64,000 nucleotides of DNA from Phycisphaerales bacterium (GTDB lineage Bacteria > Planctomycetota > Phycisphaerae > Sedimentisphaerales > UBA12454). Of the stretch, positions 1-64,000 are shown piece by piece. The notes beneath the pieces were generated by a model, which was not told where the DNA came from, ran no database searches, and saw only the letters and a list, made by a program, of their open reading frames with translations. The stretch lies in NCBI GenBank assembly GCA_003142595.1, contig PLMU01000018.1, positions 1 through 64,000 of the forward strand. The letters run 5' to 3'. The translations under genes and the position numbers were made by a program. How positions within the stretch are numbered: the first letter of the stretch is position 1; each line of letters starts with the position of its first letter.

Positions 1-38
1 TAAAAAAATTTAGAACAAACAAAATTTGGAGAATAATT

Positions 39-755
39 ATGAAAAAGTTAATTACAATTTGTTTAGTGGCAGTAGTGGTTTTGGTTGGTATTGTACTAAC
101 TTCGACAGCAAGTGCGACGATTCTTGGTACTGTAGACATCGAAAATCACAATAATAATCTTTCAGATTCCGCCAATCTGTGGGGTGGTGGCTTTAGCGGT
201 TCAAGCGCCCGCACCGGCATCTATTCGTGGACCAACGAAGGTGGTACCGGTTTGGGTACGCAGGTTCCCAATTGGGGTTTCTGTATAGAATTGCCTCAAC
301 GTCCCTATAACGGCGGGCAGGATGTTATCCCCCTGGAAGAAGGACCTCTGCCGGCTCTGTATGGCACACCTATGGGTATTACCAAAGCCAATTACATTCG
401 TGAGCTTTGGGGCAGAGATTTTGACCAAAATTGGATAACCAACCCAACTACAGCAAATAAACAAATGGCCGAAGCCTTCGGTGCCTGTTTATGGGAGATT
501 ATTTACGAAACCAATGGCAGCCCTGCCACCTGGAATGTTTCCAACGGCACAGGTTTTTATGCTACTGGAATCGAACAGGCCGCTACAGCCAATAGCTGGC
601 TTAGCCAGTTGGATGGCAACACAGCGTATTTTGCACAAGGTTTGGTCGCAACCAGTTACTCTGATGGTCAGGACTTCTTAGTACAGGTTCCCGAACCGGC
701 CACGATTTGTCTGCTTGGCCTTGGCGCTTTGAGTCTGATTCGAAGAAAAAAATAA
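39..755 (+). CDS. PEP-CTERM-anchored secreted protein
   Basis: A 238-residue exported protein. Residues 1-27 form a signal peptide (MKK, a hydrophobic run, then TASA). The C-terminus has a PEP-CTERM sorting signal: VPEPAT at about 217, a short hydrophobic helix, then RRKK. In the PEP-CTERM system this tail is processed by an exosortase and the protein reaches the envelope or matrix. The middle has a lone Cys in WGFCIEL (about residue 80) and a later FGACLWEIIYE segment. These resemble the Cys and the FQxAIWEI segments of thioester-domain PEP-CTERM proteins, but the Gln expected in the second motif is Gly here, so a thioester is doubtful. The start has a GGAG box 7 bases upstream. It is followed by a strong terminator and looks monocistronic. 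The exact function is unknown. Confidence 0.85.
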   Translation: MKKLITICLVAVVVLVGIVLTSTASATILGTVDIENHNNNLSDSANLWGGGFSGSSARTGIYSWTNEGGTGLGTQVPNWGFCIELPQRPYNGGQDVIPLEEGPLPALYGTPMGITKANYIRELWGRDFDQNWITNPTTANKQMAEAFGACLWEIIYETNGSPATWNVSNGTGFYATGIEQAATANSWLSQLDGNTAYFAQGLVATSYSDGQDFLVQVPEPATICLLGLGALSLIRRKK

Positions 756-784
756 TATAAGTAGCGTGTGCTACATCGTTCGGC

Positions 785-820
785 AAAAAGCCATCCTAAA
801 ATAGGGATGGCTTTTTTTAT
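785..820. terminator. Bidirectional intrinsic terminator
   Basis: AAAAAGCCATCC pairs with GGATGGCTTTTTTT around an 8-base loop. The A-run on one side and T-run on the other let it serve both the PEP-CTERM gene (+) and the end of the rluD run (-). Confidence 0.9.
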
Positions 821-840
821 TTTCCTAAATCCCAGCAAAA

Positions 841-1875
841 TCATTTTATCTTTCTGAATTTTCTCAGTTCTTCAAGTATCAATCGCATATCTTCCGGCAC
901 AGGTGCCTCAAATGTCATCTGCTTATTCGTCGCTGGATGCGTAATCTCAATCTGCCAGGCGTGAAGAGCAGGTCTCGCTATCAGCGGCTCCTGCGGCTGG
1001 GACGGCTTGTCCTCTAATTGCCAGGGATAAACAAATCTTCCGCCGTACATTTCATCGCCGATTATCGGATGCTTGATATATGACATATGAACGCGTATCT
1101 GATGTGTCCTGCCGGTTTTTATATTCACTTTTAAAAGTGAATACCCACGGAACTTTTCAATCACCTCATAAAATGTTATCGCTTCCTTGCCGATTAGAGG
1201 CAGAACTGCAAATCTTTCACGTATCAGCGGATGAACCGCCAGCGGTTTATTGATGCAGTCTGCGTCTGGTTCCGGTATGCCGTGCACAATTGCCAGATAA
1301 TATTTTTTAGTCTTCCTTTGTTCGAACTGTCTTGCCAGCCGCCAGTGTGCCGTCTCGTTCTTGGCGATTACAAGAACGCCCGTCGTATTGCGGTCGAGCC
1401 TGTGAACTATTCCCGGCCGAAAGTCCTCGCTCCCTTTTGAAAGCTGCTTGGCGTGAAATGCAAGAGCGTTAATCAGCGTTCCTTTTTTATATCCTCTTGC
1501 CGGATGAACGATAAGATTGGCCTGCTTGTTAATGACCAGCATATCGTCGTCTTCGTAAATTATATTCAGCGGGATATCTTCCGGGATAAACTCCTTGGCC
1601 GGCGGTGGAGGAAGAATCAAATCTATTGTATCGCCCGGCGTTATCTTCGTGCTCGGCTTGGCGGATTTGCCGTTGATTGTTACCGCCTCTTCGACAATTA
1701 GTTTTTGAAGCATCGTCCTGCTGAAATTGCTTAATCTCCCGCCCAGGTATTTATCGAGTCTGCGCTGTGTTATATTGCTGCCGACACGAAGTGAAAGATG
1801 TTCCGCCCCTTCAGTTTCGATTACTTCCTGATTATTCTGCTCGTTTTCACTCTTGATGAGATTTTCTTCATCCAT
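841..1875 (-). CDS. rluD: RluA/RluD-family 23S rRNA pseudouridine synthase
   Basis: A 344-residue enzyme that isomerises uridine to pseudouridine in RNA. An acidic N-terminal extension (1-30) precedes an S4 RNA-binding domain (about 35-95; RRLDKYLGGRL, MLQKLIVEEAVTINGK). The catalytic domain follows, with the family signature GIVHRLDRNTTGVLVIAK; the Asp of HRLD is the catalytic residue in this family. GRTHQIRVHM and the length also fit RluD/YlyB enzymes. Specificity within the family (RluA, RluC or RluD) cannot be decided by eye; the S4 domain favours RluC/RluD. It lies 6 bases downstream of the YfgM-like gene and is probably co-transcribed from the promoter near 2.73 kb. Confidence 0.9.
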   Translation of the reverse strand: MDEENLIKSENEQNNQEVIETEGAEHLSLRVGSNITQRRLDKYLGGRLSNFSRTMLQKLIVEEAVTINGKSAKPSTKITPGDTIDLILPPPPAKEFIPEDIPLNIIYEDDDMLVINKQANLIVHPARGYKKGTLINALAFHAKQLSKGSEDFRPGIVHRLDRNTTGVLVIAKNETAHWRLARQFEQRKTKKYYLAIVHGIPEPDADCINKPLAVHPLIRERFAVLPLIGKEAITFYEVIEKFRGYSLLKVNIKTGRTHQIRVHMSYIKHPIIGDEMYGGRFVYPWQLEDKPSQPQEPLIARPALHAWQIEITHPATNKQMTFEAPVPEDMRLILEELRKFRKIK

Positions 1876-1881
1876 TATAAA

Positions 1882-2661
1882 TTATTTAGGCAGATTAACC
1901 TCAGGCTTTGAAACCGGCTCTTCCAGTCTCAGGGGGCCGAGAGGTTTTATTTGGGTTTGACCTGCCGGCGATTCCGGCAGTTTTTCCGACTTGGCAAAAA
2001 CAACTTTACTTTCATTATCGCTTAATGTCTGGGCCCGAAGTTTTGCTCTTGCGGGATATAGAGTGCCTCTGTATTCCGGATTTTCTGTTATCTTATTGAA
2101 AAGTGTTTTGGCGCCTGCGAAATCTCCCATATCTTCAAGACATAGAGCTATTCCATATTCAGCCATTGCCGCTACGGTCGGGTCTCCCTTTGCCTTGACC
2201 AATGCCTCTTCATATATTTTCTTTGCCTGCTCATCCTGATATTTCAGGACATCCGGCTCAGCCATTTGCGGCCGATATTGCAGTTCCGTTCGAAGCGCCT
2301 CCGCCCTTTTAATCATTGCAAGGGCCGACAGTATTGGATTTTCTGTCTCGTTGGCTGCGGTTTGAAAGGCACTGGCAGTATTTAGAAACAAATCGGATAC
2401 TCCCAATCCCTGTTGTTTTCCCTGCATTGCAGTCTGTTTTTGCATGCTTAGCTGGTCAAGCATTGAAGCCGTCTGTGCATCTTTTTCATTCCAGATGCGG
2501 TTTTCTCTATGGTAATAGAATATCGTGTATACGATTAGACCTGCCGCTATTACCGCCCCTATTATTATTGTCGTTAGATTTTCCTGGAACCACTGTGGAA
2601 AATTCGCTATCCACTCTGCCAGCTCATTTGTCTTCAATTCATGGCGATGTTCTGCTTTCAT
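1882..2661 (-). CDS. YfgM-like membrane-anchored TPR protein
   Basis: A 259-residue protein. A short cytoplasmic N-terminus is followed by one membrane helix (about 29-50, TTIIIGAVIAAGLIVYTIFYY) and a helical periplasmic region with TPR-like pairs (about 85-210; YEEALVKAKGDPTVAAMAEYGIA and similar). The C-terminal tail (215-259) is Pro-rich and low in complexity. This layout matches the YfgM family, which in Escherichia coli is associated with the Sec translocon and periplasmic chaperones. That is family-level inference and the function here is unproven. First gene of the two-gene run with rluD. Confidence 0.6.
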   Translation of the reverse strand: MKAEHRHELKTNELAEWIANFPQWFQENLTTIIIGAVIAAGLIVYTIFYYHRENRIWNEKDAQTASMLDQLSMQKQTAMQGKQQGLGVSDLFLNTASAFQTAANETENPILSALAMIKRAEALRTELQYRPQMAEPDVLKYQDEQAKKIYEEALVKAKGDPTVAAMAEYGIALCLEDMGDFAGAKTLFNKITENPEYRGTLYPARAKLRAQTLSDNESKVVFAKSEKLPESPAGQTQIKPLGPLRLEEPVSKPEVNLPK

Positions 2662-2711
2662 CGTTTTACCTCATAAAATTAGCTAATACTTAAAATTATT
2701 AAAGATTAGGT

Positions 2712-2739
2712 ATTATATCATTTACCTTTTGACTTGCAA
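2712..2739 (-). promoter_or_regulatory. Sigma70-type promoter for YfgM-like gene and rluD
   Basis: On the minus strand TTGCAA and TATAAT are separated by 16 bases, with an extended -10 (TGA directly before TATAAT). It lies about 50 bases upstream of the YfgM-like start codon. Confidence 0.6.
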
Positions 2740-2806
2740 TATCTGTTTTGCACCACTAAAATTATCCCTGTTTATAAGATTATATTTAAAAACAGGATAA
2801 ATACTA

Positions 2807-4633
2807 ATGTTTCGAAAAAGCTTTTTTTTATTACTTACTTACTTTGTTATTTCTCTGCTTTCCTGCTCCTGTTTTGCCGACCATTCGGCCTCGTCCACTA
2901 CGGGCATTGACAAAACAAAATACATTACCATTGACGAAATTACACCCGGAATGGACGCCTATTGTCTTACTGTTTATCAGGGCGTCGAGCCAAACAAATT
3001 CAATCTTAAGGTTGTCGCCGTTATTAAAGACGTTGCCCCTAACAGAAACGCCATTCTCGTTATGGGAAAAGACGAATCTTTTATTCACACCGGTCCTGTT
3101 GCCGGCTGCAGCGGTTCGCCGGTTTATATTAACGGCCGCCTTGCCGGTGCCCTTTCTTTCGGCTGGATTTTCAGCAAAGACCCGCTTTACGGTGTAACTC
3201 CCATCGAAGAAATGCTCAAGGCCGGCTCTTCCTCTCCTGCACAAAATCAGCAGCTTGGTTTTTCTGTGGCTCTGGATTTTTCAAAACCCATCGACCTTAA
3301 ATCTGCTTACAGGCAGACGATTGATTTTAAAATCGGCAAATCTTCCGCCGGCCAGATGAACCTGCTTCCCTGTCCGATTGCAACCACTCTGCCGCAATCT
3401 GCGTTTGACGGTTTTTCCGACTCTTATGAATCCGCCGGTTTCATGCCCGTTTCGGGCGGTTCTTCCGGCAAACTTTCCGAATTTGCCGATATGCCGATGA
3501 AGCCGGGCGGAATTCTCGCCCTGCCGCTGGTCTACGGCGATATTGAATTATCCGCTATCGGCACTGTCACTGAAGTCGCTGGCGATAAAGTCTATGCCTT
3601 TGGCCATAATCTCCTCGGCGAAGGTCCGATTGATGTTCCTATGGCAACAGGTTACGTCCATACTGTCGTTGCCAGCGTTTTAAGGTCGTTTAAATTCGGC
3701 CAGCCGATTGATATTAAGGGCGCCCTTTTCGCCGACCAGTCAACCGCCGTTGTCGGCACTCTCGGAAAAAAGGCCGCCGTAATCCCGATGAATATTAAGG
3801 TCCAGCGTTTCAACGATGACAACATTCGCACATATAACTGCCAGGTCGCTTCACATCACTATTTTACTCCCCTTCTGGTTGGAACCTGCCTTTCCGGTGC
3901 GGCTACGATGCTCGGCCCTTTGCCCAGAGAACATACTATCTTATACAAAACTCGCATCGGCATTGAAGGTTACAAACCAATTTATATGGAAAATTTCTCA
4001 AGTTCTGCCGACCTTGAAGAATTTCTCTCCGATACTCTCGGAGCGATCACTTTAATTATGAACAATCCTTACGACAGGCCGGCCATAACATCGCTTGACT
4101 TTGAGATTAATATCCTGCCTAAAACCCAGGTTTCGCATTTTTGGAATTTTGAAATTTCAAACACCACCGTAAAGCCGGGACAATCTATCACCGCAAAGAT
4201 TACGCTCGAATCTTTCCTGGCAGGAAATAATAAAACATATACTACGGAAATTAAAATTCCCGAAGATACCCCTCCGGGCGAATATGCACTCTCAGCTATG
4301 GGCCATACCGAATACAGGCAATTCGTCACAAGGCTTGCTCCTTATAGATACACGCCTGAAAATATGCCGGACCTGATTAATATCATAAATGATATTGGCA
4401 ACATTAAGCGAAATGATCTTTATATTACACTGACTCTTCCGGCCGGCGGCATTACTATTGATAAGTCTGAATTACCTCAACTGCCGCTGACCAAGACCCT
4501 GTTGTTGAACAATGATAAACGTTCGTCTTCTGCCCAGCCCGCTTCAGATTGGCTCCAGCAGACAATACCTGTCGGCTCTGTTGTGCTCGACAGCAGAAGT
4601 TTTACTATTACCGTAGAAAAAAAAGGCTCCTGA
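2807..4633 (+). CDS. SpoIVB-type S55 peptidase-domain exported protein
   Basis: A 608-residue protein with an N-terminal export signal. SLLSCSC at about 19-25 could be a lipobox. Residues about 33-360 resemble the SpoIVB peptidase (S55) domain: YITIDEITPGMDAYCLTVYQG opens it, GCSGSPVYINGRLAGALSFGW holds the putative nucleophile serine (about 102), and YAFGHNLLGEGPIDVP is the later His-containing motif. The rest (about 430-608) is a beta-rich domain resembling bacterial Ig-like folds. In Bacillus SpoIVB signals during sporulation; planctomycetes do not sporulate, so the role here is presumably another envelope proteolysis task. It is followed 63 bases later by the propeller gene in the same direction. 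Confidence 0.75.
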   Translation: MFRKSFFLLLTYFVISLLSCSCFADHSASSTTGIDKTKYITIDEITPGMDAYCLTVYQGVEPNKFNLKVVAVIKDVAPNRNAILVMGKDESFIHTGPVAGCSGSPVYINGRLAGALSFGWIFSKDPLYGVTPIEEMLKAGSSSPAQNQQLGFSVALDFSKPIDLKSAYRQTIDFKIGKSSAGQMNLLPCPIATTLPQSAFDGFSDSYESAGFMPVSGGSSGKLSEFADMPMKPGGILALPLVYGDIELSAIGTVTEVAGDKVYAFGHNLLGEGPIDVPMATGYVHTVVASVLRSFKFGQPIDIKGALFADQSTAVVGTLGKKAAVIPMNIKVQRFNDDNIRTYNCQVASHHYFTPLLVGTCLSGAATMLGPLPREHTILYKTRIGIEGYKPIYMENFSSSADLEEFLSDTLGAITLIMNNPYDRPAITSLDFEINILPKTQVSHFWNFEISNTTVKPGQSITAKITLESFLAGNNKTYTTEIKIPEDTPPGEYALSAMGHTEYRQFVTRLAPYRYTPENMPDLINIINDIGNIKRNDLYITLTLPAGGITIDKSELPQLPLTKTLLLNNDKRSSSAQPASDWLQQTIPVGSVVLDSRSFTITVEKKGS

Positions 4634-4696
4634 CACCTTTTATATCCTTTATTAATAAAGACTTATAACCTAAAATTGAATTATACGGAGATGCCA

Positions 4697-6952
4697 ATGA
4701 ATAAATATTTGTATCCTGTTTTTGTTATTCTCGCTGCCGCCTGCACCTGCTCGGCTGTTACCAGCAAGATTATCAGACACAAAACTTTCGACGATTTCTC
4801 GAAAGGAAAATTGCAGGACACCATCATTAGTTCTCGCGGCACAATTTCGCTCGCAGCGGCTTCTCAAGTTCTCGCGCAGGATTTCAACGATGTCTGGTCT
4901 ATTAATTCCATTGCCTGCAAAGATGATGACTCTGTTTATATCGGCACAAGTCCCAACGGCAGAATCTATAAATATAAAGACGGCAAAACTGTTTGCATTT
5001 ATCCGCCCGACCTCGGCAAATCAGAAAAAAAACAGTTAAAAGAACCTAACGAACCTAACGAGCCCAATGATCCTAATAAACCTCATAAAATCGCCGTAAG
5101 AAAACACATTGCCAACGAGCATGTTTTCAAGCTCGCTTTCGATTCTCACGGCAACCTCCTGGCGGCAATCAGCGGCGCAAATTGCCGTTTGATTCGCTAT
5201 GACGGCAAAAAATTTGAAACCGTTTTTGAGCCAAATAAAACCTCTTATATTTTCGCCATTGCTCTCGACAAGGCCGGCAATGTCTTTCTCGGAACCGGCC
5301 CCAAAGGTCACATCTGGCGGCTTGACAACAAATGCCGAAATCCACAGCTCGTTTACACTTGTCAGGACAAAAACATAATGTGCCTCATTGTCGGCAAAGA
5401 CGGCTTCCTCTACGCCGGCACTGATACAAGAGGTCTCGTTTATAAAATCAATCTTGAAAACAAAACCGCTTCAATTCTCTATGACAGCGGACAAAATGAA
5501 ATCACCGACCTGCTTTTCGGCAGCGATGGCTTTTTATATGCCGCCGCCACTTCCTATAAATCTATAAAAGCCCAGCTCAAAGGTGGTCCCGAACCAACCC
5601 GCCCGCTCATCCTTGGAAAGCCGGAAGCTCCTGAGGAGAAAGAGGCTGACGACTCCGCCGAAGCCAAAGAAGAGGGCCTTTCTCTCAAAACTGCAAACTC
5701 TCCGCATGATAGTTTGCCGCCTCCCAGTCCGGTACCTCCGGAACTTGAAAGAGGCCGCCCCGCCGGTTCTGAAAGTCACATTTATAGAATCGACCCTAAT
5801 GGTTTTGTTATCGATATCTTCAGCGAAACCGCTGTTTTTTTCACGATGTATATGCAAAAAGACCAGATTCTCCTTGGCACTGGAAACAAAGCGCAAATGT
5901 TCGCTGTTAATCCCAAAACCGAAACTGATACGATGATTTATGAGGACAAAATTTCTTCGCAGATAACCGATATCAAAAAATTCGGCAACGATGTTGTCTT
6001 TGCCACCGCCAATCCTCCGAAGCTTATTAAACTAAAATCTGCTTTCGCTCCGACCGGCGACTTTCAATCCGCACTCATTGACGCCGGCCAGCCGGCTCAG
6101 TGGGGCAAGCTCCAGATTGAGGCCGACATCCCAGCCAATACCAAAATATCAGTAAGCGCAAGAACAGGAAACGTTGACGATATTAACGACCCGACTTTTT
6201 CTTCCTGGACGCAGCCGGTAAAGATTACCGAACCTGTCGGCCTTGCCGTCCCCCCTGGCAGGTTCCTCCAGTATAAATTGATTCTTGACGGCACAAATAC
6301 CGCCGCTCCAGTCATTCGCGAAGTTGCGGTTGCTTACGTCATTCCAAACCTTGCTCCGAGAGTTACGGATATTACTGTTGGCAAAGCCGAGAAAAATGCT
6401 TCTCCCGGCACACGCAAAATAGACTTCAAGGCCGAAGACGAAAACGGCGACAAGCTCATATATCAAATCGATTTCAGGAAAAAAGGCCGTACCGGCTGGA
6501 TTAAGCTGATAGACGACCTTGAAAAAACTTCCTTCGACTGGGACACAAAAACCGTTGAGGATGGCATCTACGAACTGAAAGTCACCGCCTCAGACAAACC
6601 GAGCAATCCTATAACCTCCGCCCTTACAGGTTCGAGAATCAGCGAACCGCTTACAATTGATAATACTCCACCTGCAATCGAAAAGCATGAGCTTAAGATA
6701 ACGGGCCATTCGGCGGTTTTGACTCTTACTGTAACAGATGAATTCAGCATTATCTCCGCCTTTAGTTATACTGTTGACAGCAATGCTGATTGGATTTCCG
6801 TCTTGCCTGATGATAACGTCTTCGATACTATTACCGAAAACTTCACGATAAAACTCCAGGACCTTAAGCCCGGCCAGCACGTCCTGGCGATTCAAACTTC
6901 CGATGCTGAAGGCAATATAAGATACAAAACTTTTGAAATTGATATAAAATGA
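4697..6952 (+). CDS. Exported beta-propeller protein with C-terminal Ig/Fn3-like domains
   Basis: A 751-residue protein from the ATG at 4697, chosen because ACGGAG lies 6 bases before it and a signal peptide (MNKYLYPVFVILAAACTC) begins there. Residues about 60-450 hold blade-like repeats of the form xxLYxGTxxxGxIYKxD (SVYIGTSPNGRIYKYKDGK, NVFLGTGPKGHIWRLD, FLYAGTDTRGLVYKI), which suggests a beta-propeller. Two low-complexity linkers interrupt it: a PNEPNEPNDPNK stretch and an acidic/proline segment near 310-355. The C-terminal third contains Ig- or Fn3-like strands (APRVTDITVGKAEKN, DGIYELKVTASD). The substrate is unknown. Its stop codon overlaps the fumarase start by 4 bases (ATGA). Confidence 0.7.
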   Translation: MNKYLYPVFVILAAACTCSAVTSKIIRHKTFDDFSKGKLQDTIISSRGTISLAAASQVLAQDFNDVWSINSIACKDDDSVYIGTSPNGRIYKYKDGKTVCIYPPDLGKSEKKQLKEPNEPNEPNDPNKPHKIAVRKHIANEHVFKLAFDSHGNLLAAISGANCRLIRYDGKKFETVFEPNKTSYIFAIALDKAGNVFLGTGPKGHIWRLDNKCRNPQLVYTCQDKNIMCLIVGKDGFLYAGTDTRGLVYKINLENKTASILYDSGQNEITDLLFGSDGFLYAAATSYKSIKAQLKGGPEPTRPLILGKPEAPEEKEADDSAEAKEEGLSLKTANSPHDSLPPPSPVPPELERGRPAGSESHIYRIDPNGFVIDIFSETAVFFTMYMQKDQILLGTGNKAQMFAVNPKTETDTMIYEDKISSQITDIKKFGNDVVFATANPPKLIKLKSAFAPTGDFQSALIDAGQPAQWGKLQIEADIPANTKISVSARTGNVDDINDPTFSSWTQPVKITEPVGLAVPPGRFLQYKLILDGTNTAAPVIREVAVAYVIPNLAPRVTDITVGKAEKNASPGTRKIDFKAEDENGDKLIYQIDFRKKGRTGWIKLIDDLEKTSFDWDTKTVEDGIYELKVTASDKPSNPITSALTGSRISEPLTIDNTPPAIEKHELKITGHSAVLTLTVTDEFSIISAFSYTVDSNADWISVLPDDNVFDTITENFTIKLQDLKPGQHVLAIQTSDAEGNIRYKTFEIDIK

Positions 6953-7800
6953 GAACTATACAATTTGATAAAATCGTCTCGGAAGTTGAAAAACTCTGCA
7001 CAACCGCAGGCACTCAGTTGCCGCAGGACGTTTTGACCGCGCTGCAGCAGGCTGAAAAAAAAGAGTCAAACGCTTCAGCAAAAAAAATCTTAAACCAGCT
7101 TATCGAAAACGCTAAATTAGCCAAACTGCAAAATATCCCCATTTGCCAGGACACAGGCCTTGCCGTCGTGTTTGTTCAGTTAGGTTCGATGGTTTCAATC
7201 CAGCCGGAAAGCAAAACTATTATTGACGCTGTAAACGCCGGCGTATCGAGCGGCTACGAAAAGGGATACCTGCGGAAAAGCGTCGTTGCGCAGCCCTTGA
7301 ACAATCGAAAAAACACCGGCACAAACACCCCCGCCGTCATTCACACTCAAATCGTCGGCGGCGACAAAATAAAAATTACTTTACTTGCCAAAGGCGGCGG
7401 CTGCGAAAACAAAAGTCAGTTCAAAATGTTTTTGCCCACCGACAGCGCCGAAAAAATATCCGATTGGATTGTTAATGTTGTCGCCTCTGCCGGTGCCGAT
7501 GCCTGCCCGCCGTTTATCGTTGGTGTCGGGCTCGGCGGCGATTTCGAGCAGTGCTGCCTCTTGAGCAAAATCGCTCTTACAAGAAATCTCGATTCTAAAA
7601 ATTCAGACCCCTTTTACGCACAGATGGAAAAACAGCTCCTGCAGAAAATTAATTCTCTGAACATCGGTCCTGCCGGTATGGGCGGCGATACTACCGCTCT
7701 TGGCTGTTTAATTGAAACCGCCCCCTGCCATATCGCTTCGCTTCCCGTTGCCGTCAATATCGAGTGCCACGCCCACCGCCACGCCTGGGTGGAAATTTAG
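6949..7800 (+). CDS. Class I fumarate hydratase, alpha subunit-like
   Basis: A 283-residue protein resembling the iron-sulphur (class I) fumarase/tartrate dehydratase alpha subunit, which houses the [4Fe-4S] cluster for fumarate-malate interconversion. Visible motifs: NIPICQDTGLAVVFV with the first Cys (about 65), AKGGGCENKSQF with the second, and GGDFEQCCLLSKIAL with the third, plus GPAGMGGDTTALG near the end. A two-subunit enzyme needs a beta subunit (FumB/TtdB-like), but none follows; the next gene is convergent ksgA. The partner must be elsewhere or the enzyme is incomplete. The start overlaps the propeller gene (ATGA), so translational coupling is likely. Confidence 0.85.
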   Translation: MRTIQFDKIVSEVEKLCTTAGTQLPQDVLTALQQAEKKESNASAKKILNQLIENAKLAKLQNIPICQDTGLAVVFVQLGSMVSIQPESKTIIDAVNAGVSSGYEKGYLRKSVVAQPLNNRKNTGTNTPAVIHTQIVGGDKIKITLLAKGGGCENKSQFKMFLPTDSAEKISDWIVNVVASAGADACPPFIVGVGLGGDFEQCCLLSKIALTRNLDSKNSDPFYAQMEKQLLQKINSLNIGPAGMGGDTTALGCLIETAPCHIASLPVAVNIECHAHRHAWVEI

Positions 7801-8681
7801 CCCAGCGTTTTATTGCATATATTTGCGATTGCGACATAATCTACTGCGCTCAATTCCTCCGGTCTGCGATGCGGCTCGACAAACGCCCTTGTGAAAATAT
7901 CCTCCCAGTTGTGAATCTGGGCCAGTCTTCCTTCGGCGGATTTTACGCACGCCCGCATCATCTTCCGCCTATGCCCCATAAAAAGGTCAACAACCCGTTT
8001 GAACAATTCGACATTATGAATCTCTGCCGCTTTTTTTTCGTCTCTGTCGAATCGCACCATCGCCGAATCAACCTGCGGCACTGGCCAAAACACTTTTGGT
8101 GTAAGTTTTCTCAAAACCTTGCACTGCCCCATCGCCGAAAGGAATATGCTCAATATTCCGTAATCTTCTCCGCCGGGCGCCGCCGCCATTCTCATCGCCA
8201 CTTCTTTTTGCACCGTTACAATCATCGCGTCCGCGACAACATCGCCCGCCAGAAGATTCAGCATTACGCTCGACGCAACATTATAAGGCAGATTCGCCAC
8301 AAGCAAAACTCTGCCGAAAATTTCCTGCTGTGCCTGTTTCAATTTTTCTATAACTTCATGATTGATTGTATTTTTACTTTCAAGCACATCCGCTATTATA
8401 ATCTCAAAATTTTCCGCGTTGCGAAGATGCTGCGATGTTATCCCTGCCAGCACGTCGTCGCATTCGACCGCGATGACTTTTCCAGCTTTTTTAACAAGTT
8501 CTCCCGTCAGCGACCCCGTGCCCGTCCCGACTTCAAGAACAATATCATTTCCCGTTATCGCCGCGTTGGACAGCAAAAACTCCATAAGATTAAGGTCTAT
8601 AAGGAAATGCTGTCCCAGCCGTTTATTCGGCTCAACGCCTGCTCCTGCCAATAACCTTTGTATATCTGTCTTCGTCTGCAT
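7797..8681 (-). CDS. rsmA: 16S rRNA dimethyladenosine transferase KsgA
   Basis: A 294-residue SAM-dependent methyltransferase that dimethylates two adjacent adenosines near the 3' end of 16S rRNA. It shows the N-terminal KRLGQHFLIDLNLMEFLL, the SAM motif VLEVGTGTGSLTGELVKKA, VIAVECDD, and the catalytic NLPYNVASSVML. The C-terminal helical domain ends in a family-like region (PEELSAVDYVAIANI). Last gene of a ribE-pdxA-ksgA run, 15 bases after pdxA. Its stop codon overlaps the convergent fumarase stop by four bases (TTAG), so transcripts from both sides must read into each other unless terminated within coding sequence. Confidence 0.95.
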   Translation of the reverse strand: MQTKTDIQRLLAGAGVEPNKRLGQHFLIDLNLMEFLLSNAAITGNDIVLEVGTGTGSLTGELVKKAGKVIAVECDDVLAGITSQHLRNAENFEIIIADVLESKNTINHEVIEKLKQAQQEIFGRVLLVANLPYNVASSVMLNLLAGDVVADAMIVTVQKEVAMRMAAAPGGEDYGILSIFLSAMGQCKVLRKLTPKVFWPVPQVDSAMVRFDRDEKKAAEIHNVELFKRVVDLFMGHRRKMMRACVKSAEGRLAQIHNWEDIFTRAFVEPHRRPEELSAVDYVAIANICNKTLG

Positions 8682-8696
8682 ATAAAAACCTGCTTC

Positions 8697-9743
8697 TTAC
8701 TGCTGTCTGCTGACTACTGAATTCTGCCTTCTGGTTTTCACCATTTCTATCGCAAGTTTAACTGCCGCTTTAAAGCTTGACTCGTCCGCAACGCCTCTGC
8801 CCGCGATATCGAACGCCGTTCCGTGTGCAGGCGAGGTCCGTATAATCGGCAGCCCTATTGTAACATTTACCGCGTCTTTAAACGCTAATAATTTTACAGG
8901 TATCATTCCCTGGTCGTGATACATCGCCACAACGCCGTCGAACTGGCCCGCCGCCGCTTTTACAAAAAGCGAATCCGCAGGATAAGGCCCGGAGCATTTG
9001 ATTCCCATTTCCTGTGCAATCAGAATCGCGGGACTGATTATTCGCTGCTCTTCATCACCGAACTGCCCCTCTTCGCCGGCGTGCGGATTCAATGCCGCAA
9101 CCGCTATATGCGGATTTTTAATCCCAAAAAATTCCTGCAATGCCGTATTGAGCAAATCTATCGGCTCATAAACCCGTCCGATTGTAAATACGTTTCGTAA
9201 ATCAAACAGCGCTTCGTGTATCGTCGCAAGTGCGATTTTCAGCGGCCCTGCGACAAACATCATCGCCTTGTGCGGCGACTTGCACCTGGCCGCCAAAAGT
9301 TCCGTATGTCCCGGCCATTCCGCCTCAGCTAATTTCCAGCTCACCTTGCTTATCGGCGCCGTAACAATTGCGTCAACGATGCCAGCCTTTGCCGCATCGA
9401 TAGCATCGACGCAAAATCGCAGTGACGCCTCGCCTCCCGCCCTGCTCGGCCCTTTCGCAAGTAACGGCACTACATAATCGTCATAATCCGCCACGACTAT
9501 ATGATGCGGAAAATCTCTGCTGATTTTTTCATGTTGGCATCGTCCCCAGAAAGGCGATATTTCCGCTGTATCGGCCGCGTATCCGAGGAATTCATCCATC
9601 CCGAATATAATGAACTTTACGCCTCGCCGCAAAAACGGGTCGTACAAAGCCTTGACGATAACCTCCGGCCCGATACCCAGCGGCTCGCCCATCGTTATCC
9701 CGATTACCATCGGCTCTTCATTATTTTTTTTGTTATTTTCCAT
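8697..9743 (-). CDS. pdxA: 4-hydroxythreonine-4-phosphate dehydrogenase PdxA
   Basis: A 348-residue enzyme of pyridoxal phosphate biosynthesis that oxidises 4-phosphohydroxy-L-threonine. Family landmarks: VIGITMGEPLGIGPEVIVKAL at the N-terminus and the three metal-binding histidines in WPGHTELLA, LNPHAGEEG and YHDQGMIPVK. NVTIGLPIIRTSPAHGTAFD closes the active-site half. The last 10 residues are an unconserved tail. It lies between ribE (13 bases) and ksgA (15 bases), an arrangement that groups cofactor synthesis with rRNA methylation; pdxA-ksgA pairing is also known in enterobacteria. Confidence 0.95.
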   Translation of the reverse strand: MENNKKNNEEPMVIGITMGEPLGIGPEVIVKALYDPFLRRGVKFIIFGMDEFLGYAADTAEISPFWGRCQHEKISRDFPHHIVVADYDDYVVPLLAKGPSRAGGEASLRFCVDAIDAAKAGIVDAIVTAPISKVSWKLAEAEWPGHTELLAARCKSPHKAMMFVAGPLKIALATIHEALFDLRNVFTIGRVYEPIDLLNTALQEFFGIKNPHIAVAALNPHAGEEGQFGDEEQRIISPAILIAQEMGIKCSGPYPADSLFVKAAAGQFDGVVAMYHDQGMIPVKLLAFKDAVNVTIGLPIIRTSPAHGTAFDIAGRGVADESSFKAAVKLAIEMVKTRRQNSVVSRQQ

Positions 9744-9756
9744 TATCGGTTAAACT

Positions 9757-10407
9757 TTAAAATCCCATTTCTTTGAGTTTTCCAATCGCAAGGTTTTGTT
9801 TTTTAGGCAAAATATTTCCCAGTTGTTTTTTCACAATTCTGCAGAGAATATCCGTTTCGATATTAACCGAATCTCCGACCTTATAATTCCTGAAAATCGT
9901 TTTTTCAAAAGTCGTAGGTATTATGGAAACAGAAAAATTTTGTCTTTGTATATCGGCTATTGTCAGACTTACCCCGTCAATTGCAATTGAACCTTTAGAT
10001 ATGATGTAATCTGAAATTTTATCCGCAGAGGCGGACTCTTTTGGTGTCTCGAAAGTAAACATCCAGAAGTCGCCTTTTTTTTCTATTTTTTTGACTTTTC
10101 CAATTGCGTCAATATGACCTTGCACAAAATGTCCGCCGAACCGCTCGCCCGCAGTCATAGCTCTTTCAATATTTACTGATGAGCCGATTTTAAGACTTTT
10201 AAGAGTGGTTTTTGATAGTGTTTCGCCGCTCACATCGAATTGGGCGATATTTCCTTTTATGCCGGCAACGGTCAGGCATACCCCGTTGATAGAGACGCTC
10301 TCGCCGATTTTCACAGCTTGGCCGAGGTTTATTTGGAGTACCAAACTGCCCTTTTGGCCGGTGGCAGAGACCACCTTATAAACCGATTCAATTAATCCTG
10401 TAAACAT
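9757..10407 (-). CDS. ribE: Riboflavin synthase, alpha chain
   Basis: A 216-residue protein that dismutates 6,7-dimethyl-8-ribityllumazine to riboflavin. The N-terminus MFTGLIESV is diagnostic. The two lumazine-binding repeats each carry a GxSVxIxGVxLTV-like segment: GESVSINGVCLTV (about 35-47) and KGSIAIDGVSLTIAD (about 135-149). GGHFVQGHIDAIGKV is also typical. The length is normal for the family. First gene of the run with pdxA and ksgA, and divergent from the gene at 10560. No FMN riboswitch is apparent in the 150-base gap. Confidence 0.95.
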   Translation of the reverse strand: MFTGLIESVYKVVSATGQKGSLVLQINLGQAVKIGESVSINGVCLTVAGIKGNIAQFDVSGETLSKTTLKSLKIGSSVNIERAMTAGERFGGHFVQGHIDAIGKVKKIEKKGDFWMFTFETPKESASADKISDYIISKGSIAIDGVSLTIADIQRQNFSVSIIPTTFEKTIFRNYKVGDSVNIETDILCRIVKKQLGNILPKKQNLAIGKLKEMGF

Positions 10408-10514
10408 AGAACCCTCAACAAATTACGGACATTATGGGTTATGTAATTCAGATTGTCAAATACCTTTTTTATATGGATTTTTTAACTTTTCAGAAATCAA
10501 AACAATTGGTAATA

Positions 10515-10523
10515 TGGTATAAT
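10515..10523 (+). promoter_or_regulatory. Extended -10 promoter element
   Basis: TGGTATAAT (a TGn extension with a perfect TATAAT) lies 37 bases upstream of the start codon at 10560. No clear -35 box is seen at standard spacing, which is common for extended -10 promoters. Confidence 0.5.
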
Positions 10524-10559
10524 GTGTTGTTATTATTTTAAGGAAAATTCGGACAAATT

Positions 10560-12230
10560 ATGAAAAATTTAAGCAATTTTTTACTTATCTCTATTATTTT
10601 TGCGTTCCCATTTAACCTTTTAGCTGCACCAGAGCAATCATATCAGAAGCCGAAAGCTGCTGGCGCAGCAAAACCGCAATCATATCAGACACAGCAAAAG
10701 ACCACCGGAACAAAAACAGCACAGACTCCGCAGGAGAAAAGAGAACAGTTTGAAAAAGAAGCTACGGAAGCCATACCTGACATTGAGGCTGAAAACGCAA
10801 AAGTCCTCTCCTGGATAAACTCCAATCAAATTCCCGATGACGCAAACCGTAACACAGCTCTCAAAAATGTTGCAAAAAACAGAAAGTATGTATCCATATT
10901 AAACAAACAGCAAAAAGGCTTCGAATATTATACGCTTTCCGCATGGGTTTATTATTTCGACGACAAACCGGACAAGGCATTGAAACAGGCGGTCGCGGGT
11001 CAGAAACTTGCTCCGCAAAATCCGAACGTCGCCAAAACCTGCCTCGCTCTTTCCCTGATTTACAAAGATTACGCAGCGGCATCTGAAGTATGCGCAAATA
11101 AAGGGGAATCCTCACAGGCAGCCGAATCCGCCTCCTCATCGACTCAGAAATTTTCATCAAATTCGCAATTATCCAACATTGAATTGAATCTCGACGTCAA
11201 CAGCATCCGTCCGGAACTGCTCGGCAAAGTATTTGATGTTCGACCACAGACAGCAAGTCCGACTCAAAAAAATCTTCTGTGTGTGTTTTTATGGAAAATC
11301 GATTCTAATGAACTTAATCGTTTTTCAGTCGCGGATACTAACGCGCCTGCCAAGGAACCAAACGCTCCTGCCCAGCCTGCTGCTGCAAATCCTAAACCTT
11401 CCATTAGCAAGAAATCATCTTCGCTGGCAATTGCACAGCAGACAGCAATATCTCCCTTTGAGGCGTTTTCGAAATTACAAAACCATTTCGCAAAAGATTC
11501 GAAAGCTGTCTTTATGGGAATCAATCTGAACGAGCCTTCAAAGGCAAATAACGTCAAAAATTGGCTGGGAAAAAATTCGCAGACCTGGCAAACCTCAATG
11601 CCTTCGGCAGACCTGCAGCAGAAAGTAACTTCGCTTTTTGCTTCCAGCCCCGCCAAACCGACTCTTATGGTTATCGGCCCGGATTCCACAATCAGATATA
11701 CCGGAGATGTAAATGGTTTTCTGCCTCAAATGATAATTCAACAAATTTTGGGAAATCCCCGGGAGTTCGAAGAACCCAATAAACCCAATGATGCTAATCA
11801 ACCGCCTGCCGCTCCTAAAAATCCTATTGTGGTTACACCTGTTAAAGTTCCTCCGCAGGCCGCAGAGCCTAATAAACCACCGCATCAAGCGGCGCCTGTC
11901 AATGAAGCAAATGTAAATCAAAAATCTTCACAGGCTGTGCCAGCCGTAAAAGCCGCACCTGCCGTCGCTGCAAATCAACAACAACAGGAGGGGGATTTTA
12001 CCGCCGAAGATTATGAGGCACAAAAACTTCTCTCAAATGCCAGTGCATTTCTTAAAATAGGCAATAGACTTCCATCTCATATGTATCGGGACCCTATCGA
12101 ATGGTGCAGAACGGTGATGAAAGACTATCCTAACACAAAATATGCTCAGCAGGCGCAGATGCTTCTTCGCAATGTGCCTCAAGAACACCGCCAACAGTAT
12201 AATCTCACCGACCAGGAATTAGGTTTGTAA
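10560..12230 (+). CDS. Exported TPR / thioredoxin-like protein of unknown function
   Basis: A 556-residue protein with a signal peptide (1-22, ending LLAAP). A Lys/Gln/Thr-rich stretch follows, then a TPR-like helical segment (about 100-175; SAWVYYFDDKPDKALKQAVAG). The middle (about 220-400) has strands resembling a thioredoxin-like fold (LCVFLWKIDSN, KAVFMGINLNEPSK, KPTLMVIGPDSTIRYTGDV), but no CxxC is present, so redox activity is unlikely. Residues about 405-470 are a Pro/Asn/Ala-rich linker. The C-terminus (KIGNRLPSHMYRDPIEWCRTVMKDYPNTKYA) looks like one more TPR. It may precede the ThyA-like gene in one transcript (30-base gap). Confidence 0.55.
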   Translation: MKNLSNFLLISIIFAFPFNLLAAPEQSYQKPKAAGAAKPQSYQTQQKTTGTKTAQTPQEKREQFEKEATEAIPDIEAENAKVLSWINSNQIPDDANRNTALKNVAKNRKYVSILNKQQKGFEYYTLSAWVYYFDDKPDKALKQAVAGQKLAPQNPNVAKTCLALSLIYKDYAAASEVCANKGESSQAAESASSSTQKFSSNSQLSNIELNLDVNSIRPELLGKVFDVRPQTASPTQKNLLCVFLWKIDSNELNRFSVADTNAPAKEPNAPAQPAAANPKPSISKKSSSLAIAQQTAISPFEAFSKLQNHFAKDSKAVFMGINLNEPSKANNVKNWLGKNSQTWQTSMPSADLQQKVTSLFASSPAKPTLMVIGPDSTIRYTGDVNGFLPQMIIQQILGNPREFEEPNKPNDANQPPAAPKNPIVVTPVKVPPQAAEPNKPPHQAAPVNEANVNQKSSQAVPAVKAAPAVAANQQQQEGDFTAEDYEAQKLLSNASAFLKIGNRLPSHMYRDPIEWCRTVMKDYPNTKYAQQAQMLLRNVPQEHRQQYNLTDQELGL

Positions 12231-12260
12231 TCATCATTATTTGACAAGGAGGTTGGAAGA

Positions 12261-13133
12261 ATGGAAAACATACCTGTAATTACCATAGAGGCCGGCTGTC
12301 TGCCTGAAGCATGGGAAGCTGCCGTTTTGGCTGTATGGGATAACGGCCTTGAAATTAAAACTCAGTATGACAAACCCACAGACCCGCCCAGCAAAGATGC
12401 CACCGTGATGATTACCGTTTCAGATCCTTTTGCCGAGCCGAGAATACATAAAAATTTCCCAGGCGGGCCTGAAGAACTCGAAGCTTACAGGCAGGAAGTC
12501 GTTGACGGTATTCACGACCACTGGATTGACGCTGCCGCCGGAAAATGGACTTATACCTATCATGAAAGACTTTTTGCATACAGCCCCGTCGAGGACATCA
12601 GGAACCCTAAATCTCCAAAACCTTTCGCCAAGGTTAACCAGATTCAGTATATAATCGATTCTCTTGCGGCAACAGCTTATACAAGGCGTGCCCAGGCTAT
12701 TACCTGGATGCCTACAGCCGATGTCAAAACCGACGACCCGCCCTGCCTCCAGCGGATATGGTGCCGGCTTATTGAAACTGGCGATGGAAATTTCTGTCTG
12801 AATATGAACACTCATTGGCGAAGCAGGGACCTCTACAAGGCCTGGTATATGAATGTTTATGCGCTTACCTACCTTCAGCGAACCATAGCTGAGAAAATCT
12901 CCCAAAAAATCCGCAAACCCGTTAAAGTCGGCAGATACGTTGATATCACCGATTCACTTCATATTTACGGCAGCTATTTCAGAGACGCCATAGCCGAAGT
13001 GGAAAAAATGAGGGATGGCGATTTTAAAAAACGCTCCTGGGAATCCTCACACCCGGCCTTTGCGATGATGACCGCTGAAGCGAAAGAAAAGCTTTCCCGC
13101 GACCCAGACTGGTATGCCCGCGCAAAAGGTTGA
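12261..13133 (+). CDS. Thymidylate synthase-like protein (ThyA family)
   Basis: A 290-residue protein with the active-site layout of ThyA, which methylates dUMP to dTMP using methylenetetrahydrofolate. Cys162 in DDPPCLQRIW matches the nucleophile. R187-S188-x-D190 in HWRSRDLYKAW and N198, eight residues after the Asp, match Arg166, Ser167, Asp169 and Asn177 of Escherichia coli ThyA. DSLHIYGSYF matches the DxHxY nucleotide-binding motif. The Asn at 198 favours dUMP over dCMP, although overall sequence is divergent from classical ThyA. It has a perfect AAGGAGGT ribosome-binding site. Its place before nrdR supports a dNTP role. It could instead be a hydroxymethylase; fairly confident of the family only. 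Confidence 0.75.
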   Translation: MENIPVITIEAGCLPEAWEAAVLAVWDNGLEIKTQYDKPTDPPSKDATVMITVSDPFAEPRIHKNFPGGPEELEAYRQEVVDGIHDHWIDAAAGKWTYTYHERLFAYSPVEDIRNPKSPKPFAKVNQIQYIIDSLAATAYTRRAQAITWMPTADVKTDDPPCLQRIWCRLIETGDGNFCLNMNTHWRSRDLYKAWYMNVYALTYLQRTIAEKISQKIRKPVKVGRYVDITDSLHIYGSYFRDAIAEVEKMRDGDFKKRSWESSHPAFAMMTAEAKEKLSRDPDWYARAKG

Positions 13134-13225
13134 GTTTAAGTCTGTAAAAGTCCCATAATCACATATTTATCTGTATCATTCCAAGATTTATAAAAAATCT
13201 TATTGTCTGCTTTGTACCTCTGTAA

Positions 13226-13360
13226 TTTATTTCTTATATTTTTACCGGATGAGTAAGAAACAATATTTTGCATGGACTCCTTTTCTCCTTCTGCTATTTG
13301 TGCTTCCTGCCTTGGGGGGACAACCAGGGCAGGCGACTTTAAAAGCTCACAGCAGAGCTT
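13226..13360 (+). repeat. Tandem structured repeat, unit 1
   Basis: First copy of an imperfect tandem repeat. It can fold into three hairpins: TTTCTTA/TAAGAAA (13230-13236 with 13254-13260), CCTGCCTTGG/CCAGGGCAGG (13306-13315 with 13324-13333, one T-G wobble), and AAGCTC/GAGCTT (13343-13348 with 13355-13360). The 22-base core TGTGCTTCCTGCCTTGGGG.. at 13299-13320 is identical in unit 2, exactly 180 bases on. Confidence 0.7.
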
Positions 13361-13397
13361 AAAAAATAAAATTGCTCCCCGATTTGCATCTGTCGAC

Positions 13398-13542
13398 TTT
13401 ATTTCTTATAGTTTTATTGGAAGTGATAAGAAAAGAATCGCTAAATATAAAAATGACTTCTTCTCTCCTCCTTTAACTTGTGCTTCCTGCCTTGGGGGGA
13501 ATTAACCAAGGCAGGCGGGAATTTGAGAGCTCAAAAGAGCTT
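13398..13542 (+). repeat. Tandem structured repeat, unit 2
   Basis: Second copy with the same order of hairpins: TTTCTTAT/ATAAGAAA (13402-13409 with 13426-13433), CCTGCCTTGG/CCAAGGCAGG (13486-13495 with 13506-13515, perfect) and AGCTC/GAGCT (13528-13532 with 13537-13541). Loops and linkers differ from unit 1 while stems are kept, as expected for a structured RNA or a palindromic DNA element. Confidence 0.7.
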
Positions 13543-13709
13543 TAAACGATAAAAATACTGTGTTCGCTGCTGTTTTACAAATAGTTGTGTACCTGGGCGC
13601 ATTTAAATGAGGCAAGACCTTTGCGGTTTGCATCGGCTGTCTAAAAAACTGATATCGCGTCAGGATTGTTAAAAGTGTTTGGGGGGATGTAAATATTTTC
13701 AAGAGGTGG

Positions 13710-13746
13710 GGCCTCTGCCGTTAGGGGACGCAGAGGCCTTTTCTTT
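13710..13746 (+). terminator. Intrinsic terminator
   Basis: GGCCTCTGC (13710-13718) pairs with GCAGAGGCC (13730-13738) and is followed by TTTTCTTT. It ends whatever RNA covers the tandem repeat region and insulates nrdR. Confidence 0.85.
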
Positions 13747-13908
13747 GCGCCTGGTTTTATATTTTATTTGAACATATTCTCGATAAATTATCCTGTGAAT
13801 TCTTCATTTCACCGCTCGTTACCTCATTAAATCCCAGACTTTGTGAAAAAGAAAAAGAACTATTAACAGCCCTTTTTACCTGTGAGTAAAATTTCTAATC
13901 ATTTTTGT

Positions 13909-13936
13909 TTGACATACTATATATAGATATTAAAAT
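13909..13936 (+). promoter_or_regulatory. nrdR promoter with embedded NrdR-box-like site
   Basis: TTGACA (13909-13914) and TAAAAT (13931-13936) are 16 bases apart. The spacer contains ATACTATATATAGATA (13914-13929), which matches 12 of 16 positions of an ideal NrdR box ACACTATATATAGTGT. A repressor bound there would block RNA polymerase, so autoregulation of nrdR is inferred. Only one box is seen, whereas NrdR targets usually have two. Confidence 0.55.
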
Positions 13937-13980
13937 GGCTTCCGTTCAAAATATTGTAGTTTTTCCGGTAGAAAAAGCTC

Positions 13981-14472
13981 GTGAAATGCCCCTATTGCAA
14001 GGAAAACAAGGATAAGGTAATTGATTCACGTTCCAGTGAAGCTGGACGCGTGATACGGCGTCGCCGGCATTGTCTCGTCTGCAAAAGACGTTTTACAACT
14101 TACGAAAAAGTCGGCGAAAGTTTTAAGCTCAGTGTCATTAAGAAAGATAATTCAAGAGTGCCCTACGACAGAGAGAGGGTTATCGCAGGGCTTCAGAAAG
14201 CCTGTTATAAAAGGCCCGTTTCCGCTGAACAGATTCAGGAGATGGCCGATAGGATTGAGGAAGACATTTTCAGGCATTCTGACAAGGAAGTAAATTCGAA
14301 ATTTATCGGTGAAAGCGCTATGAAGCATCTTAGAAACGTGGACAAGGTTGCTTATATCCGATTCGCAAGCGTTTATCGTCAATTTGATGATGCCGGCGAT
14401 TTACTTGAGGAAGTAACCCAGGCCATTGCAGAGCCGAATGATTCCGAGCAGCCAAAGCTTTTCACCGACTGA
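13981..14472 (+). CDS. nrdR: Transcriptional repressor NrdR
   Basis: A 163-residue regulator of ribonucleotide reductase genes. It starts with GTG. The N-terminal zinc ribbon has CPYC (3-6) and CLVC (about 31-34) and the segment RVIRRRRHCLVCKRRFTTYE. The ATP-cone follows (about 49-140; SFKLSVIKKDNSRVPYDRER, then VAYIRFASVYRQFDD), which senses ATP/dATP. The length and both domains are typical of the family. No nrd structural genes are in the window. The next gene, 25 bases downstream, is another ATP-cone protein and probably in the same transcript. Confidence 0.95.
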   Translation: MKCPYCKENKDKVIDSRSSEAGRVIRRRRHCLVCKRRFTTYEKVGESFKLSVIKKDNSRVPYDRERVIAGLQKACYKRPVSAEQIQEMADRIEEDIFRHSDKEVNSKFIGESAMKHLRNVDKVAYIRFASVYRQFDDAGDLLEEVTQAIAEPNDSEQPKLFTD

Positions 14473-14497
14473 TAATTTTATTTGAGATAGGTTTGGA

Positions 14498-15169
14498 ATG
14501 CAGCTTAGGGTAATAAAAGCGGACGATACAGAAGAAGAATACCTGCACACCAAGGTTATCGCTACATTTATCAACGCCTTTGGTGCTCCTTCCGAAAAAA
14601 ATACCGCAACTGCCCAGCAGCTTGCCGAAGCCGTTACCTTCTATTTGTATAATAAGCACGGCTCACATAAAATTACCAGCAGTGAAATATCGTCGATAAT
14701 CAAAGCTGTTCTCACTTCGACAGGTTTCGATAACGCTGCTGACTTCCTCTCCGAACATCATCAACGCCGAAATCTGCTCAGGGCAAGGGTGCAGGTCATA
14801 AAAGTAGATATGGAAAAAATATCGCCTGACACTCCCCTGCGGCAAATCGACCGCTGCGGCCCTGCTGACCCCTGGAATAAATCTAAAATTATCCATAATT
14901 TGGTTAACAAATATAATCTCCAGCCTGCTATGGCCAGGACCGTAGCCTCGCTGGTCGAAGAAAAAATTCTTAATTCCGGTTTCCGTCTTGTGCCAACTGG
15001 TTTTATCAGGTTTTTGGTTCTCTGGCAGATGCAAACGATTCTTTCTGCTCAGCAGCAGATTATAACTTGTAAGGATGATAAAGAAATCGAGTTAGCAGAA
15101 GTGTTCAATGCGGTCACGGAGGACCGCCTCAGGCAGCCGCAAAATGGACTTTGCCCCGTCGAAGCTTAA
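14498..15169 (+). CDS. Orphan ATP-cone domain protein
   Basis: A 223-residue protein. Residues 1-95 look like an ATP-cone: MQLRVIKADDTEEEYLHTKV, then EISSIIKAVLTSTGFDNAADF and the terminal LSEHHQRRNLLR. A second weaker cone-like segment spans about 125-185 (WNKSKIIHNLVNKYNLQPAMA, LVEEKILNSGF, VPTGFIRFLVLWQMQT). There is no catalytic reductase domain. ATP-cones bind ATP or dATP as allosteric switches in NrdA, NrdD and NrdR, so a regulatory nucleotide sensor is inferred. It lies directly downstream of nrdR. Such stand-alone cones are annotated in Planctomycetota only as hypothetical proteins. Confidence 0.65.
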   Translation: MQLRVIKADDTEEEYLHTKVIATFINAFGAPSEKNTATAQQLAEAVTFYLYNKHGSHKITSSEISSIIKAVLTSTGFDNAADFLSEHHQRRNLLRARVQVIKVDMEKISPDTPLRQIDRCGPADPWNKSKIIHNLVNKYNLQPAMARTVASLVEEKILNSGFRLVPTGFIRFLVLWQMQTILSAQQQIITCKDDKEIELAEVFNAVTEDRLRQPQNGLCPVEA

Positions 15170-15259
15170 AGGTTCGGATAGAAGAAATGAAATCCATTAC
15201 CGGCTTAGATAACGCTGCCTGATTTTTTTTGAATGTTTGGTTTGTTTGAAAGTATAAAT

Positions 15260-16036
15260 ATGAAAAAGATTCTTGTTCAGGCGTTTTGTTTTTCAATAAT
15301 TGTATCCACCTGTGCAATCGCCGCAAAAAATCCATGTGATATAAAACCCGATTCCAATGCCGTTGTCCCGATTCCAAAGCTCGATAAGGAATCGTGGGCA
15401 TCACGCCACAATGATATTCTCAAAAGAATTAAGCAAGGCAACGTGGATATTATAATGGTTGGCGATTCTATCACGCATTTTTGGGAAAAGGATGGCAAAG
15501 GGGTTTGGGACAAGTATTATGCTAATCGTAACGTGGTGAATATGGGTATTAGCGGCGATAAAACTCAAAATGTTATCTGGCGTCTCGAGCACGGCGAGGT
15601 AAATAATATCAATCCTAAATTAGCCATTTTAATGATTGGAACGAACAATTCCAAGAATAACGATTACACTTCAGAGCAAATTGCCGATGGCGTCAAGGCC
15701 GTTGTTTGCCAGTTGAGAACCAGGCTTCCGCAAACTAAAATCCTTATACTCGCTATTTTCCCCCGCGGCTCTGATGAACAGAGAAAAGACAAAACTCAGG
15801 ATGGAAAATTTAACCCTCAATGGGATAAAAATGAAAAGGCCAATAAGATTGTGTCAAAAATAGCTGATAACAAAATGATTTATTATCTCGATATAAATAA
15901 AAAGTTTCTGAATAAAAAAGGCGTGCTTACAAGAGATATTATGCCTGATTTGCTCCATCCAGGCGATAAAGGCTATATGATATGGGCACAGGCTATGGAG
16001 CCAACGATTGTAAAATTAATGGGTGAGAAAAAGTAG
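15260..16036 (+). CDS. Exported SGNH/GDSL-family hydrolase
   Basis: A 258-residue esterase-like protein. The ATG at 15260 is preferred over 15233 because the signal peptide (MKKILVQAFCFSIIVSTCAIAA) begins there with a GAAAG box upstream. SGNH blocks are clear: VGDSI (Ser nucleophile), NMGISGDKTQNVIWRL (Gly), IGTNNS (Asn) and DLLHPGDKGY (Asp and His). It resembles the PAF-acetylhydrolase-like GDSL group common in planctomycetes, which often deacetylate polysaccharides. The substrate is not deducible. It ends 24 bases before a bidirectional terminator. Confidence 0.85.
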   Translation: MKKILVQAFCFSIIVSTCAIAAKNPCDIKPDSNAVVPIPKLDKESWASRHNDILKRIKQGNVDIIMVGDSITHFWEKDGKGVWDKYYANRNVVNMGISGDKTQNVIWRLEHGEVNNINPKLAILMIGTNNSKNNDYTSEQIADGVKAVVCQLRTRLPQTKILILAIFPRGSDEQRKDKTQDGKFNPQWDKNEKANKIVSKIADNKMIYYLDINKKFLNKKGVLTRDIMPDLLHPGDKGYMIWAQAMEPTIVKLMGEKK

Positions 16037-16060
16037 AATTTAATTATCTGATTGAAAACA

Positions 16061-16088
16061 AAAAAGGCCGGTGATTTGCCGGCCTTTC
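16061..16088. terminator. Bidirectional intrinsic terminator
   Basis: AAAAAGGCCGG TGATTTG CCGGCCTTT sits between the convergent SGNH hydrolase (+) and lipoprotein (-) genes. The stem is short but pure GC. Confidence 0.75.
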
Positions 16089-16095
16089 TAATGAA

Positions 16096-16851
16096 TTATT
16101 CTTCTTTCCAGCTTTTTTTCACACCGCCTATCCTTATTTTGATTTTTGCAACGTCGTTATTAAGAGTCATACCCACTCGGCTTTTCCCCAGTGTAGGATG
16201 ATCAAACTCAAAGCCGTTAGGTTCATCGAATTTTGCCGCCAGCGTCGGTGACTCTTTCAGCACATAAATTATTCTTTCCATCATCTGATTCGTCATCATC
16301 GCGCCTTCATTCAGGACCCTGTTGTCCTGATGGACCTGTGCGAAATCATCACGCGTATTTTCAACCGTTTTCTTGAAGATTGCGATTCGCTTTTCATTTT
16401 CGCCCGGATAAGGCTCTGTCAAAGTCGCTTCATCTATCGTCACTTCGCTGTCGAATCGTAAGGCTTGTCCAATAGCGCCTAAATGCCATGGTTTTTCATC
16501 GATGGTCAGAAAATATTTCCGCGTTACAGTAAAATCTTCTTCATTAAACGCCGCCATAGTCAGCCATAACTGGGAGGTTTCTTTCTTTTCTCCCCAACTG
16601 GCTACAACGCTTTTGCTTTGAGTGACCATCTCGGATTTATACTGTTTTATAACCGCAAGAACATCGGCGCTGGTGCTTTGTTTAATATGGATTTTGTGAT
16701 AAGCCGCCGGAAGCTGCTTATTGTAAGGCTTCGGTTCTTTCGTTACTCTTTCAATTGGCTCTTCTATCCCGCAGCCGGAGTAAAACATAAACGCCGTTGC
16801 CATAATCTGAATCAGCAATAAATTAGCAGTCTTCAAGCGAATCCCTTTCAT
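16096..16851 (-). CDS. Predicted lipoprotein of unknown function
   Basis: A 251-residue protein. The N-terminus (KTANLLLIQIMATAFMFYSGC) is a type II signal with Cys at 27 as the lipidation site. The rest is a mixed alpha/beta domain with no motif I recognise; it includes SKVGMTLN-like strands (GKSRVGMTLNNDVAKIKIRIGG) near the C-terminus. It lies 12 bases downstream of ilvC and may be read from the ilv operon, though its function appears unrelated. Confidence 0.65.
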   Translation of the reverse strand: MKGIRLKTANLLLIQIMATAFMFYSGCGIEEPIERVTKEPKPYNKQLPAAYHKIHIKQSTSADVLAVIKQYKSEMVTQSKSVVASWGEKKETSQLWLTMAAFNEEDFTVTRKYFLTIDEKPWHLGAIGQALRFDSEVTIDEATLTEPYPGENEKRIAIFKKTVENTRDDFAQVHQDNRVLNEGAMMTNQMMERIIYVLKESPTLAAKFDEPNGFEFDHPTLGKSRVGMTLNNDVAKIKIRIGGVKKSWKEE

Positions 16852-16863
16852 TAATAATACAGC

Positions 16864-17865
16864 TTATACTTCTTTCGCTTTAATCCATTTCATCATTTTG
16901 CGCAGTTTTCTGCCGACGTTTTCAAGCTTGCAGTTATAATCCTTCTTATAAAGCGCGTTGAATTTCTTCATTCCGCCTTTATATTCGCTGACCCACTCTT
17001 TTGCGAATTTTCCGCTCGTGATTTCTCCAAGAATCTTTTTCATCTCAGCACGGGTCTTGTCTGTGATAATTCTCGGCCCTCTTGTCAAATCGCCGTATTC
17101 GGCGGTATTCGAAATGCTGTATCTCATATAACTCATTCCGCCCTGATACATCAGGTCAACGATGAGTTTTACTTCGTGCATACATTCGAAATATGCAATC
17201 TCCGGCTGATAACCTGCCTTAACGAGCGTTTCGAATCCAGCTTTAATCAGCGAAGTCAATCCGCCGCAAAGAACGCATTGTTCGCCGAACAAATCTGTCT
17301 CTGTTTCTTCTTTATAGGTGGTCTGAATAATGCCCGCTCTTGCTCCGCCCATTCCGTTACCCCAGGCAAGTGCGATTTTCTTTGCGTCACCAGTTGCATC
17401 CTGTTGAACAGCTACGATACAAGGCACTCCGCCGCCCTTTTCGTATTCGCTGCGAACCAGGTGTCCTGGTCCTTTCGGCGCTATCATAACAACATTAACA
17501 TTCTTCGGCGGCACGATATATTTGAAATGAATATTGAACCCATGACAGAATCCCAGTGTCTGGCCTGCCTTAAGATTCGGCTTAATCTGTGTTTCATATA
17601 TTTTTGCCTGCATTTCATCCGGCAGCGTTACGATAATCAATGTTGCGCCGTTCATCGCTGTTTTTATATCGCCCGGCTTAAAAAAGTGTTTTTGTGCCAG
17701 CTTATAATTATCTGTGCCTTTCAATTCCGCTACAGCTACTTTAATCCCGCTGTCGCGCAGGTTGAGGCTGTGTGCGTGCCCCTGGCTGCCATAGCCGATT
17801 ACCGCCACTTTTTTACCCTTCAGCGGCCCAATTGGTGCGTCCTTTTGATAATATATCTTAGCCAT
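16864..17865 (-). CDS. ilvC: Ketol-acid reductoisomerase IlvC
   Basis: A 333-residue class I KARI catalysing NADPH-dependent isomeroreduction of acetolactate or acetohydroxybutyrate. The Rossmann motif [21 protein letters not shown] opens it. Metal/substrate residues appear in [10 protein letters not shown] and the helical C-terminal domain ([29 protein letters not shown]). The length is that of the short form. It has a GGAG site before ATG. Third gene of ilvB-ilvH-ilvC; 38 bases after ilvH. Confidence 0.97.
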
Positions 17866-17903
17866 TTCAAAAATCTCCTAACATCTTAAAAATAAAGCAT
17901 TTA

Positions 17904-18401
17904 TTATTCTTCGCCGCCCGTCGCCTGGCTCAATCTGGCCATCGCGACCGTGCCGGTTCTTACCATATTTTTTATTCCATAAGGTCTGCACGCGTCGATA
18001 AACGATTCGATTTTATCTTCGCTTGCCGAAAACTCAACCATAACAAATTTTTGCCCGATGTCCACAACTTTCGCCTTGAACATTTCGACCAGCGCAAGCA
18101 CTTCTGCCCGCTTTTCCGGCGGTGTGCAGACGTTCATCAGCATCAAATCGCGAGCTATGACTTCCTTGCCGGAAAAATCCTGAATCTTGACGACATCTAT
18201 AATCTTGGCAAGCTGCTTACGGACCTGCTCGACGACCTTATCGTCTCCGATAACGACGATTGTCATTCTGCTCAGCATCGGGTCATCCGTTCTTCCGACC
18301 GCCAGCGAATCAATATTGAATGCTCTGGCCGCGAACATTCCTGCAACATGCGCCAGAACACCCGGCTTATTCTGAACTAACGTGCTTATTATATGTTTCA
18401 T
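17904..18401 (-). CDS. ilvH: Acetolactate synthase small (regulatory) subunit
   Basis: A 165-residue protein with an N-terminal ACT domain (HIISTLVQNKPGVLAHVAGMF, RAFNIDSLAVG) that in this family mediates valine feedback inhibition. The C-terminal half (about 80-155) is the typical second small-subunit domain (VVDIGQKFVMVEFSASEDKI). Full length. It lies 20 bases downstream of ilvB, as expected for a stoichiometric complex. Confidence 0.95.
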   Translation of the reverse strand: MKHIISTLVQNKPGVLAHVAGMFAARAFNIDSLAVGRTDDPMLSRMTIVVIGDDKVVEQVRKQLAKIIDVVKIQDFSGKEVIARDLMLMNVCTPPEKRAEVLALVEMFKAKVVDIGQKFVMVEFSASEDKIESFIDACRPYGIKNMVRTGTVAMARLSQATGGEE

Positions 18402-18421
18402 GGTTTTACCCTTTATTCTTT

Positions 18422-20158
18422 CTATGCCATACTATCGAATATATCCAGACCGTCCATTTCATGCAGACTCTTTCCGGTAGCGACCATCGGCCAGACATTT
18501 TCTTCGCGTTCGACTTTGAAATCAACCAGGCATGGCCGTTTCTCCGCCAGCATTTTCGCGATAGCCGATTTCACTTCGCTTTTTTTATCGACTGTGATAC
18601 CGACCGCGCCAAACGCCTGGGCCACCGCCGCGAACTCCGGATTTCGCAGCGAGCTCTTCGAATATCTCTTGCCGTAAAACAATTGCTGCCATTGACGAAC
18701 CATTCCCATATGTCCGTTGTTGATAATGCAGACTTTTATCGGCAGCTCATACTGAACAGCGGTGCAAAGTTCGTTCATCGTCATATTAAAACTGCTGTCG
18801 CCGTCAATATCTATAACCGTCGCGCCAGGCATCGCAATCTGTGCGCCTATCGCGGCAGGCAGACCGTAGCCCATTGTGCCAAGACCGCCCGAAGTAATAA
18901 AATGCCGCGGCTTTATATGCTTATAAAACTGTGCCGTCCACATCTGGTGCTGACCGACACCCGTAACAATTATCGCCTCGCTCTTCGTTGCTTCGCAAAT
19001 TTGCTCAATTACATATTGAGGCTTTATATTCGTGCTCTTGGCGTCATATCTCAGCGGATAGCGTTTCTTCCAGTCCGCGATTTTATCGAACCACGCTTTT
19101 CTTTCCTTGAATTCGACTTCTTTTGTCAGTTCGCCAAGTGTATATTTCGCGCTTCCGACAACCGGAATATTAACATTTATATTCTTGCTGATACTGCTCG
19201 GGTCAATATCTATATGAATAAACTTCGCGTTCGGTGCGAAAGTCTTTAATTTTCCTGTAACCCTGTCGTCAAACCGTGCTCCAACCGCAATCATCAAATC
19301 GCATTCCTGAACAGCAAAATTCGCATAAGCAGTCCCGTGCATTCCGAGCATATCGAGCGAATGCGGCTCCCTCTGGTCAAAACATCCAAGTCCCAGCAGC
19401 GTCATCGTAACAGGCAGGTTCGCCTTTTTCGCAAATTCCCGCAGTTCTTCCGATGCGTTATCCGTGATAACTCCGCCGCCGGCATACAGAACCGGCCTTT
19501 CGGATTTATTTATCATTTCCGCTGCCATTTTTATTTGCCTGTGGTGTCCCTTTTCCTGCGGCTTATATCCCGGCAGAGAAATTTCTTCCAGCGGTTGCAG
19601 CGGATATTTAGCAACTTCAATATCGACTGGAATATCAATCAGCACCGGCCCCGGCCTTCCGGTACTTGCGATATAAAACGCCTCGCGAATCGACCGCTGT
19701 AAATCCTTGATGTCCTTGATAATCATATTATGTTTTGTAACCGGACGGGTTATGCCTGTAGTGTCCGCTTCCTGAAAAGCGTCATTGCCAATCAGGTCTG
19801 TGCGAACCTGCGCAGTCAGCGCAACCATCGGCACTGAATCCATCATCGCCGTTGCCAAACCTGTAACCAGGTTGCACGCTCCCGGCCCGCTTGTAGTCAG
19901 AATAACGCCCGTTTTCCCGCTCGCCCGTGCGAAGCCATCAGCCATATGGCATCCGCCCTGCTCGTGACGCGGAATTATAAAATTGATTGGCGCATCATAA
20001 AGTTTGTCGAACAGCGGAAGCGCTACTCCGCCCGGATATCCGAACATCGTTTCAACGCCTTGCTCAATTAGTGTAGCGACAATAATTTCTGCGCCGCTTT
20101 TGATGGGTAAGATGGATGGATTTTGAGTGGAACTGTCACTTGATGAAAGTTTCTTCAT
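18422..20158 (-). CDS. ilvB: Acetolactate synthase large (catalytic) subunit
   Basis: A 578-residue thiamine diphosphate- and FAD-dependent enzyme that makes acetolactate and acetohydroxybutyrate. It has the N-terminal ThDP pyrimidine domain (FGYPGGVALPLFDKL, HEQGGCHMADGFARASGKTG; the catalytic Glu lies just before in this family and is here the E of HEQGG), the FAD-binding middle, and the ThDP motif GDSSFNMTMNELCTAV near the C-terminus. QWQQLFYGKRYS matches biosynthetic AHAS rather than catabolic ALS. First gene of the operon, behind a leader of about 215 bases. Confidence 0.97.
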   Translation of the reverse strand: MKKLSSSDSSTQNPSILPIKSGAEIIVATLIEQGVETMFGYPGGVALPLFDKLYDAPINFIIPRHEQGGCHMADGFARASGKTGVILTTSGPGACNLVTGLATAMMDSVPMVALTAQVRTDLIGNDAFQEADTTGITRPVTKHNMIIKDIKDLQRSIREAFYIASTGRPGPVLIDIPVDIEVAKYPLQPLEEISLPGYKPQEKGHHRQIKMAAEMINKSERPVLYAGGGVITDNASEELREFAKKANLPVTMTLLGLGCFDQREPHSLDMLGMHGTAYANFAVQECDLMIAVGARFDDRVTGKLKTFAPNAKFIHIDIDPSSISKNINVNIPVVGSAKYTLGELTKEVEFKERKAWFDKIADWKKRYPLRYDAKSTNIKPQYVIEQICEATKSEAIIVTGVGQHQMWTAQFYKHIKPRHFITSGGLGTMGYGLPAAIGAQIAMPGATVIDIDGDSSFNMTMNELCTAVQYELPIKVCIINNGHMGMVRQWQQLFYGKRYSKSSLRNPEFAAVAQAFGAVGITVDKKSEVKSAIAKMLAEKRPCLVDFKVEREENVWPMVATGKSLHEMDGLDIFDSMA

Positions 20159-20374
20159 TTTTTAACTCCCGATAAACTATTCAGTTATTCCGGCAAACTA
20201 CGGCTTTTTTGGGCGTTTCTGAAAGGCCGACTATTAAGCAACGAGCTTTAATAGCCTGCAAATTCAGGATTTGCGTCCCGTCGCAGTGCCATAATCACCC
20301 CTAAGGGTGTTTCAGGAAACAGCTTACATTATTCTGTAAACCATTAACCTTGTCCCCGCCAAGGCGAGGATGAA
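20159..20374 (-). promoter_or_regulatory. Structured ilv leader with short upstream ORF
   Basis: The transcript from the promoter at 20381-20409 has a leader of about 215 nt. It can form CACCC/GGGGTG, GCAAAT/ATTTGC and CTATTAAAGC/GCTTAATAG stems (the last at 20231-20254). A 14-codon ORF, MALRRDANPEFAGY (20292 down to 20248), follows an AGGGGTG ribosome-binding site, and its stop codon lies inside the last stem. This resembles leader-peptide control, but the peptide is not rich in Ile, Val or Leu and no U-run follows the stem, so the mechanism is open. Confidence 0.5.
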
Positions 20375-20380
20375 CTTGAT

Positions 20381-20409
20381 ATATTATCAATTATATCGGC
20401 CTTTGTCAA
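20381..20409 (-). promoter_or_regulatory. Promoter of the ilvBHC operon
   Basis: Minus-strand TTGACA and TAATAT are separated by exactly 17 bases, a near-consensus vegetative promoter. Confidence 0.75.
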
Positions 20410-20459
20410 GAGGAAGGTTTAATTCCATTCGCCCCTCTGCCGAAAGGAAAATAAGTCTG

Positions 20460-20487
20460 TTGCATTCATCTGGTCAGAGGATAGAAT
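20460..20487 (+). promoter_or_regulatory. Promoter of the ferritin-like gene
   Basis: TTGCAT and TAGAAT are separated by 16 bases, 27 bases upstream of the start codon; an AGGAGAG ribosome-binding site lies in between. Confidence 0.55.
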
Positions 20488-20514
20488 ATAAGTATTGATT
20501 TAGGAGAGATTAAA

Positions 20515-21003
20515 ATGAACAAAGGAGACATTAAAAAGGTCGCCAAGTGGGATTACGATGTAAAGAAATTCGATACTGTCGATAAAATTCTGGATTTTGC
20601 GATAGGCAGGGAGATTGACGCTCAGTCGTTTTATATGAAACTCTCGAGCATAGTAAAAGACCCCAAACTGGCAAAAACACTTACGGGTTTGGCCGCTGAG
20701 GAGTTGGACCACGAGAACGAACTTGAGGCCATCAAATTCGGCAAGATCGCTCTGAGCGATCAGGAAATTGGAAAGCTCAACATCGCCGATTACGCAAAAG
20801 ATGTCCGGCCGGGTCCGGATATGAGCTATACCGATCTTCTAATTATCGGAATGAAAAAAGAAGAGACCTCGCGTGCGCTTTACGTCAATCTGGCTTCCAT
20901 CGCCGCCAAACAGGACCTCAAAGATACTTTCCTTAAGTTAGCTCAGAATGAGGCCGAACACAAATTGCGATTTGAGCTTGAATACGACTTGATGATATTT
21001 TAA
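20515..21003 (+). CDS. Ferritin-like (rubrerythrin-domain) protein
   Basis: A 162-residue four-helix protein. Helix 1 carries AIGREIDAQSFYMKLSS and helix 2 AAEELDHENELEAIKFG, giving the E...ExxH iron ligands; helix 3 has GMKKEETSRALYVNLAS and helix 4 QNEAEHKLRFELEYD, giving the second set. There is no C-terminal rubredoxin domain, so it is not a full rubrerythrin. Proteins of this kind are thought to act in peroxide or iron handling, mostly in anaerobes. It stands alone with its own promoter, divergent from ilvB. Confidence 0.85.
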   Translation: MNKGDIKKVAKWDYDVKKFDTVDKILDFAIGREIDAQSFYMKLSSIVKDPKLAKTLTGLAAEELDHENELEAIKFGKIALSDQEIGKLNIADYAKDVRPGPDMSYTDLLIIGMKKEETSRALYVNLASIAAKQDLKDTFLKLAQNEAEHKLRFELEYDLMIF

Positions 21004-21026
21004 ATATTTACATCCCTGGCTTTTGT

Positions 21027-22325
21027 TTACATTAAATTTTTTACGTTGTATTGGGTCAGAGACTGGCGGTAATTATCAGTAATCTGTTTTATAACGGCAG
21101 ATTCGTCGCCTGGGGCGGCAAATGAGGCGTTCCTGACCGCATCATAAATTTCAGCAAGATTCAGATTTTCCGCAGTTGTAGCGGGGGCAAAACCGGGGGC
21201 AGGTTCAGTTGTTTTTAGTAAAAGATTAGCTTTTACGAGATGGTTTAAAATCTTTTCGGTAAAATCAACTGGCAGATTTAACTGACTGCAAACAAGTTCA
21301 GATGGAACAGGTACGTTTTTCTTCTCAAAAGCAATACAGATATATCTCATAATTCCCGCTATCTGCAAATCGGTAGCGATAAAATATTCCTGGCGGAGTT
21401 TCGAGGCGGCATTTTCCGCCTCTTCTATAGTTTTTAAATTCTGAGTTGTAAAGGCAAGCTGCAGACCGAAAAGGACGATGAGCCAGGTAATGTAAATCCA
21501 TAAAACGGCCAGTGGGACAAGGCCAAGTATGCCATAGACCGCGCTTGATGGAATAAATTTTACAATGTAAAGGCCGAAGCCCCATTTTGCGACTGTCCAT
21601 GCAATAGCGGCGATAAGCGCACCCCACATAGCGGCTTTAGAGTTTACCCTGGCGTTAGGCATAAGCATATAGAGGGCATACAAGCCGATAAAAGCAATTA
21701 CGAACGGCACGATAGGACCGATGTAAGTAAAGATGCTGTGGGTCAAATGGCCTGCTATGCTGTATTTGGCGTTGACATAAATGGCCACGCCGAGCAGGAG
21801 CGGGCCGAGAGTCAGAAATGCCCAGTAATTGGTTATCCTTTGAATCATATTTCTGCGGCTAACGTTCCATATAATATTGAATGAATTTTCAATGTTCATT
21901 AACAATGCGATTGCGGCCCAAATAATGAGTGCGCTGCTGATAATGGTAATTGAGCCTTTGTTGAGATTGGCGTAAAAGTTGTTAGTAAATTCATCGATTT
22001 TCTGGGAGAGTGTAATTTTCTGGTCCGGATTGTTGGGGTCAACAGGATATTCGACGTTTTTTATGAAAGCCATTTCGTAGAAATAAGTTCTTACCTGCGA
22101 GCCGAGGTCTTCAAACGCGCCGAGAGAATGAAAAATCAAAAGCGTTACAATCATAAGCGGCACAATGCCAAAGATTGTATTATACGAAAGCACCGAGGCC
22201 TGCTGGTCGGCCCTGTTTTTGAAGAGGAGTTTTATACACTGCGGCCAGAGCCTGATTTGAAAAACTATAAAACGGGCGAATCGGCCGAGTTCTTCGGTTG
22301 GAGTGGAAAATAGTTTATTGAACAT
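21027..22325 (-). CDS. YihY/BrkB-family inner-membrane protein
   Basis: A 432-residue protein. The first 300 residues contain about six membrane helices and the family segments SVLSYNTIFGIVPLMIVTLL, GSITIISSALIIWAAIALL and AWTVAKWGFGLYI, then PLAVLWIYITWLIVLFGLQLA. The C-terminal 120 residues form a soluble winged-helix-like region (ELVCSQLNLPVDFTEKILNHL) with an Ala/Pro linker. The family was once called ribonuclease BN by mistake; its true role is uncertain. Separated by only 8 bases from the AsmA-like gene and has a GGAG site, so it closes the translation operon run. Confidence 0.85.
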   Translation of the reverse strand: MFNKLFSTPTEELGRFARFIVFQIRLWPQCIKLLFKNRADQQASVLSYNTIFGIVPLMIVTLLIFHSLGAFEDLGSQVRTYFYEMAFIKNVEYPVDPNNPDQKITLSQKIDEFTNNFYANLNKGSITIISSALIIWAAIALLMNIENSFNIIWNVSRRNMIQRITNYWAFLTLGPLLLGVAIYVNAKYSIAGHLTHSIFTYIGPIVPFVIAFIGLYALYMLMPNARVNSKAAMWGALIAAIAWTVAKWGFGLYIVKFIPSSAVYGILGLVPLAVLWIYITWLIVLFGLQLAFTTQNLKTIEEAENAASKLRQEYFIATDLQIAGIMRYICIAFEKKNVPVPSELVCSQLNLPVDFTEKILNHLVKANLLLKTTEPAPGFAPATTAENLNLAEIYDAVRNASFAAPGDESAVIKQITDNYRQSLTQYNVKNLM

Positions 22326-22333
22326 AACTACTC

Positions 22334-25300
22334 CTATTTCTTTAACAATTTTTCAAGGCCTTTTTGAATCTGCTGCTGCATCTCCTGTTCAGCCTGCTGC
22401 TTGAGAAGTTTATTTACATCGATTTTGGGTTTGTCAATCGTACCTTTCAGCGGCAACATAATTCTCTGGCCGTTATATGTCCATGGCAAAGTAACATTCA
22501 TTTGCATCGATTTATCCAGGCCGATTTGGCCGCCGAAGTTGATAGCTTTTTGGTCGATGTTCATCTGCATATTATCGTATTTGATGATTCCGTTTGAAAC
22601 CGTAAACGGAGTCGGCAGAAGAGTTATGTTCGGGTCCGAGGAGCCACCGGTGAGTTGAACAATCTGCGGCAGCAGCGATGAGCCTTTCAAGTGCATATTG
22701 TCTATAGAAATTGTGCCGGCTATATCCATAGAATTTTTATAGCCCGACTGAAGAGGGATGGCCATTTTTTGGCAATCGAAATTCAGAATACCTGTAACAT
22801 TGACGGCACCTGCAAAAACGGGGTTCATATAACCGAGCATCGCATCGGAAGTCTGCTTTGTGATTTGAATTTTGTCGAACATTTTCATCGCGCTGGGAGT
22901 TTTGAGCATCGATGGAGTGTCCTTCAGGTTCGCAGAGGCGGCGAAGTTTAGTTTGCCGCTGTTGACGGTGGTAGAAAACGGAGCGATTGTCATAAGGCCA
23001 TTATCGACTTTGATGTCAAATTCGCTTTTGCCAATATTAAGACCCATATATTCGGCGCTATCGAAACCAAAAGTTGATTTTGCATTAAGATTGCTGGTAA
23101 ATAGAGCCGGGGTCTGTTTTGGATAAACACTTGAAAATGAGAGAGTATCGTTTCTTTTGCCGGTCGCGGATAAGCCGGACGGTAGAAACGGCGAAACAAG
23201 TGCACTTGCAGCCGCCAGATTGTAATCGGCAGTGAATGCACCTTCGCTTTTTACGTTTTGGCCGGACTGGGAATTGGTAAGTTTGCCGATAAGTTTTATT
23301 TGCGGACTTGTTAACTGAAGTTTTTCGATAGTATAAATTTTCTGTGCGGTGTCGAACCGACCCGTAAAGGCCATGTCCATATATTCCTGAGAAAAGGTTT
23401 GTTTGCCGACAGAAGCGAGACTGAAATTCTTTATGGCAATCTGTTTTATGATCGCATCGATAATATTATCTTTAATGCCAAGTGAGATGTCGCCCTGCGC
23501 GGTGCCGGCAAGCCGTGTTTTGGGGTCGAGTTTGCCGAAAGTGTAAAGATATGGCCCGGCTTTAGCAAGGTCAACAACCATATCGGCATTAATTCGCGTC
23601 TGATTTTGTGCACCTGAGCCGAAAGGAACCATCGAATCTTTCAGACTTATCTTGCCTGCCGAGGCGGTAATATCGGCGGTTTTAATAGTAATCTGTTTGT
23701 TTCCAAAATCAGAAGTGAAATCGTATTTGATATTTGCAGCTGGCTCTGAAATGCCGTTGCTGTCTGGCATCTTAACTATGATATTGTTAAATGTTCCGCT
23801 GCCTGTGCTGCTGAGAATTTCTTTTGCGAAAGCCGCTTTTCCCGTGAGATTTGCATCGCCGGCCAGTTTCGGCTTAATCTCGAAAAATTGCCCCACGTCG
23901 CTTTGCATCTGGGCAAGGTCAAGCCGGGCGGTATAATTCATATTGTCTGTTGTGCCGCTGAGGCTGCCCTTTAGAAACGAAGAATCGACGGTGAGCTTTT
24001 CAACTGTTATCTTGTCCTGCTGCGAAATTATTTTCGCGTCAACTTCAACAGGCTTTGAAAGTATAATGCGTTTTACAGGGAATTTTCCTTCGAGCGCCCA
24101 AAGTTTGACTTTACCGGCCAGAGTCCTTTTGCCGTTTTGAGCTTCGGTATTTATAGTTCCGCTCAATCTGCCGTAGTTTATGTCGAAATCCTCTTTGAAT
24201 TTCGCAATCGTCTTGACCTGCTTGAAAGTTTTTGCGACGTCGCAGTCAAACTGGGCCTGCAGATTATCGGCAGAATCGGCTTTTAGAAAATCCTCAAAAC
24301 TGCTCATGGTTTTTGGAACGGTTCCTTTCACATCGGCGGTCAAACCATCGGCTGTGATTTTGAGCCGGTCGATATTTATTGTTTTTTCTGTCGTGTTAAG
24401 TTTTACATCCGCCTGAAATGCTGATGTCTGGATTCTGTCGCCTTTTATAGCTGAGCCGGATATATCAAGATTGGTTGCGCTGGCAGTGCCCTGGAGATTT
24501 TCAAACTGCCCCTTTTGAATCTTGGCCTCCATACTCGCCTTGACTCTGCCGGCGGTCGTCAAATTCACGTCAAACACTTTAAACAGCGGCGAAAGTGCCG
24601 AAATGTCAAGGTCGTTGACTTCAAGCGAAACGTCGCCTGTGGTACCGGCAAGCGACCATTCCTTATTGGCCGTTTTTAATTGGCCCGAAGCGCTGATCTG
24701 TGAAACCTCATTAGCGGACGCCACTGCCATCGAGACATCGAAAGTACTTTGGCTTCCGAGCGGCCTTAACGCAAGTTTACTGTTTATATCTTTCAACTCC
24801 AAAGTTCTAACAATATCGTTCGCATCTGGAGCGATAACTTTGAAATTGCCCTGGTTTATAGTCAGGTCGATATTTTCAATGGCCAATAGAGCGGCGGCTG
24901 GCGGTGCTGAAGGTTCTTTTTTAGTTTTGGCTGCCGTTTCCTGCGAGAGCAGAAGTTTTTCGGAAGAGGCAATCTTTTTTTGTGCACATGGGCCGGATAC
25001 ATCTATCAAAACCTGCGGCTGGTCAATAACAGCGGCATCGATTGACAGCTTTCCGCTCAGAAGAGCAAGGTAACTGGGACGTGCTGAAACAGATTTTGCG
25101 GTTATTTTTGTGCAGCCGGTATTGTCGGTAAAATCGAACTTTTGCGCTTTTACGCCCTGGAACCAGCCCATCGATAGCGTGTCAATTTTGACTTTGCCGC
25201 TAATTAAAGCATTCACCCTCGCCAGTATCATACTTTCCCCGCTGTTGCTGGACAGATAAGCCGGAACGGCAAAGTACAAAATCAAAAAGAACACACATAA

Positions 25301-25381
25301 AAAAAACAGTGTCCAGATAAAAATCTTTTTTACGGAGATTTTTGAACGTTTTTTTTCCTGATTATTCTTTTCGGACTGCAT
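22334..25381 (-). CDS. AsmA-family envelope protein
   Basis: A 1,015-residue protein. Lys-rich cytoplasmic tip (1-19), one membrane helix (about 20-45, IFIWTLFFLCVFFLILYFAV), then a very long repetitive beta-rich region with many AsmA-like segments (VSARPSYLALLSGKLSIDAAVI, LTGKAAFAKEILSSTGSGTF, GSSLLPQIVQLTGGSSDPNI). The C-terminus has IDKPKIDVNKLLKQQAEQEM and a Gln/Lys-rich helix. AsmA-like proteins are thought to bridge membranes and carry phospholipids, or to influence outer-membrane assembly; this supports a diderm envelope. Here it is between frr and the BrkB gene. Confidence 0.8.
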   Translation of the reverse strand: MQSEKNNQEKKRSKISVKKIFIWTLFFLCVFFLILYFAVPAYLSSNSGESMILARVNALISGKVKIDTLSMGWFQGVKAQKFDFTDNTGCTKITAKSVSARPSYLALLSGKLSIDAAVIDQPQVLIDVSGPCAQKKIASSEKLLLSQETAAKTKKEPSAPPAAALLAIENIDLTINQGNFKVIAPDANDIVRTLELKDINSKLALRPLGSQSTFDVSMAVASANEVSQISASGQLKTANKEWSLAGTTGDVSLEVNDLDISALSPLFKVFDVNLTTAGRVKASMEAKIQKGQFENLQGTASATNLDISGSAIKGDRIQTSAFQADVKLNTTEKTINIDRLKITADGLTADVKGTVPKTMSSFEDFLKADSADNLQAQFDCDVAKTFKQVKTIAKFKEDFDINYGRLSGTINTEAQNGKRTLAGKVKLWALEGKFPVKRIILSKPVEVDAKIISQQDKITVEKLTVDSSFLKGSLSGTTDNMNYTARLDLAQMQSDVGQFFEIKPKLAGDANLTGKAAFAKEILSSTGSGTFNNIIVKMPDSNGISEPAANIKYDFTSDFGNKQITIKTADITASAGKISLKDSMVPFGSGAQNQTRINADMVVDLAKAGPYLYTFGKLDPKTRLAGTAQGDISLGIKDNIIDAIIKQIAIKNFSLASVGKQTFSQEYMDMAFTGRFDTAQKIYTIEKLQLTSPQIKLIGKLTNSQSGQNVKSEGAFTADYNLAAASALVSPFLPSGLSATGKRNDTLSFSSVYPKQTPALFTSNLNAKSTFGFDSAEYMGLNIGKSEFDIKVDNGLMTIAPFSTTVNSGKLNFAASANLKDTPSMLKTPSAMKMFDKIQITKQTSDAMLGYMNPVFAGAVNVTGILNFDCQKMAIPLQSGYKNSMDIAGTISIDNMHLKGSSLLPQIVQLTGGSSDPNITLLPTPFTVSNGIIKYDNMQMNIDQKAINFGGQIGLDKSMQMNVTLPWTYNGQRIMLPLKGTIDKPKIDVNKLLKQQAEQEMQQQIQKGLEKLLKK

Positions 25382-25441
25382 TTGTGTCCCCTCACAAAAG
25401 AAATTTAAAAATCAAAATATCAAAAATTAGGATTGTCTATA

Positions 25442-26002
25442 TCAGCTTTGCATTACTTCATCAGTTTTTGTTTTTACGGCTTTGTCCATTATGTCTGTAT
25501 ATTGTCTTGTAAGCTCGTCGATTTCTTTTTTCCCGTGGTCGCGGTCGTCCAGCGAGATGGATTTTGCCTTTTCTTCATCGTCGAGCTTCTTGTTGGCATC
25601 TCTGCGAATGTTTCGAATGCTGACCTTGGCCTGTTCGCCAAGCTGTTTGACCTGGCTGGCAAGCTGTTTCCTTCTTTCCTGAGACAAAGGCGGAACATTG
25701 AGCCTGACTACTTTTCCATCGCTGATTGGCGCAATAGAAAGGTCGCTGTTTCTAATCGCCTTTTCGATTTCCTTTATCGAAGCCGGGTCAAAGGGCTTTA
25801 TGACAATCATATTGGCTTCCGGGGCCGAGAGAGTCGCAAGCTGTTTTAAATGCGTGGGCGTTCCGTAATACTCGACCCTGATATTTTCGACAAGACCGGT
25901 TGACGCCCTGCCGGTTCTTACAGATTTGAACTCATTGTGCAGATGTTCATACGCCTTGTCCATAAGTAATTTGTGTTCAGCTACAATTTTCTGAGTCGGC
26001 AT
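25442..26002 (-). CDS. frr: Ribosome recycling factor
   Basis: A 186-residue protein that splits post-termination ribosomes together with EF-G. The ATG at 26002 is chosen over an upstream TTG because GGAGGT lies 4 bases before it and the resulting length matches the family (about 185). Landmarks: EFKSVRTGRASTGLVENIRVEYYG near the N-terminus (split here as FKSVRTGRAS and VEYYGTP), PPLSQERRKQL, VSIRNIRRDANKK and DDEEKAKSI. Directly follows pyrH. Confidence 0.97.
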   Translation of the reverse strand: MPTQKIVAEHKLLMDKAYEHLHNEFKSVRTGRASTGLVENIRVEYYGTPTHLKQLATLSAPEANMIVIKPFDPASIKEIEKAIRNSDLSIAPISDGKVVRLNVPPLSQERRKQLASQVKQLGEQAKVSIRNIRRDANKKLDDEEKAKSISLDDRDHGKKEIDELTRQYTDIMDKAVKTKTDEVMQS

Positions 26003-26017
26003 AGTAACCTCCGGCAA

Positions 26018-26734
26018 CTAACTGACAATAGTTCCTATTTTTTCGCCCAAAAGCGATTTTGTTATAGTGCCCTTCCGAAAGATATTCAGCACAATTATCG
26101 GAATTTTATTTTCACTGCATAAACTTATGGCCGAATGGTCCATAACCCGCAGGTTCTTTTTCAATACATCCTGATACCTGAGCTTATCAAAAAGTTTTGC
26201 TTTGGGATTTTTAACCGGGTCGTCATCATAAACGCCGTCAACTTTTGTCGCTTTGATAAGCACATCGGCGTCAAGCTCGGAAGCTCTAAGAGCAGCACAG
26301 GTATCAGTTGAGAAGAACGGGTTTCCGGTTCCGCCTGCCAGGATGGTAACTCTTCCCATTTCGAGATGCCTTATCGCCCTTCTGCGGATGAAAGGTTCGC
26401 AGATAGCGGAAACTTCAATCGCGCTTAATACTCGCGTAGGCTGGCCCATTTTTTCAAGAGTTTCCTGCAAGGCGCAGGCATTAATTACCGTTGCCAGCAT
26501 TCCCATATAATCAGCGGTATGTCGCGGGATATGACTTGCTTTACTGAAGGTTTCGCCGCGGAGAAAATTGCCGCCTCCGACAACGATGGCGATTTGTGTG
26601 CCGAGTTTTTGAATTTGTATAATGCGCTCCGCCAGCGAAGCAAGCTGTTGGCCGTCGATACCGAATCCGCCGGCTTTGCAGAAGCTTTCGCCGCTAAGTT
26701 TCAGCAGAATACGCTTGTATTTCAATTTGCCCAT
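26018..26734 (-). CDS. pyrH: UMP kinase PyrH
   Basis: A 238-residue hexameric amino-acid-kinase-fold enzyme that phosphorylates UMP to UDP. Motifs: YKRILLKLSGESF at the N-terminus, IAIVVGGGNFLRG, TADYMGMLATVINACALQ, and ILAGGTGNPFFSTDTCAALRA. All are typical of bacterial PyrH. It sits 34 bases after tsf and before frr, the conserved rpsB-tsf-pyrH-frr order. Confidence 0.97.
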   Translation of the reverse strand: MGKLKYKRILLKLSGESFCKAGGFGIDGQQLASLAERIIQIQKLGTQIAIVVGGGNFLRGETFSKASHIPRHTADYMGMLATVINACALQETLEKMGQPTRVLSAIEVSAICEPFIRRRAIRHLEMGRVTILAGGTGNPFFSTDTCAALRASELDADVLIKATKVDGVYDDDPVKNPKAKLFDKLRYQDVLKKNLRVMDHSAISLCSENKIPIIVLNIFRKGTITKSLLGEKIGTIVS

Positions 26735-26768
26735 CCCTGTTCCTGTCTATTCTATGGTGTATATTATA

Positions 26769-27635
26769 TTAGCCGATTGCGAATCGGACAAATTTAATTA
26801 TTTTGGCGGTTCCGCCGGCCGCTTTTGCAGCGTCGGCAAGAATTTTCTGCACCTGAACCTTCTCTTCCTTGACAAACCCCTGCTGCAGCAGGCAGTTTTC
26901 GGCAAAAAACTTATTCATTTTACCTTCGACAATCTTACCGATGATATTGGCGGGTTTGTCTTTTACCTGGTCAGCGGCAATGGCTTTTTCGCGTTCGATA
27001 ACATCGGCTGGGATGCCTGATGAATCAAGCGAAATAGGATTTATAGCCGCCACGTGCATCGCGATATCTTTGGCGATGGTTTTAAACTGCTCATTGTCGG
27101 CAACAGCCTGTGTGCTGGTCTCGAACTCAATCATAACGCCGATTTTACCGTTAAAGTGGACGTAGGTTGCTATATGTCCTGCGCCTTTAAGCGATAACTT
27201 GGCATAATCGCCAACTGTAGTTTTCTCGCCTGTTTTGCTGACGCATTCAGTAATGATATCGGAAAATTTCTTGCCGCCTTTTTCGGTAGCAAGCAGATTG
27301 TCAACGCCGTTTTCGGCTTTGCAGGCAAGCAGGAAATCTTTCATTGAATCAGCGGCAGCAATAAAGGCATCGGTCTTGGCGACAAAATCCGTCTCGCAGC
27401 AAAGTGTGGCCATCGCAGCCTGCTTTCCGTCAGAACTTGTAACGCATACGACCTTTCCCTCAGTAGTTTCCTTGTCGGCTCTTTTGGTAAGAGTGGCAAG
27501 ACCTTTTTTCCTGAGTATCGTCATAGCCTCATCGAGGTTTCCGTTGCATTCCTCGAGGGCTTTTTTGCAGTCCATCATTCCCTGACCGCTCATTTTTCGT
27601 AATTTCATAACAACTGCAGATGATATTTCCGCCAT
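26769..27635 (-). CDS. tsf: Elongation factor Ts
   Basis: A 288-residue guanine nucleotide exchange factor for EF-Tu. UBA-like N-terminus: VMKLRKMSGQGMMDCKKALE, followed by EAMTILRKKGLATLTKRADK. The core binding segment TDFVAKTDAF and IAMHVAAINPISL are family landmarks. It has a GGAG site. It lies 90 bases after rpsB. Confidence 0.97.
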   Translation of the reverse strand: MAEISSAVVMKLRKMSGQGMMDCKKALEECNGNLDEAMTILRKKGLATLTKRADKETTEGKVVCVTSSDGKQAAMATLCCETDFVAKTDAFIAAADSMKDFLLACKAENGVDNLLATEKGGKKFSDIITECVSKTGEKTTVGDYAKLSLKGAGHIATYVHFNGKIGVMIEFETSTQAVADNEQFKTIAKDIAMHVAAINPISLDSSGIPADVIEREKAIAADQVKDKPANIIGKIVEGKMNKFFAENCLLQQGFVKEEKVQVQKILADAAKAAGGTAKIIKFVRFAIG

Positions 27636-27725
27636 TTTAAAAAATCTCCTGAATCATAAATAATGAAAATCTGTATTTGCACCAAGGCCGCGCTAAATAT
27701 TTCTGCACGGCAGGTTTCTTATTGT

Positions 27726-28550
27726 CTAACTCTGTGCGGGTTCGCCGGCCGGTGAAGCATTATCTGAGCCTGCGGCAACTTCTGATTCGCCGCCCTCGCC
27801 TGCCCTTGCAAGAGAACGTCTTCTAACTCGCGGTTTGCGGCCTTCCTCGTCGCGAGGGGCGGCTTTGTAATAAGTTTTGCCTTCCGCAACCGATGATGCA
27901 AGCTCAGCTATAATTATATCTATCGCCTTGACTGAATCGTCATTGCCGGGAATCGCTATGTCAACGGTATCCGGATCAGAATCGGTATCGATAATACCTA
28001 TTGTCGGAACACCGGTCTTTTTGGCTTCACGAAGAGCCAGATGCTCTCTTCTTGCATCGACAACCACAAGAACGCCCGGTATCTGGTTCATTTTGCGGAT
28101 GCCTTCAAGATTCGACTTGACCTTGCGAAGCTCACGCTTGAGGGTCGAAGCCCGTTTTTTGCTTTCGGACTCAATCGAACCGTCGGCCGCCATAGTCTCA
28201 AGCTCGTCAAGTCTCTGAATCCTCGAGTGTATTGTTCTGAAGTTAGTAAGCGTTCCGCCCAGCCAGCGGTTGGTAACATAATGCATACCTGTCGCTTCGG
28301 CAGCGGACTTTACCGCTTTTTGTGCTTGTCTTTTAGTTCCAATGAATACAACATCCTTACCGCTGGAGACCATATCCTTTAAAAGTTTTTTCGCAAGGAT
28401 AATGCCCCTGAGCGTTTCGCGGACATTGATGATATGAATCATACCCCTCCGGGTATAAACATACGGTTTCATTTTGGGATTCCATCGGCTGACGGTATGA
28501 CCAAAATGCACACCGGCAGTTATCAAATTACGAGCCAAATCATTCGCCAC
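27726..28550 (-). CDS. rpsB: 30S ribosomal protein S2
   Basis: A 274-residue ribosomal protein. It starts with GTG after a strong GGAGGT. Landmarks: LITAGVHFGHTVSRWNPKMK, VVFIGTKRQAQKAV, YVTNRWLGGTLTNFRTI, PGVLVVVDARREHLALREA, IGIIDTDSDPDTVD and IPGNDDSVKAI. The last 45 residues, an Arg-rich then Ser/Ala/Glu-rich tail, are longer than in enteric S2. First gene of the translation operon. Confidence 0.98.
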   Translation of the reverse strand: MANDLARNLITAGVHFGHTVSRWNPKMKPYVYTRRGMIHIINVRETLRGIILAKKLLKDMVSSGKDVVFIGTKRQAQKAVKSAAEATGMHYVTNRWLGGTLTNFRTIHSRIQRLDELETMAADGSIESESKKRASTLKRELRKVKSNLEGIRKMNQIPGVLVVVDARREHLALREAKKTGVPTIGIIDTDSDPDTVDIAIPGNDDSVKAIDIIIAELASSVAEGKTYYKAAPRDEEGRKPRVRRRSLARAGEGGESEVAAGSDNASPAGEPAQS

Positions 28551-28612
28551 TAAAAATGACCTCCAAAAACATTAACTTTTATTACTATTTCCGCAACATT
28601 AGAGAAAGCAAC

Positions 28613-28641
28613 AGTTTACTTTAGCCGGTTTCCACTGTCAA
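28613..28641 (-). promoter_or_regulatory. Promoter of rpsB operon
   Basis: Minus-strand TTGACA and TAAACT separated by 17 bases, about 60 bases upstream of the rpsB start. Confidence 0.65.
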
Positions 28642-28753
28642 GTTTTTTTGTCCAACCTAATTTGCCCCAAAACACCCGTTTTTCCACCTTTTTGGGGACT
28701 TTCAATAAAAAAAAGGTCTCGCAAGAGGTGTATTTGCGGTATTAATTTTCTTG

Positions 28754-28782
28754 TTGAATACAACTGCAATATGAAATAGAAT
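28754..28782 (+). promoter_or_regulatory. Promoter of the sigma-domain fusion gene
   Basis: TTGAAT and TAGAAT separated by 17 bases, 47 bases upstream of the start at 28830. Confidence 0.5.
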
Positions 28783-28829
28783 TTAACTGCTGTCCGCATA
28801 ATAAGTTACCGTGCTCAAGGGATTGAGAT

Positions 28830-30530
28830 ATGGCCAAAGAAAATTCAAAACCGCAGCCAGACCCTCTGGTAATCCTTGCCGCCACGGATAGTTCGGCCTT
28901 TATCCTTCTATATGACATATATTACGAAAAAATATATCGCTATTGCGCCAGCCGTCTGCCTTCAAAACAGGTTACCGAAGATATAACCAGTATGGTTTTT
29001 ATCCGGGCGGCACAGAATATAAGCCGTTTTACCGGCACGACAAGAACGGAATTTTATGACTGGCTTTACGCTATCGCCACAGAAGAGATTAATCGTTGTT
29101 TAAAGAAAGAAGAATTTGCCAAACTCGCAACTAAAACTGAACAAGAGCTAATCGAGACTCCTGACGCCGGCCACAAAGAAAAACTCCGCGCAAAAATACT
29201 TTCGGTGTTTAATACCGGCCGGGCAGAAATCGGCCGGCTGATTTTATATGGCATCGTTGTTACAACCATTTTAGTAATTGCGGCTTTTTTACTTTTTCAA
29301 TCCGCCCCGGCAAATCGCCCTGCCCTGCCAAAAAAAATTGCAAGACCGAATGAAACGAATCTTCCTCAAAAAGTAAAACCGATTACTCTGATACCTGCGC
29401 CGAGCAAAGAGGTGAGCACAAAGCAACCGCCCGCAGCTAACAAAGAAATTAACGAGCCGCTGACAATCAAAATCGGAGGAATCGTCAAAAACCAGCAGTC
29501 GGAACCGATAAAAGGAGTCGCCGTAAGGGTCCTTGTCAAATTCGCCGATATAGAAGAGAAACAAAAGCTCAGTATGCTGGGCACCTTTAAAACTGATGCC
29601 AACGGTATCTGGCGATGCGGTAATTTCCCTTTAAACGCGACCGGCGTCTCGATAATGGCAACGCATCCCGACTACCTGCCGGCGGAAAATTACCAGATGG
29701 CATCAATCGAACAATTAGAGGATTTTTCTTTTGCAACAATCCTCGAAAAAGGTATTACGGTTACAGGAAGAGTAATCGATTCCCAGCAAAATCCTCTGCA
29801 GGCGACAATTACCAAAGGTTCATTACCCAGCGACAGCAATACTATTGTGACCTGCGACGCAAACGGCTGGTTCCATTTCGACAATGTGCCCCAGGGCGTC
29901 GAAGTATTTATCGCCCGGTATGGCGGCGGTGCGCCGCAGATGCAGCCGGTTGAAATCAAGCCTGATATGCCGCCGGTTATTTTCACCATTGAACCTCCAA
30001 ATAATATTCACGGCAAAGTTGTTGATGTCAGCATCGCTCCCGTAAAAGACGCTTCGGTCGCAGTTTCATCGTGGCAGGGAACAAGCTCATTAAGCTTTGA
30101 AACAAAAACCGATGCCAACGGATTTTTCCAATGGACAAATGCGCCTGCGGACGAGGCTTCCTTCGACATACAAAAAAATGATTATATGAGTATTCGAAAT
30201 TATGTTATGAAAAGCGGAAGCGATTATGTAATAACACTGCGGCAGGCGTTTAAGTTCAGCGGAATTGTTACCAGCGAAGTTCCTGATAAGCCGGTGAAAA
30301 CATTCAAAATAACCATAGGATTCTATTACACCGGCACAAATATTTCCTGGCAGCAGACAGGCACATCGTTTTCCAATGAAAAATTCGAACTGATGATAAC
30401 TGAACCGTTAGATTTTCAGCTAAGAGCACAGGCCGACGGCTTCGAGTCCGTTGATTCGCCTGTTTTTAACCCCAGCCAGAATGCCGCTGAATACAATTTC
30501 ATCCTTGTTCCGATAAAAACCACGCCCTGA
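28830..30530 (+). CDS. Sigma70 region 2 - membrane helix - carboxypeptidase-regulatory-like repeat fusion
   Basis: A 566-residue protein with an unusual architecture. Residues about 15-95 match ECF sigma region 2 (SAFILLYDIYYEKIYRYCAS, EDITSMVFIRAAQNISRF, FYDWLYAIATEEINRCL). The sigma region 4 that should follow is absent: only about 35 residues separate region 2 from a membrane helix (about 133-155, LILYGIVVTTILVIAAFLLF). After a Pro/Lys linker come about four beta-sandwich repeats of carboxypeptidase-regulatory type (GGIVKNQQSEPIKGVAVRV; GRVIDSQQNPLQATI; GKVVDVSIAPVKDASVAVSS; SGIVTSEVP), each with a TDANGxW/F turn. By topology the sigma part is cytoplasmic and the repeats extracytoplasmic. 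It precedes a complete ECF sigma system, so a membrane signalling or anti-sigma role is inferred. Confidence 0.75.
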   Translation: MAKENSKPQPDPLVILAATDSSAFILLYDIYYEKIYRYCASRLPSKQVTEDITSMVFIRAAQNISRFTGTTRTEFYDWLYAIATEEINRCLKKEEFAKLATKTEQELIETPDAGHKEKLRAKILSVFNTGRAEIGRLILYGIVVTTILVIAAFLLFQSAPANRPALPKKIARPNETNLPQKVKPITLIPAPSKEVSTKQPPAANKEINEPLTIKIGGIVKNQQSEPIKGVAVRVLVKFADIEEKQKLSMLGTFKTDANGIWRCGNFPLNATGVSIMATHPDYLPAENYQMASIEQLEDFSFATILEKGITVTGRVIDSQQNPLQATITKGSLPSDSNTIVTCDANGWFHFDNVPQGVEVFIARYGGGAPQMQPVEIKPDMPPVIFTIEPPNNIHGKVVDVSIAPVKDASVAVSSWQGTSSLSFETKTDANGFFQWTNAPADEASFDIQKNDYMSIRNYVMKSGSDYVITLRQAFKFSGIVTSEVPDKPVKTFKITIGFYYTGTNISWQQTGTSFSNEKFELMITEPLDFQLRAQADGFESVDSPVFNPSQNAAEYNFILVPIKTTP

Positions 30531-30682
30531 TTAAAAAAATTTCAATACATTATTTTTTTAGGCGGTTTTTTCAGGTATAAAAAGGTCTAAAATAAAATTT
30601 TCGCAGTGTTGAAAAAAAATTACAAATATGATGCAATATTCAAAAACCATTAAGCGTCTTTAGTTATGAAAAACTTAACGAA

Positions 30683-31228
30683 ATGAACGACCCCCAGAAA
30701 GTCATAGAGATAGTTTCGCTTGCCCGCAGCGGCAGCGAGAAGGCTTTTTCAGAGTTGGTGGATATTTACGCAAGTCGTTTATTTGGCTACTTTTATAGAT
30801 TAACAGGCAACAGGGACGACTCAAACGAGTTGCTTAGTGAGCTCTTTTTAAAAATGGTTGAGAAAATCGGCTCCTGCCGCCCGGAAACCTTTGAGCCTTG
30901 GCTTTTCAGAATAGCTTCGAATCTGTTTACCGATTATTTACGGAGCAAAAAACGCCGTGAAAAGATGCTTTCACGAATAGAAGAGCAGGTTCAATCTGAA
31001 ACCGAACCGCCCCCAAGGGGCGATTTAATGACGGACAAACTGACTCGCCAAATTCAAAGACTTGAGCCCGAAACTGCCGAAATTATTATTATGCGTTATT
31101 ATTCGCAGTTAAGTTTTGAAGAACTGGCAAAATTGCGAAATGAGCCTGTTGGCACTGTGCTTTCGAAAGTTCATCGCGGACTTAAAAAACTGCGGCAATT
31201 AATGGAAGAATCAGATAATGGAAAATAA
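30683..31228 (+). CDS. ECF-type RNA polymerase sigma factor
   Basis: A 181-residue sigma factor with both functional regions. Region 2 (about 15-85): FSELVDIYASRLFGYFYRLT, ELLSELFLKMVEKI, EPWLFRIASNLFTDYLRSKK. Region 4 (about 115-170): ETAEIIIMRYYSQLSFEELA and GTVLSKVHRGLKKLRQLM, the latter being the recognition helix. The stop overlaps the following membrane protein by 11 bases, the usual sigma/anti-sigma coupling. A candidate promoter (TTGAAA-17-TGCAAT) lies near 30610-30640. Confidence 0.92.
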   Translation: MNDPQKVIEIVSLARSGSEKAFSELVDIYASRLFGYFYRLTGNRDDSNELLSELFLKMVEKIGSCRPETFEPWLFRIASNLFTDYLRSKKRREKMLSRIEEQVQSETEPPPRGDLMTDKLTRQIQRLEPETAEIIIMRYYSQLSFEELAKLRNEPVGTVLSKVHRGLKKLRQLMEESDNGK

Positions 31229-31712
31229 AAAAGAAGATATTGATAATTTATTATCACGATTTTATTCGCCTGACCAGGCCGAACAGATAAAGAATGATAT
31301 CACACAGGGAGAGCAATTATTTGATGGGTATCGTGCGCCCCAGCCTCAAGAGAATATTATAAATCATATTAAACTGAACATCGGCCGCAAACGAAGGCAC
31401 ACCGGTATTTTACACGTTCTTGTAAAAACGATTGCCGTTGCGGCTGTTGTTCTCGTTGCCTCTTACCTGCTCATGGAGAACACCGCCACGCAAAAACCGG
31501 CTGTTAATAATGTTCAGAATAGCTATCGGGCCGCTCTGGCACGAACCGATAATAGTATTACCGCTTTGGAAAAGGAAGCCCAACTGCTTGGTAGCGAAGT
31601 TATGGCGGTCCGCCTCGGCGAAGATAACGGAACAAACGAACAGCTTTCCGACAGTGTTGGAAATGTTGAAACTGAAATAATAGATACTGAAAACTTTTTT
31701 TGGAAAGGATAA
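31218..31712 (+). CDS. Probable anti-sigma membrane protein
   Basis: A 164-residue single-pass protein. The N-terminal 70 residues are hydrophilic and helical (DIDNLLSRFYSPDQAEQIKN), followed by Lys/Arg-rich RKRRH and a membrane helix (about 73-92, VLVKTIAVAAVVLVASYLLM), then an extracytoplasmic tail with a coiled segment (TALEKEAQLLGSEVMAVRLG). No zinc-binding HxxxCxxC is present, so it is not a classic ZAS anti-sigma. The assignment rests on its overlap with the sigma gene and its topology. Confidence 0.6.
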   Translation: MENKKEDIDNLLSRFYSPDQAEQIKNDITQGEQLFDGYRAPQPQENIINHIKLNIGRKRRHTGILHVLVKTIAVAAVVLVASYLLMENTATQKPAVNNVQNSYRAALARTDNSITALEKEAQLLGSEVMAVRLGEDNGTNEQLSDSVGNVETEIIDTENFFWKG

Positions 31713-31717
31713 CAAAA

Positions 31718-32470
31718 ATGAAAACGGCGGTAAAAATCCTCTTATTGTCTCTGCCATTTACACTTCTGGCTGTCTGCTCATTGCAGGCCAAGGAATCTGA
31801 CCCTAACGCTCCTCCTCCCCCGCCGCCTCAAGCTGTTTCACCCTCACATGAGCACGCAGGTGAACCAGGTCCAGGACCTGAAGGTACCGAACCAAATCGG
31901 CTTCGCCCCAGAGCACCAATGGAAGGCAGAGGCGACCAGCCAATGGACTTAATGAACAGAGAAAAGATTCGCGAACATATGCAGGCAAGAGAAAATGAGT
32001 TGATAGCATGGCTCGAGAAGAACGAACCGGCAAAGGCAAAGGAACTTGCGGCTCTAAAGGAAAAAGACCCTCCTGCATATATGAGAAGAATGATGCTCGA
32101 GATGAAAAATTACCGCCAGATTATGGAAACTGAGCAAACTAATCCTGCGCTTGCCGAGGTGCTCAAGAAGGACCTTGCGCTAAAACAGAAACGGAATGAT
32201 CTGCTTGAACAAATAAAGGGGACAACTGATGAAGCAAAGAAAAAAGAGCTGACAAACCAGTTAAAGACGGTTGTCGGCGACAGTTTCGACCTGATTGTCC
32301 AGAAAAAACAGCTCAAATACGAAGAGCTTAAGAAAAAACTTGAAGAGCTTCAGCAGAATGTAAAAAAGAGCCAGTCTGAGCTCGAGAGTATCAAAAGCAA
32401 AAAGACAGAACAAGTCGAACAGCGCCTGAAGGAGTTGCTCAGCCAGTCGGAAAAGATTGACTGGGACTAA
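31718..32470 (+). CDS. Exported proline-rich coiled-coil protein
   Basis: A 250-residue protein from the ATG at 31718 (AAGGA box 9 bases upstream; an upstream in-frame TTG is less likely). Signal peptide MKTAVKILLLSLPFTLLAVCSLQA. Residues about 25-70 are Pro-rich (PNAPPPPPPQ, then GEPGPGPEGTEPN). From about 80 to the end it is almost wholly charged helix (MNREKIREHMQARENELIAW, KLEELQQNVKKSQSELESIK), a predicted long coiled coil. The composition resembles periplasmic sensor/chaperone proteins of the CpxP/Spy or zraP kind seen next to ECF systems, but no LTxxQ motif is visible. Third gene of the sigma operon, ended by a terminator. Confidence 0.65.
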   Translation: MKTAVKILLLSLPFTLLAVCSLQAKESDPNAPPPPPPQAVSPSHEHAGEPGPGPEGTEPNRLRPRAPMEGRGDQPMDLMNREKIREHMQARENELIAWLEKNEPAKAKELAALKEKDPPAYMRRMMLEMKNYRQIMETEQTNPALAEVLKKDLALKQKRNDLLEQIKGTTDEAKKKELTNQLKTVVGDSFDLIVQKKQLKYEELKKKLEELQQNVKKSQSELESIKSKKTEQVEQRLKELLSQSEKIDWD

Positions 32471-32493
32471 AAACTCTTCAAAATAATTGATTC

Positions 32494-32525
32494 AAAAAGC
32501 CCCTTCACCCCAAGGGGCTTTTTTT
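32494..32525 (+). terminator. Intrinsic terminator of the ECF operon
   Basis: AAAAAGCCCC TTCACCCCAA GGGGCTTTTTTT, 23 bases after the stop codon. Confidence 0.92.
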
Positions 32526-32596
32526 ATGTGTGCAGAAATTATTGCAATTCAAAAAAAGTTTGATAGAATAAAGTATTATTATAAAGGAGTATAATT

Positions 32597-32782
32597 ATGA
32601 AAACATCTACAGCCGTCACGGCGATATTTCTGGTAATTGTCTCATTGGTGCATCTGCTGAGGGTGATATTGCAATGGAAAGTAACAGTAAATAACGCCGA
32701 GATACCAATATCGGCAAGTGTCGCGGCGTGCATAATTACCGCAGCGCTGGCAATATGGTTATGGCGGGAAAATAAAAAGTAA
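32597..32782 (+). CDS. Small two-helix membrane protein
   Basis: A 61-residue protein with AAAGGAG seven bases before its ATG. Two hydrophobic helices (TAVTAIFLVIVSLVHLLRVI, about 4-26; ASVAACIITAALAIWLWRE, about 40-58) are separated by a short hydrophilic segment (QWKVTVNNAEIPI). The end is WRENKK. The function is unknown. It stands alone between the ECF terminator and the convergent rhomboid gene. Confidence 0.7.
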   Translation: MKTSTAVTAIFLVIVSLVHLLRVILQWKVTVNNAEIPISASVAACIITAALAIWLWRENKK

Positions 32783-32804
32783 AGAAGAATAGCTGATTAT
32801 ACGT

Positions 32805-33665
32805 TTACAATCTGCTTTTCATCTGCTCAAGTTTTGTCGCTTCTTCGAGCGTCTTTTTTTCCTTTTTTGTCAGGCTTGCAATGCCCTGCTCGTTGACTTT
32901 GACCAGTATCCTGTCCACTTCTTTTTGCAACTGGCTGTAAGCCTTGAATTTTTTTTCCCAGTCACTGGTATATGTATGCGGAACCGATTTGAATCTGTTT
33001 TTTAATTTCGGCCAAAAATATACATAAGCGGCGCCTACCGCCATTCCCGCAAGATGAGCAGTATCCCCGCCAGCGTTGGCTGCTTTGGTAATTATACTGA
33101 AGATGAAAATGCCGGTAAAAAGAATCGCGGCTATTCTTATCGGAACAGGGAATATAAAAATGAATACGACAAATTGCGGAAATAGAATTGCACAGGCGGC
33201 AAGCATACCGAGTATCGCCCCTGAAGCCCCTATCAGACTTCCGGAGCTAACAATGTGAAGATTAGCCAGCAACAGGTAAAACATTCCGCCTGCCACACCG
33301 CAGAGCAGGTAAAAATAAAGAAATTTTTTACTTTGCCAGAACCGCTCAAGGGTTGGACCCAGAAAATAAAGTCCCATCATATTCAAAATAATATGCCAGG
33401 GATTCGACGGGTCGTGCAGGAATTGATATCCTATCAGCCGCCAAAGCTGCAAGGAAGTTGTGATACTTGTCGCATCTACACTGAGCCATTCATAAATAAG
33501 CAAACCCAACGGCTTAACAGTAACGCAAAGAATATATATGCCGACATTCAAAATCAAAAGCCATTTTACAACCGGCGTCAACTGCGGAAGCCTGAATTGC
33601 ATCTGCGGACGCTGGGTGTTATCCTCATAGTCCGGCCTGGAATAATCTCTGTCGTAAATACCCAT
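32805..33665 (-). CDS. Rhomboid-family intramembrane serine protease
   Basis: A 286-residue membrane protease. After a 30-residue soluble N-terminus come about six helices. The active-site Ser is in LIGASGAILGMLAA (GASGA) and the catalytic His in GGDTAHLAGMAVGAAYVY. WRLIGYQFLHDPSNPWHIILNM is the conserved L1-loop region, here WHIILNMMGLYFLGP. The C-terminus (about 220-286) is a soluble coiled-coil-like extension (YSQLQKEVDRILVKVNEQG), common in planctomycete rhomboids. Substrates are unknown. Confidence 0.92.
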   Translation of the reverse strand: MGIYDRDYSRPDYEDNTQRPQMQFRLPQLTPVVKWLLILNVGIYILCVTVKPLGLLIYEWLSVDATSITTSLQLWRLIGYQFLHDPSNPWHIILNMMGLYFLGPTLERFWQSKKFLYFYLLCGVAGGMFYLLLANLHIVSSGSLIGASGAILGMLAACAILFPQFVVFIFIFPVPIRIAAILFTGIFIFSIITKAANAGGDTAHLAGMAVGAAYVYFWPKLKNRFKSVPHTYTSDWEKKFKAYSQLQKEVDRILVKVNEQGIASLTKKEKKTLEEATKLEQMKSRL

Positions 33666-33747
33666 ATATTACCCAAAAAATATTGTCTTATTGTATATTC
33701 TCTTATAATATCGTGGAAAATATTGTTTTTTCAATAAAAAACTAAAA

Positions 33748-34902
33748 ATGAGCCAATTTGACTTCCTAAAAGACGAACTTAACGGCCTTAAACAAAAAGA
33801 CCTCCTCAGGAGCCTTATTTGCGTAGAATCCGCAACCGAGCCTGTAATTCGTATCGGAAACGCTGAAAAAGTTCTTTTTTGCAGCAATGATTATCTCAAT
33901 TTAGCCAATAATTCGCAAATTATCGCAGCAGCCAAAGAGGCTATGGACAAATTTGGCTCCGGCTCGGCTGCTTCAAGACTTATCAGCGGCACTGCAAAGC
34001 CGCATATCGAACTGGAAAACGCCCTTGCCAAAATGTTTAAGAAACAGGCCGCTCTTGTTTTCCCATCAGGATATATGACAAACCTTGCCGTTCTGCAGAC
34101 CATCCCGCAAAAAGGCGATTTGATTCTGCTGGATAAACTCGACCACGCTTCGATAATCGACGCCGCAAAAAGTTCAGAAGCTGAATTTCGGACATATCAG
34201 AGAACGCAGTTCGACAGGATTGAAAAATTTCTCGCCAGTGATGAATACAATCGTAAATTCATTGTTACCGAAAGCGTCTTTTCGATGGACGGCGATTTTG
34301 CCCAGCTTGCCAAACTCATCGAACTGAAGAAAAAATATAATGCGTATTTAATTGTCGATGAGGCGCACGCCTTCGGCTGTATGGGAGCAACGGGTGCGGG
34401 ACTTGCCGAAGAACTCGGCCTTCTTGATGAAATCGATATTGTCATTGCAACATTAAGCAAATCCGCAGGATGCAGCGGCGGATTTGTCGCAAGTGATAAA
34501 TGCGTAATCGATTATCTTATAAATAAGGCAAGGCAGTTTATTTATACGACGGCGCCGGCCCCTGCTAATTCGGCGGCAGCTTTATGCGCTGTTGAAATAA
34601 TCAAAAACGCAAAAGATAAAAGGGCGAAATTAAAACAGAATGCCGACTATTTGAGAGAGAAACTTAAAAACCTCGGCCTTGATACCGGCGCAAGCACAAG
34701 TCATATAATTCCTGTTATCATAGGCGATAATAAAAAAACTTTGGAAATCTCGAAGAGGCTTTTTGAAAAGGGATTTTTTGTTGTAGCAATTCGCCCGCCG
34801 ACGGTTGCCCCCGGCACAGCAAGACTTAGAATTTCCCTTCAATGCGACCATACAAAAGAACAGATAGATTCCCTATGTCAAACACTTGGAGAAATCAAGT
34901 AG
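33748..34902 (+). CDS. bioF: 8-amino-7-oxononanoate synthase-like AOS-family aminotransferase
   Basis: A 384-residue PLP enzyme of the alpha-oxoamine synthase family. It shows CSNDYLNLANNSQIIAAAKEA, GSGSAASRLISGTAKPHIELE, LVFPSGYMTNLAVLQT, DEAHAFGCMGATGAG and the PLP lysine in ATLSKSAGCSGGFV. The length fits BioF, which condenses pimeloyl-ACP/CoA with alanine for biotin. KBL (threonine catabolism) and similar members share these motifs, so substrate is inferred from the closest motif match only. No other bio genes are nearby. The start lacks a clear ribosome-binding site. Confidence 0.8.
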   Translation: MSQFDFLKDELNGLKQKDLLRSLICVESATEPVIRIGNAEKVLFCSNDYLNLANNSQIIAAAKEAMDKFGSGSAASRLISGTAKPHIELENALAKMFKKQAALVFPSGYMTNLAVLQTIPQKGDLILLDKLDHASIIDAAKSSEAEFRTYQRTQFDRIEKFLASDEYNRKFIVTESVFSMDGDFAQLAKLIELKKKYNAYLIVDEAHAFGCMGATGAGLAEELGLLDEIDIVIATLSKSAGCSGGFVASDKCVIDYLINKARQFIYTTAPAPANSAAALCAVEIIKNAKDKRAKLKQNADYLREKLKNLGLDTGASTSHIIPVIIGDNKKTLEISKRLFEKGFFVVAIRPPTVAPGTARLRISLQCDHTKEQIDSLCQTLGEIK

Positions 34903-34905
34903 AAG

Positions 34906-35922
34906 TTACTTACTGCTGAATTTATCGGGTTTCATTTTGCCAAACAGCCAGATGAGCAAAAAACCCACGACTTCCATACCGATAGAGAGATTTTGCGAAA
35001 TTGTAAGCTTATCGGCCCCAAAGGGATTGTCGTCGCGCAAAAATTCCATAAAGAAACGCATAAACCCATAAACTATAAACATCAGGGCGAATGTAACGCC
35101 GGAGCGATAAAAAATCGGAAGCACCCCACCCGCTTTGAACAACTGGAAACTCTTTCTGCGATGAAGATATAGCAAGGAACAACCAACAAAAGCCAGAAAC
35201 GATTCGAAAAGCTCTGTCGGCCAAACAGTCAGAGGGCGATAGGGGTCTGCGGCTACTTCCGTTTTCTCCTGCGGCGCTAACAAATTAAACGGTTTTAAAT
35301 AATAATCGAATCTGCTCAACGGAGGCGCAACTACCCATTGATTTGCTTCATTGATATATCCGAAAAATTCCGGAGGAAGCTGAATATAAGGTTCGGGCCT
35401 GTTCCTGTCTTTGTCGGGGCGGACCTGGCTTTGATATGCCAATGAGCCATAAGGAAAACGAATCGCAACAGGACACGTTGTCGGCCTGCCGAAACAGCAG
35501 CCGCTGAAAAAGCAGCCAATCCTTCCAAAGCCCAGCGCCAGCAATAAACCAATCGCAAGAATATCGAGATACCTGCGAATCGGCAGTTTCTGCACATATA
35601 AATAAAGAACAATTACGAAAATCGACAGGAATACTCCGCCGAGCAATTCGAGGCCGCCGTCCCAGACTGCAAAAACTGAAAGCAATCCTTTGCCTTGAAA
35701 ATCCTTCCAATAATGAATGACATAAAAAATTCTTGCGCCAGCCACGCCTGCGATAAGGCTATACAGAGCCGCGGTAGTTATGTGTTCGGCATCCTGCTGG
35801 CCCATCTGACGGGAAAGAATGCGGATAATTTTAATGGCCGCGATAAAACCTATGACCATCATCATGCCGTAGGTTTTTACCGTTAAATCGGTAAATGGAA
35901 TTCTGAAAAGTTCCGGATGCAT
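34906..35922 (-). CDS. lgt: Prolipoprotein diacylglyceryl transferase
   Basis: A 338-residue polytopic enzyme that transfers diacylglycerol from phosphatidylglycerol to the lipobox Cys of prolipoproteins. Landmarks: FTDLTVKTYGMMMVIGFIAA, RIFYVIHYWKDF, WDGGLELLGGVF (the H/N-variant of the YGG-type motif) and the signature GRIGCFFSGCCFGRP. RPLTVWPTELFESFLAFVG matches the conserved C-terminal region. A soluble insert (about 160-215) between helices makes it longer than enteric Lgt. Its start follows panD by 2 bases. Confidence 0.92.
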   Translation of the reverse strand: MHPELFRIPFTDLTVKTYGMMMVIGFIAAIKIIRILSRQMGQQDAEHITTAALYSLIAGVAGARIFYVIHYWKDFQGKGLLSVFAVWDGGLELLGGVFLSIFVIVLYLYVQKLPIRRYLDILAIGLLLALGFGRIGCFFSGCCFGRPTTCPVAIRFPYGSLAYQSQVRPDKDRNRPEPYIQLPPEFFGYINEANQWVVAPPLSRFDYYLKPFNLLAPQEKTEVAADPYRPLTVWPTELFESFLAFVGCSLLYLHRRKSFQLFKAGGVLPIFYRSGVTFALMFIVYGFMRFFMEFLRDDNPFGADKLTISQNLSIGMEVVGFLLIWLFGKMKPDKFSSK

Positions 35923-35924
35923 AA

Positions 35925-36281
35925 TTAGAGCGTCTCTTTAATACCGTTTTTTTCGTCGGCAACGACAACTTTCGGCTTAAAGCCCTTTGCTTCGGCAGGT
36001 GTAAGATACGCAAAACCCATTATAATGACTATGTCCCCTTTTTTCATAAGCTGCGCAGCGGCACCGAGAATCGAAACTTTTCCTGAGCCTGCTTTTTGGG
36101 GCACAACATACGTTTCAAGCCTGGCGCCGTTGGTTACATCGGCGACCATCACGTTTTCATAAGGCAATATCCCCGCAGCTTCCATCATCGCGGAATCTAT
36201 TCCTATGCTTCCGGGATAATCGATAAGCGAATCCGTTACTTTAGCACGATGAATTTTACTCTTTAATATTTTTATCATCAT
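35925..36281 (-). CDS. panD: Aspartate 1-decarboxylase PanD (proenzyme)
   Basis: A 118-residue pyruvoyl enzyme producing beta-alanine for pantothenate. Self-cleavage is expected at Gly24-Ser25 (DYPGSIGID), with the Ser at exactly the position known in Escherichia coli. Lys9 and the NGARLETYV segment (Arg) match active-site residues. VVADEKN at the end is usual. Adjacent to panC (54 bases), together supplying both halves of the pantoate/beta-alanine condensation. Confidence 0.95.
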   Translation of the reverse strand: MMIKILKSKIHRAKVTDSLIDYPGSIGIDSAMMEAAGILPYENVMVADVTNGARLETYVVPQKAGSGKVSILGAAAQLMKKGDIVIIMGFAYLTPAEAKGFKPKVVVADEKNGIKETL

Positions 36282-36334
36282 ATTTTATATCACCAGAAAT
36301 AAATTAGCAGAAACCGTAGTATTCTAATCAAGGA

Positions 36335-37267
36335 TTATTCAACATCAAGCATAATATTATCAATAAGTCTCGCCGCGCCGAGCTTTACAGCAAGAGCAAT
36401 AAGAACCTGTCCTTTTACCTCTTTTATTTCGTTAAGCGTTTGTGCATCGACAATACTAATATAATCAACCTTTATCTGTTTACTGATTTTTAAAATTTTC
36501 TCCATCTCTTTTTTCAGCTCACTGCTTTTTCTTACGCCTGCTTTGATAAAAAGTTCTGCCTCCTGCAGGGCGGCATACAGCAAAACCGCATCTTTTCTTT
36601 CTTTGGCATTAAGATATTTATTTCTGCTGCTCATCGCCAAACCGTCTTTTTCGCGAACCGTCGGACAAACTACAATTTTCAAAGGCATATTCAAATCAGC
36701 AACCATTCGCTGCACAATGATTGCCTGTTGAGCGTCCTTTTGGCCGAAGAACGCAAAATCAGGCCGGATAATATTAAAAAGTTTTGCACAGACCGTAGCA
36801 ACGCCTCTGAAATGGCCGGGCCGGCTTTTGCCGCATAAAGGCTCGCTGAGTTTTTCGACATTTATCCAGGTAAGATTTTTTTCCGGATACATCCCGTTAG
36901 AGACAACTACTTTTGACTCTGCCATAGTTGATTTGAGGTCAGACTTACTTGATTTATTGTCTCTAACGGGATACATCTGCTCAACTGTCGGAGCGAAAAC
37001 AACATTAACGCCTAATTTTTTACACGCCTTGACATCTGCATCGAAAGGACGTGGGTATTTGTCGATATCTTCACCGGGGCCGAATTGCGCAGGATTAACA
37101 AAGATACTTACAACTACAAAATCAGTTTGCTTCTTTGCTGCTTTTATAAGTGAAAAATGTCCTTCGTGCAGGGCCCCCATCGTCGGCACAAGACCGATTT
37201 TCTTGCCGGCCGCCTTGGCTTTTGCGACAGCTTTCCTTGTTTTTTCTATTATTTCGATAATTTCCAT
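36335..37267 (-). CDS. panC: Pantothenate synthetase PanC carrying an in-frame insert
   Basis: A 310-residue enzyme (from the ATG at 37267; an upstream TTG is less likely) that joins pantoate and beta-alanine using ATP. Family landmarks: LVPTMGALHEGHFSLIKAAK, IFVNPAQFGPGEDIDKYPR, EPLCGKSRPGHFRGVATV, FGQKDAQQAIIVQRM and RKDGLAMSSRN-like REKDGLAMSSRNKYL. Between MYP (about 114-116) and the next MYP lies a 28-residue segment (VRDNKSSKSDLKSTMAES..) not expected in this family; it matches the palindromic insertion described at 36885-36976. The reading frame is kept, so the protein is probably functional. Confidence 0.93.
   Translation of the reverse strand: MEIIEIIEKTRKAVAKAKAAGKKIGLVPTMGALHEGHFSLIKAAKKQTDFVVVSIFVNPAQFGPGEDIDKYPRPFDADVKACKKLGVNVVFAPTVEQMYPVRDNKSSKSDLKSTMAESKVVVSNGMYPEKNLTWINVEKLSEPLCGKSRPGHFRGVATVCAKLFNIIRPDFAFFGQKDAQQAIIVQRMVADLNMPLKIVVCPTVREKDGLAMSSRNKYLNAKERKDAVLLYAALQEAELFIKAGVRKSSELKKEMEKILKISKQIKVDYISIVDAQTLNEIKEVKGQVLIALAVKLGAARLIDNIMLDVE
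36885..36976 (-). mobile_element. Palindromic MITE-like element inserted in panC
   Basis: Two 16-base arms, ATCCCGTTAGAGACAA (36891-36906) and TTGTCTCTAACGGGAT (36957-36972), are perfect inverted repeats. They are enclosed by an 8-base direct repeat GGATACAT (36885-36892 and 36969-36976), 84 bases apart, consistent with a target-site duplication. The 84 bases equal 28 codons and duplicate the residues MYP on both sides. No transposase is encoded, so movement in trans is inferred. Confidence 0.75.
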
Positions 37268-37271
37268 ATAT

Positions 37272-38366
37272 CTAATCGTGCCCAATATAATAATTAATTT
37301 TTTTGCCGATTGAATCGATTTCTTCTTTTTGTCTGAAATCTATCGTACCGGCATCTATCGTTATAACAGGACAGCGGTTAAACGTCTCGAAAAGTTTTTC
37401 ATAGCCGATATGAATTTTCTCAAGAAAATTCAAGTCAATGCCCTGCTCGTATGGCCGGCTGCGTTTTTTTATCCGCTCAAGAGCTTTTTGCGGCGGAAGT
37501 TTAAGATATATCGCCAATACCGGGTCGGCAACAGTTTTACTCATCACGGCATTGACTTTTCTATACATCTCGAACTGCACCGAGTCGAGCCATAGCCGCG
37601 CGTAAATCATTTCCTTGTCCATTATATAATCGCTAACCGCAGCCTCGGAGCCGGCAAAATTCTCCGGCTTTAACTGCTCGCACTGACTTAGTAAAAAAAA
37701 CATCTGGCTGTCGAGAGCAAGAGACTTTTGACCCGCGTAAACTTTCGGCAAAAACGGATTGGCGTCATAGGCCTCTTTTATCAGTCTAAATCCGAAAATA
37801 TCTCTTAAGCCTTCGGAAAGAGTAGTTTTTCCTGCGCCGATTACGCCGGCAATCGAAACAAGCTGCGGCCGATGCTCGTCAAAATAAAAATCCTTACCGC
37901 TCAATCGGCTGTAAAGAACGGAAACATTTTCCTTAAGAACCGGATGAACAATCTGGCCGCCAAGTTCGCAAAGCCCTTTTAGTACAAACGACCTCAAATG
38001 CATCTGCCGATGCGGTAAACACAAGTCTTTCTTCTTAATAGTCTTACCACCGAACAGTAAAATATCGAGGTCGATTGTCCTGCTTGACCATTTTTCACTC
38101 GATTTTTTTCTGCCAAGCGCCACTTCTATCTTTTTTAAAACTTTTAAAAGTTTGTCTGCTTTTAAATTTGTCTTAATCTGGGCAACGCAGTTGAGATAGT
38201 TTCGCTGCGATTTTTCGGCAAGTGGTTTTGTCTCTATCACTTTGCTTGTGCCGAAAAGTTTTATGTGTTTATCGGCAGAGAGCCGCTCGATGGCTTTTTT
38301 GATATTATTTTCCCTGCTGCCGAGATTGCTGCCAAGGCCGATATAAGCTGTTACTTCACCGGGCAT
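37272..38366 (-). CDS. folK: HPPK (FolK) - deoxynucleoside kinase fusion
   Basis: A 364-residue two-domain protein. Residues 1-160 are 6-hydroxymethyl-7,8-dihydropterin pyrophosphokinase for folate synthesis (AYIGLGSNLGSRENNIKKAI, FLNCVAQI-like YLNCVAQIKT, SSRTIDLDILLFGG, LPHRQMHLRSFVLKGL). Residues about 165-364 resemble a deoxynucleoside kinase: P-loop VSIAGVIGAGKTTLSEGL, the substrate Glu in LIKEAYDANPFLP, the family's DR[S]-like region near VSDYIMDKEMIYARLWL, and the LID arginines in RIKKRSRPYEQ. The two activities are joined by a short linker. It lies between dapL and panC and starts 9 bases after dapL ends. Confidence 0.9.
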   Translation of the reverse strand: MPGEVTAYIGLGSNLGSRENNIKKAIERLSADKHIKLFGTSKVIETKPLAEKSQRNYLNCVAQIKTNLKADKLLKVLKKIEVALGRKKSSEKWSSRTIDLDILLFGGKTIKKKDLCLPHRQMHLRSFVLKGLCELGGQIVHPVLKENVSVLYSRLSGKDFYFDEHRPQLVSIAGVIGAGKTTLSEGLRDIFGFRLIKEAYDANPFLPKVYAGQKSLALDSQMFFLLSQCEQLKPENFAGSEAAVSDYIMDKEMIYARLWLDSVQFEMYRKVNAVMSKTVADPVLAIYLKLPPQKALERIKKRSRPYEQGIDLNFLEKIHIGYEKLFETFNRCPVITIDAGTIDFRQKEEIDSIGKKINYYIGHD

Positions 38367-38375
38367 TTTTCTTCC

Positions 38376-39602
38376 TTAAATTTTTTTAATTCGTTCCATC
38401 GCTTCTGCCACGTTGACCGGGTCGCCGAACGCGCTTAACCTGACAAAGCCTTCACCTGCCGCGCCGAAACCGCTGCCCGGCGTGCAGACAACATTTGCTT
38501 TGTTGAGCAGGTAATCAAAAAATTCCCATGAAGTCATTTTGTTTTTTGTTTTGAGCCAGACATACGGAGCGTTAACGCCTCCGTAAACTTCGAAGCCAAG
38601 TTTTTTAAGCGTGCCGACAATTAGCGAAGCGTTGGACATATAAAGTTCAATAATTTTTCGAACCTGTTTTTTGCCGTCGGCACTGTAAACAGCCGCGGCC
38701 GCTACCTGCGAGACATAACTTGCGCCGTTGAATTTCGTGCAGTGTCGCCTGTTCCAAATCGGATTAACATCCACAGCTTTGCCGTCAGAAGTCCATGCTT
38801 TCAATTCTCGCGGCACGATTGTAAATGCGCATCTTAGTCCGGTAAAACCTGCGGTTTTGCTGAAACTGCGAAACTCGACCGCGACCTCTTTTGCGCCTTC
38901 AATCTCGTATATCGAGTGCGGAATAACATTATCGGATATAAAAGCCTCATAAGCGGCATCGAACAAAATTATTGCTTTGTTAGCTTTTGCATAATCGACC
39001 CATTTTTTCAACTGCTCTTTTTTCGCGACAGCACCTGTCGGGTTGTTCGGAAAGCAGAGGTAAATCAAATCTACTTTTTCTTTGGGCAGTTCAGGAACAA
39101 AATTATTATCGGGCGTGCAGGGCATATAAACAATTCCTGCAAACCGTCCCGATTTGTCGGCTTTACCGGTTCTGCCGGCCATTACATTGGTATCTACATA
39201 GACCGGATAGACCGGGTCGGTGACTGCAATCACGTTATCAATACCGAAAATTTCCTGTAAATTTCCGGTATCGCATTTAGCGCCGTCGCTAACAAAAACC
39301 TCGGTATTTTCGAGACTTACGCCGCGGCTTTTATAGTCATTGGTTATTATCGCTTCAATCAGAAAATCATAGCCCTGCTCAGGACCATAACCTTTTAAAT
39401 CTGTCTTGCTGCCCATTTGATTTACTGCATTGTGCATCGCTTCGATAATTGCAGGAGGTAAAGGCTCTGTAACGTCTCCAATTCCAAGTCTGATAATATT
39501 TTTATCAGGATTTTTTGTGGAGAACGATTTTACTCTCCGGGAGATTTCCGGGAACAGATAGCCTGAGGCTAATTTAAGGTAGTTTTCGTTGATTTTAATC
39601 AT
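38376..39602 (-). CDS. dapL: LL-diaminopimelate aminotransferase
   Basis: A 408-residue fold-type I PLP enzyme converting tetrahydrodipicolinate directly to LL-diaminopimelate for lysine and peptidoglycan. Motifs: [50 protein letters not shown], and the PLP lysine in [25 protein letters not shown] and the [10 protein letters not shown] strings are characteristic of DapL rather than other aspartate aminotransferases. First gene of the dapL-folK-panC-panD-lgt run. Confidence 0.95.
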
Positions 39603-39666
39603 AGCTATTCCACTAAAGTCAATAAAAAGAACAGGTTATATTATGGAAAAAACAGGCCGATATACC

Positions 39667-39680
39667 CTGCGATATCGCAG
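39667..39680. promoter_or_regulatory. 14-bp perfect palindrome in the dapL leader
   Basis: CTGCGATATCGCAG lies 13 bases downstream of the dapL -10 box, close to the expected transcription start. Position and symmetry suggest an operator, but the binding protein is unknown. Confidence 0.4.
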
Positions 39681-39692
39681 AAAGTGTAAGCT

Positions 39693-39721
39693 AAATTACA
39701 GATAGTTTCGGCAACTGTCAA
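39693..39721 (-). promoter_or_regulatory. Promoter of the dapL operon
   Basis: Minus-strand TTGACA and TAATTT are 17 bases apart. One arm of a 9-base inverted repeat (TTTCGGCAA at 39706-39714, TTGCCGAAA at 39753-39761) lies inside the spacer. Confidence 0.6.
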
Positions 39722-39789
39722 TAAATAACGGAACTGCTTTTACCAAAAAGGCTTGCCGAAATAGCGGACGTAGCGATTTTTCTTGCATT

Positions 39790-39933
39790 ATGAATAAAAG
39801 TATGATAAAATTCGCAGAATATTTGGGGCTCAAGGAGGAAGGGCACTCTGTGGCTATCACCGGCAATCGGGAAGCTGGTGAGGATTGGTTGCAGAGTTAT
39901 TACAAGGGATTGGCTCATAACAATTCAGCCTGA
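39790..39933 (+). CDS. Possible small protein, 47 residues
   Basis: An ATG-initiated frame in the 447-base gap between dapL and the giant gene encodes MNKSMIKFAEYLGLKEEGHS followed by a short helical stretch and HNNSA. There is no clear ribosome-binding site and no recognised family. Its even composition makes it more credible than random frames, but this is weak. Otherwise the gap holds only the dapL control region. Confidence 0.3.
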   Translation: MNKSMIKFAEYLGLKEEGHSVAITGNREAGEDWLQSYYKGLAHNNSA

Positions 39934-40049
39934 TGACAGTAAGAGATAATGCGCTTAAACTATAACTTTTTTTTATTTTGGAAAATCAAATGTGCGAAAT
40001 GAAAAAGTACGAAACCAACTCAAATTTGTCAGGATGGAGCAAATTTACC

Positions 40050-43000
40050 ATGAATAAGAAACTTATTTTCAGTTTGGCCTTAACATTTCTTTTAACCTCT
40101 ATTGCCACAGCAACCACACGGAACGTCCCCGGCACTTACGCGAACATTCAGTTGGCAATCACTGCCGCGGTTTCGGGCGATGACGTCAACGTTGCCGATA
40201 GCTCAATAGCTTACGCCGGTGCCGGAAACCGAAACCTCGACTTCGGTGGTAAGGCTATAACTGTCCACAGCGCAAGCAACAACCCTGCGAATTGTACTAT
40301 CAATATCGGCGGAACTGCCACCAACAGGGCATTCTACTTTCATCACGGTGAAACGCCGGCCTCTGTTGTCCGGGGATTCACAATCACAGGCGGCAACGCA
40401 GGCACTCCATCATCAGGAACGTCATTATATTACGGCGGCGCAATAGAATGCGAAGAGGCTTCTCCGACCATCGATAGCTGCATTATCAAAAATAATACTG
40501 CACCTTTCGGCGGCGCAATAGACTGCTTTGTCGCATCACCTGTAATCACAAACTGTATTATAATCAATAACAGCTCCGCTTATGACGGCGGCGCTATCGA
40601 GTGCGAAAGCGACTCATCGCCCAAAATAACAAACTGTCTTTTCGCCGGCAACACAGCGGGCGAATACGGCACTATAGACTGCTATGATTTTTCGTCACCA
40701 GTAATTATAAACTGTACAATCGCAAACAATACCGGCAGTTCTAACTTTGGCGGTGTTTACACTACTTCCTCAACGGCGACAATAAGAAATTCAATCCTGT
40801 GGAACAATGGCGACGATATGTACGGCGCAACAGCCACATATTCATGCATCCAGGACGGCGATGCAGGAACAGGTAATATAAAAACCGACCCGATGTTCAG
40901 AGCGGGCCCATCAGTAACTTCAGGAAATTATTATTTAAGTCAAACCGCGGCAGGCCAGCTTGCCAACAGTCCTTGCATTAACGGAGGCGGAGAGGCTGTA
41001 ACTGCTATTTATAATCCATCGACTTCATTCACAACAAGAACCGACTATGTACCTGATGCCGGCCAAGTTGATATGGGATTCCATTATTCAAGCAGCGGAA
41101 CAGCTGCATCGCGCACATTGATTTCACTGGCTGACCCCAACAGCTCCGGCACAGTAACACCGAGTTATCCGTCTGGTCACAGTTACACACAATTCAGCGA
41201 AGTATCTCTGCAGGCAACACCGGCAAGCGGCTGCAAATTTATGCAGTGGAATGACGCTCTTACGGCAACTCCGGGCACATTCCGTGTTACGCCGGGGCCA
41301 AATGAAGTATATGTTGTTATAGTTGACGCAAACAGAACAGTTACGGCCAAATTCAGTTCGCTGGCGACATACAAACTCATTACTTATGTCCATGACGGAA
41401 ATGGTACTATTATCAATGTTGACCCAAATAATTATCCAGACCCGCTTGACCCCAATGCTCATTTTATACCGCAAGGTTCTACGGCAACAATAACTGTAAA
41501 GCCAAATACGGGATATGTGGTTAAACAGTGGATTATAGGCAATACGGCGACATTTGCTGATTCAAATACGCACACGACAATTTTGCCATCATCAGACAGC
41601 AATAATTTATGTAAAGCAACTATAAACGCAAATACGACTATTACAGTAGAATTTAAGTCCAAGCAATACGTACTGACAACCAATGTTGACGCTACTAACA
41701 CTGGCGGCATCATCCACGGCACAATCAGTCCCAAACGCGGTCTTTATCCGGTTGGAACAACCGTCGAACTTGTAGCAAATCCCGATAACGGCTACAGAGT
41801 CTATAGGTGGTATATAAATAACGTTGACCAAGGCACAAGCTCATGGAATGTTAATACAGAGTCCGTAGTAATGGACGCCAATAAAACCGTTACTGTGAAA
41901 TTTGTCAGCAGCCAGACCAGATTAATTGTGGTCAGAAGCGGAGATGCTAACGGCATCCAGAACGCGATAGACCAGGCCACGGACGGCGATATTGTACAAA
42001 TTCCTCCTGGCACTTATGTCGCAACAGGTTTTAAGGTGGTTAATAAATCTATCACAATCTTAGGCGACCCCCAAAATCCTGAAAACGTAGTAATAGATGG
42101 CACCAACGAAAACGTCAGTTTTCGTGAACCATTAGGATTCCAATTTAGCGGTTCAGGCAACTGCGTGCTGAATGGGGTAACTATAGCTAATATACTGATA
42201 CATCACGGTGTGGTCAAAGACAACAAATCACCCGACCAATCAAAAGCATCCTACGGCCCGGACACGGGTCAAGCAATATATATTGATGGCGGTAATCACC
42301 AGATTTTGAATTGTATCATACGCAATGTAGTCGTCATAGGCGGTAATGGCGGAAACGGCGTTGACGGAAATACGATTATTCATCGCGGCGGAGATGGCGG
42401 CGACGGCGGATCCATAGTGGGCGGAGGCATAGTAGTTTTCGGCGGCAGCCCTGCCTTCAAGAATTGCCTTATCGAAGACTGCTGTGCAGTAGGCGGAAAC
42501 GGCGCAAACGGCGCAAATGGTTTTGCTTATGGTTCTGATACCGACCCTAATAACGGCGATGCCGGACAAGGCGGTCTGGCAGGTTTTGCATTCGGCGGAG
42601 GTATAAGTGTAGTTAACGTTGATACCCTGCCGTCCTACACATACCTATTTTATATTGGTAAAACGCGATTCTCCATACCCGTAACGCCGAGAGCTTGGTA
42701 TGGCGTTAATCCATCCACTTTGCCAAGCCCAACCTTTGAAAACTGTACTATTAGAAACTGCCATGCAAAAGGCGGCCACGGCGGAAATGGCGGAAATGCC
42801 GGGTGGAATTTTAATGACCCATGCGGATACGGCGGTCTTACCTCAGTAACGAAAGCAGGTCAGGGCGATATAGTAAGTAATAACAGCGCTCGCGGCGGAG
42901 GTGTTTTCATCGGCCAAAGCTGCAATGCCAAATTTATCAACTGCACAATTTCAGACAGCACAACGGAAGGCAGCATCAGCGGAATAGGCGGTTTAAGCTA

Positions 43001-46000
43001 CTGGAAAGTCCAGCAGCAGCCAAAGAAAAATTACCATCTCCCAACTTTTGGCGCCGGTGCATTTTGCGATAGACTCTCTACTGTAAACTTTTCAAACTGC
43101 AATCTGCAGAGCAACAATACGATATCTACGAATGCCGGCGAAACAATACCTTCAGACGATGACGATTTCAGCGGCGGTGCCGGTGTGGCTCTATGGTATG
43201 CACGTTCAGCCGAAGTCAACGACTGTAACTTTACCCTTAACTCGGCGCCAATCGGCGGAGGCATATACGGCTTTTGGACAAGCATGGATGTAGTAGACTG
43301 CAATATAGCAAATAATAATTCATATTCCGGCGGCGGTATTTATGCTCTGAATAGTAGTGTTGAAATAAGACAATCACTCATAAAAGGCAATAATGCCGGC
43401 ACTCAGTCAGACTTAACTGCGAACACAGGATATCCCCTGTTCGGCTCCGGCGGCGGCGTATACGCTCTGGCCTCAATGATTGATGTCAACAACACTACCA
43501 TTACTGAAAACTTTGCCAAGGTATCAGGAGGCGGTCTTTGTATAGACGGATGGTTCACACCGGAACCCCACAGACCTTTAATTAAAAACTGTTTGATTAC
43601 CGGCAACACCGCAGTCGAATCAGGCGGCGGTATCACTTCAATCACTTTTGCAGATCCGCAAATTCAAAACTGTACTATAGCGAATAATACAGTATCCGAC
43701 GTAAACAGCAACGGCGGCGGTCTGTACGGCTCTTTAGGAAGCGATATACTCGTAAAAGACACAATTTTCTGGAACAACAGCGGCGTTGACGGCTCGCAAA
43801 TCGCTTTAAGCGACGGCGGACTGTTCACCGATATGCCGGCAAGCATTACCATTACATACAGCGATATTGATTTGAGAATCAGATCAGGCGCTGACTTATC
43901 TGCATCTGATTCGGGCGGCAGTTCCGGTTCCGGGGCTACGCTTGTCAATCAACAAACAATCTATGATGCAATTAACTCTTCCGGCTCGGCAAAGGTTATC
44001 GTAAGCCTTGTTGAACCGAGCGAGGCGCAAACAACTGACTGGTCTTCAACTGCCTCAGTCAGCACACTGCAAAGCAAAATCGCGACACAGCAGGCTCAGG
44101 TGCTTTCAACACTTAACACAAATGAATTTACACTGCAGCACAGATTGTCAAATGTTGCGGCCTTCAGCGGCACTGTGACAATTGCCGGTCTTAATAAATT
44201 ACTGTCTAATCCGCTTGTTGCTCACGTCGAAGCGGTCAAAAACATATGTCCGAAACTTGCTCAAGGTATTCCGCTAATGAATGCTCTTACCACAAGGTCG
44301 ACCTTCAGCGGCCAGGGAGTATCCATCGCCATTTGCGATACCGGAATCGATTACACTCACCCAAGGCTCGGCGGCGGTGGGTTCCCGAACAGTAAGGTCA
44401 TTGGCGGTTATGATTTCGGCGATATGGACGCTAACCCCATTCCAGGCGGGACTACTACGGCCAGCGGACACGGCACCTGCTGTGCGGGTATTGCCGCAGG
44501 TATGCTCGGCACGGTCGGCGATTATATCGGAGGCGTCGCATGTAATGCGAAATTATACGCATTGAAAATATCATCGAATACCGATGATGGATCGGATACC
44601 GGTATTATGGCAGCAGCCTGGGACTGGTGCATAAGTCATATGAATGACAATCCATCTTATCCAATAAAAATTATCAGCGTTAGCTTTGGCGGCGGAAAAT
44701 ATGCAACTTCAGCGGCGGCTGAAGCTGACAGCCCTGCCGCGGCAGCTGTGGCAAAAAGGGCTGTAGCAGCAGGGATTACCATACTGGCGTCATCCGGAAA
44801 TGACGGATACACCGACAGCCTAGCGGCTCCGGCTGCCTTTTCAAGCGTTATAAGCGTTGGTGCAGTTTATGATGCCGCTTTTGTCTCCCCTGCCTGCGGT
44901 ATTCAAACACAGCCTGATAAGGTGACCTGTTACTCGAACACCGCGAATATACTTACTATTTTGGCTCCATCCGAAAATGCTTATACGACCGATATAGTCG
45001 GCGCCAACGGTTTTTCAACAGGCGATTATTATGCGCTCTTTAATGGCACAAGCTCAGCCTGTCCTTACGCAGCAGGCGGTGTAGCGGCTCTGCAAAGCGC
45101 ATCTAAACAATTAACAGGTGCTTACCTGACTCCTGCTCAGGTTAAAAATCTTCTCGTAATGTCTGGAACGCCTGTAACTGATACAAAAGTCGCAATTACA
45201 AAACCAAGAGTAAATCTCGGCGCCGCGATCGCCATGCTTACCCCATCGATACCGGTTTATACTGAACGAAGCTGTACAATTACCGGTCTGCAGAAAGACG
45301 TAAACGATAATTGGACAGCCGCCGGCACCAGCAATATCGCCCAGGACCCGAATTTCATACTCGGCTTTTATTTAAGCCATATTGCGACAGGGCAAAAAAT
45401 AGACAGTGTCTGCATTGACGCCGGCAGCACTACTTCCACAGCGCTCAAACTCAACACATACACAACAAGAATAGACGGCGTAGTGGATACCGGCATAGTT
45501 GATATGGGATTCCATTACACTTCCACTATACCGCAGTATACTATAACCATAACAATCCTCCCGGATGTCAACTATCCGGGTATTAACGGCAGAATACTCG
45601 CTGACCCAAATAATCTTATTTCTTACAACCCGGCTACTGCAACCTACACTTACAGATTCTATGAAGGAATGACACCAACATTCACAGCCGTGCCAAATAC
45701 AAATTTCTTCATAAAAGGCTGGTACGATAAAACAGATACAATAATCTCCAGCCAAAACTCGATTACTATCACTGTTAATTCAGACAATACGTACTTTGTC
45801 CGCTTCAGGTCGAAAAGTACAATTCCCGTTTCCGGCGGCGGAGATGCGCTGATAACTGCCGTCAATAACGCCGAGAATGGTGATACACTCGTAGTAGCCG
45901 CAGGAACGTACAACGGCGGTATTAACTTCGCTGGAAAACAGATTCAATTATATGGTGTCAATCCTGACGACCCGAATATCACCCAAAAAGTCATTATCGA

Positions 46001-48722
46001 CTGCAGCGGCGGTACCAGTGGCTTCATATTTGCCGGCGGCGAAAACAGCAATACTGTGCTAAACGGATTTAAAATCATCAACGGTAATGCTGACAGTTCG
46101 CCTGGCAGTGCTATATTTATCGATTCTGACAGCAGTCCAACCATAGCTAATATCGAAATCAGAGATTTCAACGTCGCTAATGTCGATGGCGCGGCCATTT
46201 ACATAGGCCCTGATTCCGGTCCAAACTTTACCAAGGTACATATCAGCAACTGTCATACAACTTTTGCTGATGGCGGGGCTATATTTATAAACACTGGAGC
46301 AAATCCGGTATTTACTGACTGCTCGGTCACACATTGCAGAGCTTCCAGCGGTTCCGGAGGTGCGGCATACTGTGCAGATACAAGTAAACCGACATTTAAC
46401 AACTGCACATTTACCGGTAACTCCTCAGATACAAGTGCCGGCGCGATATTCTGTAATACAAGCTGTGAATCACGATTCGAAGGATGCAGCTTTGCTAACA
46501 ATACAATGCTTAGCGGAAGCGGCAGCAGAGGCAATGGCGGCGGTATATTCTACGCATTAAATAACACATTTGAAGTCAACGATTGCAACTTCTCAGGCAA
46601 CGGCGCCAATTCTGGTGCTGCTGTCTTCGCAAGCGGCAATTGTTCAGGCACTTTCTATAATACGAAGTTCTCTAAGAATGCCGCGGACAACGACGGAGGT
46701 GCTGTTTATATAACCGACTCTAATGTAATTCATATCGAAGATTGCAGCATTACCGACAATAACGCCGTTCGCGGCGGCGGTATATTCGCTGTTAATTCGC
46801 CGAAAGCTGCTATCGTAGACTGCCAAATCAACTCCAATGGTTACAACCCGCATAGTTCAAGCGGCCTGGTAGGCCAAGGCGGCGGTATTTATTCCTTCAA
46901 TGGACCGGCACTGATTGAAAGCAGCCAGGTTAACAATAATGCCTCCCTTACATCAGGCGGCGGTATTTATGTTAGCGGCGGGCTTGAACCAAATATGCAT
47001 AACTGCCTTATTACCAACAACATTACCAGCAGAGACGGCGGCGGCGTATCAGCTAACTGGAACGCACAGCTTACGCTTTCAAACTGCACCATAGCGGACA
47101 ACAACGTCACAAACGGTAATTCTTACGGCGGCGGTTTGAGCTGTGCTTACGACGCCAATACAACTATTATTAACAGCATACTCTGGAACAATAGTGCTGA
47201 GTATGGACCAGAAATATCCATTGGAAGTAATTTTGATGCTGCCATGAAGCAAAAAGCCAGGGTATCGGTTTCATATAGCGATGTAGAAGGCGGTAAGCCA
47301 GGTGCATTTGTTGACACTGCACATAGTTGCATACTCAACTGGAACGTAGTCAGCAACCGTCTTGCAAATCCGCTATTCGCAACAGGTTATTGGGGAGATT
47401 ATTATTTAAGTCAAATCGCGGCTGGACAACCCTCGCCAAACAGTCCATGCCTTGACACAGGTTTAGGCACACCTTACAGTAATAGTTTGTACAAACATAC
47501 TACAAGAACCGACCACGTCATTGATACAGGCGTTGTCGATATGGGTTATCACTATATGCTGATTGCTGACCCCCTCGGTGATTTCAACTATGACGGGTAT
47601 GTAGGGTATGTAAACTTTTCAGACCTTGGCCTGTTTATGCTCTACTGGCTTGATGACAACTGTACTTTCCCATACTGGTGCTTCGACAGAGACTTTAACC
47701 ATGACGGTATAGTGAACTTTACAGATTACGCAATCTTTGCTGAAAATTTCGGTAATATAGAAAAAACCCCGCCAATACCTAACCCAATGACATGGGCTAC
47801 ACCGCCGCGGACGGTAGATTCGAATTCGGTTACAATGACAGCGACTACCGCATTTGATCTGTCATCAGGCTCACAGGTTAAATACTTCTTCGACTGCAAT
47901 AGCCCCGCCCCTGGCCATAACAGCGGCTGGATAACAAGTTCAACTTATACCGATATAGGTCTTCATACCGGCACTCGATACGGCTATCAGGTCAAAGCAA
48001 GGGATGCACATTACAATGAAACCGGATGGAGCGTTATCGGCTATGCAACTCCTAACATCTCAGATACAACTAAGCCGGAACCAAATCAAATGACATGGGC
48101 AACGCCGCCTTACGCAACGCCGAGCTCGACTACTTCAATTACTATGGTCGCAACAACAGCTACAGATATCTCCGGCGTCGAATACTATTTCCTGGAAACA
48201 AGCGGCCATAACGGCGGAACAAGCAGCGGCTGGCAGGATAGCCCAACTTATGTTGATACCGGTCTTGACCCCTGTACTACATATACTTACGAAGTCAAGG
48301 CTCGCGATAAATCGTCTAATCACAATGAAACTGCGTATTCGACACCACCGGCTTCAGCTACTACGGGCCATACCACTAACCCGCCGACAGTTGACGTTAA
48401 TGCGCCGACTCCTAACCCCAGCACTTGGGCTGCCACGCCTCACTATAGCACCAATGACGGTATTACATTCACCCTTAGTATGACCGCTACTACGGCTACT
48501 GATACAGGAACTCCGTTAAGTCCGCCGGTTTGGTATTACTTCGATTGTACTAACGCCGGTTCCAGCTACGACAGTGGCTGGGTTCTCACCCCAACATGGA
48601 CCAAGGACTTCATCGCCCAAAGTTATTTAGTTTATAGAGTTTACACAAAAGATTCCGCCAGCACCCCTAACTATAGTGGCTTCTCGCCGAAATATGGCAC
48701 CGATGGGTCCCCGGTACCTTGA
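40050..48722 (+). CDS. Giant secreted beta-helix protein with nested subtilisin-like protease
   Basis: A 2,890-residue protein from the ATG at 40050 (GGAG 10 bases upstream; signal peptide MNKKLIFSLALTFLLTSIAT). Order: beta-helix 1 (about 24-350, GGAI/NCxIxNN repeats); three InlB-like B-repeats (about 352-625); beta-helix 2 (about 628-1285); I9-like propeptide (about 1300-1400); S8 subtilase (about 1415-1730) with D1430 in CDTGID, H1474 in SGHGTCCAG, Asn in SSGND and S1668 in GTSSACP; remaining beta-helix cap ending VDMGFHYTS; one B-repeat; beta-helix 3 (about 1930-2510); dockerin-like Ca-binding pair (DFNYDGYVGYVNFSD, DFNHDGIVNFTDYA); three Fn3-like domains. No PEP-CTERM tail is present. The protease appears complete. 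Monocistronic, ended by a terminator. Confidence 0.85.
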   Translation: MNKKLIFSLALTFLLTSIATATTRNVPGTYANIQLAITAAVSGDDVNVADSSIAYAGAGNRNLDFGGKAITVHSASNNPANCTINIGGTATNRAFYFHHGETPASVVRGFTITGGNAGTPSSGTSLYYGGAIECEEASPTIDSCIIKNNTAPFGGAIDCFVASPVITNCIIINNSSAYDGGAIECESDSSPKITNCLFAGNTAGEYGTIDCYDFSSPVIINCTIANNTGSSNFGGVYTTSSTATIRNSILWNNGDDMYGATATYSCIQDGDAGTGNIKTDPMFRAGPSVTSGNYYLSQTAAGQLANSPCINGGGEAVTAIYNPSTSFTTRTDYVPDAGQVDMGFHYSSSGTAASRTLISLADPNSSGTVTPSYPSGHSYTQFSEVSLQATPASGCKFMQWNDALTATPGTFRVTPGPNEVYVVIVDANRTVTAKFSSLATYKLITYVHDGNGTIINVDPNNYPDPLDPNAHFIPQGSTATITVKPNTGYVVKQWIIGNTATFADSNTHTTILPSSDSNNLCKATINANTTITVEFKSKQYVLTTNVDATNTGGIIHGTISPKRGLYPVGTTVELVANPDNGYRVYRWYINNVDQGTSSWNVNTESVVMDANKTVTVKFVSSQTRLIVVRSGDANGIQNAIDQATDGDIVQIPPGTYVATGFKVVNKSITILGDPQNPENVVIDGTNENVSFREPLGFQFSGSGNCVLNGVTIANILIHHGVVKDNKSPDQSKASYGPDTGQAIYIDGGNHQILNCIIRNVVVIGGNGGNGVDGNTIIHRGGDGGDGGSIVGGGIVVFGGSPAFKNCLIEDCCAVGGNGANGANGFAYGSDTDPNNGDAGQGGLAGFAFGGGISVVNVDTLPSYTYLFYIGKTRFSIPVTPRAWYGVNPSTLPSPTFENCTIRNCHAKGGHGGNGGNAGWNFNDPCGYGGLTSVTKAGQGDIVSNNSARGGGVFIGQSCNAKFINCTISDSTTEGSISGIGGLSYWKVQQQPKKNYHLPTFGAGAFCDRLSTVNFSNCNLQSNNTISTNAGETIPSDDDDFSGGAGVALWYARSAEVNDCNFTLNSAPIGGGIYGFWTSMDVVDCNIANNNSYSGGGIYALNSSVEIRQSLIKGNNAGTQSDLTANTGYPLFGSGGGVYALASMIDVNNTTITENFAKVSGGGLCIDGWFTPEPHRPLIKNCLITGNTAVESGGGITSITFADPQIQNCTIANNTVSDVNSNGGGLYGSLGSDILVKDTIFWNNSGVDGSQIALSDGGLFTDMPASITITYSDIDLRIRSGADLSASDSGGSSGSGATLVNQQTIYDAINSSGSAKVIVSLVEPSEAQTTDWSSTASVSTLQSKIATQQAQVLSTLNTNEFTLQHRLSNVAAFSGTVTIAGLNKLLSNPLVAHVEAVKNICPKLAQGIPLMNALTTRSTFSGQGVSIAICDTGIDYTHPRLGGGGFPNSKVIGGYDFGDMDANPIPGGTTTASGHGTCCAGIAAGMLGTVGDYIGGVACNAKLYALKISSNTDDGSDTGIMAAAWDWCISHMNDNPSYPIKIISVSFGGGKYATSAAAEADSPAAAAVAKRAVAAGITILASSGNDGYTDSLAAPAAFSSVISVGAVYDAAFVSPACGIQTQPDKVTCYSNTANILTILAPSENAYTTDIVGANGFSTGDYYALFNGTSSACPYAAGGVAALQSASKQLTGAYLTPAQVKNLLVMSGTPVTDTKVAITKPRVNLGAAIAMLTPSIPVYTERSCTITGLQKDVNDNWTAAGTSNIAQDPNFILGFYLSHIATGQKIDSVCIDAGSTTSTALKLNTYTTRIDGVVDTGIVDMGFHYTSTIPQYTITITILPDVNYPGINGRILADPNNLISYNPATATYTYRFYEGMTPTFTAVPNTNFFIKGWYDKTDTIISSQNSITITVNSDNTYFVRFRSKSTIPVSGGGDALITAVNNAENGDTLVVAAGTYNGGINFAGKQIQLYGVNPDDPNITQKVIIDCSGGTSGFIFAGGENSNTVLNGFKIINGNADSSPGSAIFIDSDSSPTIANIEIRDFNVANVDGAAIYIGPDSGPNFTKVHISNCHTTFADGGAIFINTGANPVFTDCSVTHCRASSGSGGAAYCADTSKPTFNNCTFTGNSSDTSAGAIFCNTSCESRFEGCSFANNTMLSGSGSRGNGGGIFYALNNTFEVNDCNFSGNGANSGAAVFASGNCSGTFYNTKFSKNAADNDGGAVYITDSNVIHIEDCSITDNNAVRGGGIFAVNSPKAAIVDCQINSNGYNPHSSSGLVGQGGGIYSFNGPALIESSQVNNNASLTSGGGIYVSGGLEPNMHNCLITNNITSRDGGGVSANWNAQLTLSNCTIADNNVTNGNSYGGGLSCAYDANTTIINSILWNNSAEYGPEISIGSNFDAAMKQKARVSVSYSDVEGGKPGAFVDTAHSCILNWNVVSNRLANPLFATGYWGDYYLSQIAAGQPSPNSPCLDTGLGTPYSNSLYKHTTRTDHVIDTGVVDMGYHYMLIADPLGDFNYDGYVGYVNFSDLGLFMLYWLDDNCTFPYWCFDRDFNHDGIVNFTDYAIFAENFGNIEKTPPIPNPMTWATPPRTVDSNSVTMTATTAFDLSSGSQVKYFFDCNSPAPGHNSGWITSSTYTDIGLHTGTRYGYQVKARDAHYNETGWSVIGYATPNISDTTKPEPNQMTWATPPYATPSSTTSITMVATTATDISGVEYYFLETSGHNGGTSSGWQDSPTYVDTGLDPCTTYTYEVKARDKSSNHNETAYSTPPASATTGHTTNPPTVDVNAPTPNPSTWAATPHYSTNDGITFTLSMTATTATDTGTPLSPPVWYYFDCTNAGSSYDSGWVLTPTWTKDFIAQSYLVYRVYTKDSASTPNYSGFSPKYGTDGSPVP

Positions 48723-48743
48723 TTTTAACACAGGAACATATAC

Positions 48744-48775
48744 AAAGCCCCCGTCAAAAACGGGGGCTTTTTTTT
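48744..48775 (+). terminator. Intrinsic terminator
   Basis: AAAGCCCCCG TCAAAAA CGGGGGCTTTTTTTT, 22 bases after the giant gene. The rest of the gap to 49024 has only a small CCGCC/GGCGG hairpin near 48845 and the promoter below. Confidence 0.95.
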
Positions 48776-48954
48776 AAACAAATTTCTTCCAATTAACATT
48801 TTAAAAATTCTAATTCTGCCTTATGCCCTTGTGTTCTTATCCGCCTCCGGCGGCTATTGCCATTTTGCAGCATTTTTATCGCATAAAGTATTTAACATAT
48901 TGTTAACCCTATAGTTATGACAAAACCGAGCCATTTGTCTCAAATTAACTTATA

Positions 48955-48983
48955 TTGAAATAAAATGAAATATATGGTATAAT
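48955..48983 (+). promoter_or_regulatory. Strong promoter for the MacB-like permease gene
   Basis: TTGAAA and TATAAT separated by 17 bases, with TGG directly before the -10 (extended -10). It lies 41 bases before the start codon. Confidence 0.7.
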
Positions 48984-49024
48984 ATGGCACTGAAAAACCT
49001 AAACGGGTCAAAATTGCTAAAAAA

Positions 49025-50407
49025 ATGGCTGATTCAATAACACATTCTACATATCATATGATAAAAATCGCGCTGCACGCATTGCGGCGGCACATTATGC
49101 GTTCGATTCTTACCTGTTTAGGAATTGTCATTGGCGTAGCTTCTGTAATCGCCGTAATGGAGATTGGAGAAGGAACATCTTATTCAATTCAGAAAACCAT
49201 CGCATCAGTTGGCGCAGCCGTTGTGCAAATCGACCCAGCCGACAGCGTCAGAGCGGGAGTAAGCACCGGCTCAGGCGGCAGAGTTACACTTACGCCGGCA
49301 GATTGTGAAGTGATGCTAAAAGAATGCAGCGCCGTTAAATGTGTCGCTCCGAGCATTGACTGTCATGTGCAAATCGTTTACGGAAATAAAAACTGGTCGC
49401 CGAGAAATGTGCTGGGGACGACGCCGGCGTTTCTCAAAATCCGAGACTGGGAAAATCTGACGGAAGGGGAACCCTTTACTGATAAAGACGTAATCAGCGG
49501 CGCCAGAGTCTGCCTTGTGGGGCAGACAATCGTTCACGAGCTTTTCGGCGGCGAATCGCCGGTCGGCAAAGAGATTCGCATCAAAAGCGTCGGAGTGAAA
49601 GTCGTCGGGGTTTTGAGCGCCAAGGGAATGAATATGATGGGCAGGGACCAGGACGATATAGTCATAGCGCCGTGGACGACGATAAAATACCGGCTATCGA
49701 GCATCAGAGAAACGATAGCCCCTACCGCGGACGCTGCGGCATCAACGGTTAATACTCTCAATGGCCTATATCCCTCGCAAAGCGTTCAATTTTATCCACT
49801 GCAATCAGCGGCGCAATTGGCAGACTATCCACAGATGACGCGTTTTTGCTCTCTTAACGATATCTTTGTGGCCGCCAATTCCGAGACGGACAAACCTCTG
49901 GTAATTCGCGAAATAACCAGTTTGCTTCGGCAACGGCATCGGCTTTTGGCCGGGCAGCCTGACGATTTCAGGATACGGGACCTTGCTGAAATTTCCAAGA
50001 CTTTGGCAGAGACGCAAAAACTGATGACTAATCTGCTGACGTGCGTGGCGCTGATATCGCTGGTGGTCGGCGGAGTCGGCATTATGAATATTATGCTTGC
50101 TTCAGTAACCGAGCGAACCAGAGAAATCGGCGTAAGAATGGCGGTTGGCGCCCGCGGCAAAGATATCCTGAGGCAGTTCCTGACCGAAGCACTGATTCTG
50201 AGTTTGCTGGGCGGCGGAGTCGGCATCCTGCTGGGGCACGGGGCGTCGATTGCGGTGAAAATATTCCTAAAATGGCAGACATTGCCGTCAGTGCCTGCGG
50301 TTGTCGCGGCGTTCGTTGTTTCTGCCGGCGTGGGGATTATCTTCGGTTTTTACCCGGCATGGAAAGCCTCGCGTATGGACCCGATTAACGCTTTGCAATA
50401 TCAATAG
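49025..50407 (+). CDS. MacB-type ABC transporter permease
   Basis: A 460-residue membrane subunit. N-terminal helix ([20 protein letters not shown]), a large periplasmic MacB_PCD-like domain (about 55-330; [40 protein letters not shown]), then three C-terminal FtsX-type helices: [22 protein letters not shown], the [23 protein letters not shown] signature region, and [22 protein letters not shown]. MacB-type systems export peptides or lipoproteins or provide mechanotransmission, always with an ATPase; none lies next to it. The partner may be elsewhere in the genome. Single gene. Confidence 0.9.
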
Positions 50408-50714
50408 CCCCAGACTCGATAAGCTTATCGCAGTCAGGTAACACAAAAAATCTATGATAGATAAAAATGTCGATTCATTAAGACAATGTTTTGACCAAAT
50501 GACAGGGGATATTAACCCTATTACACTGGACCAAAAATTAGAATTTGATAATTCACCTGCCTCTCTATAATTTTTAAGTGTTTTCATAAAAAAACAAGCT
50601 ATAATGCCCCATATTCATTTTTTCAGGATTGAATTTATAATATTGTAGATTCATATATTAAATGAATTATAATTTCACTTATAGACCAATTTAAATTTTC
50701 AGTATTGGCAAAAA
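50408..50714. other. AT-rich intergenic region without a clear gene
   Basis: A 307-base gap. One ATG frame (50454-50570, 38 codons, MIDKNVDSLRQCFDQMTGDI..) is open but lacks a ribosome-binding site and is probably spurious or a remnant. No terminator or strong promoter was recognised. Confidence 0.4.
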
Positions 50715-51731
50715 ATGAACACCGATTCCAAATACACTAAATTTGCTCTTGTTCGTGAAATGATGCAGACGCCTGATATCCTGCGGAGCTTTAAACTTGA
50801 CAACAGTGAAAAAGTCATCGACACAATCAAACAAAAAGGCAAACTATTTTTTACCGGAGAAGGCTCAAGCAGAATATTTCCTGCAAAAAACGCAATATAC
50901 AACGCAAGAAGAGCAGGGATAAATCTTAACCTTGCTGCGGAAGGCGGCTTGCAGGCGTGCTGCTACGACCTTTCGGATTTTGTTGTATTCGGCGCATCGA
51001 ACAGCGGAAAAACAAAAGAGGTTATTCGCCTTTTTGAAAGGCTTAAAAATATCAATCACAAAAATCTCTTTGCCCTGACCGCAAATAAAAATACCAAACT
51101 CGAATCACTGGCACAGCAAACTTTTTTTCTGAGCTGCGAAAAAGAGCAGGCTGTTGCCGCCACAAAAAGTGTCGCTGAACAAGCCCTGTTTTATCAATCG
51201 CTGCTCTCGGCAATACAAGGAATATCGCTCGACAAAAAACTGACCCAGCTTGCCGACGCATTCGGTGCCGCTTTGACAATGCCGATAGACAAAAAAATCA
51301 TAAACGCAATAGCATCAGCGGAAAATATTTATTGGGCTGGCAAAAATGACGGCGTCGCGGAAGAACTAACTCTCAAAACATACGAGATTGCCCGTAAGAA
51401 AAGCGATTATCTCGAAGGCACTTATGCAGTTCACGGCGTTGAAGAAGTAATGAACGCAAATGATGTTGTTATTCTGATTGACCCCTTCAAGAGCGAACTT
51501 GAAAAAATTAAACAGACACTCGTTGACGGCGTGGGATTAACGGTTTTTACCATTTGCGATGAAGAAACAATATTCCCAACAATTCAAATAACTGATATCG
51601 GTGAACTTTCTAATTATGTTTACCTGGCGGCAGGCTGGAATATTCTTGTCGAGACTGGCGTGAGCCTGGGTATAAATCTCGATAAAACCCAGCGCGCAAG
51701 AAAAGTCGGCAACGAATATATCGGCGGGTAA
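50715..51731 (+). CDS. SIS-domain protein, GlmS-isomerase/AgaS-like
   Basis: A 338-residue protein built of two SIS (sugar isomerase) domains without the glutaminase domain of GlmS. Domain 1 (about 30-170): KLFFTGEGSSRIFPAKNAIY, VVFGASNSGKTKEVIRLFE, EKEQAVAATKSVAEQAL. Domain 2 (about 185-320): NIYWAGKNDGVAEELTLKTYE, SDYLEGTYAVHGVEEVMNAN. These resemble the phosphosugar-binding half of glucosamine-6-phosphate synthase and of AgaS/FrlB-like deaminases. A phosphosugar isomerase or deglycase is inferred; substrate unknown. It ends 2 bases from the convergent metXW gene. Confidence 0.85.
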   Translation: MNTDSKYTKFALVREMMQTPDILRSFKLDNSEKVIDTIKQKGKLFFTGEGSSRIFPAKNAIYNARRAGINLNLAAEGGLQACCYDLSDFVVFGASNSGKTKEVIRLFERLKNINHKNLFALTANKNTKLESLAQQTFFLSCEKEQAVAATKSVAEQALFYQSLLSAIQGISLDKKLTQLADAFGAALTMPIDKKIINAIASAENIYWAGKNDGVAEELTLKTYEIARKKSDYLEGTYAVHGVEEVMNANDVVILIDPFKSELEKIKQTLVDGVGLTVFTICDEETIFPTIQITDIGELSNYVYLAAGWNILVETGVSLGINLDKTQRARKVGNEYIGG

Positions 51732-51733
51732 AT

Positions 51734-53500
51734 CTATTTTCTACTTGTTAGATATATCGCCTGCTCAGCGAAAATATTCGGAGCAAATTTTACAGGGCTT
51801 TGGCGATTGCCGATGAGAGGCAATCTAACCTCAACCTTTGCGCCGATTTCCCGGCAGAAATCCTCAAAATCCCTGAGCGAGAGAAAATGTATATTCGGCG
51901 TGTCATACCACCTGAAAGGCAACTGTTTAGTGCGAGGAGCCCTGCCGGCGAAAAACAGGCCTGCTCTGCATTTCCAGTACGCAAAATTCGGGAAACTGAC
52001 AATAACCTTCTCGGCCACCCTCAAAAGCTCGGCAAAAACCAGATGCGGATTCTTAAGAGTCTGCAAAGTCTGAGAAAGCACCGCATAATCAAAACTGCCG
52101 TCCGGATAATGCTCAAGGCCTCTCTCTATATCCCTGTGAATTATGTCCAGTCCGCTATCGACAGACTGCAAAACAAGCTCCTGGTCAACCTCAATACCTT
52201 CGGCGTCAATATTTTTATCGTGCTGCAGATTGAGCAGAAGCAGTCCGTCGCCGCATCCAACGTCGAGAACCCTGCTATTGGGCCTGATGAGCGATTCGAT
52301 AAGCTCGTAATCGACTCGCAATCTTATCGCTCTGTCCACGCCTCTTATACTTGAAACCGCTGCCGGCTTATCGAACTTCGGCTTAGCAAAAGTCGTTGAA
52401 AGGAATCCGCTAAGCAGCCTGCCGAGCGTTTCGGGTTCGAGCAGAAAAGCATCGTGGCCGTAAGGAGAAAGAATATTGCAGTAGCTGACAGGCTTTCGCT
52501 GCGCGACAAGGGCGTTAACCATTTCTTCCGAGTGCGCTGGGGTAAAAAGCCAGTCGCTTGTAAAGCTGACTATTAAAAATCTCGATTTCGTTTTCGCAAA
52601 TGCCTGCCGGAGCGAGCCATAATCTCTTTCAAGGTCAAAATAATCCATCGCCTTTGTGATGTAGAGATAACAATTGGCGTCGAAACGGTCAACGAAACTC
52701 TGTCCCTGATAGTCAAGATATGTTTCAACGGCAAATTCAGCGCTGAAATCATAACTGTATTTTTCCGCGCTCTTAAGCTCCCTGCCGAATTTTTCTCTCA
52801 TACTTTCTTTTGAAAGATAAGTGATGTGCCCTATCATCCTTGCCGTTGCCAGACCTTTTCGAGTCGGACGGCCGGATTCCATATCGGCTAAGATAGCGTT
52901 TCTGCCGACAGCATCAAAAGCAATCGCCTGCGGGCCCAGCCGGGGTGTCGCGGCAATGACTATCGCCGATTTGACAAAGTCAGGATACTCAATCGCCCAC
53001 TGCAAAACCTGCATTCCGCCCATCGAGCCGCCGATGACGCTTAACAATTGTTTTACCCCGAGTTTATCCAGCAGTAATTTTTGAACCTTCACCATATCTG
53101 CTATGGTTATCAAAGGGAAATCAAGATTGTAAGCCTTGCCAGTCTGCGGATTGATGCTCGACGGCCCGGTCGTGCCGCTGCAGCTGCCTAAAAAGTTGGA
53201 GCATATAACATAATATTTATTGGTATCAATCGCCTTGCCGGGGCCAATCATAATGTCCCACCAGCCGGGCTTTTTGTCGTCTTCGCTACTGAAACCGGCC
53301 GCGTGAGCGCTGCCGCTGAGGGCATGACAAATAAACACAATATTATCGCCGGCGGAATTCAGCGTGCCGTAGGTTTCATAAGTTACGTCTATCGGGGCAA
53401 GAGTTTTCCCGCTGACCAGCTTTAACGGATTGTCAACCTCGACAACCCTTACGGTCTTTGCTTCAACAATACCCACTGAATCGGTCTGTTTTTCAACCAT
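51734..53500 (-). CDS. metX: Homoserine O-acetyltransferase MetX fused to MetW
   Basis: A 588-residue two-domain protein of methionine synthesis. Residues about 15-375 are MetX, an alpha/beta hydrolase acylating homoserine: VFICHALSGSAHAAG, the nucleophile Ser in SVIGGSMGGMQVLQWAIEYP, the Asp in SFTSDWLFTP and the His in YGHDAFLLE. Residues about 390-588 are MetW, SAM-binding-like: SRVLDVGCGDGLLLLNLQ, DYAVLSQTLQTLKNPHLVFAEL, PNFAYWKCRAGLFFAGRAP. MetX and MetW are usually separate neighbouring genes; in some bacteria MetW is needed for MetX activity, so fusion fits a functional unit. It cannot be told from sequence whether acetyl- or succinyl-CoA is used. Confidence 0.92.
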   Translation of the reverse strand: MVEKQTDSVGIVEAKTVRVVEVDNPLKLVSGKTLAPIDVTYETYGTLNSAGDNIVFICHALSGSAHAAGFSSEDDKKPGWWDIMIGPGKAIDTNKYYVICSNFLGSCSGTTGPSSINPQTGKAYNLDFPLITIADMVKVQKLLLDKLGVKQLLSVIGGSMGGMQVLQWAIEYPDFVKSAIVIAATPRLGPQAIAFDAVGRNAILADMESGRPTRKGLATARMIGHITYLSKESMREKFGRELKSAEKYSYDFSAEFAVETYLDYQGQSFVDRFDANCYLYITKAMDYFDLERDYGSLRQAFAKTKSRFLIVSFTSDWLFTPAHSEEMVNALVAQRKPVSYCNILSPYGHDAFLLEPETLGRLLSGFLSTTFAKPKFDKPAAVSSIRGVDRAIRLRVDYELIESLIRPNSRVLDVGCGDGLLLLNLQHDKNIDAEGIEVDQELVLQSVDSGLDIIHRDIERGLEHYPDGSFDYAVLSQTLQTLKNPHLVFAELLRVAEKVIVSFPNFAYWKCRAGLFFAGRAPRTKQLPFRWYDTPNIHFLSLRDFEDFCREIGAKVEVRLPLIGNRQSPVKFAPNIFAEQAIYLTSRK

Positions 53501-53542
53501 AATTTACTTTAACCCTGTATAAGCATTTTTATCTATTATTAG

Positions 53543-53571
53543 ATTATATACAAGGCTTTTTGGGTATGCAA
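53543..53571 (-). promoter_or_regulatory. Promoter of metXW
   Basis: Minus-strand TTGCAT and TATAAT with a 17-base spacer, about 40 bases upstream of the start codon. I see no SAM, SAH or T-box riboswitch in the short leader. Confidence 0.6.
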
Positions 53572-53740
53572 TTTTTTCTTTTCCTCATACCTTAATAACT
53601 AAATTACTGAAAATCGTTCTTATTGGGCTCTATCGGCTTTTTTATTAGACACTTGCCAGCATAAACACTATACTGTTTTTTTAAATTTTCGGCGGAAAAA
53701 CATATGGGAGAAGCCTTTAAGGATAGTTGCGAGGTAAGAT

Positions 53741-55558
53741 ATGAGCGAAAATCTTCAGGCGGAAATTAAACGGATTTGCCAAAACAGCGGCAATGACCGA
53801 ACGAAAATGATGGACATTGTCTGCCAGGTTCAGCAAATCTTCGGGCAAGTCAACAGCGAAGCGATGGACCTCATCGCCAAATCAGTCAAATGCCGGCGCG
53901 TTGAGGTCGAAAGCGTCGTCTCTTTTTACGCGTTTTTGTCGAAAAAGCCAAAAGGCAAAGTCGTCATTCGTCTTTGCAACGATGTTATCGATAAAATGGC
54001 CGGCGTAGAAACAGTTGCCGAAGCGTTTAAAAAAGAACTCGGCATCGATTTCGGACAGACAACGCCGGACGGAAAAATCACCCTCGAATATGCTCCCTGT
54101 ATCGGAATGTGCGATCAGGCACCGGCGGCGCTAATCAACGATGAAGTCATTACTTATCTTTCCACAGATAAAGTAAAAGAAGTTGTTGCCGATATTAAAA
54201 AACACTACGACCCGTCAAAACTTAAACACCGTCTCGGCGACGGCAATAATGCCGATGAGATTGTCCATTCCTGCGTTCATAACGGCATAAGGAAAAAAGG
54301 CAAAGTCATCTTTGCCGATTATAAAAGTGAAGCAGGTCTGAAAAATGCTCTCGCAGTAAGTCCGGTCGAAGTCATCAATGTAATAAAAACGGCGAGACTT
54401 CGCGGAAGAGGCGGAGCGGGATTCCCTACGGGGATGAAATGGCAGTTTACGCGAGGCGCGGCCGGCGATAAAAAATATATACTCTGTAACGGCGACGAAG
54501 GCGAACCGGGCACATTTAAAGACAGGGTAATACTTACTGAAAGAGCTGATATGCTCTTTGAAGGTATGACAATCGCAGGCTACGCAATCGGCGCCGAAGT
54601 TGGAATTCTTTACCTGCGAGGCGAATACGCTTACCTGAGAAAACTGCTCGAAAAGATTTTAAAGGAAAGGAGAGACAAAAATCTCCTCGGCAAAAACATA
54701 CTCGGCAAAACAGGTTTCAACTTTGAAATTACAATCCAGATGGGGGCGGGCGCATATATCTGCGGAGAAGAGACCGCTTTAATTAGCTCCTGCGAAGGCT
54801 TAAGAGGCGACCCGAAAACCCGGCCGCCATTCCCGGCACAGAAAGGCTATCTTGACAACCCGACAGCGGTAAACAATGCTGAAACCCTCTGCTGTGTAAC
54901 AAGAATTCTCGAAATGGGCGGCGCGTGGTTCGCTGAAACAGGCTCCAAAGGCAGCCCTGGCACAAAACTTTTAAGCATTTCCGGCGACTGCAAACTGCCG
55001 GGCGTTTATGAGCTTCCATTCGGAATTAAAATGCTGGATTTGCTCAAAGAAGTCGGCGCTGAAGATGCGCAGGCGGTACTGGTCGGCGGACCAAGCGGCC
55101 AGATTATCGGCGCAAATGACTATAACAGAACAATCTGCTATGACGATTTGGCAACCGGCGGAGCGATTGTCGTATTCGGCCCTGAAAGAAATATGATTGA
55201 AATCGCCGCTGAGTATATGGGATTTTTCGTCGAGGAAAGCTGCGGTTACTGCACACCCTGCCGGGTTGGCAATGTACTGCTGAAAAAATATCTCGATAAA
55301 ATTCTTGCCGGCGCCGGCGAACCGGAAGACCTCGATATACTTAAGCAGCTCGGCGAAAGCATTAAACTGACCAGCCGATGCGGACTGGGGCAAACCTCGC
55401 CGAATCCAGTGCTAACAACATTGAAAAACTTCCGCAAAGATTATGAATCAAAGGTTAAAAAAGCCAAAGATGGTATGCAGCCGACGTTCGATATCAAAAA
55501 AGCTCTTGCTGACGCTGAAAACATCGCGCATCGGAAATCTGTAATCTTTACACAATAA
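53741..55558 (+). CDS. hoxF: NAD-linked hydrogenase diaphorase subunit HoxF (NuoE-NuoF type)
   Basis: A 605-residue flavoprotein that exchanges electrons with NAD(H). Residues 1-160 are NuoE-like; the usual four cluster cysteines are reduced to three: RLCNDVID has Asp where the second Cys belongs, and APCIGMCDQ keeps the other pair. Residues about 165-560 are NuoF-like: FMN/NADH region LRGRGGAGFPTGMKWQFTRG and CNGDEGEPGTFKDRVIL, AGAYICGEETALISSCEG, then the [4Fe-4S] ligands in CGYCTPCRVG and SRCGLGQTSPNP. Fused NuoE-NuoF of this length is the form of HoxF in the soluble hydrogenase of Cupriavidus. SD GAGGTAAG. First gene of the hox operon. Confidence 0.92.
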   Translation: MSENLQAEIKRICQNSGNDRTKMMDIVCQVQQIFGQVNSEAMDLIAKSVKCRRVEVESVVSFYAFLSKKPKGKVVIRLCNDVIDKMAGVETVAEAFKKELGIDFGQTTPDGKITLEYAPCIGMCDQAPAALINDEVITYLSTDKVKEVVADIKKHYDPSKLKHRLGDGNNADEIVHSCVHNGIRKKGKVIFADYKSEAGLKNALAVSPVEVINVIKTARLRGRGGAGFPTGMKWQFTRGAAGDKKYILCNGDEGEPGTFKDRVILTERADMLFEGMTIAGYAIGAEVGILYLRGEYAYLRKLLEKILKERRDKNLLGKNILGKTGFNFEITIQMGAGAYICGEETALISSCEGLRGDPKTRPPFPAQKGYLDNPTAVNNAETLCCVTRILEMGGAWFAETGSKGSPGTKLLSISGDCKLPGVYELPFGIKMLDLLKEVGAEDAQAVLVGGPSGQIIGANDYNRTICYDDLATGGAIVVFGPERNMIEIAAEYMGFFVEESCGYCTPCRVGNVLLKKYLDKILAGAGEPEDLDILKQLGESIKLTSRCGLGQTSPNPVLTTLKNFRKDYESKVKKAKDGMQPTFDIKKALADAENIAHRKSVIFTQ

Positions 55559-55568
55559 AGGGAAAAAA

Positions 55569-56276
55569 ATGAGCGAACAAATAACCTTTACGATGGATGG
55601 CGTCCAGATAAAAGGCAAAGCGGGCCAGACTATTTTGGAGGCCGCCGACGAAGCGGGCGTTTATATACCCAGGCTCTGCTATCATCCCGACCTTGCTCCG
55701 CACGGAAGCTGCCGGGTTTGCACGGTTCTGGTCAACGGCAAACCACAGGCCGCCTGCACGCAGCCGATTACCGAGGGAATGATTGTCGAAAATGAAACGC
55801 CGGAACTAAAAGAGCACAGACGAAACCTTATCGATATGCTCTTTATCGAAGGCAATCATTTCTGTATGTTCTGCGAAAAGAGCGGAAACTGCGAATTGCA
55901 GGCGATTGCTTATAGGCTCGGCATATTATCTCCGAAATATCCATACCTTTTCCCCAAGAAAGATGTCGATTCCTCGCACAAGGATATATTCCTCGACTTG
56001 AACAGATGTATTTTGTGCGGCAGATGCGTAGAAGCCTCGAGGGATGTCGACGGCAAAGGTGTTTTTGAATTCGTCGGCAGAAGTATCGAAAAGAAACTCG
56101 CTGTAAACGCCGAGGCAAATCTGAAAGATACCAACGCTGCCGTAACCGACAAGGCCGCTGATGTATGCCCGGTCGGAACTATAAATAAAAAAGGTACCGC
56201 GTTCGCGATTCCAATTGGTCAAAGACTATACGATACCAAGCCAATCGGCTCGGAAATTGAAAATCACAAAAAATAA
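55569..56276 (+). CDS. hoxU: NAD-linked hydrogenase subunit HoxU
   Basis: A 235-residue iron-sulphur electron carrier between HoxF and HoxY, related to the N-terminal part of NuoG. A plant-type [2Fe-2S] site spans LCYHPDLAPHGSCRVC and AACTQP. A His-Cys3 [4Fe-4S] site follows in GNHFCMFCEKSGNC, the HoxU form of the motif. Another [4Fe-4S] set appears in LNRCILCGRCVEAS with CPVG further on. It lies 10 bases after hoxF. Confidence 0.93.
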   Translation: MSEQITFTMDGVQIKGKAGQTILEAADEAGVYIPRLCYHPDLAPHGSCRVCTVLVNGKPQAACTQPITEGMIVENETPELKEHRRNLIDMLFIEGNHFCMFCEKSGNCELQAIAYRLGILSPKYPYLFPKKDVDSSHKDIFLDLNRCILCGRCVEASRDVDGKGVFEFVGRSIEKKLAVNAEANLKDTNAAVTDKAADVCPVGTINKKGTAFAIPIGQRLYDTKPIGSEIENHKK

Positions 56277-56306
56277 ATTTCTTATAAATTTGTGAGGACA
56301 TAAAAG

Positions 56307-56855
56307 ATGATGATGAAACCAAAAATCGCGACAGCATCGCTGGCAGGCTGCTTCGGCTGCCATATGTCGTTTCTCGACATTGACGAGCGAATCCTCCAGC
56401 TTATCGAACTTGTCGATTTCGATAAATCGCCCATTGACGACATAAAGGAATTCACCGGAAGATGCGCCATCGGGCTGATTGAAGGCGGATGCGCAAACGA
56501 AGATAACGTTCACGTGCTGCAGGAATTCCGCAAACATTGCGATATTCTCGTTTCCGTCGGCGATTGTGCTATTACTGGAGATATTCCTGCTTTGAGGAAT
56601 AATATTCCATTAAAAGAATGCCTCGAAGAGGCTTATCTGAACGGCCCGACTGTCTACAACCCGGAAAAAATCATCCCCAACGACAAGGAACTGCCGCTCT
56701 GTCTTGACAGGGTCTATCCGTGCAATGAAGTTGTGAAGATGGATTATTTTCTGCCGGGCTGTCCGCCAAGCGGCGATGCTATCTGGCAGGCGGTTGTCGC
56801 GCTTTTGAATAACAAGCCTCTCGATTTGCCTTATGAACTGATTAAATACGATTAA
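56307..56855 (+). CDS. hoxY: [NiFe] hydrogenase small subunit HoxY
   Basis: A 182-residue protein holding the proximal [4Fe-4S] cluster. It has SLAGCFGCHMSFLDID (CxxC), GDCAITGDIPAL and LPGCPPSGDAIWQAV, supplying the four cluster cysteines. The shortness and lack of a Tat signal fit the soluble group 3 class. It is preceded by GAGG and sits 30 bases after hoxU. Confidence 0.94.
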   Translation: MMMKPKIATASLAGCFGCHMSFLDIDERILQLIELVDFDKSPIDDIKEFTGRCAIGLIEGGCANEDNVHVLQEFRKHCDILVSVGDCAITGDIPALRNNIPLKECLEEAYLNGPTVYNPEKIIPNDKELPLCLDRVYPCNEVVKMDYFLPGCPPSGDAIWQAVVALLNNKPLDLPYELIKYD

Positions 56856-56875
56856 TTCGTTTTGGAGTATTAAAA

Positions 56876-58312
56876 GTGGGTATAACTAAAAGAGTCGTAA
56901 TAGAACCTGTAACAAGGGTCGAAGGACACGGAAAAGTTTCTCTTCTGCTCGATGAGAATAACAAGGTTACTCAGGCAAGATTTCACGTCGTCGAATTTCG
57001 CGGCTTTGAAAGATTCATCCAGGGCAGACCTTACTGGGAAATTCCCGTGCTCGTTCAAAGACTTTGCGGCATTTGCCCGGTAAGTCATCACCTAGCCGCT
57101 GCCAAAGCAATGGATAGAATCGTCGGCGCAGATAAACTGACTCCTGCCGCCGAAAAAATCCGCCGCCTGATGCACTACGGCCAGATGTTCCAGTCGCACG
57201 CTTTGCACTTTTTTCATCTCTGCTCGCCGGACCTGCTGTTCGGCTTTGACGCAGACCCGAAAACCAGAAACATCATCGGTGTAGCAATAAAATATCCCGA
57301 ACTTGCCATTCAGGGCGTTATGATGAGAAAATACGGTCAGGAAATTATCAAAGCGACCGCGGGCAAAAAAATCCACGGCACAGGCGCCATCCCCGGCGGA
57401 GTTAATAAAAACCTTTCTATCGCCGAAAGAGACATCTTTCTCAAAGACATCAATCAAATGTTTGATTGGGCAAAATCCGCTTTGAATATCGCAAAAGATT
57501 ATACCCTCAAGAACCTCGACAAACTCAAACCCTTCGCTTCTTTTGACTCGAACCATTTAAGCCTCGTCCGCAGCGACGGTGCTATGGATTTATATCACGG
57601 CAATCTGCGGGCAATCACTGCCGACGGCAAAAAAATCTTCGACCAGGTTGATTATTCAAATTATTGTGACTATCTCACTGAGGAAGTGAAGTCCTGGTCT
57701 TATATGAAATTCCCGTTTATTAAATCGCTTGGCCCAAAGGACGGTTGGTATCGCGTCGGACCGCTTGCAAGGGTAAATACCTGCGACTTTATCGACACGC
57801 CACTGGCAGAAGCAGCAAGAAAGGAATTCAAGGCACTGACCGGCGGAAAACCCAATAATATTACAATGGCTTATCACTGGACAAGAATGATTGAGCTTCT
57901 GCATTCGATAGAAAAAATAAATGAGCTTCTGCACGACAAAGACCTGCAAGGCACGGACTTGGTCGTAAAAGGCAAACGCAGAAATGAGGCTGTCGGTCTT
58001 ATCGAGGCCCCGCGAGGCACACTGTTCCATCATTACAAAGTCGATGACAACGGCCTTATTGTTATGGCAAATCTTATAGTTTCGACAACAAACAACAATG
58101 AGGCATTTAACAGGTCGGTACAGAAAGTCGCCGCTGACCATATTGACGGCGTGGCGAAAATTACAGAAGGCCTTTTGAATCACATCGAAGTTGCGATAAG
58201 GGCTTACGACCCGTGTCTGTCCTGCGCGACGCACGCGATGGGAAAAATGCCTCTGATTGTTACGCTTTACGACCATAACGGCAATGAAATTGACCGCAAA
58301 ATAAAAGAATGA
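56876..58312 (+). CDS. hoxH: [NiFe] hydrogenase large subunit HoxH (unprocessed)
   Basis: A 478-residue catalytic subunit. GTG start after GGAG. The Ni ligands are in the two classical motifs: LCGICPVSHH (N-terminal, about 63-72) and DPCLSCATHAMG (C-terminal). N-terminal VIEPVTRVEGHGKV is also diagnostic. The 23-24 residues after the C-terminal His (MGKMPLIVTLYDHNGNEIDR..) are the extension removed by a maturation protease, which is the next gene. The combination with HoxFUY marks a group 3d NAD-coupled hydrogenase. Confidence 0.96.
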   Translation: MGITKRVVIEPVTRVEGHGKVSLLLDENNKVTQARFHVVEFRGFERFIQGRPYWEIPVLVQRLCGICPVSHHLAAAKAMDRIVGADKLTPAAEKIRRLMHYGQMFQSHALHFFHLCSPDLLFGFDADPKTRNIIGVAIKYPELAIQGVMMRKYGQEIIKATAGKKIHGTGAIPGGVNKNLSIAERDIFLKDINQMFDWAKSALNIAKDYTLKNLDKLKPFASFDSNHLSLVRSDGAMDLYHGNLRAITADGKKIFDQVDYSNYCDYLTEEVKSWSYMKFPFIKSLGPKDGWYRVGPLARVNTCDFIDTPLAEAARKEFKALTGGKPNNITMAYHWTRMIELLHSIEKINELLHDKDLQGTDLVVKGKRRNEAVGLIEAPRGTLFHHYKVDDNGLIVMANLIVSTTNNNEAFNRSVQKVAADHIDGVAKITEGLLNHIEVAIRAYDPCLSCATHAMGKMPLIVTLYDHNGNEIDRKIKE

Positions 58313-58797
58313 CCGGCGGAAACACAAAAATCCTGTTAATTGGTTTCGGCAATCCGGCAAGGGCCGATGACGGCCTGGGGCCTGCTCTGGCAGAGGAAAT
58401 TGAATCGAAAAATATCCCGGATGTTACCGTGGAAACCGATTATCAATTAACAATTGAGGATTCCACTCAGGTCGCACAGCACGATATTGTTATTTTTGCC
58501 GATGCTTCGGTAAATTGCGCCGAGCCGTTTACTTTCCAGATAGTTGAAGGAAAACAAACAGATAATTTTTCAACTCATAGCGTTGAACCGGCCGAGGTTA
58601 TGGCTTTGGCTGAAAATCTTTTTAAGTCGAAGGCAAAAGGATATATTCTCGGTATTCGCGGTTATGAGTTTGAGCAGTTTGAAGAAAAATTGACAAAAAA
58701 AGCGAAAATTAATCTTCAGAAAGCTGCCGGTTTTTTGGAAAACTTGTTGAAAACAAAAAATTTTAATAAAATAGAACAAACAGCTGCCTGTTCATAA
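58309..58797 (+). CDS. hoxW: Hydrogenase maturation protease (HoxW/HycI-like)
   Basis: A 162-residue endopeptidase that trims the C-terminal extension of HoxH after nickel insertion. LLIGFGNPARADDGLGPALAEEI holds the Ni-binding Asp region; DIVIFADASVNC and THSVEPAEVMALA (His) complete the family pattern. The start overlaps hoxH by 4 bases (ATGA), a sign of coupling and of dedicated partnership. No hyp genes are in the window. Confidence 0.9.
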   Translation: MTGGNTKILLIGFGNPARADDGLGPALAEEIESKNIPDVTVETDYQLTIEDSTQVAQHDIVIFADASVNCAEPFTFQIVEGKQTDNFSTHSVEPAEVMALAENLFKSKAKGYILGIRGYEFEQFEEKLTKKAKINLQKAAGFLENLLKTKNFNKIEQTAACS

Positions 58798-58808
58798 AGG
58801 AGAACAAT

Positions 58809-59183
58809 ATGCAGGATGGTAAATATGTAATTATGGTAATTGACGACGACCCTGATTTTCTGACCGCGATGCGCCTGGTTCTTGAGGCCAGCGGCTACAT
58901 TATGGCTGAGGCAAAAAGTGCCGAGCAGGGTCTGAAGATTTACAAAAAGACAAACCCGGACCTTGTTCTCGTCGATTTGATGATGGAAGAAATCGATTCC
59001 GGAACGACTTTTGTTAAGGAACTGCGGCTGGTCGGCAACAAGGCCCCTGTTTATCTCTTAAGCGCGGCTGGAGACGAGATGGCGGATAATATAGATTATG
59101 CGCAATTAGGTTTTGCCGGCGTTTTCCAAAAACCGATTGAAAATCAGCGCCTTTTAAGTGTAATAAAAACCAAACTAAAATAG
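58809..59183 (+). CDS. Stand-alone response regulator receiver protein
   Basis: A 124-residue CheY-like protein. The acidic pocket is VIDDDPDFL (about 11-13), the phospho-acceptor Asp is in LVLVDLMMEE, and the conserved Lys is in VFQKPIE. There is no output domain. It begins 11 bases after hoxW with an AAGGAG site, so it belongs to the hox operon. It may relay a signal to a kinase or regulator; the cognate histidine kinase is not in the window. Its stop lies one base from the convergent dinG-like stop. Confidence 0.9.
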   Translation: MQDGKYVIMVIDDDPDFLTAMRLVLEASGYIMAEAKSAEQGLKIYKKTNPDLVLVDLMMEEIDSGTTFVKELRLVGNKAPVYLLSAAGDEMADNIDYAQLGFAGVFQKPIENQRLLSVIKTKLK

Positions 59184-59184
59184 T

Positions 59185-61143
59185 TTAGTCTGAGGCAATT
59201 TCAACTCTGCATTTTTCTATCGCGGCGAAAAATTCTCTGCCGTAATTTTTTTGAATAATCCTGCTGTCCAGCACCACGATTATGCCGGTATCGGTTTTGC
59301 TGCGTATCAGTCTGCCGAATCCCTGTTTGAATTTTATTATCGCCTGCGGAAGCTGGTATTTATAAAATGGATTGTGCCCCTGAGCTTTTATATGCTCGAT
59401 TCTTCCCTCGATAAGCGGATGACTGGGCACAGCAAAGGGAAGCCTGACTATTATTACATTACTCAGTGCCTGGCCCGGAACATCCACCCCCTGCCAGAAA
59501 CTGTCGGCACCGAACAGGACGCTGCCGGTATCCATTTTAAAGCGTTTTAAAAGCTCCGACCTGTCAACGGAACCGCCGTGCAAAAGCAGTTCAATATTAT
59601 TTTCGACAAACCAATCCGAAAGCAAACCGGCAATTTCCTGCATCATCTGGTAGCTTGTAAAAAGAACAAATGCCCTGCCGCCCGTCTGCTTTACATATTT
59701 TTTTATTTTTTCCGCCGCCGCCTGCGCGAAAGCCGGCTCGTTAGGCTCCGGCATATCAGGCTCGATATACATTGTAACCTGTCTTTGATAGTCGAAAGGA
59801 GAGCCGAGCCTTAACGGCTTAAACTTTTCCAGTCCGATTCGCTCTGCAAAAAATTCAAATCCGCTTTTGTCACCTTCATTATCGCAGCACAACGTAGCGC
59901 TTGTAAGTATCACAGACTGGAATTTATCGAACAGGCATTTTTTTATCTGCTCGGCTGGATTTACCGGCGCGCTTCGCAGCGATATTGACATTCTTTTCGA
60001 GTTGTCCGAGGACTCAATCCAGTAAACATTTCGCTCGTCTCTGCAAGAGAGGAACTTCTGCAAATCATCCTGCAAAGCTTTCAACAAATCGACAAAACGC
60101 AAAATCTCAAACTGTTCATCTGTATCGCCGCTTTCCTTTGCAAGAGCCGCCAGGACGAGCCTGAGTTTCTTCAAAGGTTCGCTTATGATATCCGCGACAA
60201 ATTTTTCTCTGACCCTGCCGTTGCCTCCGTTTGTTTTATACCATTGCCTGACAAGGTCAAAAAACTTTTCCGCTTCTTTTTCGCACAACTTAACAAGCTC
60301 AATCGCCTGCGTATATCCGGTACTGACCAGAAGTCCTTTTTTTGTTCTGGTGTTGTAAAGACCATTCAGCAGAAAAACTACTCTGCGATAGCTTATATCA
60401 AGTCCAAAATGTTCCTGAGCGACATTTTCTATATTGTGCGCCTCGTCTATAATCACAAACTTATAATCAGGCAAAATCGAAACATTATCCTGCCGCAGCG
60501 CAAGGTCGCTGAATAAAAGCGCGTGATTGGCCACAATAATATCGGCCGTTTGAAGCCGGCGGCGGCTTTTCCAGTAAAAACATTTATTATAATTATCGCA
60601 TTTTCTTCCCTTGCAGTTGCCGTGCTCGCTTTTAACCGCGTTCCATATCTGCGATGAAGGCGTAAAATCAAGTTCGCTGAACAATCCCTCTTTGCTTTGG
60701 GATGCCCATTCATTTAAACGTTCAAGTTCCGTGGCGGAGGCATCGAAAAGTCCCTGCTGTTTTCTCCGGGCGTATTGCAGTCTCCTTGAGCATACGAAAT
60801 TACTGCGTCCCCTTGCCAGTGCCGCCTGAAAATTGCCGCCAAGCGCTTTGCCAAGAAACGGAATATCTTTGTTGATTAGCTGTTCCTGAAGTGTAATTGT
60901 ATATGTGCTTATAAGAACTTTGCATTTCTGCTGTATGGCTGCCCTGATTGCGCAGGCAAGATATGCAAAGCTTTTACCGATTCCAGTCCCCGCTTCGACC
61001 GCCAGATGATAATGATTTTTCAGGGCGTCTTCAATCGCCTCTGCCATTTGCAGCTGCTGAGGTCTCTCTTCAAAACCGGCAAAACAACGTGCTATACCGC
61101 CGTCGGGTCCAAAAATCCTTTTTATGCTGAAATCATCATCCAA
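59185..61143 (-). CDS. dinG: DinG/XPD-family iron-sulphur DNA helicase
   Basis: A 652-residue superfamily 2 helicase. Walker A: AVEAGTGIGKSFAYLACA. The four cluster cysteines are in FVCSRRLQ and GNCKGRKCDNYNKCFYW. The Walker B box is FVIIDEAHNIENVAQEHF. Motifs V-VI: FGADSFWQGVDVPGQALSN and IKFKQGFGRLIRSKTDTGI. The start is TTG, since a stop precedes it directly, with GGTGAG upstream. Such enzymes unwind R-loops and damaged DNA. Last gene of the dxs-nadK-TPR run. The bacterial YoaA/DinG choice is not settled. Confidence 0.88.
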   Translation of the reverse strand: MDDDFSIKRIFGPDGGIARCFAGFEERPQQLQMAEAIEDALKNHYHLAVEAGTGIGKSFAYLACAIRAAIQQKCKVLISTYTITLQEQLINKDIPFLGKALGGNFQAALARGRSNFVCSRRLQYARRKQQGLFDASATELERLNEWASQSKEGLFSELDFTPSSQIWNAVKSEHGNCKGRKCDNYNKCFYWKSRRRLQTADIIVANHALLFSDLALRQDNVSILPDYKFVIIDEAHNIENVAQEHFGLDISYRRVVFLLNGLYNTRTKKGLLVSTGYTQAIELVKLCEKEAEKFFDLVRQWYKTNGGNGRVREKFVADIISEPLKKLRLVLAALAKESGDTDEQFEILRFVDLLKALQDDLQKFLSCRDERNVYWIESSDNSKRMSISLRSAPVNPAEQIKKCLFDKFQSVILTSATLCCDNEGDKSGFEFFAERIGLEKFKPLRLGSPFDYQRQVTMYIEPDMPEPNEPAFAQAAAEKIKKYVKQTGGRAFVLFTSYQMMQEIAGLLSDWFVENNIELLLHGGSVDRSELLKRFKMDTGSVLFGADSFWQGVDVPGQALSNVIIVRLPFAVPSHPLIEGRIEHIKAQGHNPFYKYQLPQAIIKFKQGFGRLIRSKTDTGIIVVLDSRIIQKNYGREFFAAIEKCRVEIASD

Positions 61144-61158
61144 TTAAGCTCACCATCG

Positions 61159-62583
61159 CTATTTTTTCTCAATCGCCTGCTGAAGAGCTTTTACAGCCTG
61201 GTTGAATGGCATTTTTTGTGCCGCGGTGCCTATCGCTTTGGCCGCCAAATCAGTTTTCCCAAGCTGATAATAAATATAGGCAAGCAAAAAATTAAGCTCA
61301 GGAGAATTTGTCCTCTCTATCCATGTCTTTACGTCGGCAATTCTGCTCTCGAGCCTGTCTTTGTCAGGTATCATGGCGTTAAGGTCTATTTTAAAATTTA
61401 CATATTCCGGAAAAATATTTATAGCCATTGTAAGAAAATAGGCACTGCTCATATATTCCCCGCTTGCGAACAAAGCGTGCGATCTGCCGGCATACGCCAG
61501 CGGGTCTGAGGGTTTATAAATACTGGCAAGCGTATAAGAATCGGCAGCGCGATAGTACTTTCCCTGCTTCAAAAAATCCTCTGCCGATTTCATATAGTAA
61601 TTAAACTTGTCATTTGCCTCTATAGCGAATGACTTATGTATATCTTTCATCGCTGCAGCGGTTTCTTTTGATACAGAGGAAAGTTCGCTGCTTTGTCCGC
61701 CGGCATTTGGTTCTTCAATTTTTCCAGTTTTATCTTCTCCCTTTATTTTCTCTTTTTTGGCCTCGGCCTCTCTTGCAGCCTTAAGTTCTTCGAGCATTTG
61801 TTCATAAACGCTTTTAGATTTCGGAGCTTTTGCAGCTTCTTCGTTTATCTGACCCGGCTGTAAAGGAGTGCCAGGCTCCAGTGTGCGTTCAAGCGGTTTA
61901 GCCGGTTCAACTTTCGAAGGGATATTTTGGTTTTCCTGCGGCTGAGTTTCTTTTGTTTTTTCCTGTTCGTTTTCACCGGCCTTTCTCAAAGCAGTGACTA
62001 ATTCTTTTTGTTCCTTGCTGCGAGTCAGATTATAACTGATAACTCTTTCAAGTTCACTTGCCTTATACGACAGAGGTCTTGTCGAATCGTACTCATAAAG
62101 CGGCGAAATCGCCGGTATGCTGCCAACTGGCGCCTGCGCAATCGGAGGAGTAGTAACGTATTCGCCAGTCCCTTTATTCTGGTTTATAGATGTATAAGTA
62201 ATCAATCCGGAACCTGAGCCGCGGACCATCGAACTTACAGTCTGTGAGGGCAGATAATAAGGCTGCGGTCCGACCTGTCCGGTACTATTATTAATCGGTG
62301 CCGAACGCATTAGAAACGATCTTATATCATTGGTTCCTAATTGGCCCTGGAAATCCGTCGGTGCACTATAAGGAACTAAACCGCGAAACTGTGAATTGCC
62401 TGACACATTACCTGTCATTAGAAGATTGCCGCTTGTATTTATAGGATTTGGAGACCTCACAAGCCCGCTGCCATTGCTGCTTTGCGGTGTTGTCGGATTG
62501 CTTATCGGGCTGGTAAGTGCCAAACAAGCCGCACAGAAAAATGGCATAACCAAAAACATTTTTATTAAATTATATCTTTTCAC
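61159..62583 (-). CDS. Exported TPR-domain protein
   Basis: A 474-residue protein with GTG start and signal peptide (IKMFLVMPFFCAACLAL). Residues about 25-190 are Ser/Asn/Gly/Pro-rich and disordered-looking, about 190-310 are Glu/Lys-rich with a coiled segment (EQMLEELKAAREAEAKKEK). From about 325 there are TPR-like helices (NKFNYYMKSAEDFLKQGKYY, RAADSYTLASIYKPSDPLAY, ALFASGEYMSSAYFLTMAIN). The function is unknown; a scaffolding or assembly role is usual for such proteins. In the run between nadK and dinG. Confidence 0.6.
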   Translation of the reverse strand: MKRYNLIKMFLVMPFFCAACLALTSPISNPTTPQSSNGSGLVRSPNPINTSGNLLMTGNVSGNSQFRGLVPYSAPTDFQGQLGTNDIRSFLMRSAPINNSTGQVGPQPYYLPSQTVSSMVRGSGSGLITYTSINQNKGTGEYVTTPPIAQAPVGSIPAISPLYEYDSTRPLSYKASELERVISYNLTRSKEQKELVTALRKAGENEQEKTKETQPQENQNIPSKVEPAKPLERTLEPGTPLQPGQINEEAAKAPKSKSVYEQMLEELKAAREAEAKKEKIKGEDKTGKIEEPNAGGQSSELSSVSKETAAAMKDIHKSFAIEANDKFNYYMKSAEDFLKQGKYYRAADSYTLASIYKPSDPLAYAGRSHALFASGEYMSSAYFLTMAINIFPEYVNFKIDLNAMIPDKDRLESRIADVKTWIERTNSPELNFLLAYIYYQLGKTDLAAKAIGTAAQKMPFNQAVKALQQAIEKK

Positions 62584-62600
62584 CTTTTGCCTTTTAGTAA

Positions 62601-63464
62601 TTATTTTCTCTTATATTTCGGCTTCTGTGCCCAGCTTAATTTACCCGCAAGCGTATCCCATTGGGTGCGCAGAGGATTATTAACTACAAGAAATGAACCG
62701 CTGTGTCTTTCGACTGTAACAACATCTTCGCTTTTAAGCGAACTTAAAATCTGGCCGTCAAGTATTACCGTCGTTCCCTCGTTAATTCTCTGCGGATATA
62801 TTTCTATTTTATTGTCGGCGTCTATTACAATCGGCCTGAAGCTCAGCGTATGCGGGGATAGCGGAGTAATTACTATCGCCGAAAGGTTGGCCGATAATAT
62901 CGGTCCGCCCGCTGATAAATTATACGCCGTAGAGCCTGTCGGGGTAGATATGATAAGTCCGTCACCTATGCAGTCGGCAAGACTTTGCCCGCGAACCGTT
63001 ATTTTCAAGTCTACCATATTGAAGTTCGGACCGGCTGTTATTACTACGTCGTTAATCGCCGTCGCTACAAGCTTCTCGCTGCCGCGGCTGGTTACGGTAC
63101 ATTTAAGCATCATCCGTTTTTCTATCAGTTTTTTCTCAGTAGTAAGCCTGTCAAAAAGATTTTTGACTTCCTCAAGGCTGAATTCCGCCAGGAACCCGAG
63201 TCTGCCGACATTGACGCCGATAACAGGAACATTATTTTCGCTAAGGCTTCTTGCCGCTGACAGTATTGTGCCGTCTCCGCCGAAAACAATTGCGAAATCA
63301 GCTCCTTTCAGAACATCAGCGGCACAATCTCCCTTGAAACAGTTCGCAAGTATCTGCGCTTTGCCGTCGGCGAATTTCGTAAAATCCTCTATTGCCTCGG
63401 CGACAAATTCACGCCGCTCGTCGCCAAAAATTATCAGCTTCGTTTTTTGGCTTGTTTTAATCAT
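62601..63464 (-). CDS. nadK: NAD kinase
   Basis: A 287-residue enzyme phosphorylating NAD to NADP. The ATP/NAD-binding motif FVFGGDGTILSAA appears as IVFGGDGTILSAARSL; IGVNVGRLGFLAEF and GDGLIISTPTGSTAYNLSAG are also diagnostic. Length is normal. It lies 16 bases after dxs. Confidence 0.95.
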   Translation of the reverse strand: MIKTSQKTKLIIFGDERREFVAEAIEDFTKFADGKAQILANCFKGDCAADVLKGADFAIVFGGDGTILSAARSLSENNVPVIGVNVGRLGFLAEFSLEEVKNLFDRLTTEKKLIEKRMMLKCTVTSRGSEKLVATAINDVVITAGPNFNMVDLKITVRGQSLADCIGDGLIISTPTGSTAYNLSAGGPILSANLSAIVITPLSPHTLSFRPIVIDADNKIEIYPQRINEGTTVILDGQILSSLKSEDVVTVERHSGSFLVVNNPLRTQWDTLAGKLSWAQKPKYKRK

Positions 63465-63480
63465 CGCACTTTCCCGAAAT

Positions 63481-64000
63481 TTAATGTGCTTTCTTAATTT
63501 TTTTTACAGCCTCAATGATGCCTTGTGCGCCTATTCCACAGCGGACAATCTGGGCATCTCTTTTATCTGTAGCAACAAACTCATCACTCACGCCAAGCAC
63601 TTGGATTTTCGCTATATCCGCTCCGGCCGCTACTGCTGCTTCAAGAACCGCCGAACCAAATCCGCCTGCCGTGAAATGATCTTCGACAGTAATTATACTA
63701 TTTCCGCCCGATAATAACGAAATAATTTTTTCATCGAGCGGTTTAACGAATCTGGCGTTTATAACGGTTATATCGATATTATTGGCTTTAAGGGCATCTG
63801 CCGCTTTAAAAGCCTCATTTATTACGCTGCCGCAGGCTATAACGGCTATTTTATCCTTCCCGCCCCTGGCCGTTACACTTTTTCCGAGCTCAAAAGGCTG
63901 CGAAAAAATTTCAGGACAGAGCCCATCATTTACTTCCTCTTTTGGATATCTTATTGCCACCGGCTGTTTTGACTGGGCGGCGAAATACAGCGCAAGTTCA
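63481..64000 (-). CDS. dxs: 1-deoxy-D-xylulose-5-phosphate synthase, C-terminal part (cut by window end)
   Basis: The minus-strand frame stays open to the window edge (reading ..ELALYFAAQSKQPVAIRYP), so only the C-terminal 173 residues are seen. This is the transketolase C-terminal domain: VAIRYPKEE, FELGKSVTARGGKD, INARFVKPLDEKIISL and ITVEDHFTAGGFGSAVLEA. The pattern is that of DXS, the first enzyme of the MEP isoprenoid pathway, rather than transketolase, because of AIRYP and VEDH..GGFGS. The N-terminal ThDP domain is outside the window. First visible gene of the dxs-nadK-TPR-dinG run. Confidence 0.9.
   Translation of the reverse strand, partial: ELALYFAAQSKQPVAIRYPKEEVNDGLCPEIFSQPFELGKSVTARGGKDKIAVIACGSVINEAFKAADALKANNIDITVINARFVKPLDEKIISLLSGGNSIITVEDHFTAGGFGSAVLEAAVAAGADIAKIQVLGVSDEFVATDKRDAQIVRCGIGAQGIIEAVKKIKKAH

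Follow-up and report, generated by a model that had tools for sequence, protein, structure and literature searches.

A putative planctomycete small RNA gene with paralogous pyrimidine-tract modules and an older 3′ domain beside nrdR

What occupies the region between a thymidylate synthase-like gene (thyA) and nrdR in a Phycisphaerales bacterium? The window analyzed here is a stretch of 64,000 nucleotides (contig PLMU01000018.1, positions 1 to 64,000), and a sequence-only reading of it had described, at this place, a tandemly duplicated element with three hairpins per unit, taken as structured RNA and followed by a terminator. The duplication was borne out: positions 13275-13320 and 13455-13500 form a direct repeat of 46 nt, 85% identical at a spacing of 180, and a search with unit 1 against the organism's whole 2.28-Mb assembly returned unit 2 at E 6.5e-16, the next best match having E 0.16. 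The identical core is likewise present at the 180 spacing, but is 23 nt long (13298-13320 and 13478-13500), not 22. No further copy of the unit was found elsewhere in the assembly, and for the window as a whole TRF reported no tandem array and no tRNA was found. The region upstream of thyA holds a 556-aa ORF (10560-12230) that is conserved in the organism's family (f1) and has no Pfam or NCBIfam match.

In the 5′ to 3′ direction, each unit has a promoter of the form TTTGCA-N18-TATAnT; after a spacer follow a 29-nt pyrimidine tract that ends in UUGUGCUUCC, a 10-bp hairpin and a small A/U-flanked hairpin (Table 1). The stem change reported between the two units, CCAGGGCAGG versus CCAAGGCAGG, is correct: a U·G pair becomes U-A, and the loops differ. 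Across 25 units read from the 13 f1 genomes, 98.4% of the cells of the 10-bp hairpin were paired and four pairs were changed on both sides, a result reached by 0 of 500 shuffles; covariation among relatives was thus found. Because all of the double changes come from the two units of one genome (G001), they may be the events of a single lineage. Both units do have three possible hairpins in a common order, as had been claimed, but the first of them is promoter DNA. Only 4 of the 25 homologous units form its 8-bp stem (TTTCTTA...TAAGAAA), whose left arm coincides in part with the -10 region of the conserved promoter. What stands of the structured-RNA interpretation is a stem that is kept as its loops change, with covariation; three RNA hairpins per unit and the coordinates first given to the element are not supported. 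The promoter pattern was detected upstream of 18 of the 25 units, two of these matches (G006 unit 1 and G001 unit 2) being out of place, and no match was obtained for the other seven (G007 unit 2, G009 unit 2, both units of G011 and of G008, and G001 unit 1). Within the window, a promoter pattern did not clearly exceed chance. On the reverse strand of another f1 locus (G004, L063, about 1310-1360), the motif TTTGCAT...TTTATTTCTTATATTTT precedes an apparently unrelated gene, so that it may represent a general strong promoter type in these bacteria.

Table 1. Features of the locus between thyA and nrdR, in window coordinates.
Feature	Position	Strand	Evidence
Thymidylate synthase-like gene, upstream	12261..13133	+	Pfam PF00303 above cutoff; NCBIfam TIGR03283 below cutoff
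Putative promoter of unit A, TTTGTA-N18-TATATT	13211..13240	+	Promoter pattern; overlaps the first noted hairpin
Pyrimidine tract A, seed candidate	13279..13307	+	Present in 9/13 family genomes
Hairpin 2 of unit A, 10 bp, loop GGGGACAA region	13306..13333	+	Paired in 98.4% of cells; 4 pairs changed on both sides
Hairpin 3 of unit A, small, A/U-flanked	13343..13360	+	Predicted in most units; sequence varies
Putative promoter of unit B, TTTGCA-N18-TATAGT	13383..13412	+	Promoter pattern
Pyrimidine tract B, seed candidate, contains CCUCCUUU	13459..13487	+	Identical in 10/13 family genomes
Hairpin 2 of unit B, 10 bp	13486..13515	+	Covariation over 25 units; predicted pairing
Hairpin 3 of unit B	13526..13543 (limits approximate)	+	Predicted hairpin
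GGGGGG element, hairpin loop in some homologues	13681..13686	+	Invariant in 13/13 family genomes; G-run kept in f2/f3/f5 alignment
Intrinsic terminator GGCCTCTGC..GCAGAGGCC plus T run, loop AGGGGA (13723-13728)	13710..13746	+	Paired stem changes; model R2
Separate putative nrdR promoter TTGACA-N16-TAAAAT	13909..13936	+	Between RNA terminator and nrdR
nrdR, downstream	13981..14472	+	TIGR00244 above cutoff

A DNA search with positions 13200-13560 matched all 13 genomes of f1. Nine of these genomes have a type A tract followed by a type B tract, and the others have B units: three in G005, two in G001, and one each in G004 and G002, the contig of the last beginning just upstream. The first 125 nt of that contig (L056 1-125) resemble the end of a unit A that is otherwise lost, and assemblies may break within the tandem. 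A model of the 25 units (R1), applied with strict filters, found the unit in 13 of 161 genomes of the order, exactly the 13 of f1. With the filters off, 41 loci of other families yielded no convincing unit and a single match with E 0.42. Given these misses, the tandem unit is a feature of f1. A scan of a contig collection for the core pattern gave 48 stretches; those taken as true lie on Planctomycetota contigs, and the remainder (Streptomyces and so on) look like chance matches.

The extent first given to the element proved too short, because a 3′ domain up to 13746 is also conserved. Between about 13675 and 13751, the GGGGGG element and the terminator with its AGGGGA loop are conserved in all 13 f1 genomes. 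The terminator, confirmed where it had been placed, is thus part of the conserved element. Right behind its T-run, TGCGC (13746-13750) is kept in nearly all 13 f1 loci, though it is expected to lie beyond the transcript end. At E<=0.1, a model of the 3′ domain (R2) matched 89 of the order's 161 genomes, 46 of which reached E<=0.001 by our own count of the listing. A further model (R3), built from 35 3′-domain loci of other families, gave matches at E<=0.01 in 75 of the 397 genomes of the class, with all strong matches inside the Sedimentisphaerales-type order. Eleven of the 14 matches outside the order were read, and look like unrelated chance terminators with no nrdR beside them; the weak matches inside it include G123, with nrdR beside. 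At two R3 matches, L238 (G131) and L242 (G149), the G-run is followed by GAGTTTC or AAGTTTT without a clear terminator, and these are possibly diverged forms of the domain.

The 3′ domain varies between families. In f2, GGGGGGGCUAUGUGAGUUUCUUUCCGAG stands before the terminator and AGGGGA is missing; the f5 locus (G142) and some f3 loci have an f2-like block plus AGGGGA, and a UCUCCU/CUCCUCC-type tract is also present in G142, G118 and G124. By pattern search and reading, the UCUCCU-type tract was found in 13/13 f1, 1/1 f5, 2/5 f3 and 0/34 f2 loci, and AGGGGA in 13/13 f1, 1/1 f5, 5/5 f3 (5/6 with G123) and 0/34 f2 loci, the AGGGGA of G006, G007, G009 and G142 having been taken from alignments and sequence instead of the loop parser. 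Since the tract is absent by pattern search from all 34 f2 and three of five f3 loci, the 3′ domain does not need it. All loci with the tract also have AGGGGA. This co-occurrence is in keeping with mutual pairing, and may amount to only a few evolutionary events. Overall, the predicted noncoding RNA gene runs from about 13211 to 13746 and is larger, older and differently built than first noted, and its 3′ domain is older than the units, reaches other families of the order and mostly lies just upstream of nrdR. The locus is a clean case in which paralogous seed modules have been placed in front of a more ancient RNA 3′ domain.

Within the unit, the most conserved part among the genomes compared is the pyrimidine tract between the putative promoter and the hairpin, which the sequence-only reading had not singled out. 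In ten genomes compared, identity to the window is 31-58% at the fourfold-degenerate sites of thyA but 86-100% for tract B (100% in eight); for tract A, by an ungapped count over genomes with a comparable thyA, it is 83-100%, the lowest values reflecting one-base indels. Such a difference implies strong selection on the tract. Tracts A and B differ from each other at about a quarter of positions, and each is kept across species, as expected for seeds with different targets. The tract is predicted to be unpaired with a mean probability of only 0.55, which speaks against its proposed role as a seed. A coding explanation was rejected: homologues differ by one base in the placement of the tract, so that no reading frame is conserved, and Pfam finds nothing in a 77-aa ORF. 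Comparison between genomes demonstrates selection on tract, hairpin, G-run and terminator, together with conservation of the predicted promoters.

How might such an RNA act? We put at about 0.5 the probability that the locus encodes an independently transcribed, trans-acting small RNA (sRNA) with two paralogous anti-Shine-Dalgarno-like seeds, working without Hfq. A sigma-70-like promoter, a 29-nt tract and a hairpin make up each of the modules A and B; transcripts from both would run into the one older 3′ domain and end at its intrinsic terminator. The tracts, UCUCCUCCUUU and UCUCCUUCU, probably pair with other messages; they would do so in trans at purine-rich ribosome-binding sites and block translation in the manner of anti-Shine-Dalgarno sRNAs, Hfq not being required. 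Pairing with UCUCCU is possible for the G-rich loops GGGGGG and AGGGGA, which may thereby keep the seeds hidden until they are released by a target or a protein. The preference for an antisense sRNA directed at ribosome-binding sites comes from the CCUCCUUU that tract B shares with the 3′ end of the genome's own 16S rRNA and from the analogues AbcR1/AbcR2 and CcsR1-4. As in an AbcR-like sRNA, a promoter of its own and an intrinsic terminator are recognizable from the sequence, and tract B, identical in 10 of 13 genomes, qualifies by its CCUCCUUU as a conserved pyrimidine seed candidate complementary to ribosome-binding sites. Hfq (PF17209), which an AbcR-like sRNA would call for, was detected in 0 of 13 family genomes. 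Target searches, which turned up no conserved target, speak against this reading. With up to two mismatches, the complement of seed B was found in the 13 genomes at the RNA's own copies plus one stray each in 3/13, no more often than a reversed-pattern control. For binding within the 48 mechanically called start regions of the window, 76 of 100 shuffled tracts equaled or exceeded tract B and 28 of 100 tract A; a comparison of start regions with gene interiors was left unused, since the choice of starts had favored Shine-Dalgarno-like ones and was hence biased. The thyA start region, the one strong partner of tract B (-19.2 kcal/mol), was rejected as a target because the pairing is not kept in 10 orthologues.

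The strongest rival of the antisense reading, though in itself unlikely, is that the tracts are protein-binding sites, for example for an RRM or cold-shock protein, and that the RNA is a sponge or scaffold. In favor of such a site, the tract is extremely conserved and apparently unpaired while the adjoining hairpin may change in sequence, no conserved long target was found, and across all 25 units UUGUG is invariant and UCUCCU almost so. A single protein site, however, would not require that A and B, different as they are, each be kept.

Sequestration of CsrA by GGA loops (GGGGGGA in the unit hairpins, AGGGGA in the terminator loop) is a decidedly doubtful alternative. CsrA sponges of the CsrB/RsmY type carry GGA in hairpin loops, CsrA is encoded in 12 of the 13 family genomes, and AGGGGA was read in 13/13 f1 loci, 5/6 f3 loci and the f5 locus. 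However, the unit loops lose GGA in G007 unit 2 and in both units of G011, G008 and G001, leaving only the terminator loop kept in all 13 genomes in place of several conserved GGA loops; AGGGGA persists in G001, where CsrA was not found, and is absent from all 34 f2 loci. Furthermore, titration of CsrA leaves the pyrimidine tracts unexplained. Compared with CsrB/RsmY, the locus has GGA loops and CsrA in common, but its GGA loops are few and not all kept, and it has the tracts in addition. A broader proposal, which we rate as improbable, is an order-wide RNA whose f1 form gained a module that mimics the 16S 3′ end (CCUCCUUU) and then underwent duplication; with anti-Shine-Dalgarno-like tracts and Shine-Dalgarno-like G-rich loops in one transcript, the RNA would mask itself and compete with ribosome binding without Hfq, its activity adjusted by CsrA or target mRNAs.

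A cis-acting leader or attenuator of nrdR, with terminator read-through setting nrdR expression, is similarly improbable. The gene lies on the same strand directly behind the RNA in 11 of 13 f1 loci, the exceptions being G001 and G002; among the 15 other genomes whose sequence extends far enough, it does so in 12, all but G118, G091 and G044. The usual f2 order is thyA-like gene, an ORF that from its C-terminus we take to be peptidyl-prolyl-isomerase-like, the RNA, nrdR and an ATP-cone protein; in the window too, a second ATP-cone domain protein (14498-15169) directly follows nrdR, syntenic across families of the order. A leader should always precede nrdR and leave it without a separate promoter. 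Yet the RNA persists in the five genomes just excepted, and a search behind the terminator for TTGACA-N15-19-TAnnnT matched in 9 of 13 f1 loci, the misses being G001 and G002, which have no nrdR there, and G007 and G009. With a separate nrdR promoter and an RNA kept without nrdR, the locus is most simply an independent gene that stands beside nrdR by descent. The nrdR promoter of the window contains ACTATATATAG, and similar sequence occurs in other f1 loci; it resembles a NrdR box, which suggests autoregulation of nrdR. As for a DNA repeat, or the relic of a repeat family, with no role as RNA, the tandem repeat itself is in its favor, but the absence of the unit elsewhere in the genome speaks against the dispersed repeat family once considered, and one mostly syntenic place, compensatory stem changes and a strand-specific promoter and terminator make this reading extremely improbable.

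Does the RNA belong to a known family? As the sequence-only reading had supposed, Rfam (4227 families) gives no match at the gathering score over the whole window, and in E-value mode all matches lie below gathering; the best weak match, BTnc231, reached 20 bits against a gathering score of 80.4. Conserved across the order, the 3′ domain points to a housekeeping-like RNA and in this resembles 6S RNA, but 6S RNA (RF00013) has no match in the window and a separate 6S gene elsewhere in all 13 family genomes. The literature searched yielded no description of the present RNA and almost nothing on small regulatory RNAs of planctomycetes. The RNA family appears new to Rfam 15 and to that literature, and the kind of regulator is probably already known. 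The locus offers a testable small regulatory RNA gene of Sedimentisphaerales-type planctomycetes, a group with few described; its promoters, seed candidates and terminator are defined and no Hfq was detected in the family, which makes Hfq-free planctomycete riboregulation directly testable.

The closest likeness is to AbcR1 and AbcR2 of Sinorhizobium meliloti, two homologous sRNAs that share an intergenic region as a tandem next to lsrB and carry the anti-Shine-Dalgarno motifs CUCCUCCC and UUCCCCUC (PMC8844928). Both systems place tandem homologues with anti-Shine-Dalgarno-like tracts beside a transcription-regulator gene, and they are unrelated. AbcR1 and AbcR2 bind Hfq (PMC8844928), whereas here Hfq was not found in the 13 family genomes and no Rfam family matches. 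In Rhodobacter sphaeroides, the homologous sRNAs CcsR1-4 are also grouped, and they are processed from the ccaF1 3′ UTR (PMC8625941, PMC8307010), whereas the planctomycete units are preceded by conserved putative promoters. Relative to AbcR1/AbcR2, what is particular to the planctomycete RNA is its shared 3′ domain and its position beside nrdR.

Follow-up and report, generated by a model that had tools for sequence, protein, structure and literature searches.

Palindromes that lie in frame in genes and are translated are best known from Rickettsia. A review (PMC10969869) credits Ogata et al. (2000, 2002) with the Rickettsia palindromic elements (RPEs), short transposase-free palindromes of about 150 bp that are translated within unrelated housekeeping genes; according to PMC6649704, RPE arms lose identity with age. 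Prokaryotic MITEs share terminal inverted repeats, a target duplication, the lack of a transposase of their own, and many copies (reviewed in PMC10969869). Nematomorph mitochondria contain inverted repeats within coding sequence whose arms are mutually identical; these differ from one another in sequence and length, and the accessible part of PMC6649704 describes no fixed arm motif. The byp elements of Magnusiomyces mitochondria, which the same paper cites, are also palindromes in many protein genes, but are not translated.

Here we describe a palindromic insert in the panC gene of a Phycisphaerales bacterium (assembly GCA_003142595.1), located in a 64,000-nucleotide stretch of contig PLMU01000018.1 (the window). 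We consider it very probable that the insert is a non-autonomous, MITE-like mobile palindrome that is translated through and whose mobiliser is unidentified. It has terminal inverted repeats, a 4-bp YNNR target duplication, and both dispersed copies and empty sites, as a MITE should, but no autonomous element sharing its ends was found in the sequence searched, most copies are intragenic, and interiors differ widely under the same arms. The sequence-only reading had likened it to RPEs. That comparison fits as a similarity in how the elements work, as in-frame palindromes in unrelated genes, while common descent has not been shown, nor has membership in any named family. Unlike RPEs, the present elements mostly span 48–78 bp, have 12-nt arms nearly invariant over several phyla and an archaeon, and combine a YNNR duplication with a target-matched terminal pair and mostly paired arm changes. 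They are set apart from the nematomorph palindromes as mobile additions whose arm motif is fixed and whose target is duplicated, and from byps in being in frame and stop-free. We found nothing in the open-access literature on the arm sequence or its peptide motifs, or on palindromes or MITEs in Omnitrophica or Patescibacteria, and the family is apparently undescribed. Three papers mention both Parcubacteria and palindromic sequences, but their titles do not point to elements of this kind.

The panC Insert and Its Empty Sites

The PanC protein matches PF02569 with an E-value of 1.6e-110 over residues 3–306, and also matches 21 PDB sequences, the majority as two stretches broken at the insert. 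The arms and flanking repeat proposed from sequence alone are exactly as claimed (Table 1); a repeat search scores the arm pair as 21 nt and 90% complementary. Two G of the 8-base repeat are part of the arm (CGGG) on the right side; the repeat proper is ATACAT, which contains the 4-bp duplication TACA. A 78-bp palindrome (CCCGTTAGAGACA...TGTCTCTAACGGG) and a 6-bp direct repeat thus add up to the predicted 84 bp, or 28 codons, and the residues MYP are indeed duplicated, panC reading ...EQ MYP VRDNKSSKSDLKSTMAESKVVVSNG MYP EKN... on the minus strand. As also claimed, no transposase is encoded inside the element.

Table 1. Features of the panC region and of other copies discussed in the text. Positions without a prefix refer to the window.
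Feature	Location	Strand	Basis or remark
panC, pantoate--beta-alanine ligase	36335..37267	-	Pfam PF02569; 310 aa, 28-aa insert counted in
8-base direct repeat GGATACAT	36885-36892, 36969-36976		Spacing 84 nt
Direct repeat proper, ATACAT	36887-36892, 36971-36976
Palindromic element, 78-bp core	36893..36970	-	Repeat search, folding, orthologue alignment; translation PVRDNKSSKSDLKSTMAESKVVVSNG
Arm 1, CCCGTTAGAGAC	36893..36904		16-nt perfect arm reaches 36891-36906; arm recurs in 115 stretches
Arm 2, GTCTCTAACGGG	36959..36970		16-nt perfect arm reaches 36957-36972; arm recurs in 115 stretches
Variable interior, 54 nt	36905..36958		Compared with other interiors in the text
Target-site duplication TACA (YNNR), left copy	36888..36891		Rule from 156-180 copies
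Target-site duplication TACA, right copy	36972..36975		Rule from 156-180 copies
Terminal base of element, left (T)	36892..36892		Complementary to 36971; such complementarity in 175/180 copies
Terminal base of element, right (A)	36971..36971		Complementary to 36892
HPPK (FolK) fused to deoxynucleoside kinase	37272-38366		Adjoins panC and panD
Copy, 57 bp	C14:30708-30764		In glycine cleavage T (GcvT) gene
Copy, 63 bp	C14:32915-32977		In Sua5/phosphatase gene
Copy, 63 bp	C15:167778-167840		In HemN/HemW-like gene
Nested cluster	L130:5952-6140		In argS (arginyl-tRNA synthetase)
Copy, 102 bp	L049:1473-1574		Enlarged inner hairpin
Copies before prepilin cleavage motif	L066:5846, L066:6384, L083:3381, L030:1501, L080:6451, L101:3166, L119:2997		And three others
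Start-codon copies	L070:3210, L115:6844, L155:2867, L160:1395, L110:5405		And others; mostly Patescibacteria

The insert strand folds at −37.5 kcal/mol compared to −17.6 in shuffles (z = −6.9). In a structure model of PanC, the insert has a pLDDT of about 35–40 (disordered or unmodelled), while most of the enzyme exceeds 90. We infer that PanC remains functional with the insert staying in the protein, but have no data on expression or activity.

Exactly these 28 residues are absent, cleanly, from the PanC of 20 of 22 compared genomes; the other two, from the same genus, carry an insert of equal length at the identical position. Across the three panC copies the arm bases are 24/24 identical, compared to only 16/54 for the interiors and 525/855 for the rest of the gene. 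At fourfold sites the contrast is 5/5 in the arms to 12/71 (p = 3e-4), suggestive of nucleotide-level constraint on the arms. However, the copies do not simply follow the gene tree: G005, which has the insert, clusters with the insert-free G004, G001, and G002, and the interior of the window's copy is closer to that of an lpdA copy in G009 (38/54 identical) than to those of the other panC copies (27 and 32). The order of insertion and loss events is therefore undetermined. The data allow either a single old insertion followed by losses or recurrent insertion at a favoured site, so the constraint argument is no more than suggestive.

Distribution of the Family

The window's genome (2.28 Mb) contains three further complete copies, all in frame and with interiors unlike each other. 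Exact-arm copies are present in 6 of 59 relatives (the window's genome counted), one of which has 16, while a sample of 392 genomes from across the phylum yielded one only in the window's own genome. A search of one genome per species returned 115 exact-arm stretches from about 58 assemblies (a hand count from accession prefixes), comprising some 28 Patescibacteria, 12 Omnitrophota, 7 Phycisphaerae/planctomycetes, 3 Desulfobacterota, 1 Nitrospirae, and 1 Nanoarchaeota, plus 6 more assemblies. Viral contigs gave zero exact arm-pair matches, as did a control search with the reversed pattern. With unlinked occurrences of the arm pair in this and many other genomes, and nothing from the control, its recurrence is beyond chance; because the search pattern is strict, all copy counts are lower bounds. 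Most of the genomes compared are metagenome bins.

The family is far wider than Phycisphaerae and larger than the sequence-only reading supposed. With other genomic copies and PanC empty sites both found, that reading's proposal of a mobile palindrome is supported, and the patchy distribution is as expected of a mobile element. In-frame translated palindromes thus now extend to Patescibacteria, Omnitrophota, planctomycetes, and an archaeon. Some of these carriers have very small genomes, and the invaded genes, essential ones among them, include argS, shikimate kinase, sua5, and ftsQ.

Architecture and Conservation of the Arms

The lengths of 156 non-redundant copies peak at 48, 51, 60, 63, and 66 bp. 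In the same set, the flanking YNNR duplication has match fractions of 0.88, 0.79, 0.79, and 0.89 at its four positions; it is exact in 120 of 180 copies. The element extends one base beyond the arms on each side (Y-CCCG...CGGG-R), and these terminal bases are complementary in 97% of the 156 copies and in 175/180 of the larger set. A 6-bp duplication was also considered; a better fit, for either strand, is a 5-bp duplication together with a complementary base. The terminal pair also depends on the target: in 34 of 36 copies from G009 it matches the base just outside one of the two duplications, left or right (24.3 in shuffles). As these copies come from one genome, cross-genome base composition does not account for the match.

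The commonest form, of 63 bp, folds into a three-way junction with an outer stem and two inner hairpins. Among 57 distinct 63-mers the pairs covary, 1427 of 1596 cells being paired compared to 1340 ± 6 in shuffles, with copy relatedness uncorrected. None of the Rfam covariance models matched any of six loci at E ≤ 0.5. In the 102-bp copy at L049, a long GC-rich palindrome, which may itself be a nested repeat, expands the first inner hairpin.

CCCGTTAGA is nearly invariant over the phyla, while the inner three arm bases vary in pairs. Where arms depart from the consensus, the same change occurs in both arms in 31 copies and does not in 15, in a search that tolerated at most four mismatches overall and preferred well-paired arms, and so leans to paired changes. 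An identical 39-nt interior is found in three copies, of which one shows GAAAC/GTTTC in its two arms and another a change in a single arm.

One explanation for these patterns, compatible with a mobile palindrome, is that host selection, and not mobility alone, maintains the arms because they act as a DNA or RNA signal for the host. The intact panC arms beside a diverged interior and gene, and the near invariance of CCCGTTAGA alongside paired changes in the inner three arm bases favour this. However, the gene trees permit independent younger insertions at one site, which would leave intact arms without any host benefit, and most relatives lack elements altogether. The arms at other shared sites are also 22–24/24 identical, but copies there were found through their arms; this bias led us to set that evidence aside, along with the observation that arms decay more slowly than duplications. 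We regard a host function as possible but improbable on present evidence.

For the mobile palindrome itself, the following steps are proposed. An enzyme supplied in trans would recognise the CCCGTTAGA arms or the hairpin and make a staggered cut at YNNR, and the ends would be joined such that the target templates the last base pair; the recognition is inferred, and the cutting, joining, and templating are inferred from the scars. Transposition into the MYP codons of panC would have duplicated the target, leaving an insert that presumably now contributes a loop of 28 residues to the protein. The data themselves show the number of copies, the empty sites, the duplicated target, nested copies, the kept reading frame, and paired arm changes. 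A more specific proposal, which we advance only tentatively, is a trans-phylum hairpin family with an undescribed mechanism, in which arm templates arm and the terminal pair is copied from the target, specialised for in-frame gene invasion. If this hypothesis is correct, every new copy would be a perfect palindrome.

Search for a Mobilising Enzyme

No autonomous partner with shared ends was found in the analysed sequence or, using exact arms only, in eight copy-bearing genomes. A scan for insertion sequence lengths gave six candidate arm pairs longer than 130 bp, most joining the ends of neighbouring short copies; the candidate at L130 is a nested cluster, and the one at L176 (189 bp) has no open frame across it.

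CCYG-like ends and a TTAA-like target point to IS1380/piggyBac. PF13701 is nearly absent from carriers, however: one fragment, in G009 only, is above the cut-off, G005 and G002 have weaker matches, and none occurs in the carriers G000, G006, G010, G012, G440, G441, and G444. IS1380 is thus unlikely to be the mobiliser.

A REP-type palindrome moved by a Y1 (RAYT) transposase would fit the presence of Y1_Tnp genes in 17 of the 18 genomes searched, including all searched carriers. These genes are equally common in genomes without copies, however, and no intact arm pair lies at any Y1 locus inspected; at L251 a degenerate copy lies some 1.4 kb from the Y1 gene, and L269 has a single arm. REP elements are not known to duplicate their target, whereas the present elements do. 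Without a clear link to Y1, we rejected membership in REP/RAYT, which has little chance of being correct.

Insertion into Coding Sequence

To assess frame preservation, we rebuilt each empty site and counted frames of at least 150 codons, so that a copy's own open frame was not used. The insertion length is a multiple of three in 102 in-gene copies and not in 3, compared to 49 and 23 elsewhere (p = 8e-8). Of the three codon phases, the arms use two (57 and 34 copies), giving PVRD...VSNG or PLET...SLTG peptides, and never the third, which holds TAG. Host genes include those for shikimate kinase, Sua5, GcvT, an RsmD-like protein, a lipoamide-dehydrogenase-like protein, exonuclease VII, UvrD, an FtsQ-type protein, dihydrouridine synthase, YceG, DprA, and an archaeal amino acid kinase. 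Two properties allow the family to persist in genes: the usual element length and the duplication together make a multiple of three, and on both strands the arms lack stops in two frames out of three. The family also accounts for recurrent odd peptides (PVRD...SNG and PLET...SLTG) among predicted proteins, a potential source of error in annotation and structure prediction.

Alternatively, the product could lack the insert, either because the RNA is processed or because translation bypasses the stretch between the duplicated codons, as for byp of Magnusiomyces. A stable hairpin does sit between duplicated codons, and the arms are maintained as hairpins, but a removed insert would have no need to be a stop-free multiple of three, as in-gene copies nearly always are; we consider this alternative very unlikely. 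The idea that the 28 residues are a native PanC loop of the lineage, palindromic by chance, has only the position and length common to the two congeneric genomes in its favour and is refuted by the same arms in unrelated genes; the segment is also missing from the other 20 orthologues and from almost every solved structure that matched.

Movement, Nesting, and Preferred Sites

Movement of the mobile palindrome is evident elsewhere as well. The same 45-nt interior occurs at two unrelated places in one bin, with unrelated flanks. Empty sites in rsmD are clean in relatives with a full-length match, except G006 and G009, and those in gcvT are clean outside the window's genome, some matches being partial. 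At L130, two elements adjoin and a third, with a duplication of its own, is nested in the loop of one of them, all in frame. Together, the defined target rule, the empty sites, and the nested copies make the movement and tolerance of coding palindromes testable.

Two kinds of site recur, a few of the copies in the site survey being weak-armed. Ten copies sit directly 5′ of the prepilin motif G|FTLIE (SLTG|FTLIE), where the insert would be lost with the leader peptide, leaving the mature protein untouched. At two of these sites, orthologous copies seem, in a by-eye comparison, to lie in opposite orientation, which would mean that insertion there is recurrent or that the interior can invert. In 18 cases, a long frame starts at an ATG or GTG that opens the right duplication. 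Here the terminal purine and the duplicated TGNR restore the ATG or GTG at the gene head, and such copies could possibly affect regulation.
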